Assembly: GCA_021464245.1 (NCBI GenBank)
Contig: JADCRB010000035.1
Coordinates: 590,762-654,761, forward strand
Direction: 5' to 3'
Source: Carallia brachiata
Lineage: Eukaryota; Streptophyta; Magnoliopsida; Malpighiales; Rhizophoraceae
DNA length: 64,000 nucleotides
The translations under genes were made by a program, and so were the position numbers. Each line of letters begins with the position of its first letter. Position 1 is the first letter of the stretch. Below are positions 1 to 64,000 of this stretch, piece by piece. The notes under the pieces are model-generated. The model was not told the DNA's origin. It saw only the letters and a list, made by a program, of their open reading frames with translations, and made no database searches.

Positions 1-1533
1 AATTTCAATTTTCGTTATCCTTCATTTAATTTTTTGTGCAAATTTATCCTTTATTTCTGTCTGAGATATATATATATATATATATATATAATGTGCGGTC
101 TATGTTGCTCCCAAATCCGAATCCATGTCAAGTCTAACCTTCATATTTCTTGGCCAGCGTCTCATGTTCGCCTAATTTTCGTTTCATTTCTGTCACGAGC
201 CCAGCTAACCCTTTATCCAACCTAACAACAATATGCTAAAGTCGCTTCAACTCAATTAAAAAAATATATATTTAAAGTTTTCAGCCATAAACAACTGCAA
301 ATAGATGAGAATGCATGGTATCAAGAAATGAAGAGATAAAAATGGATTAGCTCAATTCATGATAAGATTTCACTTTGAACTGTGTTGTTCTTTAAATGCA
401 ACCACATGATTAGCTAAATTTCGAACAAATGAGATTTCAATTTTATTATCATATCTACAAATTACATTTACCCATTATTTTGAGTGTATACTTTTAATCC
501 GTTCATTTGAATTTTTAAACAGATTAGAATTTGAAAATTTCTCGGTACTTAATTAAGTAGAAAGTAAACGATTCCACATGTCTATACCTAACAAAAGGGA
601 CAACAATATCTAGTGGTTTTGTAGAGCTATAGAGACCTTAATTCTTTTTTTGTCCAATCAATAATTCTCCCCTCTTATAAATCTAATATCTTACATCTTC
701 AAATTAGAATTTCAGACTTTTAGAATATAAGTTTAAATTTTAACTATGTTGCTAAGGGACATGAAAACCTTAATTCTGATTAAGGAAAATATAGAATGTG
801 CTAAGTGAGCTATCAGCATCATAGATACAAAAGGCTTGATTGTACACAATGAAATATTGGCAGCCACTTCTCAAAGCAGCCACGTTTTTCTGAGCTTTAT
901 CACTCCATATATGCCAGAAAATTTCCCAAGTTAAATGTTGGCAAATGCTCTTCTACTGTTGCGTGAAGGACCACTGTTCCAACACCTTAAAAAACACTTC
1001 CGAGTGTTCTGCACCACAACTGGTCTCTGTTCCCATAATTTCGTCCGGCTTTCATCCCATTATGAATCTCGAGAAATTTAATTTCTGCACAAGGAACCGT
1101 TTGTGCTTTGTTTTCCCATTGCTCTCTTGGAGTACCCAAGGGAAATTTTTCCTATTTAATTGAATGATATGACTCAGAACAAGCTCATTAAACGGTAACC
1201 GTTTAATTTTAAGTGCCGTTTGGTTCATGGCAACAATTTAAAAAAAAAAAGGAAAAAGATCCATCAATTTTATCGAGGCAATCATTTTGAAAGACATTAT
1301 GGGATAAATACCCATCTTCCTATAAGACTACTTATTAATTTATAAACTTATTGCAGAAAGATCAGATTCTGGAGAACTGAAATTGAAATAGGTAAAACGC
1401 AAATGGGATCCGGCTTAAATGTCACAGAATAGACCAACAAGAAATACTGTCACTAGTGCTCAAAACAAGCAACAAACAAAGGTAAGTCACTGATCACAAG
1501 AGAGCAAAACGGGAAGGACAAATGCTACATTTC
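1..1533. other. AT-rich intergenic sequence without a supportable gene
   Basis: Apart from a TA microsatellite at about 66-91, I see no gene here. A short open frame near 945-1163 has no recognisable domain and no splice context. The part adjoining 1534 is probably the 3' untranslated region of the lipid transfer protein gene on the minus strand. Confidence 0.6.
66..91. repeat. (TA)n microsatellite
   Basis: An uninterrupted alternating TA run of about 26 bases, a simple sequence repeat. Confidence 0.9.
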
Positions 1534-2551
1534 CTATGCCAAGGCGAAGGAGAATGAAGAAAGAAGCAATGTGATGATAAGGAGCACAAGCGATGTAGAA
1601 ATGGAATGTGCTCCTCCCTTTACTGGGGCTGGTGCGTCGGTCGCAATGGCTGTTCCTCCTCCATTCTCGGCTGGGGGACTTGCAGATGGAGGCTCCTCTG
1701 GTGGACTTTCAGAAGGAGGTGAAGGCATTGGTGACTTGGTTGGTGGAGGCAGCTTTGGTGATGAGCTTGGAGGATTAATATTGCTGCCTGCATTAATAAT
1801 GCATGCAACACCTGATTAGTTAGCAACAACAGAAGTAAAATTGACATTTGACTGAATATATTTATTATCTATTACCTTCCAATTGGGAAATCCTGACTAG
1901 ACTAGTTACAAAATAATAATAAGCAATGAAATTTTACCAAAAATGGATTAAAAAAAATCTTGCGGAGAAAACTGAAACATACCTGGCGGAGATGCATCGG
2001 GAGCCATAGAGGCTGCATATCAAAAGATTAACCAAACATTAGTAAAACAAAAAGAAAAATTAGAACCTATATAATAATAGGAAATACGGAAGGGGGGGGG
2101 GGTATGATTTTGGCATATGCAGCAGGGAAATAAAAGGCAATGCGATTCTTCAAGTCTCACCCAAACAAGTTTTAACGACTTTGGACCCAGCAGGAAACTT
2201 GCAAAGGCCAGGTAAGTCCTTGAGCCGAGTCATGTTCAACGAAATGCCATAATCTGCACTGCCCTTGATTGCTGCACAAACGCAGTCTGCATGAATATTG
2301 ACCACTTTCTCAAACCCAGAACAACACGTATTAGCAGGTTTTGAGTCACCATCAGAGCCAACGGCTAAGTAGGATATGCAATCCTCCATATCAAACACAA
2401 TAGACATGCAATCAAACGATGGCGCCGGAGCCGGAGTCGCCGAGTTTGGAGGTGAATGTGGAGCCTTGTCGTTAGCATGTTTATGGGATTTGCAAGGTGC
2501 TAGCATGGTCAAGGTGGCCAAAATGCAAATAAAAAGAATTGTTCTTGCCAT
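1534..2551 (-). CDS. GPI-anchored non-specific lipid transfer protein (LTPG type)
   Basis: Three exons on the minus strand: 2551-2161, 1983-2012 (only 30 nt) and 1787-1534. They join in frame to 224 residues. Residues 1-22 form a signal peptide. The eight-cysteine lipid-transfer fold is complete: C48, C58, the C76-C77 pair, C90-x-C92, C117 and C129. After it comes a Pro/Ser-rich stretch with many SPP and PPP motifs, typical of hydroxyproline glycosylation. The protein ends in a hydrophobic tail after a Gly/Ala-rich segment, as expected for a GPI anchor signal. Members of this family bind lipids at the outer face of the plasma membrane and take part in cuticle or wall lipid deposition. I chose the start at 2551 rather than the in-frame ATG 45 nt upstream because the hydrophobic signal begins there. 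The substrate is unknown. Confidence 0.88.
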
Positions 2552-2650
2552 TTTCTTTTTTTTCAGTATGCTTGCTAGCAGCTGGAGGATATGCAAATAT
2601 TAGCGTTACGGAAGATTGGGGTGGTAGAATGGAACCTGATTTTGTTCTCA

Positions 2651-2658
2651 TTTTATAG
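2651..2658 (-). promoter_or_regulatory. TATA box of the lipid transfer protein gene
   Basis: On the minus strand the sequence reads CTATAAAA about 100 bases upstream of the ATG at 2551, so the start site should lie near 2620. Position and match are good, but the function is inferred. Confidence 0.5.
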
Positions 2659-2659
2659 A

Positions 2660-5600
2660 AAGTTCATGAAAAGATAACTAAAAAAATTTTAAATTGTGTT
2701 GATATGCTAGAATCTCTCCTGAGAAGTTTGAAAGATCCCATAAAAAGATTGTTTGTTAGTTAAATCTAATTTTAAATTTTTAGTGTGCTAAATTATTCTA
2801 CAGAAGGTAAATTAAAATTGAGGAAAAAAAAACAGAGATCCATTACTTAAATAGAAAATCTTAAATAATTGGGGTTTTAGATGATAGATATTTAACGTGT
2901 TTTATTTTTATCAGCCTCTAAAATAATACAAGTTTAAGGATGATGAGACGAGGTATCATATATTCAATATCTAGATTCAAATTTTTTTATCAAAAAGAAC
3001 TTACTTAAAATTGACTAGTGTGCATATTAACAAAAATCATCTCGATACAAATAGGGATTTCGAATTTGAGCTTGTTTCCTTCCTAAAAAAAAGTGTTCGA
3101 GTCCCAATAAAAGTGGGGTTCATTTAAAATTCGAGCATCCACGCCATGATAATCCTATAAATTGTGATGGGCCTCTCCATCATAATGGATTAAAGTCACT
3201 TCAGGAACATGTTGCACAACATAAAGAGGAAGCCCAATAATTATATTACATTCATGGGCTGAGCACACGAGCCCAAGTACATTCTTGAACGCAGTTGCAT
3301 CCCAATAATCCAACTCCGCATTAAGAAAATGAATCAAGCATATGATGCCGACCAAAATACTTTCATTATTCATGGAATAATGTAACTCGTTAAATTCATT
3401 TGTCGACTACAGCCAAAGTATTTATCAATTTTATTATTTTATATGTGTGCAAGCAGATTGTTATGGCCGCAGTTTATAATTATTGGAAAAAGCATAAACT
3501 TAGCTGAGATGTATGGGTCGTGCCATAAATTTCATGGAATGGAAATTATATATTTGGCTGATGGGACTTCCCTCCACGCCAATAATCTTCAATTCCAATA
3601 ATTTCCTAGACCAAATATCTCTAGTCCTATTGTCAAAAAAAATATATCTCTGGTCCTTGTCCACAAGCCTGACATACAAAATGTACCAAACCTAAGTTCC
3701 TCAAGCAATGGGCCTAAAAAAAAAACAATAAAAATGGACGAAAAAATTAAAGAAAAAAATTAATGGTTTCATTTAAATAATTTTAAAATAATTACAAAAA
3801 ATTATAAACTGTTGAATAATTAAATTAAAAAATAAAAAATAAATAAATTATCAAATATTATTAATAAAATTATATAATTACTTTAAATCTAATTAATTGA
3901 AGTTATTTAGTGTCAACGTTAAAATTTAGCAGCTCCCTCATCCTCAACTACCAGTTTGCCTCTTGTCTCTCAGAAGGTCCTCGTTAGTTGTCCCTACCTC
4001 GCTTTTAAAATTGATGTAAAACTGTGTGCTTTCCAATTATAGCTATTATAGTTTCTTAGTGTCATCCTTCTATATTTAGCTAACGCTAAAAGGCGCCTGC
4101 GTTGCGCCTACCTCTCAGTTGTCCAACCACATGCAATTTCCATTGGAAAAAACATGAAAATATTCTATCAATGGGACTCAATTCATGTACTAATCAGTTC
4201 AGTGTAAAGTTTTACGTTACATAAACGAGAAATTGAATTTCATCGAAACAATAAATAAGATTTTAATCAGATAGATTTAATTAGTTGAGTTTTCTCTTTA
4301 CTATCCACCTAAATATTTGGTGCAGTTGGATTCACTTTCTGGACTCTTTTAGTGAGTTCAGTTCAGCCTAGTTACTGTGTGGTGAGCCGCAATATTTTTC
4401 AATAAAATGCATGTCACTTTTGTTTTTATTTTTGTGAAAAAAAGAAGATAGGAAATAAAATATTGTTCTTTTCTGTGGTATGTTCTATTTTTATTGGCGA
4501 GTTCATAATCTTGGTGATAGACTCTTGATTCACCAAAAATTTCTTCACAAAGTTGTAGCAAGAGTAGGTAAAAATGAAGGTTGTCGAACCTCGTTATAAA
4601 TAGCTCTTTAAATTTGCAAAGGCCAGCCGATGAAGACGTGCGTGAGCTGGGCCAAATGCAAACGAGTGGGAATCAGAAGAGCCAAGAAGCGTAGAATTTT
4701 TTGCAATAAAATGAACAAAAAACAAGTGGTTGGCACGGACAACAACAGCAAGCCTTTCAATTTTGGGTACATCATGCTTAGGTGTAAAGCTATAAATGGT
4801 CGAGACTTCTCAGGCGGAGTGGAACCCTAGTTCCTGATTGGTTGGTTCACGTGGATGACAAAAGTACAAGTATTTTTATTGGAAATATATATTAAATTTA
4901 AAAATATAACTAAATTTTTAAATACTCATATGCTATTTAATAGATTACATATTTTTTACATCTTTTTTTTTTTTTTGTCTACGTGAATAACCTTATTTTT
5001 ATTTTCAAATTTTAGGCAAGAAAAATCTCTAAATAGATATATTTTTGAGTGTACAAAGTAACTCGCGTCATGTGGCGGTGAATAGTCTGTATTCTGTATT
5101 ATCCTCCGAGGACTGATCTCGTAATTTAATTATTTCCGACGACCCCACAAAAAATAGAAAGAAAAATTGTACATTTTAGTAGTGTAAAGTAACACCGGTG
5201 GACGGTGACTGCTTTGTTGGCTTAAGCTCGATAACTGGACGGACCACACCCAATGGCTTGTAGCGGAGCGGAGCCAGAGGGGGACTTCGGTTGGACCACC
5301 ATGCTTCAGCAAAGGAAAACATGGCCAGGTTTGCAGCTTAATTGGCGGTGGACTGGTACCCAACAATTACTTTCTTTCTTTCTTCTTTCTTTCTTTCTTT
5401 TTTTTTTTTTTTTGTCAGTATATTTAGCAAACAAGCTGATGGGATTTTTTTTTCCAGAAAACGATTTTATTTTTTATGTGAGAAAATAGACAATTTCTAG
5501 ATTTGTACATGTCATCTTTGTGTAGGGACCATGTTAATTTTTTCTGTATTATTTCAATTTTATCAGACGTCCGTGAAGCGACTCAGGAAAATGATTTTAT

Positions 5601-6550
5601 AACACTGCTTGTAGTTCGATTCTTCATCAGTTGGTCATTTGATCAACTTTTTTCCCTTTCTTGGGTTAGTTACATAAAAAAAACCTTAATGTTTGGGGTC
5701 CGATTCATTTTAAATTAATGTTCAGTACATGTCGAGGAATCATCGGAGGGATGTTTGGAACCTTTCATGGCTGAAACAAAAAAAAACACGGTCAAGAGTT
5801 GAAAGTAATTTCTAACTTTAGCATTTTGACAATCAAGTTAGTTGATAAATAAGCGTAATAGAGGAGAATAAAATGAAGGAATGTTAGGGTGTTACTATGG
5901 CAGGATTTTTTTTTTTTTTTTTTGAATTTGCCAATCTGTATATAGCAACTAGTCAGTAAAGCAATTACAGGGATATTCATATTATGGTCGTGTTCAACGA
6001 CCTAGGAGTAATATTTTATGAAAGTTATTGATCAAATTTTCATCAGGTAGCAAACTGAATCGGGAACAAAATACATATCCTTAGACCAAAATCAAAGTGA
6101 TGAACATGGGTTAAGCTAAAAAATTGACCTGAGCAGATAACTGGGTAGATTAGACTTTTCAGATGAATAAAAATGGCTAGACCAGAAAATTAATTAGGTT
6201 AATGGACTAGCAATCGCTGTCCCTATAAATCATGTTGGATATGACCCGAGACGGCTACTCAACACAACTAATATATGTCGAGCTTGTATGAATTCAAAAA
6301 AAATATATCTTGAGCTTGATTGTAGATAAGTTAATGTGAGCATATTATAAATATGTAGTAATATGAATTGTTCATATTTTTTTATTTTTTAAAATTTAAT
6401 ATAATTTTTATGATTTACATATTTATACAATTATTTATCTATCATACCTACTTAAGTGTGTCGACATAACTTTTTTGATATATGTTTCTTTTTTAGTAAG
6501 ATTATTTGAACATGTTAATAAGATTTTTAGAAGACAAGTAGTTAATCTAA
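2660..6550. other. Intergenic AT-rich region
   Basis: No gene is supported. A 72-codon open frame on the minus strand (3155-3373) and a short one at 4630-4830 lack recognisable domains. The region has long A and T homopolymers (for example near 4965, 5395 and 5910). A short GC-richer patch near 5240-5360 could be an old transposon remnant. Confidence 0.55.
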
Positions 6551-7085
6551 GGGTTAAATGCATTTTATTTTCTTTTTGGGTTAGTTGTTTTAACTATTAA
6601 CAATTTCTAATTTTGACATTCAACTCCCTTATAATTTGTAATTTTGGCAATCTACCCTCATAACAACAATTTTTTCAATCTATTAATAAAAATTAATTAT
6701 AACTACGTTATTTTATAATAGTAAGCATTTAATTATATTTGACATAAATTTTAATCATGAATACTGTCATAAATACGTCTATATTAATATGTGTAGCATA
6801 CTGAAAATAAAAAAAAATTGCAAAATAAATAATATAAAATGTAGTTAAAATATATACCAAAATTTAATTTGAGAAATATATGACATATTTTTTTTAGTAA
6901 GAAAAAAAATAACATTTACAAAACGATATAATTTTGATTAATTTCTATTAATGAATTTAAGAAATTACTATTAGAGGATTAATTGTTAAAATTAGAAACA
7001 ACAATAGGTTTAATGCTTAAATTAAAATCATATGGAGTAACATGTAAAATAATCAAATTATAAAGAGTTAAAATGCATTTAACTC
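6551..7085. mobile_element. MULE-type MITE, family GGGTTAAATGC, copy 1
   Basis: The left end reads GGGTTAAATGCATTTTA and the right end is its imperfect inverse (GCATTTAACTC). A 9-bp target duplication flanks it: TTAATCTAA at 6542-6550 and TTAATGTAA at 7086-7094, one mismatch. The inner arms also pair imperfectly. It has no coding capacity. A second copy is at 31509-32064. Nine-base target duplications and long inverted arms are typical of Mutator-like non-autonomous elements. Confidence 0.75.
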
Positions 7086-7094
7086 TTAATGTAA

Positions 7095-9732
7095 CAGTGT
7101 CTAAAAATTTAGTTATTTTTTATTTTTTAAATTTAATATATCTTTTATAATTTAATAATTTAAATTATTATATACTTACTACACTGTTACGATGACTGTG
7201 CTTCCAAAATGTTTTTCTCATTTCTTTAATCGAGTTTAAATGAATTCATGCTAATTAATTAGAGGCTGATGGAGACTCATGCCACTTGCGCAAGTGGGGG
7301 CACTGTGAAAATATATTGCTGGGCCAGACGGAGTTATCCTAAAGGCTGAGGGATTAGGGAAGCAACCAGAGAACGAAGTTACCTTCAATAAATTATTGAT
7401 TAAAAATTGATTGTTTGTTTAAATGTGGCCATTGTTTCCTAATCGTTAGCAAAATTTCTTTGGCACCCCAGGAGCTTTACAAAACGAGCAATGAAAGCAA
7501 CATCAAACCAAACCAAACACACAAAACTCAATGCAGATAAATAAAAAGAAACGATAACCATTTTTTTAAATCTGATTGACGGGAGACCGCCAAAATATAT
7601 TGAAGATAATTTCATCAATTTTTTGGTCATTTATGTAAGGAAAGTGAATAAATAAATAAAACGACAAAAGCGTTGCGAGCTTTGTTTTCTTCTTGGAAAA
7701 AAGAAAAAAGAAAACACAGAAAGGTATCTTTCATCATAACCAATTATTATTATTATTATTTGAGGTTAGTTTGAGTGGTAATTTGACGTGTATTTTACAT
7801 AAATGATCAAATTTAAATTTCTTGTCTTCCATATTACAACATATAGGTTTTCTTGTCCAATAAGTTTGAAGGATTGGTGAGTTAGTTGTTGAATCTCAAT
7901 TTAGCAATATTTGTAATCTGCTATAACGAAGTCACGCTCAAATTTATTAATACTCGGGTAATAAGTTCTTTTTATAATAGACATTAAATGAAGACGTCAA
8001 CAATTTAAATACTCGGGTAATAAGTTCTTTTTATAATAGACATTAAATGAAGACGTCAACAATTTAAAAGCCGACCTCAGCCCATAAATGTTACGACCAC
8101 TATACTTACAAACACCTTTTCTTTTCGTTAAAAAAAAAAAAAAAAAAGAGCCAGTTGTTATTTGGGCACATTAATTTTGTTCTCCAACTTCTTTTTTTTC
8201 AAATTGAATGAAATGGGTCCTTCGACTATATAATTATTCACCTAAATATTTCTTGCTATGATAATAGTAATCAACTGACAAAAATTCAAATTTATAACAT
8301 GACAACAAATAAATTCTTTTCCAAACTTCTTTTCTTTTGTTATACCACAACATTGGGTGATACAATGTAAGTGTTTTTTAATCTTTTGCAAAGATGCTAG
8401 CATAGTTTACGTGCAACCATCACTAAGATCTGACCAACCACCAAAATTTCGCCAACCGTATGAAACTATTGTAATTGGGTCTTATTGTTGAGTTCGGATT
8501 TCTCTTTCAAACTACGGTAATCATGTCCTTCCAACCCACTTCTAATGTGTTATCAACCAATCACATGTGACACATCAATTCAACGCATCTTCTTTTCGTT
8601 TTGAACTATCAAACCTTCATCCTTCACTAATCACTGATATTAAGAACTTAAATTCTTAGATTAAAAATATGACAAATATTTTCGTGGATGCTTAGGGTAA
8701 TTACACATGATGATAATTCTTGTTAATCAAATTAGAAATCCCCCAAATTAACTTTTCTCTTCTCTTGACCACTGGTATGAAGTATGAACACTCAGGATAG
8801 ACTTTTATCTTGACATTATTAACAGAGTCTTGTAAAGTCATTACTGGTCCCCTACGCCATTCCCCACTCAAATTTCTAAGAAAATAATAAAAAATTCAGT
8901 AAAAATTCCCTTTTTCAACTACTTTTTTCAATGTTCAATTGAATATTATGAAGAAAACAGTTCCTCCATTATTGGTAACCTTCCATTAGGGAAGCATAGG
9001 AAGGCATTCAATCAGTGTACGCGTCGAACCAAAAGGCAAGTTGGCGGCATGGTGGTACGGTGAATGCGATGGGAATCTTCGTCATTAAAATCAACACTGT
9101 GTATCCTTTAATCAGAGTTTGAAGACGTGATAATGATTTAAGTAACACTAAAATGATCATTTATAAAATTTAATATTTTATTAATTTTTTTAAATTAAAT
9201 AATTCGACAACCCAAAATATGTTATATATTATTTAAAAAATTTCCTCAAATGTTTTCTTTTAATATTAAAAGACAAAATATTGAAAAAGAAAGAGAAAAA
9301 AGAAAAACCATGGAAAATTTCCCACCAAGCATCAACCACCGTTCAAAAAGAAATAGACCTAGAAATGATAATTAACAGCGACAACGAATTGCGCAAAAAG
9401 ATGAAGAAATCAAAAATATTGACAAATCTGCAATTTTTTTTTCCATTACCATGCATACACCGAAGGAGAAAACATGGACGGGACTCGAGAAAGAGAAGAC
9501 TACAATATTAATAGGTGCAGGCGGTGGATCCACATGGAAATAAGTGACAACATCTTCAAAACTTTGCCCATCTTAAAGGACAAAAATATGACCCAGATCG
9601 AACCCCACATACGAGTTTATAATTCTAGACTCGATCGGAATATGGAATACATAATTAGAAGCTTATTGGGTAAAAATTAATATTGAAAGCATGGGGCTGC
9701 GGCTTTTCGGGCTACAGGCTACAGCCACACTT
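7095..9732. other. Intergenic region downstream of the FLZ gene
   Basis: It holds the 59-bp tandem duplication at 7951 and several A/T homopolymers. No coding sequence is supported. An open frame at 9281-9680 is low-complexity (Lys-rich) and not convincing. The last few hundred bases probably include the 3' untranslated region of the FLZ gene. Confidence 0.5.
7951..8068. repeat. Perfect tandem duplication, two 59-bp units
   Basis: The unit beginning TACTCGGGTAATAAG is present at 7951-8009 and again at 8010-8068 with no difference that I can see. This indicates a recent local duplication. Confidence 0.92.
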
Positions 9733-10353
9733 CTACGAGGCGACAACGGTTGTCTTGCCTTTTGTGGGGACTTCTGGATTTGTGGTGGAGGATGATGTGC
9801 CTTCTTTCTTCGATTCTACCGAGCACTTGTCTTTTCTCTCGTCTTGGTTCATCTGCTGTTGCCTGCATTCCGGGCTGCAAAAAGCACTATCTCCTCTACA
9901 ACAACAACAATATGCATCAAGTTCGAATGTTTAGTTTAAGATCGTAATTTATTTAATAATATTTAATAATTTATTTTTTTTTTCAATAATTTACGAGACA
10001 GATCAAACACTTTGATCGAGAAAAGAAAAAACATACCTGTACATATAGATGTCGCGGCTAGGAACCAAGCGGCGCTTGCAGAGGGAGCAGGACCTCAAGA
10101 AGTGAGCAGTCTCCAAGAAATTAGCGGAAGCCCTCCGGTGGCCTCTCGGCGATGCCATGGCCACGGCGGACGCGGCCGAGAGCCAGTGATCCGGGTGGCT
10201 GCTAAAGCCCATCTGCCTTTGGCTGATTAAGTGGTGATTGTTATCGGACGAAGGCGGAGCTTCTTCAGTACTGTCAGTGTTTAGATCAAAGGTGATCTCC
10301 GACATACTTGTCGTTCTCCTCATAGGTGGTCGGGCCCTCTTGCCCAACAGCAT
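9733..10353 (-). CDS. FCS-like zinc finger (FLZ, DUF581) protein
   Basis: Two exons on the minus strand, 10353-10037 and 9895-9733, give 159 residues. The intron splits an Arg codon of the motif MYRGDSAFCS. The FLZ domain spans about residues 79-129. It has zinc ligands C89 and C92 (SCSLCKRR), then C112 and C116 (FCSPECR), and ends in QQQMNQDERKDK, the family signature. The N-terminal half is low-complexity and carries MSEITFDLNT. The C-terminal tail is Lys/Ser/Thr-rich. FLZ proteins are plant-specific adaptors that bind SnRK1 kinase subunits and respond to sugar, ABA and stress. I cannot assign the individual member. Confidence 0.92.
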
Positions 10354-10594
10354 CTTGTTATTGTCGTTCTTGTTCTTACTCGATTATTGTTATGGAAGTC
10401 GTTTCTTAAACGACTGAAGCGAATTTTATTTCATTTTTTTTCCCCGTTCTACCCCGGAGGAAATCTTTGGAGACTGAGGGGAGACCCAGAGGAAGAAGGG
10501 AGGTGAAGAAGAAGTGGGGATTGGTAACATAAAAGCAAGACCCAGAAACTGAGGAGTGAATCTGGGCCCTTCATTATTCTTTATTATGGGAAAT

Positions 10595-10620
10595 CCACGT
10601 CATGTGCCCCACTATTTATG
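10595..10620 (-). promoter_or_regulatory. TATA-like box and ACGT element upstream of the FLZ gene
   Basis: On the minus strand a CATAAATAGT box lies at about 10611-10620, some 260 bases before the ATG. Beside it at 10595-10602 is TGACGTGG, an ACGT-core element of the kind bound by bZIP factors in ABA and stress responses. The order is unusual because the ACGT element lies on the gene side of the TATA-like box, so one of the two may not be functional. Confidence 0.35.
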
Positions 10621-11776
10621 GCGTTTTCTGCCTTGTTTTTTTTTTTTCAAGAAACTTTTTGTTTTCTTTTTACCGCTCTATATAATAATTTGGACGATCA
10701 TCTGACATATTTTTACTCATATTGACTTGAGTTTAAGTTTTTTGTCAACAGTCATCTCTTATTAAATAAGAATTTATATCAAAGTATGATATTAAATTTT
10801 AAACTTATTAATTCAACGATAAAATGGTGAGAATGTTCAGTCAAACTCATTAGTGTCCAGATCGTAAATTTACTTTTTGTAGTAATTAAATGTAAACTTT
10901 TAACGGTTATCAAGTCAGCTTTGGCACATAGGTGATATAATTAATATACTTATGAATATATTTTTCTTTTGATAAAAAGTAATAAAAATAATTTGTACTG
11001 TCATGTATAATATAATATATTATTTTTTAATTTTTATTTTTTTACGTTATTTATTTTATATGCACACCTAAATTACTAAAAAAAATGAGTCCATTTAGTT
11101 GGACTATTTTTTAAAGTTTTTTATTTATTTGTATTATTTATCAGTATCTACTATAGATAGTTATATTTTTGTTTTTTCTTAAAAAATTAAATAAATTATA
11201 AATTATAAGTTATATAACAAAAATAATTATTACAAACCTCATGTTTATCCTTCCCACATTAAAATTTGAAAAACTTTTAACATAAAAGTTTAACTTTTAA
11301 TTCAACCAGTCACACGAGCATCATAAATGAATCCCAATGCACGTGCAAATGCCTGCTTTTTCCCTCACAACGTATTACTAATCAACGAAATAAAAATCTC
11401 TAAAACAACAGGTCCATGGTATTAAATTATACGCACCGATCTCTCAAAGGATATTTACCCGTCTTATTTTCCCGTGTTGTACTTGTTTTGAAGGGAATGC
11501 ACCATCGGATACAAAGCCAGGAAAAAGAACATTGCTCCCGAAATGAAGAAACGCAAGACAAGCCAAAGTTCATAGATGTCTCAGAGCCAAAATATTCAAC
11601 TGATTTTTGGTTTAGTTTCATTAATTAAAATGACAAATAAATAGTGACAACATTGTGCAATGCAATCAGTATAATAATTTATAACGAGATTGCAGACACA
11701 TTTGTGCTTTCTCAAAACATTCAAAGGCACTAACCCAAAAAAACAAAAGAGAAAAAGTTGGTATTCTGACGGTTTT

Positions 11777-11930
11777 TATTTTGAGATTCGTTTTAGATGA
11801 AATGATAACTATTATTTTTGAAACGAAAATTGATATTTTTAAAACTCTTATTATTTTTACATTTCAAAAATATCAGCCGCAATTTTAAAAATAATAATCA
11901 CTATTTTACCTAGAATATATCTCGAAACAA
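11777..11930. mobile_element. Small MITE-like inverted repeat
   Basis: The left half (ending in GATATTTTTAAAAC) pairs with the right half (which contains AAAAATATCAGCCGC) over most of its length. The outer parts TTTTGAGATTCGTTTTAGA and the inverse of TCTAGAATATATCTCGAAAC-like sequence also match loosely. No clear target duplication was found, so the superfamily is open. Confidence 0.45.
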
Positions 11931-12398
11931 AATCATGGAGGTTCAAAACAAAATACTCAAAGGTAATTGATTTCTATTGTCAGTCAAATTAACTGTCAGA
12001 ATATACAGATGGTAGAACCCAACAATCAGGTCTCTCCCTGTAATTCATACAGAGTTTATACAATGAAGCATTTTGAACCAAACACAAGTGATTATTCCAG
12101 GACATTTTAACAAAAAGGGAATAGTCATTCTCCGGTGGACAGGACCCGTGGATCCATGATAGACAAATAATGGATCTCACTTGCCCCGCTTTTGTAATTG
12201 TAAGTGGGAACCACTTTTTATGATCATAATGCCCACCATGGCCTTGGTCCATGGAAGCTTTTCAGAGATATTTTCTAACTGTCTTGATTAAAATGATGAC
12301 AGATGATTGTTATAACTTTCCTGATGGTGATTGCTAGTTCTTTACTTACCCTTTTTACGAAGTTTAAACTCTTTCTTGCCGTCCCATTTTTATCCTTA

Positions 12399-12575
12399 TA
12401 ATGTGTTTGGATTGTGAAAAATTGATGAAAAAAAAAATTATGAGAAAGAAAATTATAAATAAAAAAATTATTTAAATAAGATGAGAAATATAAAAAAATA
12501 AAAAAAATATAATAATAATAATATTTTTTCATTTTCATTCTAAATTTTTCAACTCTTTTCTCACAATTCAAAGAA
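12399..12575. mobile_element. MITE with GTGTTTGGATTGTGA ends
   Basis: The left end reads GTGTTTGGATTGTGA and the inverted right end GTGTTCTTTGAATTGTGA. An AT-rich centre pairs imperfectly with itself. The terminal style resembles hAT-type MITEs in plants, but I could not identify an 8-bp target duplication with confidence. Confidence 0.5.
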
Positions 12576-12766
12576 CACCTTCATGCGTCTTAATTAATTG
12601 AACCAGATCACTGATTAACCTCACCTTTGAATCATTTAATTGGACTACGCGTCACTGCAAATAAAGTTCCAACATCAATTTTTTATTTAAAAGTATATGC
12701 AGTTGCATCTTGTGACTTAAGAAAGATAAACCATATTGTGGGAAATGACGCAAGGAGGAAAAACGG

Positions 12767-12798
<32 letters not shown>

Positions 12799-14954
12799 TT
12801 TGACTCGGTCTTGAGTACGTACAGTGTAGTATAGTAACATTGCAAGGTGCACCACTTGTACTATTTTCTCACGGTACAAATATTAGATTCTTCACTGATG
12901 ACGAACATGCGAAAGTGATTATTCTTATCTCTCAGTTAGACCAAATATATTTATTTAAAATGATAGTTTAATCAGTTAATTGACATATTTTTTTTACTTA
13001 TGATTTAAATTTAAATTTTAGTGACAGTACTTGTAAAATTTTGACTCTAAAAACTAATTAACTTGATCGTGAGTTTGTGCACTGTTGGTTCTTGACTCGA
13101 CAATCATCGTGATTGGATTGGAGAAGTTACGTTGAGTCCCAACAATACTCAGGCAGTGAACCCCTTCTATAGATGGGATTGAATGTGTATAAAATTAATA
13201 AAAATTTATCATAATCCGTAAATTTAATTATCGATATACTGATAATAAAATCTTTTCTTTCTTGTTAAAAAAAAAAAAGGTTACACCAAGCATATGGAAG
13301 GCAGTTGCTACCTGCACAACTCAGCATATTTATACTCCCCCACCCCCCCCCCCCCCAAGATTTTGAAGAATTATATTTAAAAAAACTCCACTATATCTCT
13401 ATATCTTATTGCATAGCTGTATCTAATTAGGTAGCACTAAAATGATTATTGTAATTCATTCAATAATTTTTAATATTTTTTTAATTAATAATTAAATAAT
13501 TCATTTCATTTTAATTTCATTTTGAACACCTCACACCTAAAATTTCCTACTAAGTATTTCCCTCACATGAGTAGCGGCAGGCTTATATATATTTCTGCGG
13601 TATACTTTTGAGCTTTTCAAAAGGGAATATATTTTCTATCGAGGTGCACTGCTGATCACACCACGGTCCACAAATCACAATGTGAGTAAATGGCTCCATT
13701 GCTGGCCATGATGCTAGCCGCCTAATTCCGTAATTCGTCTTTTAATTAATTCATAAATATGATTATAAGCACACAAGTTCATCAATCAGTTTAAACAAAA
13801 ATATCTCACGTTATACAAACAATTGAAAGTGATTTGTACTTTGGCAAGTGTATATGATTTGAAAGAAACTTACGAGTAGGACCCTTTTAAGATGAGTTTA
13901 ATCTGTCGTGGGTTCGGGCATCCACACATGTGAACAGCTCACTTGAAGTTGAGATATCCATATGTCCACCACCAATCATTGTTTTCTTCTCAACAATATA
14001 TATTTGAGACGAAAACTCTTAAGCAAGGTGATTGCTTGAATCCTACGTATTTATGCGAGTGACCATATGATATATATAAATATTTCCGAGTTGCCAACCA
14101 AGAATGTGATGCCCACTATCACAAAACAAATATCTTCGTAAAATCACAACATCAATTAGCAAGTACCTATCAATTCATGTATAAAATATAATTATATCAT
14201 TACTCACAATATCTTGGCAGGCTTACTGTTAGTTTCATTGCTGTAAAATTAACAGCAATTAAAAAACATTCAGAAATCAGAATTACTAGACATGATTCAT
14301 CTAAAATGCAAACACTCACATGGGCATAGTAAAAAGGAAAAAAAAAAAAACATGTGACCCAGTATACAGTATCAATAAGAAGACTCAATAATAGTTGAGA
14401 TATTTAAAGGCAATGACCTTCAATAAAGAGGTCTGAGATTTAAACCTCAATCCTTCCCTCATAATCTCTCGAATAACTGAGTTATTAGTTTCAAAGGACA
14501 ATATATATATATAATAGACTAAGAATTTTGCATAACTCGGCACAATTTTGCTTAGGTCACAGAGAAATAATTGGGCTTACTATTTCAGAAATAAGTATGG
14601 AAAGTATCAAGCAATCCACCTCCCCTGCGACGTTACCTAAGTGAGAATTATTTCTTCACCTGTCCTACATGTGTGGTACACCGGTTAACTTCACAATCAC
14701 AAGGGACCCTTCTTTTTTTGTGCCATTATTTTTACATAGTTACTCGGGTAATTAAGCAAATGTTAGTTTAGTCCCTTTTAGCTATTAATCAAAAGTACAT
14801 TATTAGTGATGTAGCGGGATTAATGCTGTAAAAAATTGGATACTCATGGTGGATCATGGTCCTGTAAATAATCTTTTAGCATATAACCTAATCGCTACAT
14901 TATTATTCGTTCTACGCAATACGGGTGGGTAAAAACTACATAATCCCATTAAAC

Positions 14955-15080
14955 CTTTTTTTTTTTTTTTGTTGGAGGAAATTTAATCCGAAGAGAGTGA
15001 TAGGGATGCAGGGATTCGAATCCTAATCTTTCCCCTTACCTTTGGCTTGAAGGCTATTCGGACAACCCTGAAAGGTTTTT
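14955..15080 (-). mobile_element. tRNA-derived SINE just past the glucanase stop codon
   Basis: Read on the minus strand it contains a pol III B-box (GATTCGAATCC) and ends in a run of about 14 A. It is flanked by a 13-bp target duplication with one mismatch: AATCCCATTAAAC at 14942-14954 and AATCCTATTAAAC at 15081-15093. It has the same orientation as the glucanase gene and starts about 17 bases after its stop codon, so it probably forms part of that transcript's 3' untranslated region. Confidence 0.75.
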
Positions 15081-15097
15081 AATCCTATTAAACTCTT

Positions 15098-18000
15098 TTA
15101 AAGCTTGATGTAGCCATTTTTTATCATCCATTCCAGGCTCCAATGTTTGTTCACATTCTTAAGAGTCCAATAAGCCCACCCAAAACTTGCACGCCCATAA
15201 ACCTCTAATTGGGCTTCAGCAAACCTTTGATAATCCTCCTTAGTTGCACCAGAAACTTGCCACTCTGCCACCCATTCTCCTACATAAGCAAAACACCGTC
15301 AGTGACATACCAAGAGAAATATTATTAATCCATGACCAACCAAGCAATCCTCTGGTAACAAAATTGAGTACCTACCAACGAAAGCGAGAGGGCCATTTGA
15401 TGTGGTGACATAATTCAAATTTTCTGACCGATTCGTGTAGATGAAATCGATGTTCTGTTGGACCGTCATGTTGTTGAATATGTCAGAGAAGAGACTGTAG
15501 TAATGGATATCAATCACAGATCCCTTTAAACCACTAGCAAGAGGGAACAACTCTCTGGGGTCCGATGATCCGTCTAACCTATTGGACATCACAACAAAAG
15601 CTGTTGACGAGTGTTTGCGGACAGCTTTGTAACCGGCCAGGTAATACTTGTTTAGCATGTCTAGAGTCACTCCCGGTGCCCTTGGCTCGTTTAAGAGCTC
15701 AACCGCATACAGGCTTGGGCTCTTTGCATATCTGCTTGTAATCACGTTATGACAACAATAATGCCATTAATCACCGTTGATGGAGTCCTGCTCCTAATAA
15801 TAGTAGTAGGATCTGATTCCAAATCGAAAAATATAGATAGACACAAAAAACTGCAATCCACTGATTAATTTGTGCAATTAGATAATTAATATTTGCGACA
15901 AAAATTAACGTATTTATGCAAAACAATCCATCTATTGCACTATAGCTGTTCGACTCATTCCAAATACCTGGAAGTTAAGAAGTCTATAACTTTAACTGTT
16001 TGTTGTATGTTTGCATCAGTTAGGCCCCAGTTTTGAGAGCCATCTCTAGTAGCGCTATGCTCCCAACCATTTTGTGAGCCAGGGGCTGCATGTAAATCAA
16101 TTATAATCTTCAGCCTGTACTTCCTGCAAGCACACCACCATAAAAAAAGGAATTAATGGTACTAATTGTGTGCTCATAGAGAAGAAAGTGAATTGCTAGC
16201 TGTGGTAGTAAATGAAGATGTACATACTCTGCCCATGAGAAGGCATTGTCTAATGCTTTCAAGGACCCCCCAACAAAAGGTTGTGGAGGATCTGGATCGC
16301 TAGCTATCCACCAGCCGACGGGTATTCTGACTGTATTTAATCCGTTTTCGGATATGAATTTAAAGTCATCTTCTATTATGAATGTGCTCCAGTGCTCCTG
16401 AAATGAATACAGTTAGGCAACTTTGTTAGACAGGTTTGTTTGTTTTTTTTTTTTTTTCATGATTGGTATTTGATAATGTAAATATTGCATTAGGAACTGA
16501 TATAGGAGTAAAGAACTTAAAATTCCACTTATGAAAGTCCTAAGATTACCCCATTGCCCTTGCATAAATTCTAACAATTTGCATCGAAATTAGATTCGAA
16601 ACGCCGCGGGGGCGGGGGGGGGGGGGGGGGGGAGGTGGGGTTGGTGGAAAAAAGAGGGTTGCATTTCATATCCTTGACTTGTGATCCACTGTCCGCACTT
16701 TTAGACTATATGAGCCGCACTAGTCAAAGAAAAGGGCGTACATACAGAGAATTTCAACATTTTACTTTTTAATCACGCTTTTTGGACTTTGAACAGAACA
16801 AACTAGTCAAAGTCAACTTATCGTGACCTCTAATTGTAAAGCAGCCTTTTAAGCCATGAAAGAACACAAGTGAGCTCCTCGCAGCTTAAACATGGTGTTC
16901 TTTACCTTCATAATTTTTGGGGCCAAGTTTGGACCATAACCATTAGTGACTTGAAACTCTCCCTGCGGCTGTCCGGAAATGGTTATTACGAATACTGATG
17001 GATCATCGTCTCCCCATTTACTATCACCTGCATAATCAGCTGTAACCAGCTCTTTTTTCACCTGAAATTTGGAAAAAGAGATTTACCACAGGAAGCTAAA
17101 TTTGTATTATACTCATGGGCCGACTTAATCCTAACTAATTACTTTTGGCTTGGCGATTCTGGGATACTTAAGTACAACATAAATGAAAAACTTGGCCAGT
17201 TCGTAATGACAAAATCAAAGGTAGCAGCAGCAACAAAATTTTCTACACGAACGAATGTTTATTCTTCCAAATCATTTATTAAAGAAATAAACTATGGAGT
17301 CTGGGAATGAGTTTTTTTTTTGTTGATAACAAGCCCACTAGACCCTCAGATCTATACTAATTATTTAAGTCACCCAAAACTTAAAAACACAAAAATTTAT
17401 ATAATTAGACTTGTAATCTGTATTTACGATAAGATAATAAAATAATATTTTACTGTAAAATAATAAATTTATAAAAAACATACAGTATACTTTACTATAC
17501 AAAATATTAATTATATTTTCTCTTAAACACTCAATTGGTATCCTCAACGCATTTCAAGGCGTCACATGCTGTTTCTTTTTTTTTTTCCGCGCATTTCATT
17601 ACTGTGAATGGCCGTGTGCTAGGCAGCCTGCCCACGACTGCAAGCCTGTAATACACTTTCTATACTACCGCATAAACTGTGTTATTTTTAGATTTTTTTT
17701 TTTCAATAAAACACCAGAGAGTTGAATATACATGAAGAATTATTAGACAATGGATAGAAAAAAACTCCACCTGCAAGAAGAACCCACTAGATGCTTTGAT
17801 TCTAACGCGGCTGGAATTTTTAGAATTTCTCACAATCTCAAATGTCTCCGACGTTCCAGGGGTAGTGGAAACGGCTACTACGTCAGTCCCATTTCCACTT
17901 GTGGCCAATCCCACGAATTGTTTGTTGAAGACTCTGAAGTTGAAACTGGTCTGATTGATTCTCCACAGCTTCATGAACAAACAGAACATATCACTTGTCC

Positions 18001-18608
18001 CAGTGAACAGCAACAAGTTAGCTTAAAATACTAAGAACCGGTGAATGGGTGTTAGTTTAAGTGGCGAGGAACACAAGGTAAAGATTCGAATCCCCGTCTG
18101 ATACACATTCTCCCCCTCCCCTCCCCCTATACGACCGAATTTGGGCTCCTACCCACTTAGGCTTTTGACCAAAAAACAAAAAAAAATTACTAAGAAACTG
18201 AACAAGAAAATTAACTTACACTGAATGTTTCCCAGCCTGAGGCAGATGTCCGATTAGCAACTACAACAGTTCCTCCACCTGACTCCGCGGAAAGGTACTT
18301 GCCAACTGTGACTGACTTAAACTGAAGTCCAGTTCCATCCTGCAGATTTTCAAACAATCATAAGGTAATCGGAACATTTGAAACGCAAATGGGTCATCAA
18401 ATACACATCACAAAAATGTATAGACCAAGAAATCTTTGTTGGGGATGCCGTCAAAAAGAGATGGCTTAATCCATCCTTCTGTAACAAGCCAGCCTCCAAG
18501 ATTAACCGCTTTAACTTTAAAGCTGGGAGTCACTCTCCCATAGGCAATTCCGAACAGCAAAGACAAGACACATAAGTTGAACAGCTGTCCTGTTGAGTAC
18601 AACGCCAT
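15098..18608 (-). CDS. GH5 glucan exo-1,3-beta-glucosidase with fascin-like module
   Basis: Eight exons on the minus strand: 18608-18426, 18339-18220, 17968-17771, 17061-16906, 16397-16228, 16123-15968, 15731-15376 and 15279-15098. They join in frame to 506 residues. Residues 1-24 are a signal peptide. The motif VNLGGWLVTEGWIKPS starts the glycosidase fold. Residues about 62-165 are the beta-trefoil/fascin-like module inserted in plant members. The catalytic barrel follows. The acid/base is E343 in ELLNEPRAPGV and the nucleophile is E448 in VGEWVAEW. Secreted enzymes of this family release glucose from 1,3-beta-glucans in the wall. The ATG at 18608 is preferred over an in-frame ATG at 18659, which lies at the TATA box. 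Intron 2 carries a SINE. The module's binding role is inferred from the family. Confidence 0.93.
18038..18187 (+). mobile_element. tRNA-derived SINE in intron 2 of the glucanase gene
   Basis: It has an A-box-like TTAGTTTAAGTGG, a B-box GATTCGAATCC about 35 bases later, and an A-rich tail. A perfect 9-bp target duplication TACTAAGAA flanks it at 18029-18037 and 18188-18196. It lies antisense to the glucanase gene. The B-box is identical to that of the SINE at 14955, but the bodies differ, so the two are different families or old members. Confidence 0.8.
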
Positions 18609-18660
18609 TTCTACGTTTCTTCTTTTTAGCAGTTTAATAAACTTGCAATTGCTTGCCAAC

Positions 18661-18669
18661 CTTATATGG
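18661..18669 (-). promoter_or_regulatory. TATA box of the glucanase gene
   Basis: On the minus strand CCATATAAG lies about 55 bases upstream of the ATG at 18608. The expected start site near 18635 leaves a very short leader and excludes the alternative ATG at 18659. Confidence 0.55.
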
Positions 18670-18954
18670 GAATATTAGATGCACAATTGTACCCCTAGTC
18701 ATTGCGATATGACCGTGGAATAGATTCAAATCCTCACACTTGCAAACCAATTAAAAACGAATTTTGGTGTATGTCAAGATCTAGAAACTCTGACCAATTG
18801 ACGGAGTGGCTGAATCATTGAACATTGTCGCGTGTTGTAATAAATAAGTGTTTACTTTTTTTTTAACTCTTTTCCATACCTCAATATTTTAGTCAGATTG
18901 AGAGTTTGGCATTTACAGTTTTGATTTTTGTAGTTTGATTGGAGGAGTTTGGCG

Positions 18955-20557
18955 GGATAAGCAAATTTTAGTCATTTAAATTTAAATTTTTTTAATTGAG
19001 TTCAATAAATTAATATGTTTTTATTTAAGTTTTATACGTTATTATTTTTATTTCAATGGAGTCTAATTACTAACGGAATATGGTTTGACAGTTAATTTAG
19101 GTATTTAACTGATTAAAATATTATTTTTAAAAGAAAATACACACATAAATATATTTATAAATCAATTTAAAAAACTTATACCATATAAAAAGCGTATTTT
19201 GAATATTACCAACAAAAAATATATTTTACTTTAAAAATCTATAGAAATTAATAAAAATGAACATTGTTAATAATTTCTCAAAAATACGTATCATATGCAT
19301 ATTAAATTTTTTGTAAAAAATGTAAAAAAAAATTTAAAAAATTCAATGTTTTCTAAATTTTAATGAATTCATTTCAATTGAGTATAATTTTGGACCGAAG
19401 GGACTTGGACCATTAAATATGATAGTTGACCACATTATAAAATTGCAAAAAATAAAAAAATGTCAAAAAACTATAGAAATGAAAAAAAAATATTTTACTT
19501 TAAAAACCTATAAAAATTAATAAAAAATAACATAACAAATACATATAAAAAAAATATTATTAGCAAATACATTTTCTCAAAAACACATATCAAATGCATA
19601 TTGAAATTTTTCTAAAAATTTCAAAAAATTTTCAGAAATTCTTAAAATTCAAAAATAAATCTAAAAAAATTTATAAAATTTAAAAAATTCAAAATGAAAT
19701 TTTATTTTAATGAAAATGAAAAATTTTCAAAAATACTATTTTAATGGTCAAATACTGAATTTTTTTATTTTAAAATTTTTTTGATTTTTATTAAAATAAA
19801 ATTTCATTTTGAATTTTTTTAACTTTATAAATTTTTTTAGATTTATTTTTGAATTTTTAGAATTTCTGAAAATTTTTTGAAATTTTTAGAAAAATTTCAA
19901 TATGCATTTGATATGTATTTTTGAGAAAATGTATTTGCTAATAATATTTTTTTATATGTATTTGTTATTTTTATTAATTTTTATAGTTTTTAAAGTAAAA
20001 TATTTTTTTATACATATTTCATACTTTTTTTATTTCTGTAGTTTTTTGACATATTTTTTTATTTTTCACAATTTTATAATGCAGTCAACGACCATATTTA
20101 ATGGTCAAAGTCCTTTTTGTCCAAAATTATACTCAATTGAAATGAAACAATTAGAGTTTAGAAAACATTGAATTTTTTAAATTTTTTTACTTTTTTTATA
20201 AAAAAATTCAATATGCATGTGATACGTATTTTTTAGAAATTATTAGTAATGTTCATTTTTATTAATTTTTATAGATTTTTAAAGTAAAATATATTTTTTA
20301 TTGGCAATGTTCAAAATATACTTTTTATACGATATAAATATTTTAAATTGATTGTTAAATATTTTTATTCATGTATTTTTAAAAATAATATTTTAATCGG
20401 TCAAATATTCAAATTAACAATCAAACTGTATTCTGTTAGTAATTAAACTCAATTAAAATAAAAATAATAATATTTAGAATTGAAATAAAAATATCTTAAT
20501 TTATAAAATTTAGTTAAAAAAAAACTCAAAACTAGATAACTGAAAATTGCTTGTCCC
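18955..20557. mobile_element. 1.6-kb full-length foldback element, MULE-like
   Basis: The ends are GGGATAAGCAAATTTTAG and the inverse of CTGAAAATTGCTTGTCCC. A perfect 10-bp target duplication GGAGTTTGGC flanks it at 18945-18954 and 20558-20567. Almost the entire element is one inverted repeat with its axis near 19756. For example, AATACGTATCATATGCAT near 19283 pairs with ATGCATGTGATACGTATT near 20213. Each arm is about 800 bp and AT-rich, with no coding capacity. Transcription through it would give a long double-stranded RNA hairpin. Confidence 0.85.
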
Positions 20558-20793
20558 GGAGTTTGGCGTTGACAGCTTTGATTTATTTGATAGATGCATT
20601 ATCAATTGGAAAAAGTTTGGGACCTCGAGGCGCAAGTCTCGAGATTCCAAAACAATCATATTTTGAATTATTATTATTATTATTTTTAATATATATTATT
20701 TGAGTATATATTTTATATTTTAAAATAATATTTATTTAAATTTAAATTTTTTATAAAAAAAAAATAATTTAATCCAAAACACTGGGCATTATC

Positions 20794-21570
20794 GGGCTAA
20801 TCTATGAAGGTCAACTTCACATTCCACTGTAAGCTGTCGACATTCTACTCCGAATAAAGTAAGTTGGGGGACCACATTTTTTCTGTCTAGCTTCAATGAG
20901 CAATTTACCTTTATATAATAATAAATTAATCGTATAATTCATTCAATCATATTTAATATTTTTTTAAAAAAAATTAATTATTTAATAATTTATATTATTA
21001 TATTACTATTTTATTACTATCTAGTATATTCTTTGTATTTATTGATTGCTAGCATCTTATTCTATTATAATTATATTTCCTATAATAAGAAGATTTTCTA
21101 ATGAGCTATCTTAGAATTCCAAAATTTGAACTCTGATCTAAAAGCTATCATACGACTTAAATTCACTTCTGCGCCATAAAACTAAATAAACAAGTCCCGG
21201 GAGTTTGGAACTATAGTGGGTGATTTATAATTTCTTTTTGGTGAATTAGTGGTTCTCCGTCCTTTTTTTCTCAAAAAGATGATCAAATAATTCGATTACC
21301 TCACAGTCATTTTATATTTGAATTCCATAGTTGATTATTTTTTTCTCAATAATACTCAAAAAAATTTGAGCAATTAATATTGACTTTTTTTTTTTTTTCA
21401 ACATTCATGCCACAATACTTAGTTAACATCCCAATCAACGTGCATTCTCCACCGCAAGTTAAACTATGTAATTGATTGGGCCGACTAACGAAGCTGCTAT
21501 GGGGCCCAATCAAGAAAGACGTTCCGGACGTAGGTCCAACCTCCATCACTGTGCATTAGGGGTATTAAAA
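20794..21570. repeat. Diverged segmental duplication, copy 1
   Basis: Two blocks here recur in the same order at 22105-22660. The first is around 20810-20890 and contains GAGCTGTCGACATTCT-like sequence and a GGGGACCACATTTT-like block. The second is around 21420-21550 and contains GTTAACATCCCAATCAA and CAAGAAAGACGTTCCGGACG. Neither copy encodes a recognisable protein. Confidence 0.7.
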
Positions 21571-22115
21571 AAAAACTGAAATTTTCAAATTTTCAGTTAA
21601 TCAAGAAAGTTGAATTAAACATAATTAAATTTTTAGTTAATTAAATGGATTTTATAATTGATTAACTAAACTAAGTAAAAATCAAAATTTTAGTTCAGTT
21701 TCAATTTCTAATATTAAAAAAGGTAATTAATCGAATCAAAGCGAAATGTAAGTTTTATATGTATATTTTTTATTTTTTTAATAAAAAAAAATATTACTAA
21801 TAAAACAATTATAATGAATGTTAATCAAATATTATTATATCTTAAATAATCACTTATTTATATTATATATAAAACAATAATTTTTATTTTCTTTTAAAAA
21901 AAATATCAAAAACATTTTCTTTACATTTATATTAAAATTTTAAAATTTTTTATTATTAAATTCAGTTAACAATAGTTAACCGAAATCAAATCAAAATTTT
22001 AAATTAACCAAATTTTTAGTTTGGGAACATTTCTAATTTTGTATAACCAAAAATTTTAATTAAAAATAATTATAATATTTCAGTTCAATTAACTGAACAG
22101 TGAATATTTTTACTG
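21556..22115. mobile_element. AT-rich repeat with GGTTAA/TTAACC-type words, possible TIR element
   Basis: It begins near GGGGTATTAAAAAAAAAC and contains many CAGTTAATC and TTAACTGAA words in both orientations. The left part (TTTTCAGTTAATC) and right part (CAGTTCAATTAACTG) form an imperfect inverted pair. It interrupts the spacing between the two duplicated blocks at 20794 and 22105. No clear target duplication was found. Confidence 0.4.
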
Positions 22116-22660
22116 TGTGTTTGGGTGCTGATCAATGACGGTCAACACTACACTCCACTATGAGCTGTCGACATTCTCTTCGTAATAAAGTAAAGTTTGG
22201 GGGCCACATTTTCTCTGTTCCCTATCACGGAGTGCATTGGTCTTGACTCCCACATTGATTGAATAATAGATTTTTTTATTTGTTTTTTGAGCAATTGGAT
22301 CATAGAATTTTGTCGTTTTTAGTACTTTAAGTTTGAAGGATGCTTCGATTTGTTAGTACTAAGTGACAATCAACCAAGCCTGCTTTGGGAAAACTTCTTT
22401 TTCCATTTTGGAGTTTGGACGACTAGTTTGTCCAAGTTATCGATGGAAAGATTCCTGCAATTAAACGCAATGATGAGGTCAGTTAACATCCCAATCAATG
22501 TGCAATCCACTTCGGTACTTCCTAAGTCAAATTGTCAAACTAGTAATTGATTGGGCTGACTTACCAGGCCACTATGAGGCCCAAATCAAGAAAGACATTC
22601 TGGACGTAGGTCCATCCTTCATCCCTGCGCAACATCTGGGCAGTGGCCCAAATGCCATGA
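22105..22660. repeat. Diverged segmental duplication, copy 2
   Basis: This is the counterpart of 20794-21570. CTATGAGCTGTCGACATTCT occurs near 22157 and GTTAACATCCCAATCAATG near 22482, followed by an AAGAAAGACATTCTGGACG block. An open frame at 22498-22764 covers the second block but matches nothing I recognise. Confidence 0.7.
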
Positions 22661-22764
22661 AAGACCGATGTGTAATTATGAGGAGATATCAAAGCAGATG
22701 GATATGCGGCTATTGGGTAACAAAAGTGGTGGGGCTCGACTCTTTTTTTTTCAAATTTGAGTAG

Positions 22765-23390
22765 TAATATGAATTAAGTACAGATATGAATACGATGATA
22801 TAGATACAGTATTATATAGATACAGTGACACATTAATTTAAAAATATTAAGATACGGATACGGTTTGGACACAATTATATATATATATATAATTAAATTT
22901 ATAAAATTTTTATGTATCATATATATATTTTTAAACAGTTTTATAAATTTTATTTACCCAAAAATATATCTATATAACTATTATAAATTTTAAAAAATTT
23001 TTATTCAAATAATATATCGTAAGATTTTTTATTTTTTATTGTGAAATACTAAAATAGAGACATAAGATTTTATAATTAATTTAATTTTTCTGTTAAAATT
23101 AAAAATAAATTGAAATTTAAGCGTCTAAAAAATTATGGACAATTAACAGTATTAAATTATAATTTTTTAAAAAAAATTATTTGTTAAAAATAATTATAAA
23201 AATATTTGGACGTGTCCGTGGCGTGTCGAACACTTGTAATTCCCCTGTCTAACACGCGTGTCCGAATTTAAAAAAAAAAATTTCGGCAGACACTTCTAAC
23301 CGTATCGAACACGTGTCTGCCATGTGTCCATATGCCCAGCGTGTCCGACACGCAGTACGTTCATTTTTTGAAGTGTCCGTGCTTTATAGA
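22765..23390 (+). repeat. GTGTCC-rich dispersed repeat, copy 1
   Basis: It contains many GTGTCCG/CGGACAC words between about 23205 and 23385, including GTGTCCGACACGCAGTACG. An AT-rich middle and a left part with repeated GATACAG/GATACGG words complete it. A second copy in the opposite orientation lies at 36919-37522. It is probably a small non-autonomous transposon. Its superfamily is not determined. Confidence 0.65.
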
Positions 23391-23651
23391 ATGGCACTCT
23401 TTCTGTAGTGTGAAAAAATTTTGAAAAAAAAAACAGAGAGAGATCACAAAATTTATGGAAATTGAAAAAGATGGGACAAAGACAACAGCTTGACTGCCTT
23501 AGTGAGATATTATCTTCCAACTAATAGGAATGACCCGAGAACTTGAGGCATGTTGCCTCTGTATCCTCCTCTTCAAATTAACTAGTCTCCAACTCTTAAC
23601 GACAAAAAAAGAAAAAAAAAAAAAAAAAAGAAAAGGACGCTGACAAGAAGA

Positions 23652-24132
23652 GGGATATATATTTTTTTTGTCTTAATTTTTTATATTTTTTTATATTTAA
23701 ATTCTAACCTTTTTAAAATTTTATTTCAGTTCTAAACTTTTTATTTTTACTGCAAATCAATCCTCTCGTTAATCATCTATTAAAAATTAAATTTGACTAA
23801 CGAAAATTATTTTTAAAAGATAAAATTTACATTTAAATTTACCAGTTAACTGAAATACGTTGTGTAATCTAAAAAAAAATAAAAAACCTAAAATCCTAAC
23901 TCATACACTACTGTTTGAGCGTATTTCTTAAGAAAAAAATATTTAAATAATATATTTTACCTTTTTAAAATAATTCTGTTAGTCAAACTTAATTTTTAAC
24001 GGATTGACTAATGGAAGGACTGATTTGAAGTAAAATCAAAAAGTTTAGGACTGAAATAAAATTTTAAAAAAAAGTTTAAAACTTAAATGTAAAACAAATG
24101 TAAAAATTTAGAATTAAATAATTACATATCCC
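23652..24132. mobile_element. MULE-type MITE, GGGATAT end group
   Basis: The ends read GGGATATATATTTTTTTTG and the inverse GGGATATGTAATTATTTAA. The arms pair over most of the element: TTCTAACCTTTTTAAAATTT near 23700 pairs with AAATTTTAAAAAAAAGTTTA-like sequence near 24058. The flanks GACAAGAAGA and GACAAAAAAA suggest a decayed 10-bp target duplication. Its internal layout resembles the elements at 43002 and 44437. Confidence 0.65.
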
Positions 24133-26255
24133 GACAAAAAAAAGGCCCTTCACACAAATGTTATCTATGCTTTTTTGTGAAACCAACAAATTTTATAGTT
24201 TTTATTCTCTGTGATTTTCTAACTTCTTTCAATCTTAAGAGGGAGATAAAACAAAGAAGATAATATCTAAGCAGTAAACACAGGTGGACCTTGAGAGATG
24301 CCTTCCATTGCTGGGTTTTTTTTTTTTTTTTTTTTTGTATTAATGTAATTTTCAACAAGGGAATATTCGACAGGCTAAATTTGTGCTAAGCCTTGTGAAA
24401 GAATTCAAAAGATTCTCAACTCTGACCTTACCTATCCATCCAATTGAGTTGAAAATTTCAAGTAACAAAATTTAATCCATAGAACTATATAATGCTAATT
24501 GAACTAATATTTAATTAATCTTTCTCAATCTGGTTAAGAACATGGCTTTGGAAAATTCGTTTACCTGGATATTCGTAAGAAGATAAGTACACACCAACTA
24601 GCCAACAAAAGCCCGATAACCATTTTGATTTTAAAGGTCTGTTTCTTATCTAAGACAGATAAATGGCACAGAACTGAATTTTTCTTCGCTTTTGACAGAA
24701 AATTTTTCTTGGTAAAAAATTATGAAAATATAGCAAAGGAATGACTATATGCGAGTGAACTAATGTGTAAACTCGTGTATGAGTCACTCACTTGATCAAT
24801 TTGTTAATTGAAAACATAATAATATCATAGGTTTATTAATTTATAAATTTTGGGTGCGTTAGACCGACATAAAGTAATTAATTTTTCAGATCATCGTAGA
24901 TCTTAGGCATGGCTGAAGCAAGTTATAATTAGTACGAGATAAGAGTTTACAGAGAAATCCCACGTCATTGAGATTTTTTTCTAATGAGGATCAAATTGAG
25001 AAAATGTTAGTTATGCAGAAGTTTTGTATATTAAAAGTATACATATTTAATAAAATAACATATTTTTTACTGTTTTACGAAAAAAATTATTTCGAAAGGA
25101 AATTTTTTTTGTAAAAAATGTTACATAATATTCACATTTTAGGTTATAAAATAACACTCATTTATATTTAAATTTAAATTTTATAAAAATTGCTGTTCGG
25201 TGCACCATCACAGTGCACCTAGCAGCAACCCGAGGGAAATTCAACTCTTGAAGACTTGAACCATAAGTGAATGGAAAAGGAGAACTGAAAGGTGAAAAAT
25301 TAGCCGGTAATAGTCATATGCTTTAAACAAGTATCTTAGCACTGGGTAAAGTTAAATGCCGACAATAAATGGAATAATTTACTACAATCCGAGCAATTAC
25401 TTTCCGCATTTAGGCGAGTCTCCATCTCTCCATCTCTCTCTTTCTTTGTTAAACAAATAGGGTAATATTTTATAGTATTAAAGATCATTACGTCGAAGTT
25501 TAATTTCATTAAATATTTAGACAAAATCAAGACTTTTGGCTTTGGCTTGGCAACCCACACGGTTCCTTTTCATTGCAAATCTCCATCCTACGGCCAGATA
25601 GTCCATTAAAGGTTTTACTAATTTTAAGCAATATTATAATAGTTACATATTTAATTTAATGATACGTCTTATTTTTATCTTATTTAAATTTTATTTAAAA
25701 AAATCTTATCAGATATTTTTTTATTTAACTAAAAATTATTAGAGAAAACCTTTACAACAAGACAGGATATTTATATATCACCTATGGAATATTTCATATT
25801 ACATTTATAACATTTTATAGTGATGTATATAAAGTAGTTTAATTGTGAAAATTTTTTATATGTTATACAACAAAAAATTTCAATGTAATATAAATACATA
25901 AATCATTCTACTTCAAAAGCGAGTCTATGTGCATGAGTTCATCTAGACAGACTTTATTTATAATTGAATAAAATTACATAATTATATTATCAAACACAAA
26001 CAATACAATTTTAAAAGTCCAAAAATTATTATTATTATTATTTTATTAGTATTTTAAAAAGTCCAAAAATTTCAACTTCATATTTTAATCCCCCGGGATT
26101 CCCGTTTTGGCAATTTTCCCTCCTCGCTCCTTCTTATTATCCCGTGCTCTCTCTCTCACTGCCTCAATTATCCCATACCCATTTGGATTTCAATTTCAGC
26201 CACTCTCCGCTCCAACTAAAATCTTGGGAAAATCCGAACAGATTGCCAGAAAGCA
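24133..26255. other. Intergenic AT-rich region and promoter side of the Ole e 1-like gene
   Basis: No gene is supported before 26256. The last 170 bases are pyrimidine-rich, with a CTCTCTCTCTC run near 26150 and no clear TATA box. This suggests a TATA-less, CT-rich start region for the following gene. Confidence 0.45.
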
Positions 26256-27434
26256 ATGGCTCGGTTTCTGATGGTACTTGGTCTTTGCTTGCTGCCGGCG
26301 ATCGTCAGCGCCGCTCGCCCTGAAAAGAACCCATTTGTGGTTCAAGGCCGCGTCTACTGTGACACCTGCCGTGCCGGCTTCGAGACCCCCAAAACCTCCG
26401 CCATCGCCGGTACGTCACTGCCTTAGTGTAATGATGTAACCATCATCTCTCCTGTTTCGCTCTTTTTTTTTTTTTTTGTCCATTATACGTTGTAGATCCG
26501 TCTTACGTTTTCGCTTGCTACTTGGTACATTAGATGATTAGATGATCTGTTCTGTCTTCTTTTATTTGTTTCCTTTTGCTTTATGGGTCAAATGTAATTG
26601 ACTTTTTTCTTAGATCTCGTCTGACATCGCCTTCCCCCTACCCCCACCAAAAATAAAGTAATTGTTTGATTTTAGGACAGTTAATCACCAATTGGGGTAA
26701 ATTGATGCGTGTTTGGTTCCTTTCATGCCTTAAAAATGAGAACTTTTTACTAAATTCGTCGAAATTGAAACATGTAGCGATATTCCAGTTAAATTTTGAT
26801 CGGCTTGTTTGATCGGTTATCTTGATGTTGTGACGATATTTCTTGTCTCACCTTTTACGTGTTGTTGTTTTATAGTTTAGATGGTTGGCAATTTGAGTAA
26901 TTTTTATGTGGAATGGGAAGGATTAGTTTATCATAATGTGTGCAAAATGCAATTATCATGGTGCACTTGCTCTTATTATTTTATATAAATTAACGATTAG
27001 AGCTGAGTTGTTCGATTAATTGGTCAGTTTTTTTATGCAATTATGTTGTCTTTGTGTGTCTGATAGGTGCTAAGGTCAGACTGGAATGCCGGGACAGGAA
27101 GACAATGGATGTGATCTACAGCAAGGAAGGGACAACTGACTCTACAGGAATGTACACCGTCTTTGTTGACGAAGATCACGATGATCAGCTTTGTGATGCT
27201 GTGCTGGTTAGCAGCCCCCAGAAAGACTGCAGCACACCCTCCGCAGGGCGTGAACGTGCTCGTCTCGTCCTGACCCGTAACAATGGGATTGCATCTGACA
27301 GCCGTTATGCTAATGCCATGGGCTTCATGAAAGACCAGGCTGGCCTGGCTGCACCGAGATTCTCCAGCAATACCAGGCATATGAAAACGAAGATTAGAGT
27401 TTCATGGAGTTCCTTACAATGCATTAGCATTTGA
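26256..27434 (+). CDS. Ole e 1-like (pollen allergen/extensin family) secreted protein, frameshifted near its C-terminus
   Basis: Two exons, 26256-26409 and 27067-27434; the intron is 27 nt short of 690. The frame as written gives 173 residues. Residues 1-19 are a signal peptide. Conserved features are VQGRVYCDTC (C35, C38), LECRDR (C59), DQLCDAV (C94) and KDCSTP (C106). After residue 143 the reading frame leaves the family pattern. The expected tail, with GCTEILQQY and a stop at 27397, is present in another frame, so one base appears to be missing around 27337-27350. The sixth family cysteine is therefore lost from the encoded protein. Family members are secreted wall or pollen proteins of unclear biochemical role. 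The gene may be a recent pseudogene, a variant allele, or carry an assembly error. Confidence 0.85.
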
Positions 27435-28238
27435 TTGGCTCATGGTTCTATCTGTACTGTTGCTACTACTTACGTTGTGCTGTCATCTGAGTGTTTTCAG
27501 AACCGTAATTTAGAACTCCGTTTGAGTTACAATACATGCAAATGAAGACATTTGCCTTGAATTTGTTTTCCGCACATCTTCTTATTGTAATACCAGAAAC
27601 CCACATGCCAGTCCTATGACTTGTTTACATGGAAATGTCTGTATGTCTTAATATCTGAGCCTTTGTTAATAGTTGGCGAATTTGGCTATGCAAGTTTTGT
27701 TACCAATCTACTTTGCTTTAAGCTGGAATTTGGATCTCTTTAAGCATGTTATTAGTCCGATCCTCTGAGGTTCTAAGCAGTGAGCTTGCCCTGCAAATAC
27801 TGATTTTGCCGTCCTACCATAAGCTATAACCAACTTCGCAGACTAATGAGGAAATCAGAGGTCCTTGAAACTAGTCTGCTTATGCTAACAAGTACTTACT
27901 CTTGGAATGCCCGCTAGCCTGTTATCATTTGAAACATGAACTCAGTCAATTACCCCACAATCTGGACTGAAATGGGTCTTCAAGACGACAGTAGCAGATA
28001 GTTTTCATCTAGTCTACTTTATATTACCCTACAATCTGGATTCGAATAGGAGCACTTTCTTAATTTTGTTCTCTAATTCAAGTGGAATGCGGTTCCAATG
28101 GGTCCGTAGACTAATAACATATCTAATTGAATTTATCATCTTTTAGTTAGCTTAATATTACACAGTTGCTTACGTTCTGGTACAACGTAGACTCCCCAGA
28201 TATAAGGTAAAAATATAGAGCACTAATATATTAAGTGT
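27435..28238. other. 3' flank of the Ole e 1-like gene
   Basis: The first 200 bases or so are probably the 3' untranslated region. The remainder has more balanced composition than most spacers here but contains no open frame or domain that I can support. Confidence 0.4.
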
Positions 28239-28387
28239 TATTGTTCTGACTGTATCTTGATTAAAATTAAAATTAATATTTTTTAAATAAAATTGATAAT
28301 TTTTAAAATATAAAAATAACAAATATTTAAAAAATTATTAATTTTATTTAAAAAATATCAATTCTAATTTCGGTCAAAATAACCCTT
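28239..28387. mobile_element. 150-bp MITE
   Basis: The ends GTGTTATTGTTCTGACTGTA and the inverse GGGTTATTTTGACCGAAATT frame a near-palindromic centre (AATATTTTTTAAATAAAATT). TTAA precedes the left end and follows the right end, a possible target duplication. It does not encode a protein. Confidence 0.55.
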
Positions 28388-28845
28388 AAACCATACTCTG
28401 AATACAAATATTTTTTCGATAATATAACCAAAACCAAAGCTGTTTCTGAACCATTTAATGTCGGGTACACATTGACGACAAACGATTCCCCATAAAGGGT
28501 TATTTTCTGTTGGGCTATGAATGGGCGGGCCGCATACAATCAAGTTAACAACGTAAAATGGGCCTGAGATTTTTATAGCACAGGTTGCATTTATGAGCTA
28601 TGGTGGGCTTGGTTTAGTATTACAGTTCAATTTTTCTGAAGAGTGTTCCCAATTTTGCAATAAATTTAAATCGAAACATAAAACGACGACAACAATGAGA
28701 AAATTTTAAATGGAAACTCTTCCCCAAGACCAAAAAAAAAAAAGATGTAAACTCTGTCCCTTTTTTTGTCATTAAAATTAAAAGGTAATAAAGGTGACAC
28801 ACACAATCTCAGCAAAAAGAAATGCACTCATTATACCACACATAG

Positions 28846-29364
28846 GGTCGTTTGATTCTTAGTTTAGAATAGGAATTAGAATGACAATGCATCAAATGGA
28901 ATCGAAAATAAAATACAAATTTTAAAATATGTTTGGTTTACTCAAAATAAGAATCAGATTCCATTTGTCGTTGTTGGGTCAATTCAAAATTATAATTGAA
29001 TTATTTTTTAGTTATTTGATAAATTGAAAGAAAAAGTATATTTAATTTAAAAACAAAAATATTAGTGAATAAAAAATATATTGAATCGGAGAAATTCTCT
29101 CCCCTCCTTCTCTCTTTTCTTTCTAGTATGTGCAACACACACGAAAACACCAAATGAGGGAATATATAATTTTTGGTTTAATAATATTGATTTTACAAAA
29201 TAAGTAAATCAAGAGGCTTGTTTTATTGGAAGTAGTTTTTTGTGATTTTTTTTAATAGAAGTTTTTGTGGAGGTAGTTGTATGGAATGGAAATGATTGAT
29301 AAGTAATCGATGAAAATCAAGATTCTATAAAATTAAAAATCTCATTCTCTATTTTAAACGAACA
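28846..29364. mobile_element. Probable MITE with GGGTCGTTTGATT end
   Basis: The left end GGGTCGTTTGATTCTTAG and the inverse of the right end, GTTCGTTTAAAATAGAGAAT, are similar and of the kind seen in PIF/Harbinger or hAT MITEs. Internal sequence is AT-rich and non-coding. The exact right end is uncertain. Confidence 0.4.
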
Positions 29365-29433
29365 AAAATCTATTTTATTGAAAACAAACAATTAGAATAA
29401 GAATTAAACAGTTGATTTTTATTCTCATGTTAA

Positions 29434-30050
29434 ACCCAATGAAGTAAGAATCGGACTGGACCGACCGGTTCAACTGGAAAAACTAGGAACCGGTCCTAGG
29501 TCCGGTTCAGTTCAAGCCTAAAAATAGAATTCGGACCGGACCGAAAAAAATCGGTCAAAAACCGAGAAAACCGGCAAAAAATCGGACCTGTTGAACCGGT
29601 TCAATTTAAACCAAAAAATTTTAAATTATAATTTGATCCAAAACTTTATCTAAATTATAATTAAAACTCTAATTTTAACTAAAAATTTTAATTTAGTCCT
29701 CAATTGATTAAAATTTTCAATTTAATCTTTAAAATTTAAAAATTAATATTTAATCACTATTTATAAATATTATTTTTTATTTTGTTAAATATACTAATTG
29801 TAATATCCTTAATGTATGTAAATACTAATATAATTCTTAAAATATACTTTATTTTAAATTTTTATTATCATTCTTATATAATATAATATTTTATATAATT
29901 ATATAAGCTATATAAAAATTTAATTTTTATATATTTAATATTAAATACGGTTTTACTAATTTAACCGCGGTTTTATCAGTTGAATCTTGAATCTCTCAGT
30001 TTTTCGGTTCAATAACTGGTTCGGTTCTGACAATCTTGGTTAAACCTTAA
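29434..30050. mobile_element. Repeat with GGTTCAACCGG-type palindromic words, possible TIR element
   Basis: The left end (GTTAAACCCAATGAAG) and right end (inverse GTTTAACCAAGATTGTC) are weakly inverted. Near both ends are dense CCGGTTCAA, GGACCGGACCG and GGTTCGGTT words. The middle is AT-rich. It is non-coding. Confidence 0.45.
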
Positions 30051-31508
30051 CAAAACAAACAACATTGTAAAAGTATTACAGGTGAAGCAGGAAAGACAAG
30101 GAAAACACGAATAATCGAATATGTTTAGGTGGAGCTAAAAAAGAAAATCCATGTCAATACCCTCACTGTTTGTTTGGGAGCGAATATTCCCTGTGGAGGG
30201 AATGAAATGGGGGTAGATTAGATTTGGAGCAATGCACTGCTTAGAAAAGGGGGGAGAAAAAAAAAGGTCCTGGACCCCACCCAAAAGCATCGCTTCACAG
30301 AAGGTAGCCGTGCCAACCCCTCTTCTTATTTTTTTTTTAAATGTTAAATTACTTTTTTTTGCCTTATTTTCACTTTTCACCGTTTACTTTAGAAATAAAA
30401 TTGATATTATAACATATATTTTTTTTTCATTTTATTTTTTACCCATTTTCACAGAAAATATTTTTAAATTTCTTTCTTTAAAATTTAAAAAATCTTTTCT
30501 AATATTCAATACTCTCATTTTCATTCCTCTTATATTATTTTCCCCTCTTTTTTTTTTTTTTTTTTTTGTGGTTTTTGGGCAGCAAGACGTCTCCCTTGGA
30601 AGAACAATGAAAGGTATATTCGTTGCACAACAAGAGCATTAAGTGCACCTTCCTTCTAGGTTTTGTCACGGGACAGTTTTTGCAATCTTGGCCATTGAAA
30701 TTCTCATATTTATTTTTCTAAAAAAAATGGCTCTAACGAATTAAGATTTTGGTCTAGTTGAGCATGCAATGACAAAAGCACGTGTTCTGAGGAACCCCCA
30801 GAAATGACAACAGGCTATGGAGTTAGGTGGTGCTTGTGGAGACCTTCAAATGCCGCTTTTTGTTTGGTGATAGTTACTTTTATTTTGTGTTGACAATGGT
30901 AAGAGGGGTTTGGTCCCTTATGGTTCGCCAAGGGTAGTTGAAGAAAACTCATTGTAACCTGCAAGCTCTAATAATTATTGAGATTTAGGAAGTTGCAAGC
31001 ACCAGTGACCAACTCTTCCACATGAATCGGCGCACAATGTTTTTTTGCCCCGTTTGGTCGCACTCCCTAATATGCGCGGAAAGCTTGATCAATTGCACCA
31101 AAAACATAAAAAGAAAGAAAAACATTATTAACTTGGTCTCGCCACATTTGGCAGAACACTGTGATTTACACGAAAGTCACATATTTTCTGATTTTTCGTG
31201 TTTGAAATTTGATTTTGAATTCCCATTTGGGAAATGCTGATAGTGTTTTTTTTTTTTTTATCTAAGCGGCAGTAACAATACTAAACTAAAGTTTATTTAA
31301 TAGTTGAGCGTTGACTGCATTACTACATGTGTAAAAATATCATAAATTTCAATCCAAAAATCCAAAGGTGGAAATTTCTTTGAATTTATAAGATTTTTTC
31401 TTTTTTTAATTTGATCTTCTATAAAATTTTCTAGTTAACTTTTAATTAATTAAGGATATGTCGTTCGATTTTCTTTTAAATCTTCCAAATTTACCAGAAA
31501 AACTTTTT
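30051..31508. other. Intergenic region
   Basis: T-rich sequence with long T tracts near 30550-30567 and 31240. No gene is supported. Open frames at 30232-30642 and 31022-31240 are low-complexity or domain-free. Confidence 0.5.
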
Positions 31509-32064
31509 GGGTTAAATGCATTTGACCCTTTGTGATTTAGTCGTTTTACATTTTACTCCCTTATGGTTTCAATTTAGACAACAAATCTCTTATAATTTTT
31601 AATTTTAGCAATTAACCTCAAACAACAATTTGTTAAACCTATTAACATAAATTGACTACAACTACATTATTTTGTGGTCGCATAAATTTTATTATATCTT
31701 TACGTAGAAATTAAACATAGATATTGTCTCAAATTTCTCTATATTAACGTGTACAATACACAAAAAATAACAAAAATTGTAAATGATATAATGTAGAATG
31801 CAGCTAAAGTATACACCGAAATTTAATTTGGGAGATATATAAAATATTTTTTATAATTTTGATAGAGAAAAATAAATTAATAATTACAAAACGAATAAAT
31901 GATATAATTTTAATCAATTTTTGTTAATAAATTGAATAGAATCTTGATTATGAGAGTAAATTGTTAAAATTGAATACTATAAAGAGTTCCATGCCTAAAT
32001 GTAAATCACAAAGAAATAAAATACAAAAGAACTAAAGCACTAGGGGGCTAAATACATTTAACCC
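31509..32064. mobile_element. MULE-type MITE, family GGGTTAAATGC, copy 2
   Basis: The ends are GGGTTAAATGCATTTGACCC and the inverse GGGTTAAATGTATTTAGCCC. A 9-bp target duplication flanks it: AAACTTTTT at 31500-31508 and AAACTTCTT at 32065-32073. It shares internal blocks with the copy at 6551, including an AATTTTAGCAAT/AATTTTGGCAAT block and a TATATTAACGTGTAC-like block. Confidence 0.78.
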
Positions 32065-32776
32065 AAACTTCTTCCCTTAAATTCTCATTTATTATCCAAC
32101 TCACAAGGTCTTTTTCAGGAGTCTTAGGTGAACTCAAAACTCTCGTTCACTTCTAATATGTCACTGTTAAGATCCGCACTGGTAGGCCTATGAAAGACTC
32201 AAAGCAACCGTTATCAAATACAATAATGATAGTATCATTTTATACACCATTTTTCTGTTCTACATCATTAGTTTCTTAAATCGACTTGAACGTTAGCCTG
32301 TTAAAGCTAGAAGTGATCTCTAGTCTTTTAGTTGTGCCTACTTTTTTAAGGTGACACATCAAACGTTCTGTCCATCTAATAATTTAATAACTCCTCTCAT
32401 CACCCAAAAAAAATAAATAAATAAATAAATTAAGTAAAATCAGTCAAAATAATAAGTGAGTGATTCTACCAAACATTAAACTAAGTTTACAAGAGAAAGA
32501 AGCATGGAACAAAGTTCGTTAACTGATGATCATTATACAGTAAACACTTAAAGTTGTCAAAATTAGGTAATTCAACAACTCTAGATCTTATCGAAGACAA
32601 ATGCTCGAACTGACACGCCAACCCGACCCATGAACTCAAAAAGCCCCAAAATGCCGAGACAAGACAGAACCCAAAAGCCCCGAAAGGCGAAATCAAACTC
32701 CGTAGAAAGCCCACACCACCAACCTCCGTCTGTCGCCAAGTGGAGAAACTGAAACTTGGCGTCGCTTCCGACTATT

Positions 32777-32784
32777 ATAAATAC
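32777..32784 (+). promoter_or_regulatory. TATA box of the phosphoglycerate mutase gene
   Basis: TATAAATA lies about 240 bases before the likely first (non-coding) exon end and 880 bases before the ATG. The start site would be near 32810. This fits the leader intron proposed at 33050-33658. Confidence 0.5.
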
Positions 32785-33049
32785 AAAAGTCACATCTAAG
32801 AGACAAACCAGCCATCGATTTGTTCTACGTTATTATTTTCATTTTTACATCCGACCGACTGATCATATATTTTCGTTTCTTGTTTTTGTCCGCTGATTAG
32901 GAACGGACAGGTAAACAAAAACCTTGTCGGGGTCGTCGAAGTTAGTTCGCAGCATCATAATTCTTTTTCGAAATCAACCGTTTTTTTTTTTTTTGACAAT
33001 TTCCTTCTCTTTTCCCTCGTTTTCTTCGCTTTGAAATTTATATAACCAG

Positions 33050-33658
33050 GTAAAGATCAACCCAAACCGCCCATTTTCACTTGGGTATGGACTCTAAAGT
33101 TTACATCTTTGTAGCTCTGCGTTCATTCTTGGCATTTCTCTTTCTGGGTTTGTTCTGTTTTATTTGTTTCTTGCCGTGAGGCTTGTTGATTCAAATTATT
33201 GTATTGGGTTCTAGACTAGAGTGCTTTTTTTTTTCGCGTTTTAGCAAATTGGTGCTTGGTGCATTGCTGTTTGAGGCTTTTTTTTTTTTTTGTTCTCCTG
33301 ATGTTTTTTTCTGCCTGGTTTAATTGTTGGCCTTGATGAAGATTGCTATAAATGATTTTGATTTTGAAAACAATAAGTTTGATATTTTCTGCATCTGACC
33401 TTCCTGCAAATTTCCCTTTTCATTTTGTTTCCTAGCAATTTTTCCCGTTCAATTCTGACTTGTAGCAAAGGAATATGCTATGTTCCAACCGCTGATGCTC
33501 TCTGACTCTGAGCCATTATTGAATTTGAATAATTCCTTTACTCTTTATTCTGAAATCGCTGAAGTTGGTGGTTCTGGTTGAATGAGTCAAAGTGTGAAAC
33601 CCAATTCGATGAAATTTGATTCCTTACATCATCCCTTGAAATTTTTTTGATTTCGCAG
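33050..33658 (+). other. Intron in the 5' untranslated region of the phosphoglycerate mutase gene
   Basis: The donor CAG|GTAAAG at 33050 and the acceptor TTTCGCAG ending at 33658 lie immediately before AATGGCA, the start codon context. The intron is very T-rich, like plant leader introns that raise expression. The donor is the best candidate, not a proven one. Confidence 0.5.
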
Positions 33659-33659
33659 A

Positions 33660-36069
33660 ATGGCAAGTACTATGTTTCACCAGGCGACAGGGTCTCTGCA
33701 GTCCCATCGCCATCTCAGTGAATTCGGATTTCATCAGGATTTAAGGAATGTCTCTGTCAAATTGATTTCAAAAAGTCTTAAGGTTGACATTGGATTTTCA
33801 AGGAAGACTTGTAGCTCTGGTGACAGAAAATATGTTGTTATTCAAGCCTCAACTCAACCCACTTCAGTGATTGATCATGTTTCATCCCCCTCAGATAACA
33901 GCACCAATGATCTGCGAAAGAAATCGGGTAAGATAGTTTCACTGATTCACTTTGGAAAGAGCTGGAAATATTGTATTAATTATGTTAAATTAAAGTATCT
34001 GAATGCACACTAACGTTGTCTGTCTTTGATGTTCATTCATGTTTCTGTCCCATAGTAGGAGTTGAAGGTTTTCTTGTATGCTAACTCTTCTGATCTCTGT
34101 AACTTCATTCTTTTCAGGTGAAGCAGCCCTCATACTGATTAGGCATGGGGAGTCGCTGTGGAATGAAAAGAACCTTTTCACGGGTTGTGTTGATGTCCCA
34201 CTAACGAAGAGAGGTGTGGAAGAGGCAATTGAAGCCGGTAAGAGAATAAGCAACATACCAGTTGACATGATATATACATCAGCCTTGATTCGGGCACAGA
34301 TGACCGCCATGCTTGCGATGACTCAGCACCGTCGCAGGAAGGTAGTCGAGGAAAACATCTCATATAGACCAAACTTTTGTTGACAGTGTTTAATTTTTAA
34401 GCTAACAGAATGCTGGCAGTGACATAGATGCTTGTTGTCTACTTTTTCTTTTTTTTTTTAAGAACCAACTTTAGTGGTCATTGACAAAATAACTAGTTGT
34501 GGGGGGCACTCTTTTAGTCTCATTGACCACTGCAACAGGCATTAACATGATAGCATCTCTGATAAATTATGCAGTTTTTCGCGTCACAATTAATTTATGT
34601 CCAGCATATTTGTTTTCTAATCTGGTAAACCATTAAATTGGTGCAGGTGCCTATCATTATGCACAATGAGAGTGAACAGGCTAGGGCATGGAGTCAAATT
34701 TGTAGTGAAGACACAATAAAGCAATCCATTCCTGTTATTACAGCTTGGCAACTAAATGAGAGGATGTACGATACCATCACCCTTTTCCCAATTTTGCCCT
34801 TCCAAACCACATTTTGTTTATTGTGCAACTTACTGGCTGGGCTTCTTTACAGGTATGGAGAATTACAGGGCCTTAATAAGGCAGAAACAGCAGAAAGATA
34901 TGGGAAAGAAAAGGTTCATGAGTGGAGACGAAGTTATGATACACCTCCGCCTAATGGCGAGAGTTTGGAAATGTGTGCCGAAAGAGCTGTTGCTTATTTT
35001 AAAGATCATGTATGCATAACTGTTCATTTTTATATTGGTTCCTTTCTGGTTTTTCCTTCCTGGAGGCAAAACTATTCAATAGATGATCCATCATTTTTTT
35101 AGTATCTAAATGCGGAAAGCTTGTGCTGCAGATTAAACCTCAACTTCATTCTGGAAAGAATGTAATGATTGCTGCCCATGGGAATTCATTGAGGTCCATC
35201 ATCATGTATCTTGACAAATTAACTTCTCAGGAGGTTATAAGCTGACCCTGATATTTTGGCATTCAGCTTGATTTCTTCTTTTATTTTCTTGATAATAATT
35301 TTCTTGGTTGTTCTTATAGGTGGTTGCTCTAGAGTTATCAACAGGAGTGCCTATGCTTTATATATTCAAAGAGGGAAAGTTCATTAGAAGGGGAAGCCCT
35401 ATAGGCCCAATGGAGGCAGGGGTCTATGCATATACAAGGGTACAGCTTTGATCACTATGCTTTTAATCTCTTCTAGCAATATGGTATTACACATCCTATT
35501 TTGTTTAATCTAGTCAATGAATCTTCCAAATGAATCTTCCACCAGTCACGGCTCTATCCTTGAGGACAGAACACACATCATCAGTAAACTTGAACTCGAA
35601 ATAATAATGAATTTGAATTCGATTCTGCCTGTTAATGACGTAACCTGTGTTGCTGAAGTGAAGTGCTATGTTGGTGTTCAGTGCAACTCTACTGGTTGAT
35701 GGATAATTCTCTTGAAATATTACTTCCATAAACAGACCAAGTAAACTTTTGGACTTCCCCTATGTTCTCGTTGTCAATTTAAGGTATATTGTTTTTGGTT
35801 CAGAAATTCATGCTCAATCATATTGTGTCATGACCTGGGAAGCATGGAAAAAACTATGGGAATGCTGAAACAGTAGCATACAAGGTTAAAATTGGACATG
35901 AATGTGTACAAAAATCTCAGATATTTACTGATAGTTTCTCCATTTACCTTTCAAGAATTTCTTCATTTTATCTATCTACCTAATTTGTGACATGATCACT
36001 CTTTTTGCTTGACTGTTGGTGCAGAGTTTAGCTCTTTACAGGCAGAAGCTAGATGACATGCTGAATTAG
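33660..36069 (+). CDS. Plastid-type 2,3-bisphosphoglycerate-dependent phosphoglycerate mutase
   Basis: Seven exons: 33660-33927, 34118-34341, 34647-34765, 34853-35009, 35132-35233, 35320-35439 and 36025-36069. They join in frame to 344 residues. Residues 1 to about 85 are rich in Ser, Lys and Arg and look like a transit peptide. The catalytic domain starts at [15 protein letters not shown] with the phospho-histidine H99. It includes [17 protein letters not shown] and NGESL, and the second histidine H272 in AAHGNSLRS. The enzyme interconverts 3- and 2-phosphoglycerate. Plants also have a cofactor-independent cytosolic form unrelated to this one. The plastid location is inferred from the extension before the catalytic domain. 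Confidence 0.94.
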
Positions 36070-36405
36070 TGTCCCTGAATTGTTGGTAACCTCAACAGCT
36101 TGTTAGATTTGTTGGTTGATCTCGGTTTCTTCTACCGCTCCCAACTACACAAAATAGTTGAACCACATTTTTGCTGTTTCCAGGGGGCTATCTTCTGTCG
36201 CATTACAATCGTCATTAGCCACTATTGTCATGAATCTAAGCAAGAAATTGCAGCAAAGCTATTTTGTTTTGTGATGTGTACGAGTGTTGTCCTCGAATAG
36301 AAGAACACAAAGCTAGCTACTCGTTTGTGTAACTTCGGTAGCTCAGGTCTACTTGTTTGAACAGACAGATGTATCTGCTAGCAAAATGCTGAATAGATGG
36401 ACTGT

Positions 36406-36411
36406 AATAAA
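36406..36411 (+). terminator. Polyadenylation signal of the phosphoglycerate mutase gene
   Basis: AATAAA lies about 340 bases after the stop codon, in a transcribed-looking flank. It is the best match to a polyadenylation signal for this gene. Confidence 0.4.
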
Positions 36412-36918
36412 AGGGTGCCTTGAGTTTTGAAGCTATGAACATGTGAATGCCTGATTATGTGGTTATTTTCTTCCTCAGTTCGGTTGGTTGGTGCCTTTAG
36501 TTTAGGTGAATACAATTCGCTTTCCGACCGTGGAAGAATTTCAGTCTATAGCACAAATCCCGCAATAAATATCAACATGAGAAATATAAATTCAATTTTA
36601 GGAAATGCATATTTGTGACTGCATTCCAGTAGTCTACATTCGGCCCAATTTTCATTTTTAGACCAAAATAAAAGCTAAAAATCAAATACTGACCCCTTAT
36701 TTCTCGTCTCCGGCTGGACTCCCTGGAAAAGATGAAATTCCATGATAAACATCCGGAGGAAAAATATAACTTCCATACCATTAAAAATTAATAGTCATGC
36801 GGCATCTAACAAATCCTTTTAACAGTAGACCTCGTAGATATATTACCACATTATATTTGTATGATTTTTTTTTTTTTGTACATATATTTGAACGATTTGT
36901 TGACACGATTTATCACTG

Positions 36919-37375
36919 AAACATGGACATTCTAAAAAATGAAAGTACTGCGTGTCGGACACGCGAATATGCGACAGACACGCGGCGGACACAGCTAGAA
37001 GTGTCTGCTAAACACATGTCGGACATGGAAACACAACTGTCCGACACACCACGGACACACTTGAATATTTTTATAATTATTTTTAACAAATAAAAAAAAA
37101 TTTCTTAAAATTATAATTTAAAACTGTCAATTGTCCACGACTTTTGAAACGATTAAATTTCAACTTATTTTTAAATTTAACAAAAAAATTAAATTAATTA
37201 CAAAATCTAATATATCTATATTAGTACTTTACAATAAAAAATAAAGAATCTTACAATATATTATTTAACTAAAAAATTTCTAAAACTTGTAATAGTTATA
37301 TAAATATATTTTTGGGTGAATAAAATTTATAAAATTGATTAAAAATATATATATAATGCACAAAAATTTTATAAA

Positions 37376-37414
<39 letters not shown>

Positions 37415-37522
37415 GTGTCCAAGTCGTGTCCGTGTCCTAATATTTTTAAAGTTAGTGTTTCGCTGTATCCATATTATAATATATCCGTATCGCCGTGTCT
37501 GTATCCGTGTTTCATAACAATT
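36919..37522 (-). repeat. GTGTCC-rich dispersed repeat, copy 2 (inverted)
   Basis: This is the inverse of the repeat at 22765. ACTGCGTGTCGGACACGC near 36948 matches the inverse of the block near 23340, and the order of the AT-rich middle agrees. The ends TGAAACATGGACA and TGTATCCGTGTTTCA form short terminal inverted repeats, suggesting a non-autonomous DNA element. No convincing target duplication was found. Confidence 0.65.
37381..37411. repeat. (TA)n microsatellite inside the GTGTCC repeat
   Basis: An alternating AT/TA run of about 30 bases. The copy at 22.8 kb has a shorter run at the matching place (near 22877). Confidence 0.85.
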
Positions 37523-38735
37523 TATTAAAACCGAGGGAGCAACCAATCGGCACACTGTTTGATAGATACATTATATACAATTAGTAATGGAAAAGGCACG
37601 TAGACCTATCATTATATTTAAAAAAGTAGCATTGTTACGTATTATGGTTCGAAGTATTATTTATTAATAAAAACTTATGAATCAATATCTCCCTAAAATA
37701 AATCGTAATCCCTTATAAAAAAAAGAGCTGTTACATAGTCGAGAGACAGGGAGCTGATGCGAGACAAGGTTACTTTTTGTGCATATTTTTTTTATAATTA
37801 TTACACATCAACCTTAATAACTATTGCACATCAATTTTAACATCTTTACACCTCATTAATTATATAAAAATAAAATATATAAAAACTTATGAAACTTACA
37901 ACTAAAATTTATATGCAACAATCTTATAAACCAGATACATCACAGCCAACTGCATCGTTACCTCATCCATTCCCACCCCCATCAATCTATCATTTCCCTA
38001 TATAAAATGACCTGAGGTCTTGTTTATCCAAGACCCCACCGACAAACCTCCTAACAGATTTTTCCAGTCCACATTGGAGTAAGCCTGTTAAAAGGCATGG
38101 ACAAGAGAATAAACCCAAGACAGAAAAAAGGACCGGACGGCGTGATCAGATGACCCGTCAAACTAATGCAACGGTTCACCGGCTGTGTCGGTGATTTGAA
38201 CATGAAGAGCTATCTGCTCAGGAAATAGGAGGCAAGAATGGCAAAGTCATAAGAATCAAATGGACATGGATGAGATGCTGCTGGATCAGCAGAATACGGG
38301 GAGAAGGGGGGAGGAGGCGGTGGTCGTGGGGGAGCAGCCAAATAAAAAGAGAGTACCATCAGACTTCGTAAGCCAAGTGGCTATTTATTATTATCTGTAA
38401 CTGTTATATAACGCACTACTACATGCATAATTAAGCTTTATATTTGTCTAGGAGTGAGGCGGAAGGTCATCCGCTATTTGTCTACATTTAAGGATAATCG
38501 CAATGCTTGCATCAAACACGAAGACAAGCATAAGGTGGCCGCTCTAATTGCCATTTCATGGACTCAGCAGAAATCAATGGTTAAATTTCCATTAAGTTAC
38601 CAATACAATCCGACAAACTATAGAAATTGAAGTCGCGGAAGACAAGGACAAGTCAACTGCGCCAAATCCATAACTTTAATCATTGCAGGTCAGCATACCT
38701 TGGCCAAAGTCAGGCCTGTGCTTGATCTTTGGGGA
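37523..38735. other. Intergenic region and 3' flank of the Sec14 gene
   Basis: AT-rich up to about 37920, then more balanced sequence. Bases about 38200-38735 are probably the 3' untranslated region of the minus-strand Sec14 gene. A TTTATT at 38384-38389 (AATAAA on the minus strand) is a candidate polyadenylation signal. No other gene is supported. Confidence 0.45.
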
Positions 38736-41367
38736 TCATTTTTCCGTATCTTCACTTTCGTTCCTGTCCCCATCGGCAGCAGGCACATTGTTGCCTGGGG
38801 AGGAGGTCACCGAATCAGTCACATGGGACTGGGAACTGTCCATTTTATCACTGCTGGAAGCATCTGAATCTGAGTCTAAGTTGAGGGAATCCAAGGATGC
38901 AGCAGTTGTCGAGTCCATTTGTGGCGCTGATGAGGGTGCACTTGCTCTTGTCCACATAGAAGGCATCCTCTTGTCATCCTCTTTCATCCTCTCAGCATAT
39001 TTGCTGATGTCAAAACCTGAATTATTTTTCCCGCCAAATGCACACTCAAGTTGCTCCATATCAAATACATCCTCCATTATTTTCATGGTGTTGGGTTCGT
39101 CAGCATAAACAAACTTGACTTTTTTGTGAGTCTTGGGGTCTAGAAAGGCTTTTGCTGCCTGCAACAACACAGTCAACAGACATTATGAACTGATATAGCA
39201 TAGGAGCGTGGGGGGCCACAAACCAGGAAACAGCCTGACAAGCTATCACCCAATGTCAAAACTAAATTTTTGTGACATAATTTATGGACTCCTGTGTTTT
39301 GGGTAATTAAAAGTACAGCATATAGCTGCTGGCCTGCCGAAGGCTTTAGCTTTTTTCTGTCACCATTTTCATTAATTAGTTTTACCCTCAATCTTACAAT
39401 TCCCCACTGCTGGCTGCAATTAGTTCCATTCTAAATCTGCCCTTGCTATCTCCAGCAGCCAATGATAGTATGATAGGCCTGACACCATAAACAATGCACA
39501 CCAGAATATTTCCTTATATAACCATCTGACACAATCTACAATCAAAGATTTATATCTGTGGAGATAAACAGTACACGAAACACAGAAACGGTTTTATATT
39601 GGTTTTATATATTTGATTCTCTAGCAGAAACTGGAAATGCACTGGAAAAGGCCATGATGGGCTTACCATCCAGAATGGTTCAAAAATTTTGGGTGGATTG
39701 TACAGTATTGCGAGACCAAGACGTTCTGGATAATGATCTTGTAAAACATGGGCTGTTTCCCGTGTCACCTTCAGTGAAATATTTGCTAAATTGAAACCAT
39801 GGAAATCAATCAGCCACACCATCTGCTCCTGGTTTGGTGGTAAGTTCAAAATGGCATTCTCCATGCAATACACCAAATACTTTATCTGTCCCTTGGTTGA
39901 TTTTGTGTTCTGCAATCAAAGCGAAGTTAAAGCTTTTAAAGCAAGCAAAGTGAGTTTAGCTATATTTCTTTTGCCATTGATCTCCAGCAGGTGATATGAA
40001 CAAAAGATCACACTAAAATATCCTTTAAGGATGGCCTATCCACACAATGTACATCCAAGATTGCATTCAATAAAAACAATAGATGTGTAAAAAGTTTTGT
40101 TATTCCTAACTCCCAATCCATAAGCTGAACAGCGGAAAAGTATAAATTGAATAAAGGTTACTAAATAAGTTGAATGTTAAGTGACACAAGAACCACATAG
40201 TGGACAATACTGAAAAAGTTTATCACATATTCTAACATGTCTAAAAAGTCCAATTTTTCTTTAGAATTTCGAGCCTTTCAAAATACAAAAGACATGGACA
40301 GTGCATGGAATATTCTCAGATTAAACCTCGCAACTAGGTCTCATGACAAGAACAGTTCTCCCAAGCTTGTCAGTATAACTCGATCTGTAGATTTTACCGG
40401 TCTCTGCCTCATGAGCAACCTCTTCCTACATGACAAACACAAATGACGAGTTAGAAAATGAGCACTAATATCGAAAAGGTAAAAAGTTGACCAGAGCACA
40501 GAATCCAAACAGGCTGAAAGTGTCCCAGTCAATGTGCCTGAGTAACTGGTGGAACCTGTCAGCGATTGGATGGACCCAGATCACGCAAAGTAAAGAGAAA
40601 CTTTTCTCCAATTTAAGCTAGCTTAATGTTTTTGTAAACTGAACAAAGGCTGATTCTGACTGCAGCATGAGATGCAGAGAAAAATTATGCACACGCATGT
40701 CCCGCACACATGCTAGCACAAGAAGATCATAAACCATCATGGGATTATCAATTGCCCATCCATACCAACCTCAAGCAAAATAAGCATTGCCATGTGCAAG
40801 AAAAATTATGCACACACTTGCACCTGCGTGCATGCTAGCAGAAGATCATAAACCATCATTGGGATATTTACCATCTATACTAACCTCTCTGTGCATGGAA
40901 ATCAAAGCCAGCCCATTTTCCAGTTAAGGATTCAAATCCTAAAACCATATTTCATCAGAATAGAGCATATAAAAAGCATGGTTTACCCAACGAATCTCTT
41001 CTGGTTTGTATTCTGCTCTCCATTTCAGAGTTTGCTTAAGCATTTTAGTTGCCTTCTTGACATTCCAGCTTCGAGCCCTTAAATGTCTTGAAATAGATGC
41101 ATCAGAACAATAAATGGACAACTTATCTGGCAATTGCCCTACCAATCTTCTCACCTCATTAATCTGCTAATATCAAAACAATTCACGCTTAAAAGGTTTT
41201 CTCCCCAGGATTAGACGTCTCAATTTCAAATCCATAACATAGGTGCAATGAGTAATCACGGTAAACTTGAAATTTTTATTAGTCAGATGTACCTTTGCCT
41301 GTTGCTCTTCAGTTGTCAAGGTCTTCTGGAAACCATTTGAAGGAGATTTCTTTAAACCCTCACTCAT
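38736..41367 (-). CDS. Sec14/CRAL-TRIO domain lipid-binding protein
   Basis: Five coding exons on the minus strand: 41367-41293, 41163-40987, 40425-40327, 39909-39667 and 39158-38736. They join in frame to 338 residues. Residues about 15-75 form the CRAL-TRIO N-terminal helical region (INEVRRLVGQLPDKL, RHLRARSWNVKKA). The CRAL-TRIO lipid-binding domain covers about 85-245, with GRTVLVMRP, QMVWLIDFHGFNL, HYPERLGLAILYNPP and FEPFW. The C-terminal 80 residues are rich in Asp, Ser and Glu and probably disordered. Proteins of this type carry or present phosphoinositides or other lipids at membranes. The ligand is not evident. The start at 41367 opens MSEGLKK and matches the usual short N-terminus. 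An in-frame ATG 21 nt upstream is possible. Confidence 0.92.
40680..40886. repeat. Diverged tandem duplication in a Sec14 intron
   Basis: AAAAATTATGCACACGCATG near 40681 recurs as AAAAATTATGCACACACTTG near 40801. Both are followed by a CATGCTAGCA block and AGATCATAAACCATCAT. The repeat unit is about 120 bp with small indels. Confidence 0.8.
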
Positions 41368-42679
41368 TGTAAGATTCTTTGTATTCAATAGCTGACAAAT
41401 TCAGAAACTTAGCGTGATGCTCCAGGTATTCTAACTCCATATAATGCAAACTTACAATTAAAAGAGACGCAAAAAAGCAAATTTCATGTAATCATCTGGT
41501 TCTTGTAAAAAGTGAACAGGGAAACAATTATGTCAATTACCATACTGGTTTTCCATTTATTGAAGAAAAAAAAAGGGGAGTCAACTTAACTAGGCTTGGT
41601 ATGTGGAAAGGAACTCATTATGTTACTAGGAACACAAATCATCAAATAAGAAGAAATTATTTGTAGATACAGATAACAATGTTACAAACGTTGAGTGAAC
41701 CATTAGAATGGAAGCTGGATCTGGTGAAGATTTACAGCATATCGATACAAACCTTCTATATTACGTCCTAGATCATTAAGTTGTTTGTCCTGTAACCAAT
41801 GGTTAGAGGAAAATTCCAGCATTTGGCTATGGAGAATGCTCAATGTGTAAGTTTTGTTAGTGCCTGAAGGCATTGACGCACAAGTTGATTCTTTATGGGA
41901 ACACTAAGAATTTTGATAGGTTTGAGCCACAACCATTAGTCTGCCAATCAGAATTTAACATCTTAGCCTCTGTGTGTATTCTGGGTAAAGTATGAATATA
42001 AAGTCAGCTACCCACCGGAAACAAAGTTTTACGTCAATGTCGGCACTGAAAGCAGTTAGTTCAATATCAAAAGGTCAGCATGTAACACATCATCAAGTTA
42101 TAATTCAGTACAATAGCAAAAGCACAAAGATTGATATTCGTCTAACAACCAGAAAATTTAGATAATCCTTCATAGTTCCAAACACATCACCCGAAGGCCA
42201 TTCATTGTCTTCCTCGAAAAGCAAACAATTAGCCATTAACAGATTCAACAAAACAATTTCGCCATCCATTTCATTGGCAATAACCACATAGAGCTAGTTG
42301 GATTACAGTGAACATAAGAATTCCGTAACCAATCAATTAATTTACAGAGCATAAGATTTCAAAACAAATCCAAATAACAGTTACAAAAAAAAAATGAATC
42401 ACTGAGATTAGTCAAAGCCCCATTTTTTAGAGCATTTACAGGTAAACCTGAAACCCCCACTTCGGATTACAATCTCAGCAGATCGAAAATGGGTTCCGAT
42501 CAATTCCAAATACACTTGACCCACAACATCATTATGGTCAATTTCGAACCACCATCTAATCAGAATCAACCTCCTTAACAAACAATATCCGAACAACCCA
42601 ATATAAAAATCAACAAGCCAAATACAAAACACTTAAAAAAATAAAGCAGCTTCTTTGTAATACAGAAAAAATGCTACGA

Positions 42680-42790
42680 ACCTGACTGATCCGGCAACAA
42701 CAAAGCAGAGAAAGAACGAATCTTTCGGAAGGGAAAAGGTCTCGATCACTTACTAATCAACTGGTAAAAAAGAAATAAAGACCACAGAAT
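42680..42790 (-). other. Probable non-coding first exon of the Sec14 gene
   Basis: On the minus strand a CT/TTC-rich stretch ends with a good donor CAG|GTTCGT near 42680, about 1.3 kb before the ATG. The region between it and 41367 has no coding sequence. This is an inference without transcript evidence. Confidence 0.35.
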
Positions 42791-43001
42791 TAGAGTCAGG
42801 CCGGTAAAGGGGCGTCCCTTATTAATTGAGATTGGCAAATGACATCTGTTAGATTAGATAGACATGAAAACGCAAATGGATAGATAGTTGTTGAATTCAA
42901 AGAAAGTTACTTTCTTTTGGGATCCGACTCATAAATAAGTGGGCTCTAATTTTGGATTAAAAGAATACTGGGAAAAACCAGAGTTGGTAATGGCGTAAAT
43001 T

Positions 43002-43501
43002 GGGATAAACACTTTTTTGGTCCTAAACCTTTAGCTTTTTTTACGTTTAAGTCCTAAACCTTTTTGACATTTCATTTGAGTCCTAAACCTTTTGATTTCT
43101 TACTACATCAGTCCTTTAAGTTACAAAAAGTAGTCAATCTATTAATAAATGAGTTTAACTTAATAAAAATCATTTTAAAAAGGTTAAATATATGAATTAA
43201 ATATTTTTTTCATCAACAAAATATGCATATTAAATATTTTTTTAATCAACAAATATATGAATTAAATAGGTAACATACATATTTTTTACAGAAAAGACAT
43301 TCAATTTATATATTTAATCTTTTTTTAAATAATTTTTTGTAAAGTTAAAATCATTTTTTAATAAATTGATCACTTTTGATAAACAGAGAGACTGATTTGG
43401 TAGAAAATCAAAAGGTTTAGGACTCAAATGAAATGTCAAAAAGGTTTAGGACTCAAACGTAAAAAAACCTAAACGTTTAGGACCAAAAAAATGTTTATCC
43501 C
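43002..43501. mobile_element. MULE-type MITE, GGGATAAACA end, copy A
   Basis: A 500-bp element with ends GGGATAAACACTTTTTTGG and the inverse GGGATAAACATTTTTTTGG. A perfect 10-bp target duplication GGCGTAAATT flanks it at 42992-43001 and 43502-43511. Each arm contains repeated GTCCTAAACC (or inverse GGTTTAGGAC) words. It lies upstream of the Sec14 gene and is non-coding. Confidence 0.88.
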
Positions 43502-44397
43502 GGCGTAAATTGCCTTTTTTTTTTTTTGACAATAACCTATGATAAAAGGCAAGAATAATTTTTTTTCTTATTTTATTTTATATGGCTAGGAGCCTAGGAC
43601 GACTTTAAATGAGGCTTATTATCCAAATACAAAAAAGTAGACATACGATGAGTATATAGTAATTTTAATCGTTTATATTTTTTCTTATCTTTTTAAATTT
43701 AATATATTTTTTAATATTCAAATAACTACATACATATCGCGCAACCACCCAAGTGAGTCCACGATGTTATCTGCTTTGACATATTGAGAACGCAAGCGGG
43801 GGTTGGGATATTTCTGTTGTTTTTTTTGTTTCCTTACATAAAGGGCAAGACAAAAGTCTACAAAAGTCTGGGAGAAAAAAGATTAAGGAAGAGCGGAGAT
43901 ACAATACCACTCTTTACGAGTCTCGCATGCTCAGTACTCATTTTTCTGTGCGCATGGCTTTTTCAGTCAACACTTAGATTTTCATTTTCTTTTATAAACC
44001 TTTTTATACAACTTAATATTAAATAATAATAAAATAATAAAATAATAAAATTAATGATATTGAATAATTTTTTTTTAAAATTTAATTGTTTTAATAATTA
44101 ATACCACTTTATTTCTATCTTTTTTTGAATAAAAATCTTATTACTATTTTATTAATACTTAAATATTACTACATAATATTTTTCTTATTTTATTTTCCCT
44201 ATTTGAAAAACAAAATCCTTCGTACTGAATCACGGCATGATGTAATGCACATGCCACGTGCAGATTTTCTCCACAAGACATTGCAACATAACAGGACCCA
44301 CTTTCTGACAAGACCATGTTTTCAAATCAACAATTCCCCACCAAACATGTTTTTTCTTTAACCATTCCCACCAAAACATACATGCATTTCTTATAAT
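43502..44397. repeat. Tandem segmental duplication, unit 1
   Basis: This unit is repeated almost exactly at 44937-45833 (offset 1435-1436 bases). Only a few substitutions and small indels were seen, for example CATATCGCG against CATGTCGCG. Two short open frames in each unit (43784-44026 and 44125-44361) are hydrophobic or low-complexity, and I do not regard them as genes. Confidence 0.92.
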
Positions 44398-44436
44398 CTA
44401 AAAGGTTTAGGACTAAAAAAATCCTTATCCCCTTTA
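44398..44436. mobile_element. MITE right-end fragment at the duplication junction
   Basis: GGTTTAGGACTAAAAAAATC followed by CTTATCCC matches the right end of the GGGATAA MITE group, but without its body. It is separated by only CTTTA-type bases from the next left end at 44437. It marks the recombination junction between the two duplicated units. Confidence 0.6.
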
Positions 44437-44936
44437 GGGATAAATATTTTTAAAGTCCTAAACCTTTAGATTTTTTTACGTTTGAGTCCTAAACTTTTTT
44501 AACATTTCATTTGAGTCCTAAATCTTTTAATTTTTTACTATATCAGTCCTTTAAATTACGAAAAGTAGTCAATCTATTAATAAGTGAGTTTAATTTAATA
44601 AAAATCATTTAAAAAAGTTTAAATACATGAGTTAAATATTTTTTTCATCAACAAAATATGCATATTAAATATTTTTTTAATCAACAAATATATGAATTAA
44701 ATAGGTAACATACATATTTTTTACAGAAAAGACATTCAATTTATATATTTAATCTTTTTTTAAATAATTTTTTGTAAAGTTAAAATCATTTTTTAATAAA
44801 TTGATCACTTTTGATAAACAGAGAGACTGATTTGGTAGAAAATCAAAAGGTTTAGGACTCAAATGAAATGTCAAAAAGGTTTAGGACTCAAACGTAAAAA
44901 AACCTAAACGTTTAGGACCAAAAAAATGTTTATCCC
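44437..44936. mobile_element. Chimeric MULE-type MITE, copy B
   Basis: It has the same length and layout as copy A. The first 195 bases or so differ from copy A at many sites (GGGATAAATATTTTTAAAG against GGGATAAACACTTTTTTGG). From about 44635 onward it is practically identical to copy A. The left part therefore comes from another family member, and the breakpoint of the tandem duplication lies inside the element. Confidence 0.85.
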
Positions 44937-45833
44937 GGCGTAAATTGCCTTTTTTTTTTTTTGACAATAACCTATGATAAAAGGCAAGAATAATTTTTTT
45001 TCTTATTTTATTTTATATGGCTAGGAGCCTAGGACGACTTTAAATGAGGCTTATTATCCAAATACAAAAAAGTAGACATACGATGAGTATATAGTAATTT
45101 TAATCGTTTATATTTTTTCTTATCTTTTTAAATTTAATATATTTTTTAATATTCAAATAACTACATACATGTCGCGCAACCACCCAAGTGAGTCCACGAT
45201 GTTATCTGCTTTGACATATTGAGAACGCAAGCGGGGGTTGGGATATTTCTGTTGTTTTTTTTGTTTCCTTACATAAAGGGCAAGACAAAAGTCTACAAAA
45301 GTCTGGGAGAAAAAAGATTAAGGAAGAGCGGAGATACAATACCACTCTTTACGAGTCTCGCATGCTCAGTACTCATTTTTCTGTGCGCATGGCTTTTTCA
45401 GTCAACACTTAGATTTTCATTTTCTTTTATAAACCTTTTTATACAACTTAATATTAAATAATAATAAAATAATAATATAATAAAATTAATGATATTAAAT
45501 AATTTTTTTTTCAAAATTTAATTATTTTAATAATTAATACCACTTTATTTCTATCTTTTTTTGAATAAAAATCTTATTACTATTTTATTAATACTTAAAT
45601 ATTACTACATAATATTTTCCTTATTTTATTTTCCCTATTTGAAAAACAAAATCCTTCGTACTGAATCACGGCATGATGTAATGCACATGCCACGTGCAGA
45701 TTTTCTCCACAAGACATTGCAACATAACAGGACCCACTTTCTGACAAGACCATGTTTTCAAATCAACAATTCCCCACCAAACATGTTTTTTCTTTAACCA
45801 TTCCCACCAAAACATACATGCATTTCTTATAAT
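44937..45833. repeat. Tandem segmental duplication, unit 2
   Basis: Near-identical copy of 43502-44397. It ends at TTATAATCCAAAAGG, where unit 1 instead runs into the MITE right-end fragment. Confidence 0.92.
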
Positions 45834-47175
45834 CCAAAAGGACTTTATCAATACCGTAAATGCATTTTTAATATCACAATTTATTTTAATTTTTACTTTT
45901 ACAAATTCAACTGTCCAATAAAATTGTCACTTCAAATCCACTCTTTATGAAGTCAAAAAAACAAAATTTCTATTTACATATAACCATACACGTTACAAGG
46001 CATCTCGCCAACAGAATGAGCGCGGAACCCCCAAATTACATATTTAGGTCAACTTCCAACATTTGACATCTGGTACTCCATAATTTCTTTCATTATTAAT
46101 CATCCGGTGTAGTTGTCCAATTCATCATAACCTGTAACTTTAATACTCTCAGATGTTAATCAAAGCACTCGTTCAAAACAATTCCCTTACAACGATGAAG
46201 CCTTCAAAACTATTTTACTTGCAGGTCAGATACCCGTTGACAGATCAAAACTTGTTTGCCTTTTTATCTTTGCGTAATTCCATTTGCATTGAGCTCTTGG
46301 TCTTATCAGTAACAATATTAAGCATGCAAAAGTGATTAATCAACCTCATCATAAGAATAACTTGCTAATTTTTAGCAGAAAATGCTTTCCCCCAGAAAAG
46401 TCTCTAGGCTATGTGAGGGCAGACTCTACACATAAAGTGCTATTCAAGCAGCAAATACATTAACACGAAAGGCTGACTCACATGCGTAGCCTTAATTCCG
46501 GCTCGAAGCTTATTTGGCCAACTGCATATGTTCCAATTTGGCCCAGCGAGCTGAGTTGAGATTCATAACATAGTTTACCACCTCCCCCACTCCCCGGTCC
46601 TCCTTGCAAACAGTCATTGTGTTACCACTTGTTGGCACCAATGCCTGGCAATTGGTCCCGCAACCAAACAGACTGGCACCGCATGCTTTTCGTGCAATGA
46701 TTTTACCACCAACCGGTTCCTGGGTATTCACATTTACATTATAAATGAAACCATAAAGATATCATCATCCAAAAATCTCAATAAGCATCCCATTACAATT
46801 TTCTTACCTTTGAACCTGCATGCTGGCAGTTTTAAGGGTATGACCTCCAAAACCTAGCCAAAAGGCAACTGGTTCCGGCAAAGGCATCCAGGGATCAATC
46901 CGTTCGAATCTCACCTATTGCAAAAGCAATCATCTTTTGCTTATCCACTTCAGGCAACCAATGTCAAGACAGAATCAGTTTCTTTCAAACTCTGTTTACC
47001 TGACAAGCCCAAACGAGCACTTCATCCAGTTAGCATTTACCTGAAGCGATCAGCACGATGAGTCAACGGTCCCAGGGCCTTCCCAGAGTGGAACACAAGT
47101 CAACCATTTGCAGGCTTAAATAATGCTGCAAGGCCACCCCAAATTCCCAAAAGGTTTTGCAGACCAATTACAAAG
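45834..47175. other. 3' flank of the SEN1-like helicase gene
   Basis: Sequence from about 46500 to 47175 has gene-like composition and is probably the 3' untranslated region of the helicase gene. A minus-strand open frame at 46510-46731 has no recognisable domain. No other gene is supported. Confidence 0.45.
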
Positions 47176-50100
47176 TTAGGAATCCCTCTTCCCCACAATC
47201 CCAGAAGAATTTTGCTTCCTCTGCGTACCATATTGCCAGCCATCTCTTGGTTTGTCACCGAGTTGCTCAAATTCACCTATTGTATTATCTGCTGGTGATT
47301 TAAAAGGCCTATAATTACCGTTCCTAGAGATTACCGATGCACCTGAATTTTCATCATCTTCTGACACTGTTCCTGATCTGGATTCCACGTGCATATCAAA
47401 CGATCTATGCCTCTGTCCACCAGACCTCAACCCCCTTGTGCTAGATGAACCTTTTCCCTGCATCCCCTTGGACGCAAAAAAATCTTTGGGAAGAGATTCC
47501 ATATCTGTATAACAGTTCCTGGCTTTAGCATCAGCAATCAATTCAGCCCAGTCATCAGACTGCATCAAAGAACTAGCATTTCCCATAACCTGTCCATACA
47601 AGAAATAAGATATAAAATAGGATTATGTGACCATCCTAGAATAAAATAGGGCAAGTAATAAAACATGAATAAAGGATAACAAAGAAATTACCCATAGAGC
47701 CCTTCTTGCACGAGTGAGAGCAACATTCATTCGCCGAATATCAGCAACAAAGCCAACACCATGATTTGAAGCACGTACACAAGACATGATAATAACATCA
47801 CGTTCCTGGCCTTGGAAAGCATCAACAGTATTGATATAAATATCCTTGCCCTCCTCCGACTTTAAAACAGCTGAAAACTCATGTTGAAGGCATTTCAGTT
47901 GCAGCTTGTATGGAGTGATTATGCCAACCGAGATTCTCCCCATGCCTAATGACTTCAGAGTTTTCTGAAGATGCTCATACAACTGAAGACAAAATTGTGC
48001 TTCATATATATTCTGATATGATACAGATCCACCACGTTGTGACTCTCGTCCATGAGTAATATCGTAGAACATGTAAGGCCTAAGCAATGGGTCCTTGTAG
48101 TAAACCTCATCTGGTAAATTAGAAACACTCTCACTGTCAGTAAGGCGTCCTTGGTAGAAGTAACGGGAAGGGAAATCTCGGATTTGAGGATGCATCCTGT
48201 ACTGTACGGACAACAACATTGTTGGGCATCCTGCTTGCTGAAACCTTTCAAAAAGGCTTCTACTGTATAATAATGTTCCAGCAGCTTTACTGATGACAGT
48301 TGCGGGAAGCTGCTGGGGATCACCAACAAGAACACAGCGCGCAGCACCGAGAGCAAGGGGAGGAAGAACAGCTACTTCACTGGCTTGTGCTGCCTCATCA
48401 ATAACCACCATATCAAAACCATGTGTGAGCCTGGAGAACAACTTGCGGCCACTGCTTGAAACAGTAGTAAATACAATCTCAGCCTCATTAGCAAAACTTG
48501 CCTCAAGACTAGCACGAGCTTCTTCCAAATTGAAGTTGCTACCTGAACGAAACCTGGCTTCTAGAATGAGAAGCCGAGAAATCTCAACTAAAACTTTATC
48601 CCTACTTTCAACAGTTGCAGCAAGGCTCTGTAGCAATGCATCCCGGTTTTGGTCCCGTGCCAGGAGGACATCAGGATCAACACCAACAGAACCTTGAGAA
48701 CGACCATCAGCAGCAGCAAAATTAAGTTTACTTTGAAAATCTGCTATTTGTGCAGAAAAATAAGCTTCTTGGCCTCTTAGATCTTGCATCCACTTGGAAA
48801 TTTCTTCACGATTCTTCATTAAAAGTAGTTCTGTTCTCCGCTCAACAGAAACCGCTTGGGCAGCACGCGACTGTGAATCAACCCCAACTCTAGCCACGTC
48901 AGGTCTATAGACTTTCATTTCACCATCAATGAAACCACGATCAAGAACGCGTGCAAGGAGTTCATCTGTTGCAGCATTAGAAGGCGCACAGACCAACATT
49001 CTTGGTTTTGGGCAAAGTTTTGAAAGAGAGCGAAAGAGATTCTGGTCCATGCTATGAAGTACTTCGTCAATTGATCCCATGGCAATGTTGTCCGAATTGC
49101 TCTCATTCGCTTGCTTATAGCTCTGAGGTGCTAACTTCTTAAGCAAAGAAGTATAGTAATGCTGATATTGAACTAGATGGATGACATTTAGCATTCCCCC
49201 AACAGTGTGTGTCTTACCCGTTCCTGGAGGACCTTGGACAAGAGTAAAAGGCCATGGATCTTGCCTCTTTGTTACCCCACTACTTGTACCAGCAGCAGTA
49301 TGCATTGCAGCCCATTGGATCGCAGCCAACTGGGGCCCATTGAAGGTCCTATGTAAATGGTCTACAAAATTTTGCGTGAAGCAATCAGGCATGGTCGGCG
49401 TCTGCTGCTCATATTTTGGAAAGTGTTCTGGACCAGGCTTCAGGATTGCAGTTTGCATCTACCAGTAGGAAAACATCTCTTAGTTTCAAATAAATAAATA
49501 ATAGTCACCCATAACAAAGGATTCTAAAAAATATTAAAAAAAAAAAATCGCCAATCACCTGTAAATTGAGACGGCAAAATGCATGCAACGCAATGTACTC
49601 CCGCTGAGTAGTTGCAAGTGAACCAAGCACAGTAAGATACCAGACACCTCTGGGCTGAAGCTTCCTTAAAATATGATCATCATCAACCTTGCTGGTGGAA
49701 GAAAGCAGGAACAATAAAAGAAATATAATGAATGAGAACAAATTTCAGAAAGTCTAAAAAATTTGAACAATAAGAAAAAATCATTGAATTGACATCCAAA
49801 TAAGTAACCTGAAAGAATCGTACGAGTCTCCAACATAAAAATGAAGGATTGCACCGTGTGGATCACGAATATCAACAGGAATATGCCGTCTTACAGTACC
49901 AGCCACGCGTCCACTGACCTCAGGTTCGTCATCATCTTCATTTGACGAAGTGTTGTTCCTCTTTGGCCTGACTGTTGTACCTGACAAGAATAAATCTTCT
50001 AAATTACTTAACCAGAAAAGCACTTTATAAGAAGTTTGAATCAGAATAGATGGAACTTAATATCAAAACCTGTTCCAGGCCTTGGGGTTGACAGAACTGC

Positions 50101-52824
50101 AACATCACCTTCCTTGAATGTCCATTTCCACTCATTTGCTGGAAAAACTATCACATCATACCATCCTACGCTCCAAAACAAATTAATCAGCCAACATAGT
50201 TCAAAGATTTTGATAAAACAAAACACTACTGATAATATGTATATTCATACCTCTTTCTCGCCTTTCTATGCTCTTTATACGAACCATTACATGTGAATTT
50301 GTTTCAGCCAACTCCTCCCATGAGCTGTAAAGCTGAGCACGACATTCCTCAAAAAGCAAAGGCTCAAATACCCTGACATACTCTTCCACCGATTCAAATC
50401 GTCCGGGAACACATTGGAGCTCACAGTCTTCTGCTGCACAACAACATTGTGAGATAACATTTGAGTAACTGACAAGAACAGAAGGATGAAAGTGTGAAAT
50501 GTGGGATAACAAAGTAGAAAAATAAATAAATACAAGTTTAGACTAGGAAAGAAATAACAAAATAAAAACAAACCAACGAAAAGAATGAATGCATGAATAA
50601 GGTCTAGTACACATGAAATGAAAATGGCACAAACAAATTTAAATTGGCAAACAAAACTCTATCAAAATTTTGTTCATGCAGCCAAATGTGAATACCAGAA
50701 TCATATCTTCAGCTATCAAGATATCTGAAGTTTAGAAGAAAACCGAAACACGAATCAGGGAATAAAGATAGTTATAACACAACAAGCATATTTCATGGTT
50801 CCATCAATCTTCCATCCAACAGGCTCCCCAGATGGTTGGATGGACGCGACCACATGAAGCTGTGGGTCAGGATGGTTGAATGCCACCCACCTCAAGTACC
50901 TGTGGAATCTCCTCTGCTATGCGCGGGCCTGAGCAATACAAACATCAGCTTTTACTTATTGAAGGGCAAGAATACACAAAAATATCTTAGCTGACCCACA
51001 GTTTCTTATCCCAGGGGGAAACGAGAATGTTTAATAAGTGCATATGACCAACAATTCCAATCACAGAGAGATCATGAACATAGAGCTTGATAATGGTATT
51101 AATTTATTCAAGGTTTCATTCTACTTCATCACACAATCTTCAAGAAACATCTCCTCTGTCCTCCATTATTTTGAATCTCCTGCCATCCTCTTCTCTTATC
51201 ATAAGTATTCAGGCATAACTTTGAGCTGCTTTTTTTTTTTTTTTTTCCAAAGGTAAAAAGAATAAAACAATATTCAAGAAAAGACAAGTTCATGCAGATA
51301 ACAAGGAAAAAAAATCCTTCAAAATTATACACATAAGCAACAAGTGCACAACACCTACACACACTTATGCATAGATGGAGAGTAATTATTGCATCCTTCA
51401 ATGGAGACATCATTTTTTGAATGATATTACGAAAGACAGCAGGTGCAAACAATATATGCAGCGCACAAATGAGAGAATTTAATACCTGGGTGATGCCAAA
51501 ACTTCTCATTAGTGACCTCCCTTATAAGACGCTCCACTGATGTATCTTGGTATGATGTACTAACTGCAGCTGGCTTCTTGGGAGGCAGATGCTTCTTCAT
51601 AGCAAACTTTGAATCAATGGAGCTTTGGCTAACACCCGCTGGCTTCCTATTAGAGAATTGTGAGGCTTTTGGCTGCCTCAGATCAGCAGGCTGCTTCCAC
51701 GAACCCTGTCTTGGAATGGGTGGGAGATTGACCTCTGCAGAAAAATCAATTTCACCATTCACCTTCTTAACCTTAGCCAATCCAGAATTTGTTTCGCCAT
51801 TACACTCAGTCTTGGGTTGAAAAGACTCCACAGAGGTGCCCGCTTCACTACATGCTATGTCAACTTGTTTCTGATCCTTAAAATTCTTTTCTCCAGAACG
51901 TTCAGCAGGTGGTGGAACATTGCGAGCTTCTCTCACAGTGCGGGTGATGATTGGCTGCCTTCTTGGTGTGGAAGTTTTCATGGTGCCAACTTGCTTGACT
52001 TCATCAATATTTATTAACATGATTTGTCTATTGCGCTTCTTTCCCAGCATTGCTTCTTTATGTTGGTCTATCCTCCTTTTACCCAGGGTATTTGATGACT
52101 TAGAAACATGACTTGCCTCTATGCCTTTAATATCTCTTTGTTTTTGACCCAAAGCAGCTTCTTCTAGGCCAGCTGTGGATGTGTCGCCGTTACTATTGCT
52201 ATCTGAATTTCTGCCACTATTACTTTTCTGATCATTTGGACCTTGATCAAATCCCGGTGAAACATCCCGAAAATTATCCATAGTATTGAAACTTTGAGAC
52301 ATGTTCCCAGAAACCGTACCAGAGGTATCGCATTTCATCGATTCAGATGTCCCTCTATCTCCTGAAGCTTTTCTTTGCTCATACACGTTACAACCTCCAT
52401 ATCCATCTGCAGATCCATCTATATCAGACCACTCCCCTTCTTCTTTTTCTATGGCTTTATTATCAACTGAACAGAAAACAAAGGATGGTTCTGCCTGTGT
52501 AGTGTCTCCATTGCATGCTTCTAGTCCAGATGCAATCTTGAGATTCTGATCCTGTGCCCTCTTCTCTTCAAAACCCACTTCAGGTTCATGAGCAACCTTG
52601 GGCCGAACAAAAGGCTGAAAACCAGACACAGATGATGCATGAGAGAAAGAATGAGAGTTTTTCATCCCCTGGAGACCCAGTGAAGTTGCAAGGAAGTCGG
52701 AAGTATGGGGATTTGCAGACGGAAGCACCTTATGTGGTGGCGAGGGGGCAACATGACCAGTCTCCTCGGCATCTTCAGCTGGGGGCTCATTAAGATCAAA
52801 TAGAAGCCTTCCTCGAGAACCCAT
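47176..52824 (-). CDS. SEN1/UPF1-like superfamily 1 RNA/DNA helicase
   Basis: Seven coding exons on the minus strand: 52824-51486, 50430-50251, 50165-50070, 49980-49809, 49691-49559, 49458-47692 and 47589-47176. They join in frame to 1366 residues. The protein begins MGSRGRLLFDLNEPP and has a long disordered N-terminal part. A beta-rich region around residues 447-640 precedes the helicase core. Walker A is GPPGTGKT (716-723), motif II is DEAA (994-997), motif III is GDPQQLP (1019-1025), motif IV region is VQYRMHP (1058-1064), and motif VI lies in VALTRARRALW just before the last exon. The C-terminus is low-complexity and basic. Yeast Sen1 relatives resolve RNA-DNA hybrids and end transcription, so a nuclear role is likely. 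The start at 52824 is set by a splice acceptor at 52835. The exon 2 acceptor is a CAGCAG pair, so 50433 is an alternative start for that exon. Confidence 0.94.
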
Positions 52825-52835
52825 CTCATATGTTG

Positions 52836-53710
52836 CTGCATACAAACCAAGTTTTTTCCCCCAAACCGTTCTAATGACTGTCTCTGTGTTATCTTCTCAG
52901 CAAAGATGGTCAACCGTAATGACATAAAAATAGTCCCCTGAGAGAAGGACAAAAATGGCTTTTTAATTACCAGATTAGCAAATAAAGTTTGCAAACGAAA
53001 TACTCCTGGAAAACATCATAAACTGAGATGAGGGCAATAATGAAAAAAGATTCAAAACTAAAGAGCATCCTTACAAGAAAAAAGCAGGAGATGTACACCC
53101 ATGATCCAAATAAACGCACCCATGTACATTCAAACTGGTCACATCATCTTAAACACTCTCTGATAAACACGAGGACATTGTACAAAAAGATGCAGTGCTA
53201 TACCACATGTGGAAAAGGGCATAGCATAGAAATTCATTTAAAATTAAAAAAAAATTAAATAAGTCTATCTCTCATAACATTCAATATATCCTGCAAATAA
53301 TTCAAACAACAAATCCAAGGAACCAAGCTCCCCCACAGAGGAAGCCAGTGTACTCACAGGTTGCCTTTCTATAAATAAATCAACTCTAAGTTCCAGCAAT
53401 GCTTGCAGAAACACCCAAGATCACACATGTATACAGAACATAACTCAACAATATTTCACGGACACGGTCCACAGCCACATGCACACAATCTGAAGATTCC
53501 AATTAGAACACAAGACAAAGAAAAAATCCACAACAATGTCATTAAACAAACAGAACCAATTGAAAGAACAACCACCAACGACATTAACCCATCAAATCCA
53601 ACAAAAAAATAAAAAAAAATCCACTATGCACCCAACCAACAGATCACAATCCCTACATAAAGACATCATCAAAAGAAACAACAGTCTCACAATAATACCT
53701 CTGCCTCTGC

Positions 53711-53762
<52 letters not shown>

Positions 53763-54205
53763 AAATCGGGACGAGTCTGAAATCAAACAAGATCCGAAAA
53801 GCTAATTTTCGATCATCAAAGGAAAAAAAAAAAAAAAACAAAGACTCCCAACCCGCCGCTAAAATCCCTAAAAAGAGGCAAACCGCCGAGCAGTTCCTCC
53901 TAGGTTTAGTCGCTAATGTTTGAAACCAAACAAAACCAAATCTGAAACCAAACAATCAATCGAAGTCCAAACTGAAACCAAGACCTTTCCTCAAGAGATC
54001 AATCCTCATTCCTCAACCATTCATCTCACAATCCAGACACGCGATTCCAAAGTTTCGGTCCCTCACCTCGATCGTTCCATTACAAAACAATAAAAACAAC
54101 AATAATAAAAAATAATAATAATAACACTAATATTTAAATGGATTTAAAATTCACTAATTTAGAGATAAATAGAGAGAGATAAAAAAACAAACAGTTATAT
54201 TTTAC
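52836..54205 (-). other. Leader intron of the SEN1-like helicase gene
   Basis: On the minus strand the donor AAACAG|GTAAAATA lies at 54205 and the acceptor TTTGTATGCAG ends at 52836, eleven bases before the ATG. The intron holds the CT/CA microsatellite at 53716. It has no other supported gene, although open frames at 53403-53955 cross low-complexity sequence. Confidence 0.55.
53716..53762. repeat. (CT)n(CA)n microsatellite
   Basis: About 17 CT units are followed by about six CA units. It lies in the leader intron of the helicase gene and is likely length-polymorphic. Confidence 0.92.
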
Positions 54206-54300
54206 CTGTTTTGAGGCTGCTTGAATCTAGAGAGAGAGAGAAAAGAGAGAGAGATGGAAATATGATGGGAGAAAGGGGGCTGCATATGGGGTTTATATAG
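54206..54300 (-). promoter_or_regulatory. Promoter and non-coding first exon of the SEN1-like gene
   Basis: On the minus strand CTATATAAA lies at 54292-54300. A CT-rich leader with repeated CTCTCTCT follows about 30 bases later and ends at the donor at 54205. Spacing between TATA box and leader is normal for a plant pol II promoter. Confidence 0.55.
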
Positions 54301-56544
54301 GAAATATGGAGGCGAGACTCACCGGCCGTTATTAACGCCGTCCACCGTTAACCCCACCCCTCTCTCTCCGCCTCCTCCTCCTGGTTGGATTTGGAAATTA
54401 AAATCCAACCCCCCCATTCCTTTTCCCTTTTTTTTTAATTTAATTTTATTTTATTTATTCTTTTTTTATCCTTCCAAGGCCTTTTTGAATTCACTCCTCA
54501 CCCATATCGCCCCTGGAGTTTGACCATAATTACGAATCGTGCCCTTGTTGCTAGTGAATTTACTAGAATGGGCCTCGACCCAGAGGAGGACGGAGCGCAG
54601 ATGGGGGGCAAGGGAAGGCTTTTGGCTATGGGGATGAGGGGTGAATTCGGAATTTTATTGGCTAAGTCGTTTTTGTTTGCGTGCATGTCACTTACACGGA
54701 AGAATCATGCTCTTCCGGCTCTGACGGACTGTCGATCTGATGATGATGATGAGGGAGTGGGACCCGCAAATTGCCACGGGAACACATGACCGGAGCGCTC
54801 TGGATTCAACGGGGTGCGCTTTCTTGGTTTGGAATTTGGATGTGATAAGCGACGAGAAAAGTTGGCAATTTTTCGTTAATCGTGAGCGTTTGGGGGATAT
54901 TTTAGGACTCCAAAAAAATGGAGAAAGAGAATTGAAAGCGTCGCTTCGTCACCTACTCAAAATAATTAGCCAATCTCATGAAATTAAAAGTGTTAAAATT
55001 TCATTGACTTGATGAATTCATCTTAATCATTTTTAAAATATGCTATTTAAACTCGATTTTAAAAAATTTAATTTAAAATGACTTAAATATAAAAATAACT
55101 CTAAAATTTGTGATGATACTCAAATTTAACTGGATAATTCACGTGATCCAAAATTTTTTTTTAAGAGAAAAAAATAAAATAAAAAAAATTATAACATATT
55201 TTATATTACAAAAAGTATAAATTCTATTATTTTTAGTATAAATTTTAATTATAAATTTTTTTAGAATATTTTGAGATTTTTATAAAATTTTGAATTTTAT
55301 TTTGAGTTTTTAAATTTTTTTAAAATAAACTTCTTGAATTATTTTATATTCTTTAATTTTCTTTGACTTTCAAGAATTTTTAGCAAATTTTTAGAATTTT
55401 TTAAATTTTTAAATTTTTTTATAAAAAATATCGTATTATCATTTTGAGAGCATGTCCAACCCATAGGTTAACTTCAACCTAACTTCAAACCCGAAACGAC
55501 CTAATTCAAAATTATCCAAAAATAACATGACTCATAAATAATCTGACTGGAAGTAATTCAAACCCAAAGCAACCTAATTCAAACCCAACTCAATAAGTCA
55601 TTCTGATACCTCTACATAAAATCTAAAATAATAAAATATGGATCGATAAAATTATATTACCAAAATCTGATTTGCTGACTTTGTGATTTGAATTTGGCAC
55701 AACAAGTCCTATTTTTACCAAGACCAAATGATTTCCACCAGTGCATTAAACCTGTTTATCTCAACCACCGAGTGAGCAGTTGGAACGGTAAAGTTATTCG
55801 TTGGAGTTAACACTCGACAAAGTTAAAGTTTTTAACACTATAGAGTGAGTTAAACGTATATTTAATTTTGTATAATTTTAAAATTAATTAGTGATCCTTA
55901 TTAAATATTAAAAAGTATGATATTCTATGAATTCAGTATAGCAGCCTAAGTTAACGCAATTTTTTTATTGGTTTTTTGAGACAATTACTTCTACTTTCTC
56001 GTTTTTAAATAAAAAAAAAAAAAAAACCTGTTTATCCCAACATTTATGATGGAGCTCAAGTGGCACTGTGGCAGATAGGAAGTCGAAAATTGGAGCCAAT
56101 TTGGAAACGTGATAAAAATCACGTAGTGTGTTTTGTTTATCTTGGATTGACCCTCAACAATAATTCATGTTGCGTTCGATAACTTTATGTTTATGAATAA
56201 TATTTAAAAATATTACTAATTTTGTATATAGTATTAAATATAATATTAATTTTATGTGAAATAATAAATATAACATTAATTTTAAAAAATAATAATTTAT
56301 TTTTTATAAATTTTTTTAACAAATTTCTTATATCATGATATTCTCATAAATGAAATATGTCTGTCTTAAAATGTTTATGAGAATCAGTATGTTTTGATAA
56401 TATAACAATTATAAATGTTAGTATTTAGTAACACATATAATTAGCACGTTATCAAGACAATAAATGTTATTTAATAAATATCACAGTCTGTTAAATTTGT
56501 TAAAAGAATTTAAAAAAAATAAACTATTACCTCTTTAAAGTTAT
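54301..56544. other. Intergenic region upstream of the helicase gene
   Basis: Bases 54500-54900 are GC-richer than the surroundings and open on the plus strand (54520-54789), but no domain is visible. Beyond 55000 the sequence is AT-rich with scattered short repeats. No gene is supported. Confidence 0.45.
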
Positions 56545-58060
56545 TGTTAGATTTGTTACTCAATAAAATTGGTAAATTTTTTAAATATAAACATAAATTT
56601 CATCTATAATTTTTATTTTTTTGATAATTTTATCCAAATATTTTTTTATTTAAAATCCGCTATTGACATTTTCTTCGTCATTTTTTTTACTTTTTTTTTC
56701 GTTAATCAACGGTTAAGTGTAATATATAACGATCTAGTAACCAACATTTCGTCCACCTCATATGACATATCAGCATTAGTTGATGATGTGGTAATTTATT
56801 TCTTTTATTTTTCAGAAATTATAATTTTATTAATAAAAAATAATTTTTCTAACAAAAAAATAAGAGAAAATCAAAAGCTACCTCACTCCTTCCCCTCTGA
56901 TTTCATATTTTCATATTTCCTTTACATTCTCTCCATTTTTATCTGGGTTTCGATCAATGAAGAGTCGACTATTGGTAGTTGGATCGCTATGCGGTTGTTT
57001 CGCGTTTCAGTTATCGTCAAATGTTGCACCAAAAAAAGGAGTTTTTTCCAGCGTGGGCCAATGTTGTGGAGGTTGTTTCATAGATTCAATTTAAGGTCTG
57101 GTTTCATTTCTACTTCATTCGCTTCCAGTGGGGGCATATTTCTCGACCCCGCCTCGTCTTCTTATTTTGTTAATGTCATTTTTTCTACACTTTCTTTGAA
57201 TAGTGATTTCCGGCAAGCAACAAACTAACCTGGGCGGCCGAGTTTCCGGCGAGCGAAACGGGTCAGAATCCAACCCGCTTCAACTCATTCCGCCATCTCT
57301 CCACCTTAACCTCACCGGTCCTCTTTGGGCCACCCATAGCAACAATGTTCTCAATCTCACATCCAAACAATTGCTTCCCCACCACGTGCCTCTCTACGTT
57401 GTCCACATTGAATCCGTCCCCAAGAGCATCAAACAATGCACTGTAATAATGCAAGGCCTCCGCGAACCTGGCTAAGAAACTAACCCCATGACTCAGATCT
57501 TGTTCGACGAGTTTTTTGGAAATGGGTTTTGAGTTTTGGGGGATTTGGACAAGAAAAATCTGAGAATTCTATGAGTTCGATTTCGAAAGCATCCACTTGA
57601 TTTCAAAAGCATCCATCTGAAAAATGGAGAGATTGTGCAAGAAATATGAAATCAGAGGAAATGAACGCAGGAACAGACTTTTGATTTTCTCATTTTCTTT
57701 TTTTTTTTTCTTTTTATTTTTTTAATTTTAATTTTTTAATGAAAATATTCTCTTAAAAACAAGAAAAAAAAAAAAAAGGGTAAATGGACGTGTCATCAAT
57801 TAATGTTGACATGGCATATATGAGGTTGAGAGTGTGTTGCTAACGTTGGAATATAAGTAAATTGATGTGTTCTTGATTAAGTTATCACGTGTTATAATTA
57901 ATAATTAATTAGCAAAAAATGATGAAAAAGGTTGACAGTAAAATGTAGACTGTGAATTCAAAAAAAATGAAATTAAAAAAAAATTAAAATAATTGGTAAA
58001 ATCTATATTTATACTTTTTTTTACGTTAACTCTTATTTTTGTTAAACGCTAATTGTTATA
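56545..58060. mobile_element. Pack-MULE-like element with long inverted arms and a captured gene fragment
   Basis: Two arms of about 400 bases face each other. CACCTCATATGACATATCAG near 56755 matches the inverse of the block at 57800-57826. AGAGAAAATCAAAAG near 56863 and CCTCTGATTTCATATTT near 56894 match the inverse of blocks at 57676-57692 and 57643-57659. The outermost similarity, near ATTGTTA, is weak, so the ends are approximate and no target duplication is assigned. The interior (about 56946-57607) contains the GRAS fragment. No transposase is present. Confidence 0.65.
57205..57520 (-). pseudogene. C-terminal fragment of a GRAS transcription factor
   Basis: The minus strand reads KLVEQDLSHGVSFLARFAEA, then LHYYSALFDALGDGF, VERHVVGKQLFGCEIENIV, and GGPKRTGEVKVERW ending in ELKRVGF. 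These are the PFYRE and early SAW regions of GRAS proteins, nuclear regulators of plant development. A TGA stop at 57263-57265 interrupts the frame. Beyond it PVSLAGNSAAQ continues for a short way and then homology ends. There is no upstream GRAS sequence and no start. The piece is therefore a broken copy held between transposon-like arms. Which GRAS subfamily it came from is uncertain. Confidence 0.85.
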
Positions 58061-61000
58061 ACAATACCAAACAACAATTGATTACAAAATCACCTAAAAG
58101 ATATTTAAACAAAACGCCTAATATTTGATTAAAAAAAACAAAACACCAAATATAATCATATCTAAATTAGAAAAACTCATTTCTCAACACTGCTTGCAAA
58201 AACATTTCTTTTCTCCCAAGAGATTGGAAAGCTTAAATCAATTTACAATTGTGCAACACTGGAACTCATTAGGTTTTAGCAAAAGAAAGATAGTGTTAAC
58301 CAATGCGCATCGTCATCCATTTTTGGTACATTAAGTTTGCATTTGGACGGAGAGGATCGTGAGTGAAAGAGGTGGGAAAAAATCAGATAAAAAATTTTCT
58401 TCGCTTGGAAAAGAATGGGAAAGAAAATGAAACAAAATTCAAGATAATTGTGAACCCTACGGAGGTAATTTCACCAATTTGAGAAGAATGGATGAGTTCA
58501 GGGTTCTGATGGCAATTCTCGTTTCTAAACAATATTAAGCACATGAATGTAATTTTAGTATTTCCAAACTCTTTTTTAAGTCAACTAATATTCAAAATTT
58601 TAAATAAAAATAACATTTTTTTGATCAGAAATAAAAATAACATTGTCAATCCTTTTTTATTCTCTTATACTTTTGCACTCGAAGAAAATTTAGAAAATAA
58701 TTTTCAATCACAGGAAAAAAAAAATAAATGCACACATTTTTACTTTTTAATAAAAAATTTATGATCACAACTTAAACTGGTAATTTTCATGTCTCTTGTT
58801 TGGTAGAAAAAAAACGAAAAAAAAATCAAACTAATCGAGCCGGGCCGGTTCGATTTTTGGGGCGTTAATTAACCACGCGCATCGTAACTCGTAAATGACG
58901 TTCCATCAAAAAAAAGACGCAATTTACGAGATTGCCACTGGAACTAGAAATGGATTTTCTGTTGGCGCGCACGCGCCACTGCAGAACGTGGAGGAATGGC
59001 GGAAAGAAAACTTTTTTTATTTTTGTTCACAGCTGGGCAGGAAAAATCCATGTACGGCTGCCCTGCTGGCCTTTTCTTTTTATCACTCACGTCGATTCGA
59101 ATCACATGTCATTAACTTTGTCCGACCTGCATTTACGCATAAGTGCTCACGTTTATGATTCAAGTTTCTGGATTTAACCCAAAAAAAAGTATTTTCTTAA
59201 ACGAAAAAAAGTCTAGTTATTTGCTCCAAAATTTAGATTTTTATAAAGAGTAATATTATGTGATTTTAAATAAGTTATAATAAATAGTTATATAATTTTA
59301 TTTAATAGCTTTAACAGTTAATTTGATTTTTGTTTTTATATAAATTTAATTATTTAATAATTTGAATTATTTTAAATTATTTTAAAATTATTTAAATAAA
59401 ATTAATAAAATTTTCTTATAAAAGGTACATTGAGAAAATGAATTTTTAGGCTTTCAGGTGAATGATTGCGGCAGGAAAGATGAAAAAGTAAGTCGTGTCA
59501 AATCAGGAAAAAGATTAGTCATTTGGCACTAAGTTTGGATCTATAGAAAATTGATCTTTTTAGAAATTAATATTTAATTTATTCTTTATGTTTAAAAATT
59601 AATTTTTTTATTATGCATAAAGTATGAAAATAAGAATAATATTTTATAAATTTATTAAAAAAATTAAAGTGATTATATCACACAATAAATTAAATAGCTA
59701 TATTAAAATTACAAAGGAAGTAAACTGCATAGTACCCAAGACCTCTCACAATGGACTGCACTATTACGCCAAATTCATAGAAACAGCAACTTTAAGGTAC
59801 TCATTAAAAGTTATTAGCCTTTATTATAACTGTGTAGAGTCATAGAGGATGTTTGTGTTAACTTTTTAAATAATATATTTATATTTTAATTTTAAAAAAT
59901 AAGTAAATAGACGTTTAATAAATTTTGTTATCTTACTGTTTGATTTTACTTATTTTTTATATGACTATGAAAAAACAGCTGATTAAAAAATATTTTAAAA
60001 TTACTTTTTGTTACTTTTCACTTTTTAATGTTAATAATAATTTATATAGACTAAATTACTCTCAAAAAATATTTATAAAGCTTTATTTATTTTTTATTTG
60101 TCACATAAATTAGATTTGTTAATTGTTACTCTATTTTTTAAATATTTATATAAATATAATATTTTTATTTTTTTAATAATTCTTAAATAATATTTTTTAC
60201 TTCAAAATTTTGTTAATATCGACACTTTAAAAAATATCTCAACTATTTTTTTTTTACTTTCATGTGAATATTAATAATTTTTTAAAAAAGTTAAAAATTA
60301 AGTGAGAAAATTCTTTATACTATGTATAGAATATTCATTCTAAAAATAAAAAAAGTATACAAATAAAAAACTAATTTGTTAAATATCTAAATCATTTATT
60401 TAATTATTCAACAGTACCAGTAAGTAAAAAATTAATCAAACACTTTAATTACTTCTTAACAATCAACAACATGAAACAACAATCAGCAAAAAATAATCAA
60501 CAATAACCATTAATAATAGCAAAGAACAACAATAATATCGAACAGATAAACTAAATTGACCCTTAATTTCTCTGAATTCGTTAACAATATTTGGCCACTA
60601 AATCACAGTAATTAATAATATAAAATGGAATTTTAAGCATATCATATTAGCCCAGATAAGTGAAAAGAAAATGTGTGGCCACAAAATTATTCTCATAAGG
60701 AAACGTCACGTTAGTATTGATTACAATTAACTGAGGTTAACGTCGTTGATTAGCATAGATCGTCGTTGACCAATGTTGATAGTTGTTGCCTTACGTTGAT
60801 TGGTATTGATGACCAAATTCCATCCATTTGTTTATTAAATTGATTAAAATCGGAAAGGAGATGAATGAAATGGACTGAAAATATTTAATTATTTTGTGGA
60901 ACGAGATGAACAAATTTGGCATTCAAAACCAATTGCCATTCGGGTGTCGTCTATTCTTGCTAAAAACGACAAAAGGTTGGACAATTGTCGGATTTTGATT

Positions 61001-61893
61001 TTGAAAAATAATTATGATATACAAATTATGCATAAATACGAAAAGAATGGCAGGTTGAAGTTGTACGTGGGGAAATTTGTAGGAACACTTTCTATTTGTT
61101 TTCCACCAAATAGCTGGGATCCTCAATCTCAACTGCCAAGCCCGGAGATGGGCTAAATGACGCTTTCATATGGGTTATATAATCTGTGTTATAATGTATG
61201 AATTACAGGTATCTAAATCTTTATTTTAGAGCTCGTAGTTTGAAATCTCTAAATAAAAAAAAAAAATTGATGTGAGATTAATAAAAAATAAGAAAAGTTA
61301 TTTTTATTATATAATTCATGAAAAAGAAAATGTATAAATTATAGATTATAGTTAAATTTACAATGAGGATTGTTTGTTTTCTTAAAATTTAGAGCAGAGA
61401 CAAAATAAGAATGGGTTGCCTAATATTTACATATGGAAATTTGCATTTCCCTCTCGTCCCTCTCTTTATATCCTCTAATAATCATTTTAAAATTGCTTGA
61501 TTAATCTAAATATTCAAGATAAACATTTATTTTTTACATTTTTTTTGTGTTATGTGAATTACACATTTTCTTCAATCAAACAATCTTCTCCTTAACCGTT
61601 GATTTTTTTTATGGTCTCAACACTCTATGAAATTTTTCTTTTCATTATTTTTTTATGCATAATAAATATTTTTAAATTGAATTTTAAAAAATTTATATGA
61701 AAAAACTGACTAAATATTCAACAATACATTTTGATATTTTAAATTGATTTTAACTGTTGACTTCACATATACTAAACATTAAAGGGAAAGCAATTTTAGT
61801 TCTACAGTAAATTAAATATATTTTAAAATTTTTTAATTCGTTTATATTTTCACTTGGTTCCAATTTTAATTTGGATATAAAGCATATCTACAA
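58061..61893. other. AT-rich intergenic region
   Basis: No gene is supported. A GC-richer patch at 58840-59160 has two overlapping open frames without a recognisable domain. Near 60715-60815 there is a cluster of degenerate GTTGAT/ATTGAT words. The rest is very AT-rich. Confidence 0.5.
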
Positions 61894-61981
61894 GGGCGCG
61901 TTTAGTACAAACATAGAATAAGATGAAATAATTGACTTATAATTTATACTATTTTATTATAGTCCATAAAACAAACGGCCC
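61894..61981. mobile_element. 88-bp MITE with GGGCCGTTTG-type ends
   Basis: The left end GGGCGCGTTTAGTACAAAC and the inverse of the right end GGGCCGTTTGTTTTATGGAC, with a self-complementary ATAATTTATACTATTTTAT centre, indicate a Tourist-like (PIF/Harbinger) MITE. The flanking bases CAA and TAA are only a weak target-duplication match. Confidence 0.55.
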
Positions 61982-64000
61982 TAAGTCTCTAGGCCTATCA
62001 CAAAAAATGGCCGTTTTGTTTTTTTGCTAAAAAATAAACGTCGTTTTGTTTCTATATAATGTTCTGTTGTGCATGTCCATTTTTATCCTCGTGCATGTTA
62101 TTTGAGAACCAAGAATGCAAAATTTTATATTTTCTGGTTTATTACCTATATCTCATTATAGAAATTAAAAAGAAAAAGAACTTATCAAACGTCAAAAACA
62201 AAGTAATGTAGCGACACCCATTTTAGAAGTAATGTTAGAACGCCATATGTATGAATCATTTTGAGCACATAAAATCGCTGAATAGAATAAATAAATAATA
62301 CATTGGCCTTAATTTCAAGCAAAACGAAAATTACGATTAAAATTAGGATAGAACGGGGGTTGGACAATCAACTCTCAATCGTGCGTGACAAAGTTTTCTT
62401 TCTTTCCTTTTTTTTTTTTTTTTGTTTGTTTGGTCCAATTAGGTTGAGAAATAGGAAGATTTTATTTTTCCATTTTTTTGGGCACAATTTGTTAAATGAG
62501 AATATAGAAGAAAATAAGATGGTTTTGTGACTCGAGTAAATCATTGTCTCTGAAACCGATTTTTCAGCCCCCCCACTATTTTTTAAAATTATTACAGGTA
62601 TTTCTGGCAAAGGAAGAATTCTGTCAATTTCAACAATAGAAAACTCAAATTTTCCCTTGTAACCCCTCTCTATTTTATATTATATGCAAATTATCAATAT
62701 AATATACAATGCCTTTCTTCAGCTTGTTCCTCTTGGTTTAGTCAGAATGTCTTTCAAGACCGTCACTTTCGCGGCCGCCAAGATTTTTCTAAAATGAAAG
62801 AAATCATTATTTGCTGTAGTTGAACTTGAAGATGGGGTTGCAAAGCGGAGCTGAATAGCGAAAACTTCAACAATCTCTGGGCCGGATGAGTTTGGCCGTC
62901 CAATTAAAAGAACAACGGCTCTAAAGGCATATTGGAGTGCTACTAATTTTTGTCTAAGTATTCCTTATAAATATTTGGAGTGCTACTAATGTTTTCACCT
63001 AAAATTTCATCGCTGCATTTGTTTCACTAAATTTTCCCAATTGCTCTCTAATTGTGAAAATTTTAAAAGTTTGGATTTGAAGCTTCAACAGTACACTACC
63101 AAAAATTTTGTTCTTGTAGCTAACTAAACTAAATTAATTTGTGCTTTTACTGTTATTTATATGAATCACGCGATTAGCATAAATAAAAAGGCATATTAGA
63201 TTAGTTGCCTGAGTTTGTTTTCTTTTTTATTTGGGCGGTAGATTCAGAAGTTAAGAGATGAATTGGGAAAAAATGCAACAGCAACTCCTTACCGCCTAAT
63301 CTATTAACTATAATTAGTATTTGGAAAATAAAATTTTCTTCCAATTTTACAAGGTGAAAGAATGTCGATTTTTAACTATAATAACAATTTTTTTTTTATT
63401 TTTTGAAACTGACAATCTAATAATAAAAAAGTTAGAGGTAGTCACTATTTTTAACTACTTCAATTATTACTAAATCCTCAGTAAAATACTTAAACCATAG
63501 CAGAATGTTGTAATGCAAACTGCTTTTTTTTTTTTTTTTTTTTTTCTCTTGGGGCTTTTTGTTTGTGGTTTTCTTTAGCGACTCCTTTGCATTTTAGGAA
63601 ATGACAGACGTGTTATATGTTACACAAGCACAATGTGACGGCTACAATATCGTCTTAGCGTCATTGCAGCAGAAATGTTGCTTTCCTATGGAGCAGCACC
63701 CTTTTTGTTTTTGTTTTTTTTTGACCAGAAGCACTCCTTTTGTTTTCTTCGTGTTTTAGACGGTACATCTAATTTTTTTTTAACTTGGATAACGTCAACA
63801 TCTCCTCGAATTAAACTCTCAAACATCTTTTATTAGTTTCATCATTCAGTTTTCCCTTTTTGTTTAGTTAGACTGGAAGAAAGGTGGGTGAAGTCTGAGT
63901 ACGTTATAGCCTGGTGGTCAGTTTCATCGTTCATGACAATTTTATTAAAGTGCTCAAGCGCTTGACTTATCAATTAATAAAGTAACAAATTGATAATTGA
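61982..64000. other. Intergenic region at the window end
   Basis: No gene is supported. Bases about 62700-62950 are less AT-rich and could be a decayed gene or leader region, but no frame gives a recognisable protein. Long T tracts lie near 62408 and 63523-63545. Confidence 0.45.

Follow-up and report, generated by a model that had tools for sequence, protein, structure and literature searches.

The locus and its features

The stretch of Carallia brachiata DNA analysed here (the window) is 64,000 nucleotides long and corresponds to C96:590762-654761 in a searched genome of 337.5 Mb and 164 contigs. At 56584-58015, two long arms in opposite orientation enclose a span of 678 bp, and 674 of these 678 bases can be assigned, by local comparison over 56300-58300, to three loci elsewhere in the genome (Table 1). 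The order of the pieces is BTB, carrier, GRAS, BTB, an A-[C-B]-A arrangement whose sources lie unlinked on C58, C89 and C95.

A 225-aa open frame at 56551-57228 (+) was considered and rejected as a gene: it spans arm and captured pieces, and its sole Pfam match, to DctM, has an E value of 0.0085, under the cut-off. Elsewhere in the window, a U6 snRNA-like sequence lies at 5480-5582 on the minus strand (Rfam RF00026, 67.9 bits), the sole Rfam match at gathering scores, and ARAGORN finds no tRNA.

Table 1. Features of the element and its left neighbour, and the cargo of the related element L090; for captured pieces the strand is the sense strand
Feature	Position or source	Strand	Basis or remark
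Adjoining the left arm, foldback MITE of another family with GGTTAATATAT-like termini (by eye)	56222..56583		Eight other copies aligned
Left terminal inverted repeat (arm)	56584..56940	+	Gapped self-alignment, genome relatives; outer end by eye from L090 termini, +/- few bases
Fragment of BTB/beta-propeller gene (At2g24240-like), within the BTB-coding region; frameshifted, stop-containing	56941..57087	-	87% to C58:13521496-13521641 (L004 2151-2296)
Fragment, probable 5' region of mitochondrial carrier gene, sense opposite to the other pieces	57084..57209	+	85% to C89:249251-249379 (L005 1485-1613)
Junction filler, 4 bp, matched by neither neighbour	57210..57213		Local comparison
Fragment, C-terminal part of presumably SCL23-like GRAS gene, one in-frame TGA	57214..57509	-	C95 and C93 matches; GRAS domain
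Another piece of this BTB locus, source upstream of the open reading frame	57507..57618	-	87.5% ungapped to C58:13520846-13520957 (L004 1501-1612)
Right terminal inverted repeat (arm)	57619..58015	-	Self-alignment, relatives, L090 termini
L090 cargo, first piece	54 bp of C131:1582456-1582509		HVSL-family locus
L090 cargo, middle	265 bp matching C113:2486795-2487072 and C128:4497014-4497287		LigB-family
L090 cargo, last piece	137 bp of C131:1582634-1582770		Same HVSL locus

The inverted arms

The arms are real and diverged. Aligned in inverted orientation, 56300-57240 and 57480-58300 reach a score of 212, against 83 in direct orientation and against a mean of 72 and a maximum of 103 for 100 dinucleotide-shuffled pairs. 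Under this lenient scoring the alignment overruns the arms, pairing 56304-56962 with 57596-58248; under a stricter one the arms span 56583-56940 and 57620-58016, the shuffle control pertaining to the lenient scoring only. Base 57619 sits between the last BTB base (57618) and the strict start of the right arm (57620). The identity of the arms is 77% (252 of 326 aligned letters, 413 columns with gaps, 56593-56940 against 57619-58009), compared with an average of 66% and a maximum of 71% in 50 mono-shuffles. By score and by identity the arms thus stand above background, in agreement with the original prediction, which had placed two diverged arms of opposite orientation around a GRAS segment.

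The captured pieces

The GRAS piece aligns without gaps to C95:79366-79661 (89%) and C93:671289-671584 (82%), where intact GRAS open reading frames of 498 and 459 aa are found; we take the piece and its parents to be SCL23-like. The minus-strand open reading frame at 57263-57568 matches the Pfam GRAS domain (E 1.7e-19), with SCARECROW as its best PDB match (E 5.7e-28), and the single in-frame TGA of the piece lies near the C-terminal end. The segment had been described as truncated, stop-containing and C-terminal, with a parent gene to be sought elsewhere in the genome, and all of this is borne out. That the segment is left over from a longer GRAS gene at this site, running past the arms, is rejected: similarity to both paralogs ends at 57214 and 57509.

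The GRAS segment is one of several captured pieces. A genome search with 57100-57620 returns the query itself and four other places. The parent open reading frame on C58 carries PF02214 (BTB) and PF25279 (beta-propeller), and the two BTB pieces are collinear in this parent, 538 bp apart. The open reading frame that follows the C89 source in L005 carries Mito_carr (PF00153); taking source and frame to belong to one gene, as we infer, the source probably corresponds to the 5' region of a Mito_carr gene. Similarity to each parent falls off immediately outside the borders of the pieces. Neighbours overlap by 4 bp at the BTB/carrier junction (57084-57087) and by 3 bp at the GRAS/BTB junction (57507-57509), lengths given without a chance test, and the carrier/GRAS junction holds the 4-bp filler.

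Divergence of the GRAS sequences amounts to 10.8% of sites between element and C95, 17.9% between element and C93 and 11.1% between C95 and C93. Since the element is closer to C95, the piece was probably copied after the C95/C93 duplication, in a comparison without an outgroup. The element branch carries 12 silent and 15 replacement changes, one of the latter a stop; on the parent branches, replacements make up 0 of 5 changes (C95) and 5 of 28 (C93). Neutral simulation of 25 changes yields 74% replacement (range 56-92%), so that the observed 15 of 27 (0.56) lies at the low edge of the neutral range and would leave room for a brief earlier constraint on the piece. In the BTB coding piece the reading frame is shifted and broken by stops; of the changes found only in the element, 1 falls at the first codon position, 6 at the second and 3 at the third. 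Judged from these changes, the cargo is no functional protein-coding gene and appears to be decaying as noncoding DNA.

In a rival reading the locus would be functional: transcribed across the arms, it would give rise to a hairpin or an antisense transcript and to small RNAs restraining the SCL23-like GRAS genes. The predicted fold joins the arms in 209 of 470 pairs (without a shuffle control), perfect 21-mers connect the element to the GRAS genes on C95 (13) and C93 (7), and silencing by siRNAs from captured genes is reported in maize (PMC13317346). However, every perfect GRAS 21-mer falls within one 33-nt block, 57293-57325, and the decay of the cargo is close to that of neutral DNA; such a regulatory role is highly improbable. 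Perfect 21-mers to the other sources number 7 for the carrier locus and 3 for the BTB gene. As a decayed copy, the GRAS fragment could be mistaken for a GRAS gene in annotation or small-RNA mapping of this plant.

Relatives of the arms

Searched against the genome, the left side returns at least 48 places and the right side at least 18, among them the window, the loci that supplied the cargo and the family of the adjoining MITE. Identity between the left arm and its relatives is only 67-77%, over stretches of about 100-315 bp. Of 27 relatives taken up, 14 are near-palindromic, their inverted repeats spanning 392-465 bp, another 7 are longer or incomplete (579-1038 bp) and the remainder are short or undefined. 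The 14 have little or no room for cargo. Two relatives of ~900 bp, L034 311-1212 and L035 957-1837, have arms of ~290 bp.

Boundaries usable for a search for direct repeats are available in 22 relatives (L036, L044, L055, L058 and L060 are left out of the 27). Exact 9-bp direct repeats flank the termini in seven of the 22: L026, L028, L030, L037, L040, L062 and L065. Mismatched pairings of left and right ends give such repeats in 2 of 462 cases, both of them between L037 and L062, which have one target site in common and of which one may be a duplicate of the other; the repeat of L040 is a run of A. Five of the seven are clean independent cases, and 15 of the 22 relatives show no such repeat. 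The termini read [GC][GA][TC]AA at both ends in 13 of 22 relatives, a pattern picked after earlier inspection of the relatives and used in the control as well. Exact 9-bp duplications, as seen in these arm relatives, are the hallmark of Mutator elements. MULE transposase domains are abundant genome-wide (150 scored of 501 candidates), counted by domain alone and without link to the arms.

Ends of the window copy

The tips of the window copy resemble those of L090 (GTATAAATA...), a likeness by which the ends are placed near 56584 and 58015; the GGYAAA-like tips of the relatives behind the 9-bp result differ from them. The motif GGTAAA at 56571 was rejected as the left terminus, as this stretch aligns with the neighbouring foldback MITE, a family with many copies in the genome. 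The Pack-MULE criterion given in PMC3310237 is a target duplication of 9-11 bp with up to 2 mismatches. The window copy shows no clean duplication: the best candidate at the assigned ends, AATTTTTTA / TTTTTTTTA, agrees at 7 of 9 positions and lies in a T-rich run, with the left end abutting the MITE. No target duplication emerges beyond the MITE, where 8-of-9 matches occur at about the chance rate (3 seen, 1.3 expected).

The right flank, 58016-58030, resembles the missing tip of the left-side MITE. This resemblance is suggestive only: compared with eight MITE tips, 0.75% to 39% of 2000 random 31-mers score as well, depending on the copy. Joined together, the flanks suggest that the element may have inserted into this MITE at its 3' tip.

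The class of the element

The stretch at 56584-58015 is very probably a non-autonomous Mutator-like element of ~1.43 kb with terminal inverted repeats of ~360-400 bp, that is, a Pack-MULE. Its interior is accounted for by three host loci and a transposase domain is absent from the 7 open reading frames scanned, so the element appears to have no transposase of its own. The Pack-MULE reading of the original prediction is upheld by captured pieces from unlinked loci, short arm relatives and 9-bp duplications among these relatives. That reading overlooked the BTB and carrier pieces and their nesting, and the cargo is not the single GRAS segment that it described. In those respects that could be tested and decided, the class appears to hold on sequence grounds; the element is ordinary in kind, of an already-known type, and its cargo assembly is unusually legible.

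Target duplications are 8 bp long in hAT elements and 3 bp long in CACTA and Harbinger elements. That the cargo carrier is instead a Pack-TYPE element of such another superfamily is improbable. The window copy, with no clean duplication of its own, leaves room for it, as does gene capture outside the MULEs, which is described in PMC8903248. On the other hand, the exact duplications at the termini of seven of the 22 relatives are 9 bp long, and arms of hundreds of bases are the form that, according to PMC3310237, distinguishes MULEs. Pack-TYPE and Pack-CACTA elements are alike in holding captured genes within inverted termini, in some cases from more than one locus (PMC8903248); the present element differs in having arm relatives with 9-bp duplications and termini hundreds of bases long. 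Compared with the Pack-MULEs of rice, tomato and Arabidopsis, the present Pack-MULE has arms only 77% alike, a nested A-[C-B]-A cargo and no clean duplication of its own.

Nested cargo in related elements

Another element with captured genes and related arms, L090, was picked for the distance of about 1.2 kb between its arms; it lies at about C58:12217386-12218575 (L090 1787-2976) and has an A-B-A cargo (Table 1). Its sources belong to the HVSL family (PF09749, on C131) and to LigB (PF02900, in the C128 paralog); the C113 open reading frame itself has no Pfam match. Directly before the first piece, 34 bp match the C131 source stretch in inverted orientation. The first junction holds 4 unassigned bases and at the second the sources have 7 bp in common, ACGATTT. 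A partly rearranged second copy of L090, with the order kept, is located near C78:472523-473158. On C113, an arm-like stretch (L096 436-519) lies near the LigB-type source and matches L090 2857-2935 at 72% over 87 columns.

In a further element, L045 1163-2200 on C25, one source locus (C2, with a paralog on C133), which may be genic, stands either side of an unmatched middle; the interior is low-copy. L045 has a 72% copy at C3:789138-789676. Low-copy interiors are thus traced in three arm-family elements and the A-B-A form appears in two of them, the window element and L090; the window element was the given starting point, which makes L090 the sole independent case. Whether capture in this arm family is habitually nested, with a first gene copied and the interior then reopened and patched, by template switching, with sequence from other genes so that bookends are left, is a tentative idea with the balance somewhat against it.

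Assembly of the cargo

One way to arrive at the A-[C-B]-A cargo comprises two steps. The element would first have taken up at least ~796 bp of the BTB gene, from its 5' part; then some 538 bp of this sequence would have been lost or skipped and replaced by the carrier and GRAS patches, made by repair synthesis that switched templates at microhomologies of 3-4 bp. As an alternative start, both broken ends of a gap may have invaded the BTB gene. Two-step copying with gap repair and a single round of double-end invasion would give the same product, and sequence cannot separate them. An intermediate copy with a continuous BTB piece was not found in the genome search, in which very common words were skipped. 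Any mobility of the element would depend on a MULE transposase from elsewhere in the genome.

Gap repair with template switching agrees with published models for elements of this kind (PMC8277862, PMC4858842). The route by which MULEs come by unlinked gene fragments is a matter of continuing debate, the candidates being gap filling, stem-loop conversion, and fork stalling with template switching (PMC8277862, PMC4858842). Pack-TIRs of animals, ascribed to gap filling by template switching, are similar in their junction microhomology of a few bases: 1-36 bp, with a median of 2, at one or more breakpoints in 67.6% of elements (PMC8277862). The element described here differs from them as a plant element with three source loci, one of which bookends the others.

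The timing of capture is a separate matter. A resident MULE may have broken in its middle and had the gap filled from the three genes in place, with the composite never transposing later, an account that is compatible with the Pack-MULE explanation and differs in timing only. The composite core has a full-length match only to itself, no second copy being found in the genome search with very common words skipped, and gap filling without transposition is favoured for single-copy Pack-TIR elements in animals (PMC8277862). Against this stands L090, which has the same form and a rearranged second copy, indicating that such a composite has multiplied at least once in the arm family, by transposition or other duplication. 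Capture after insertion is rather unlikely, and for the window copy the timing of capture relative to insertion cannot be told.

For the Pack-MULE at 56584-58015, bookends from one gene together with short junction microhomologies suggest that repair synthesis left its template and returned to it collinearly. With a second case involving other genes in related arms, this return to the template becomes testable by counting A-B-A elements across genomes. If the nested habit is general, such elements would record the order of repair steps.
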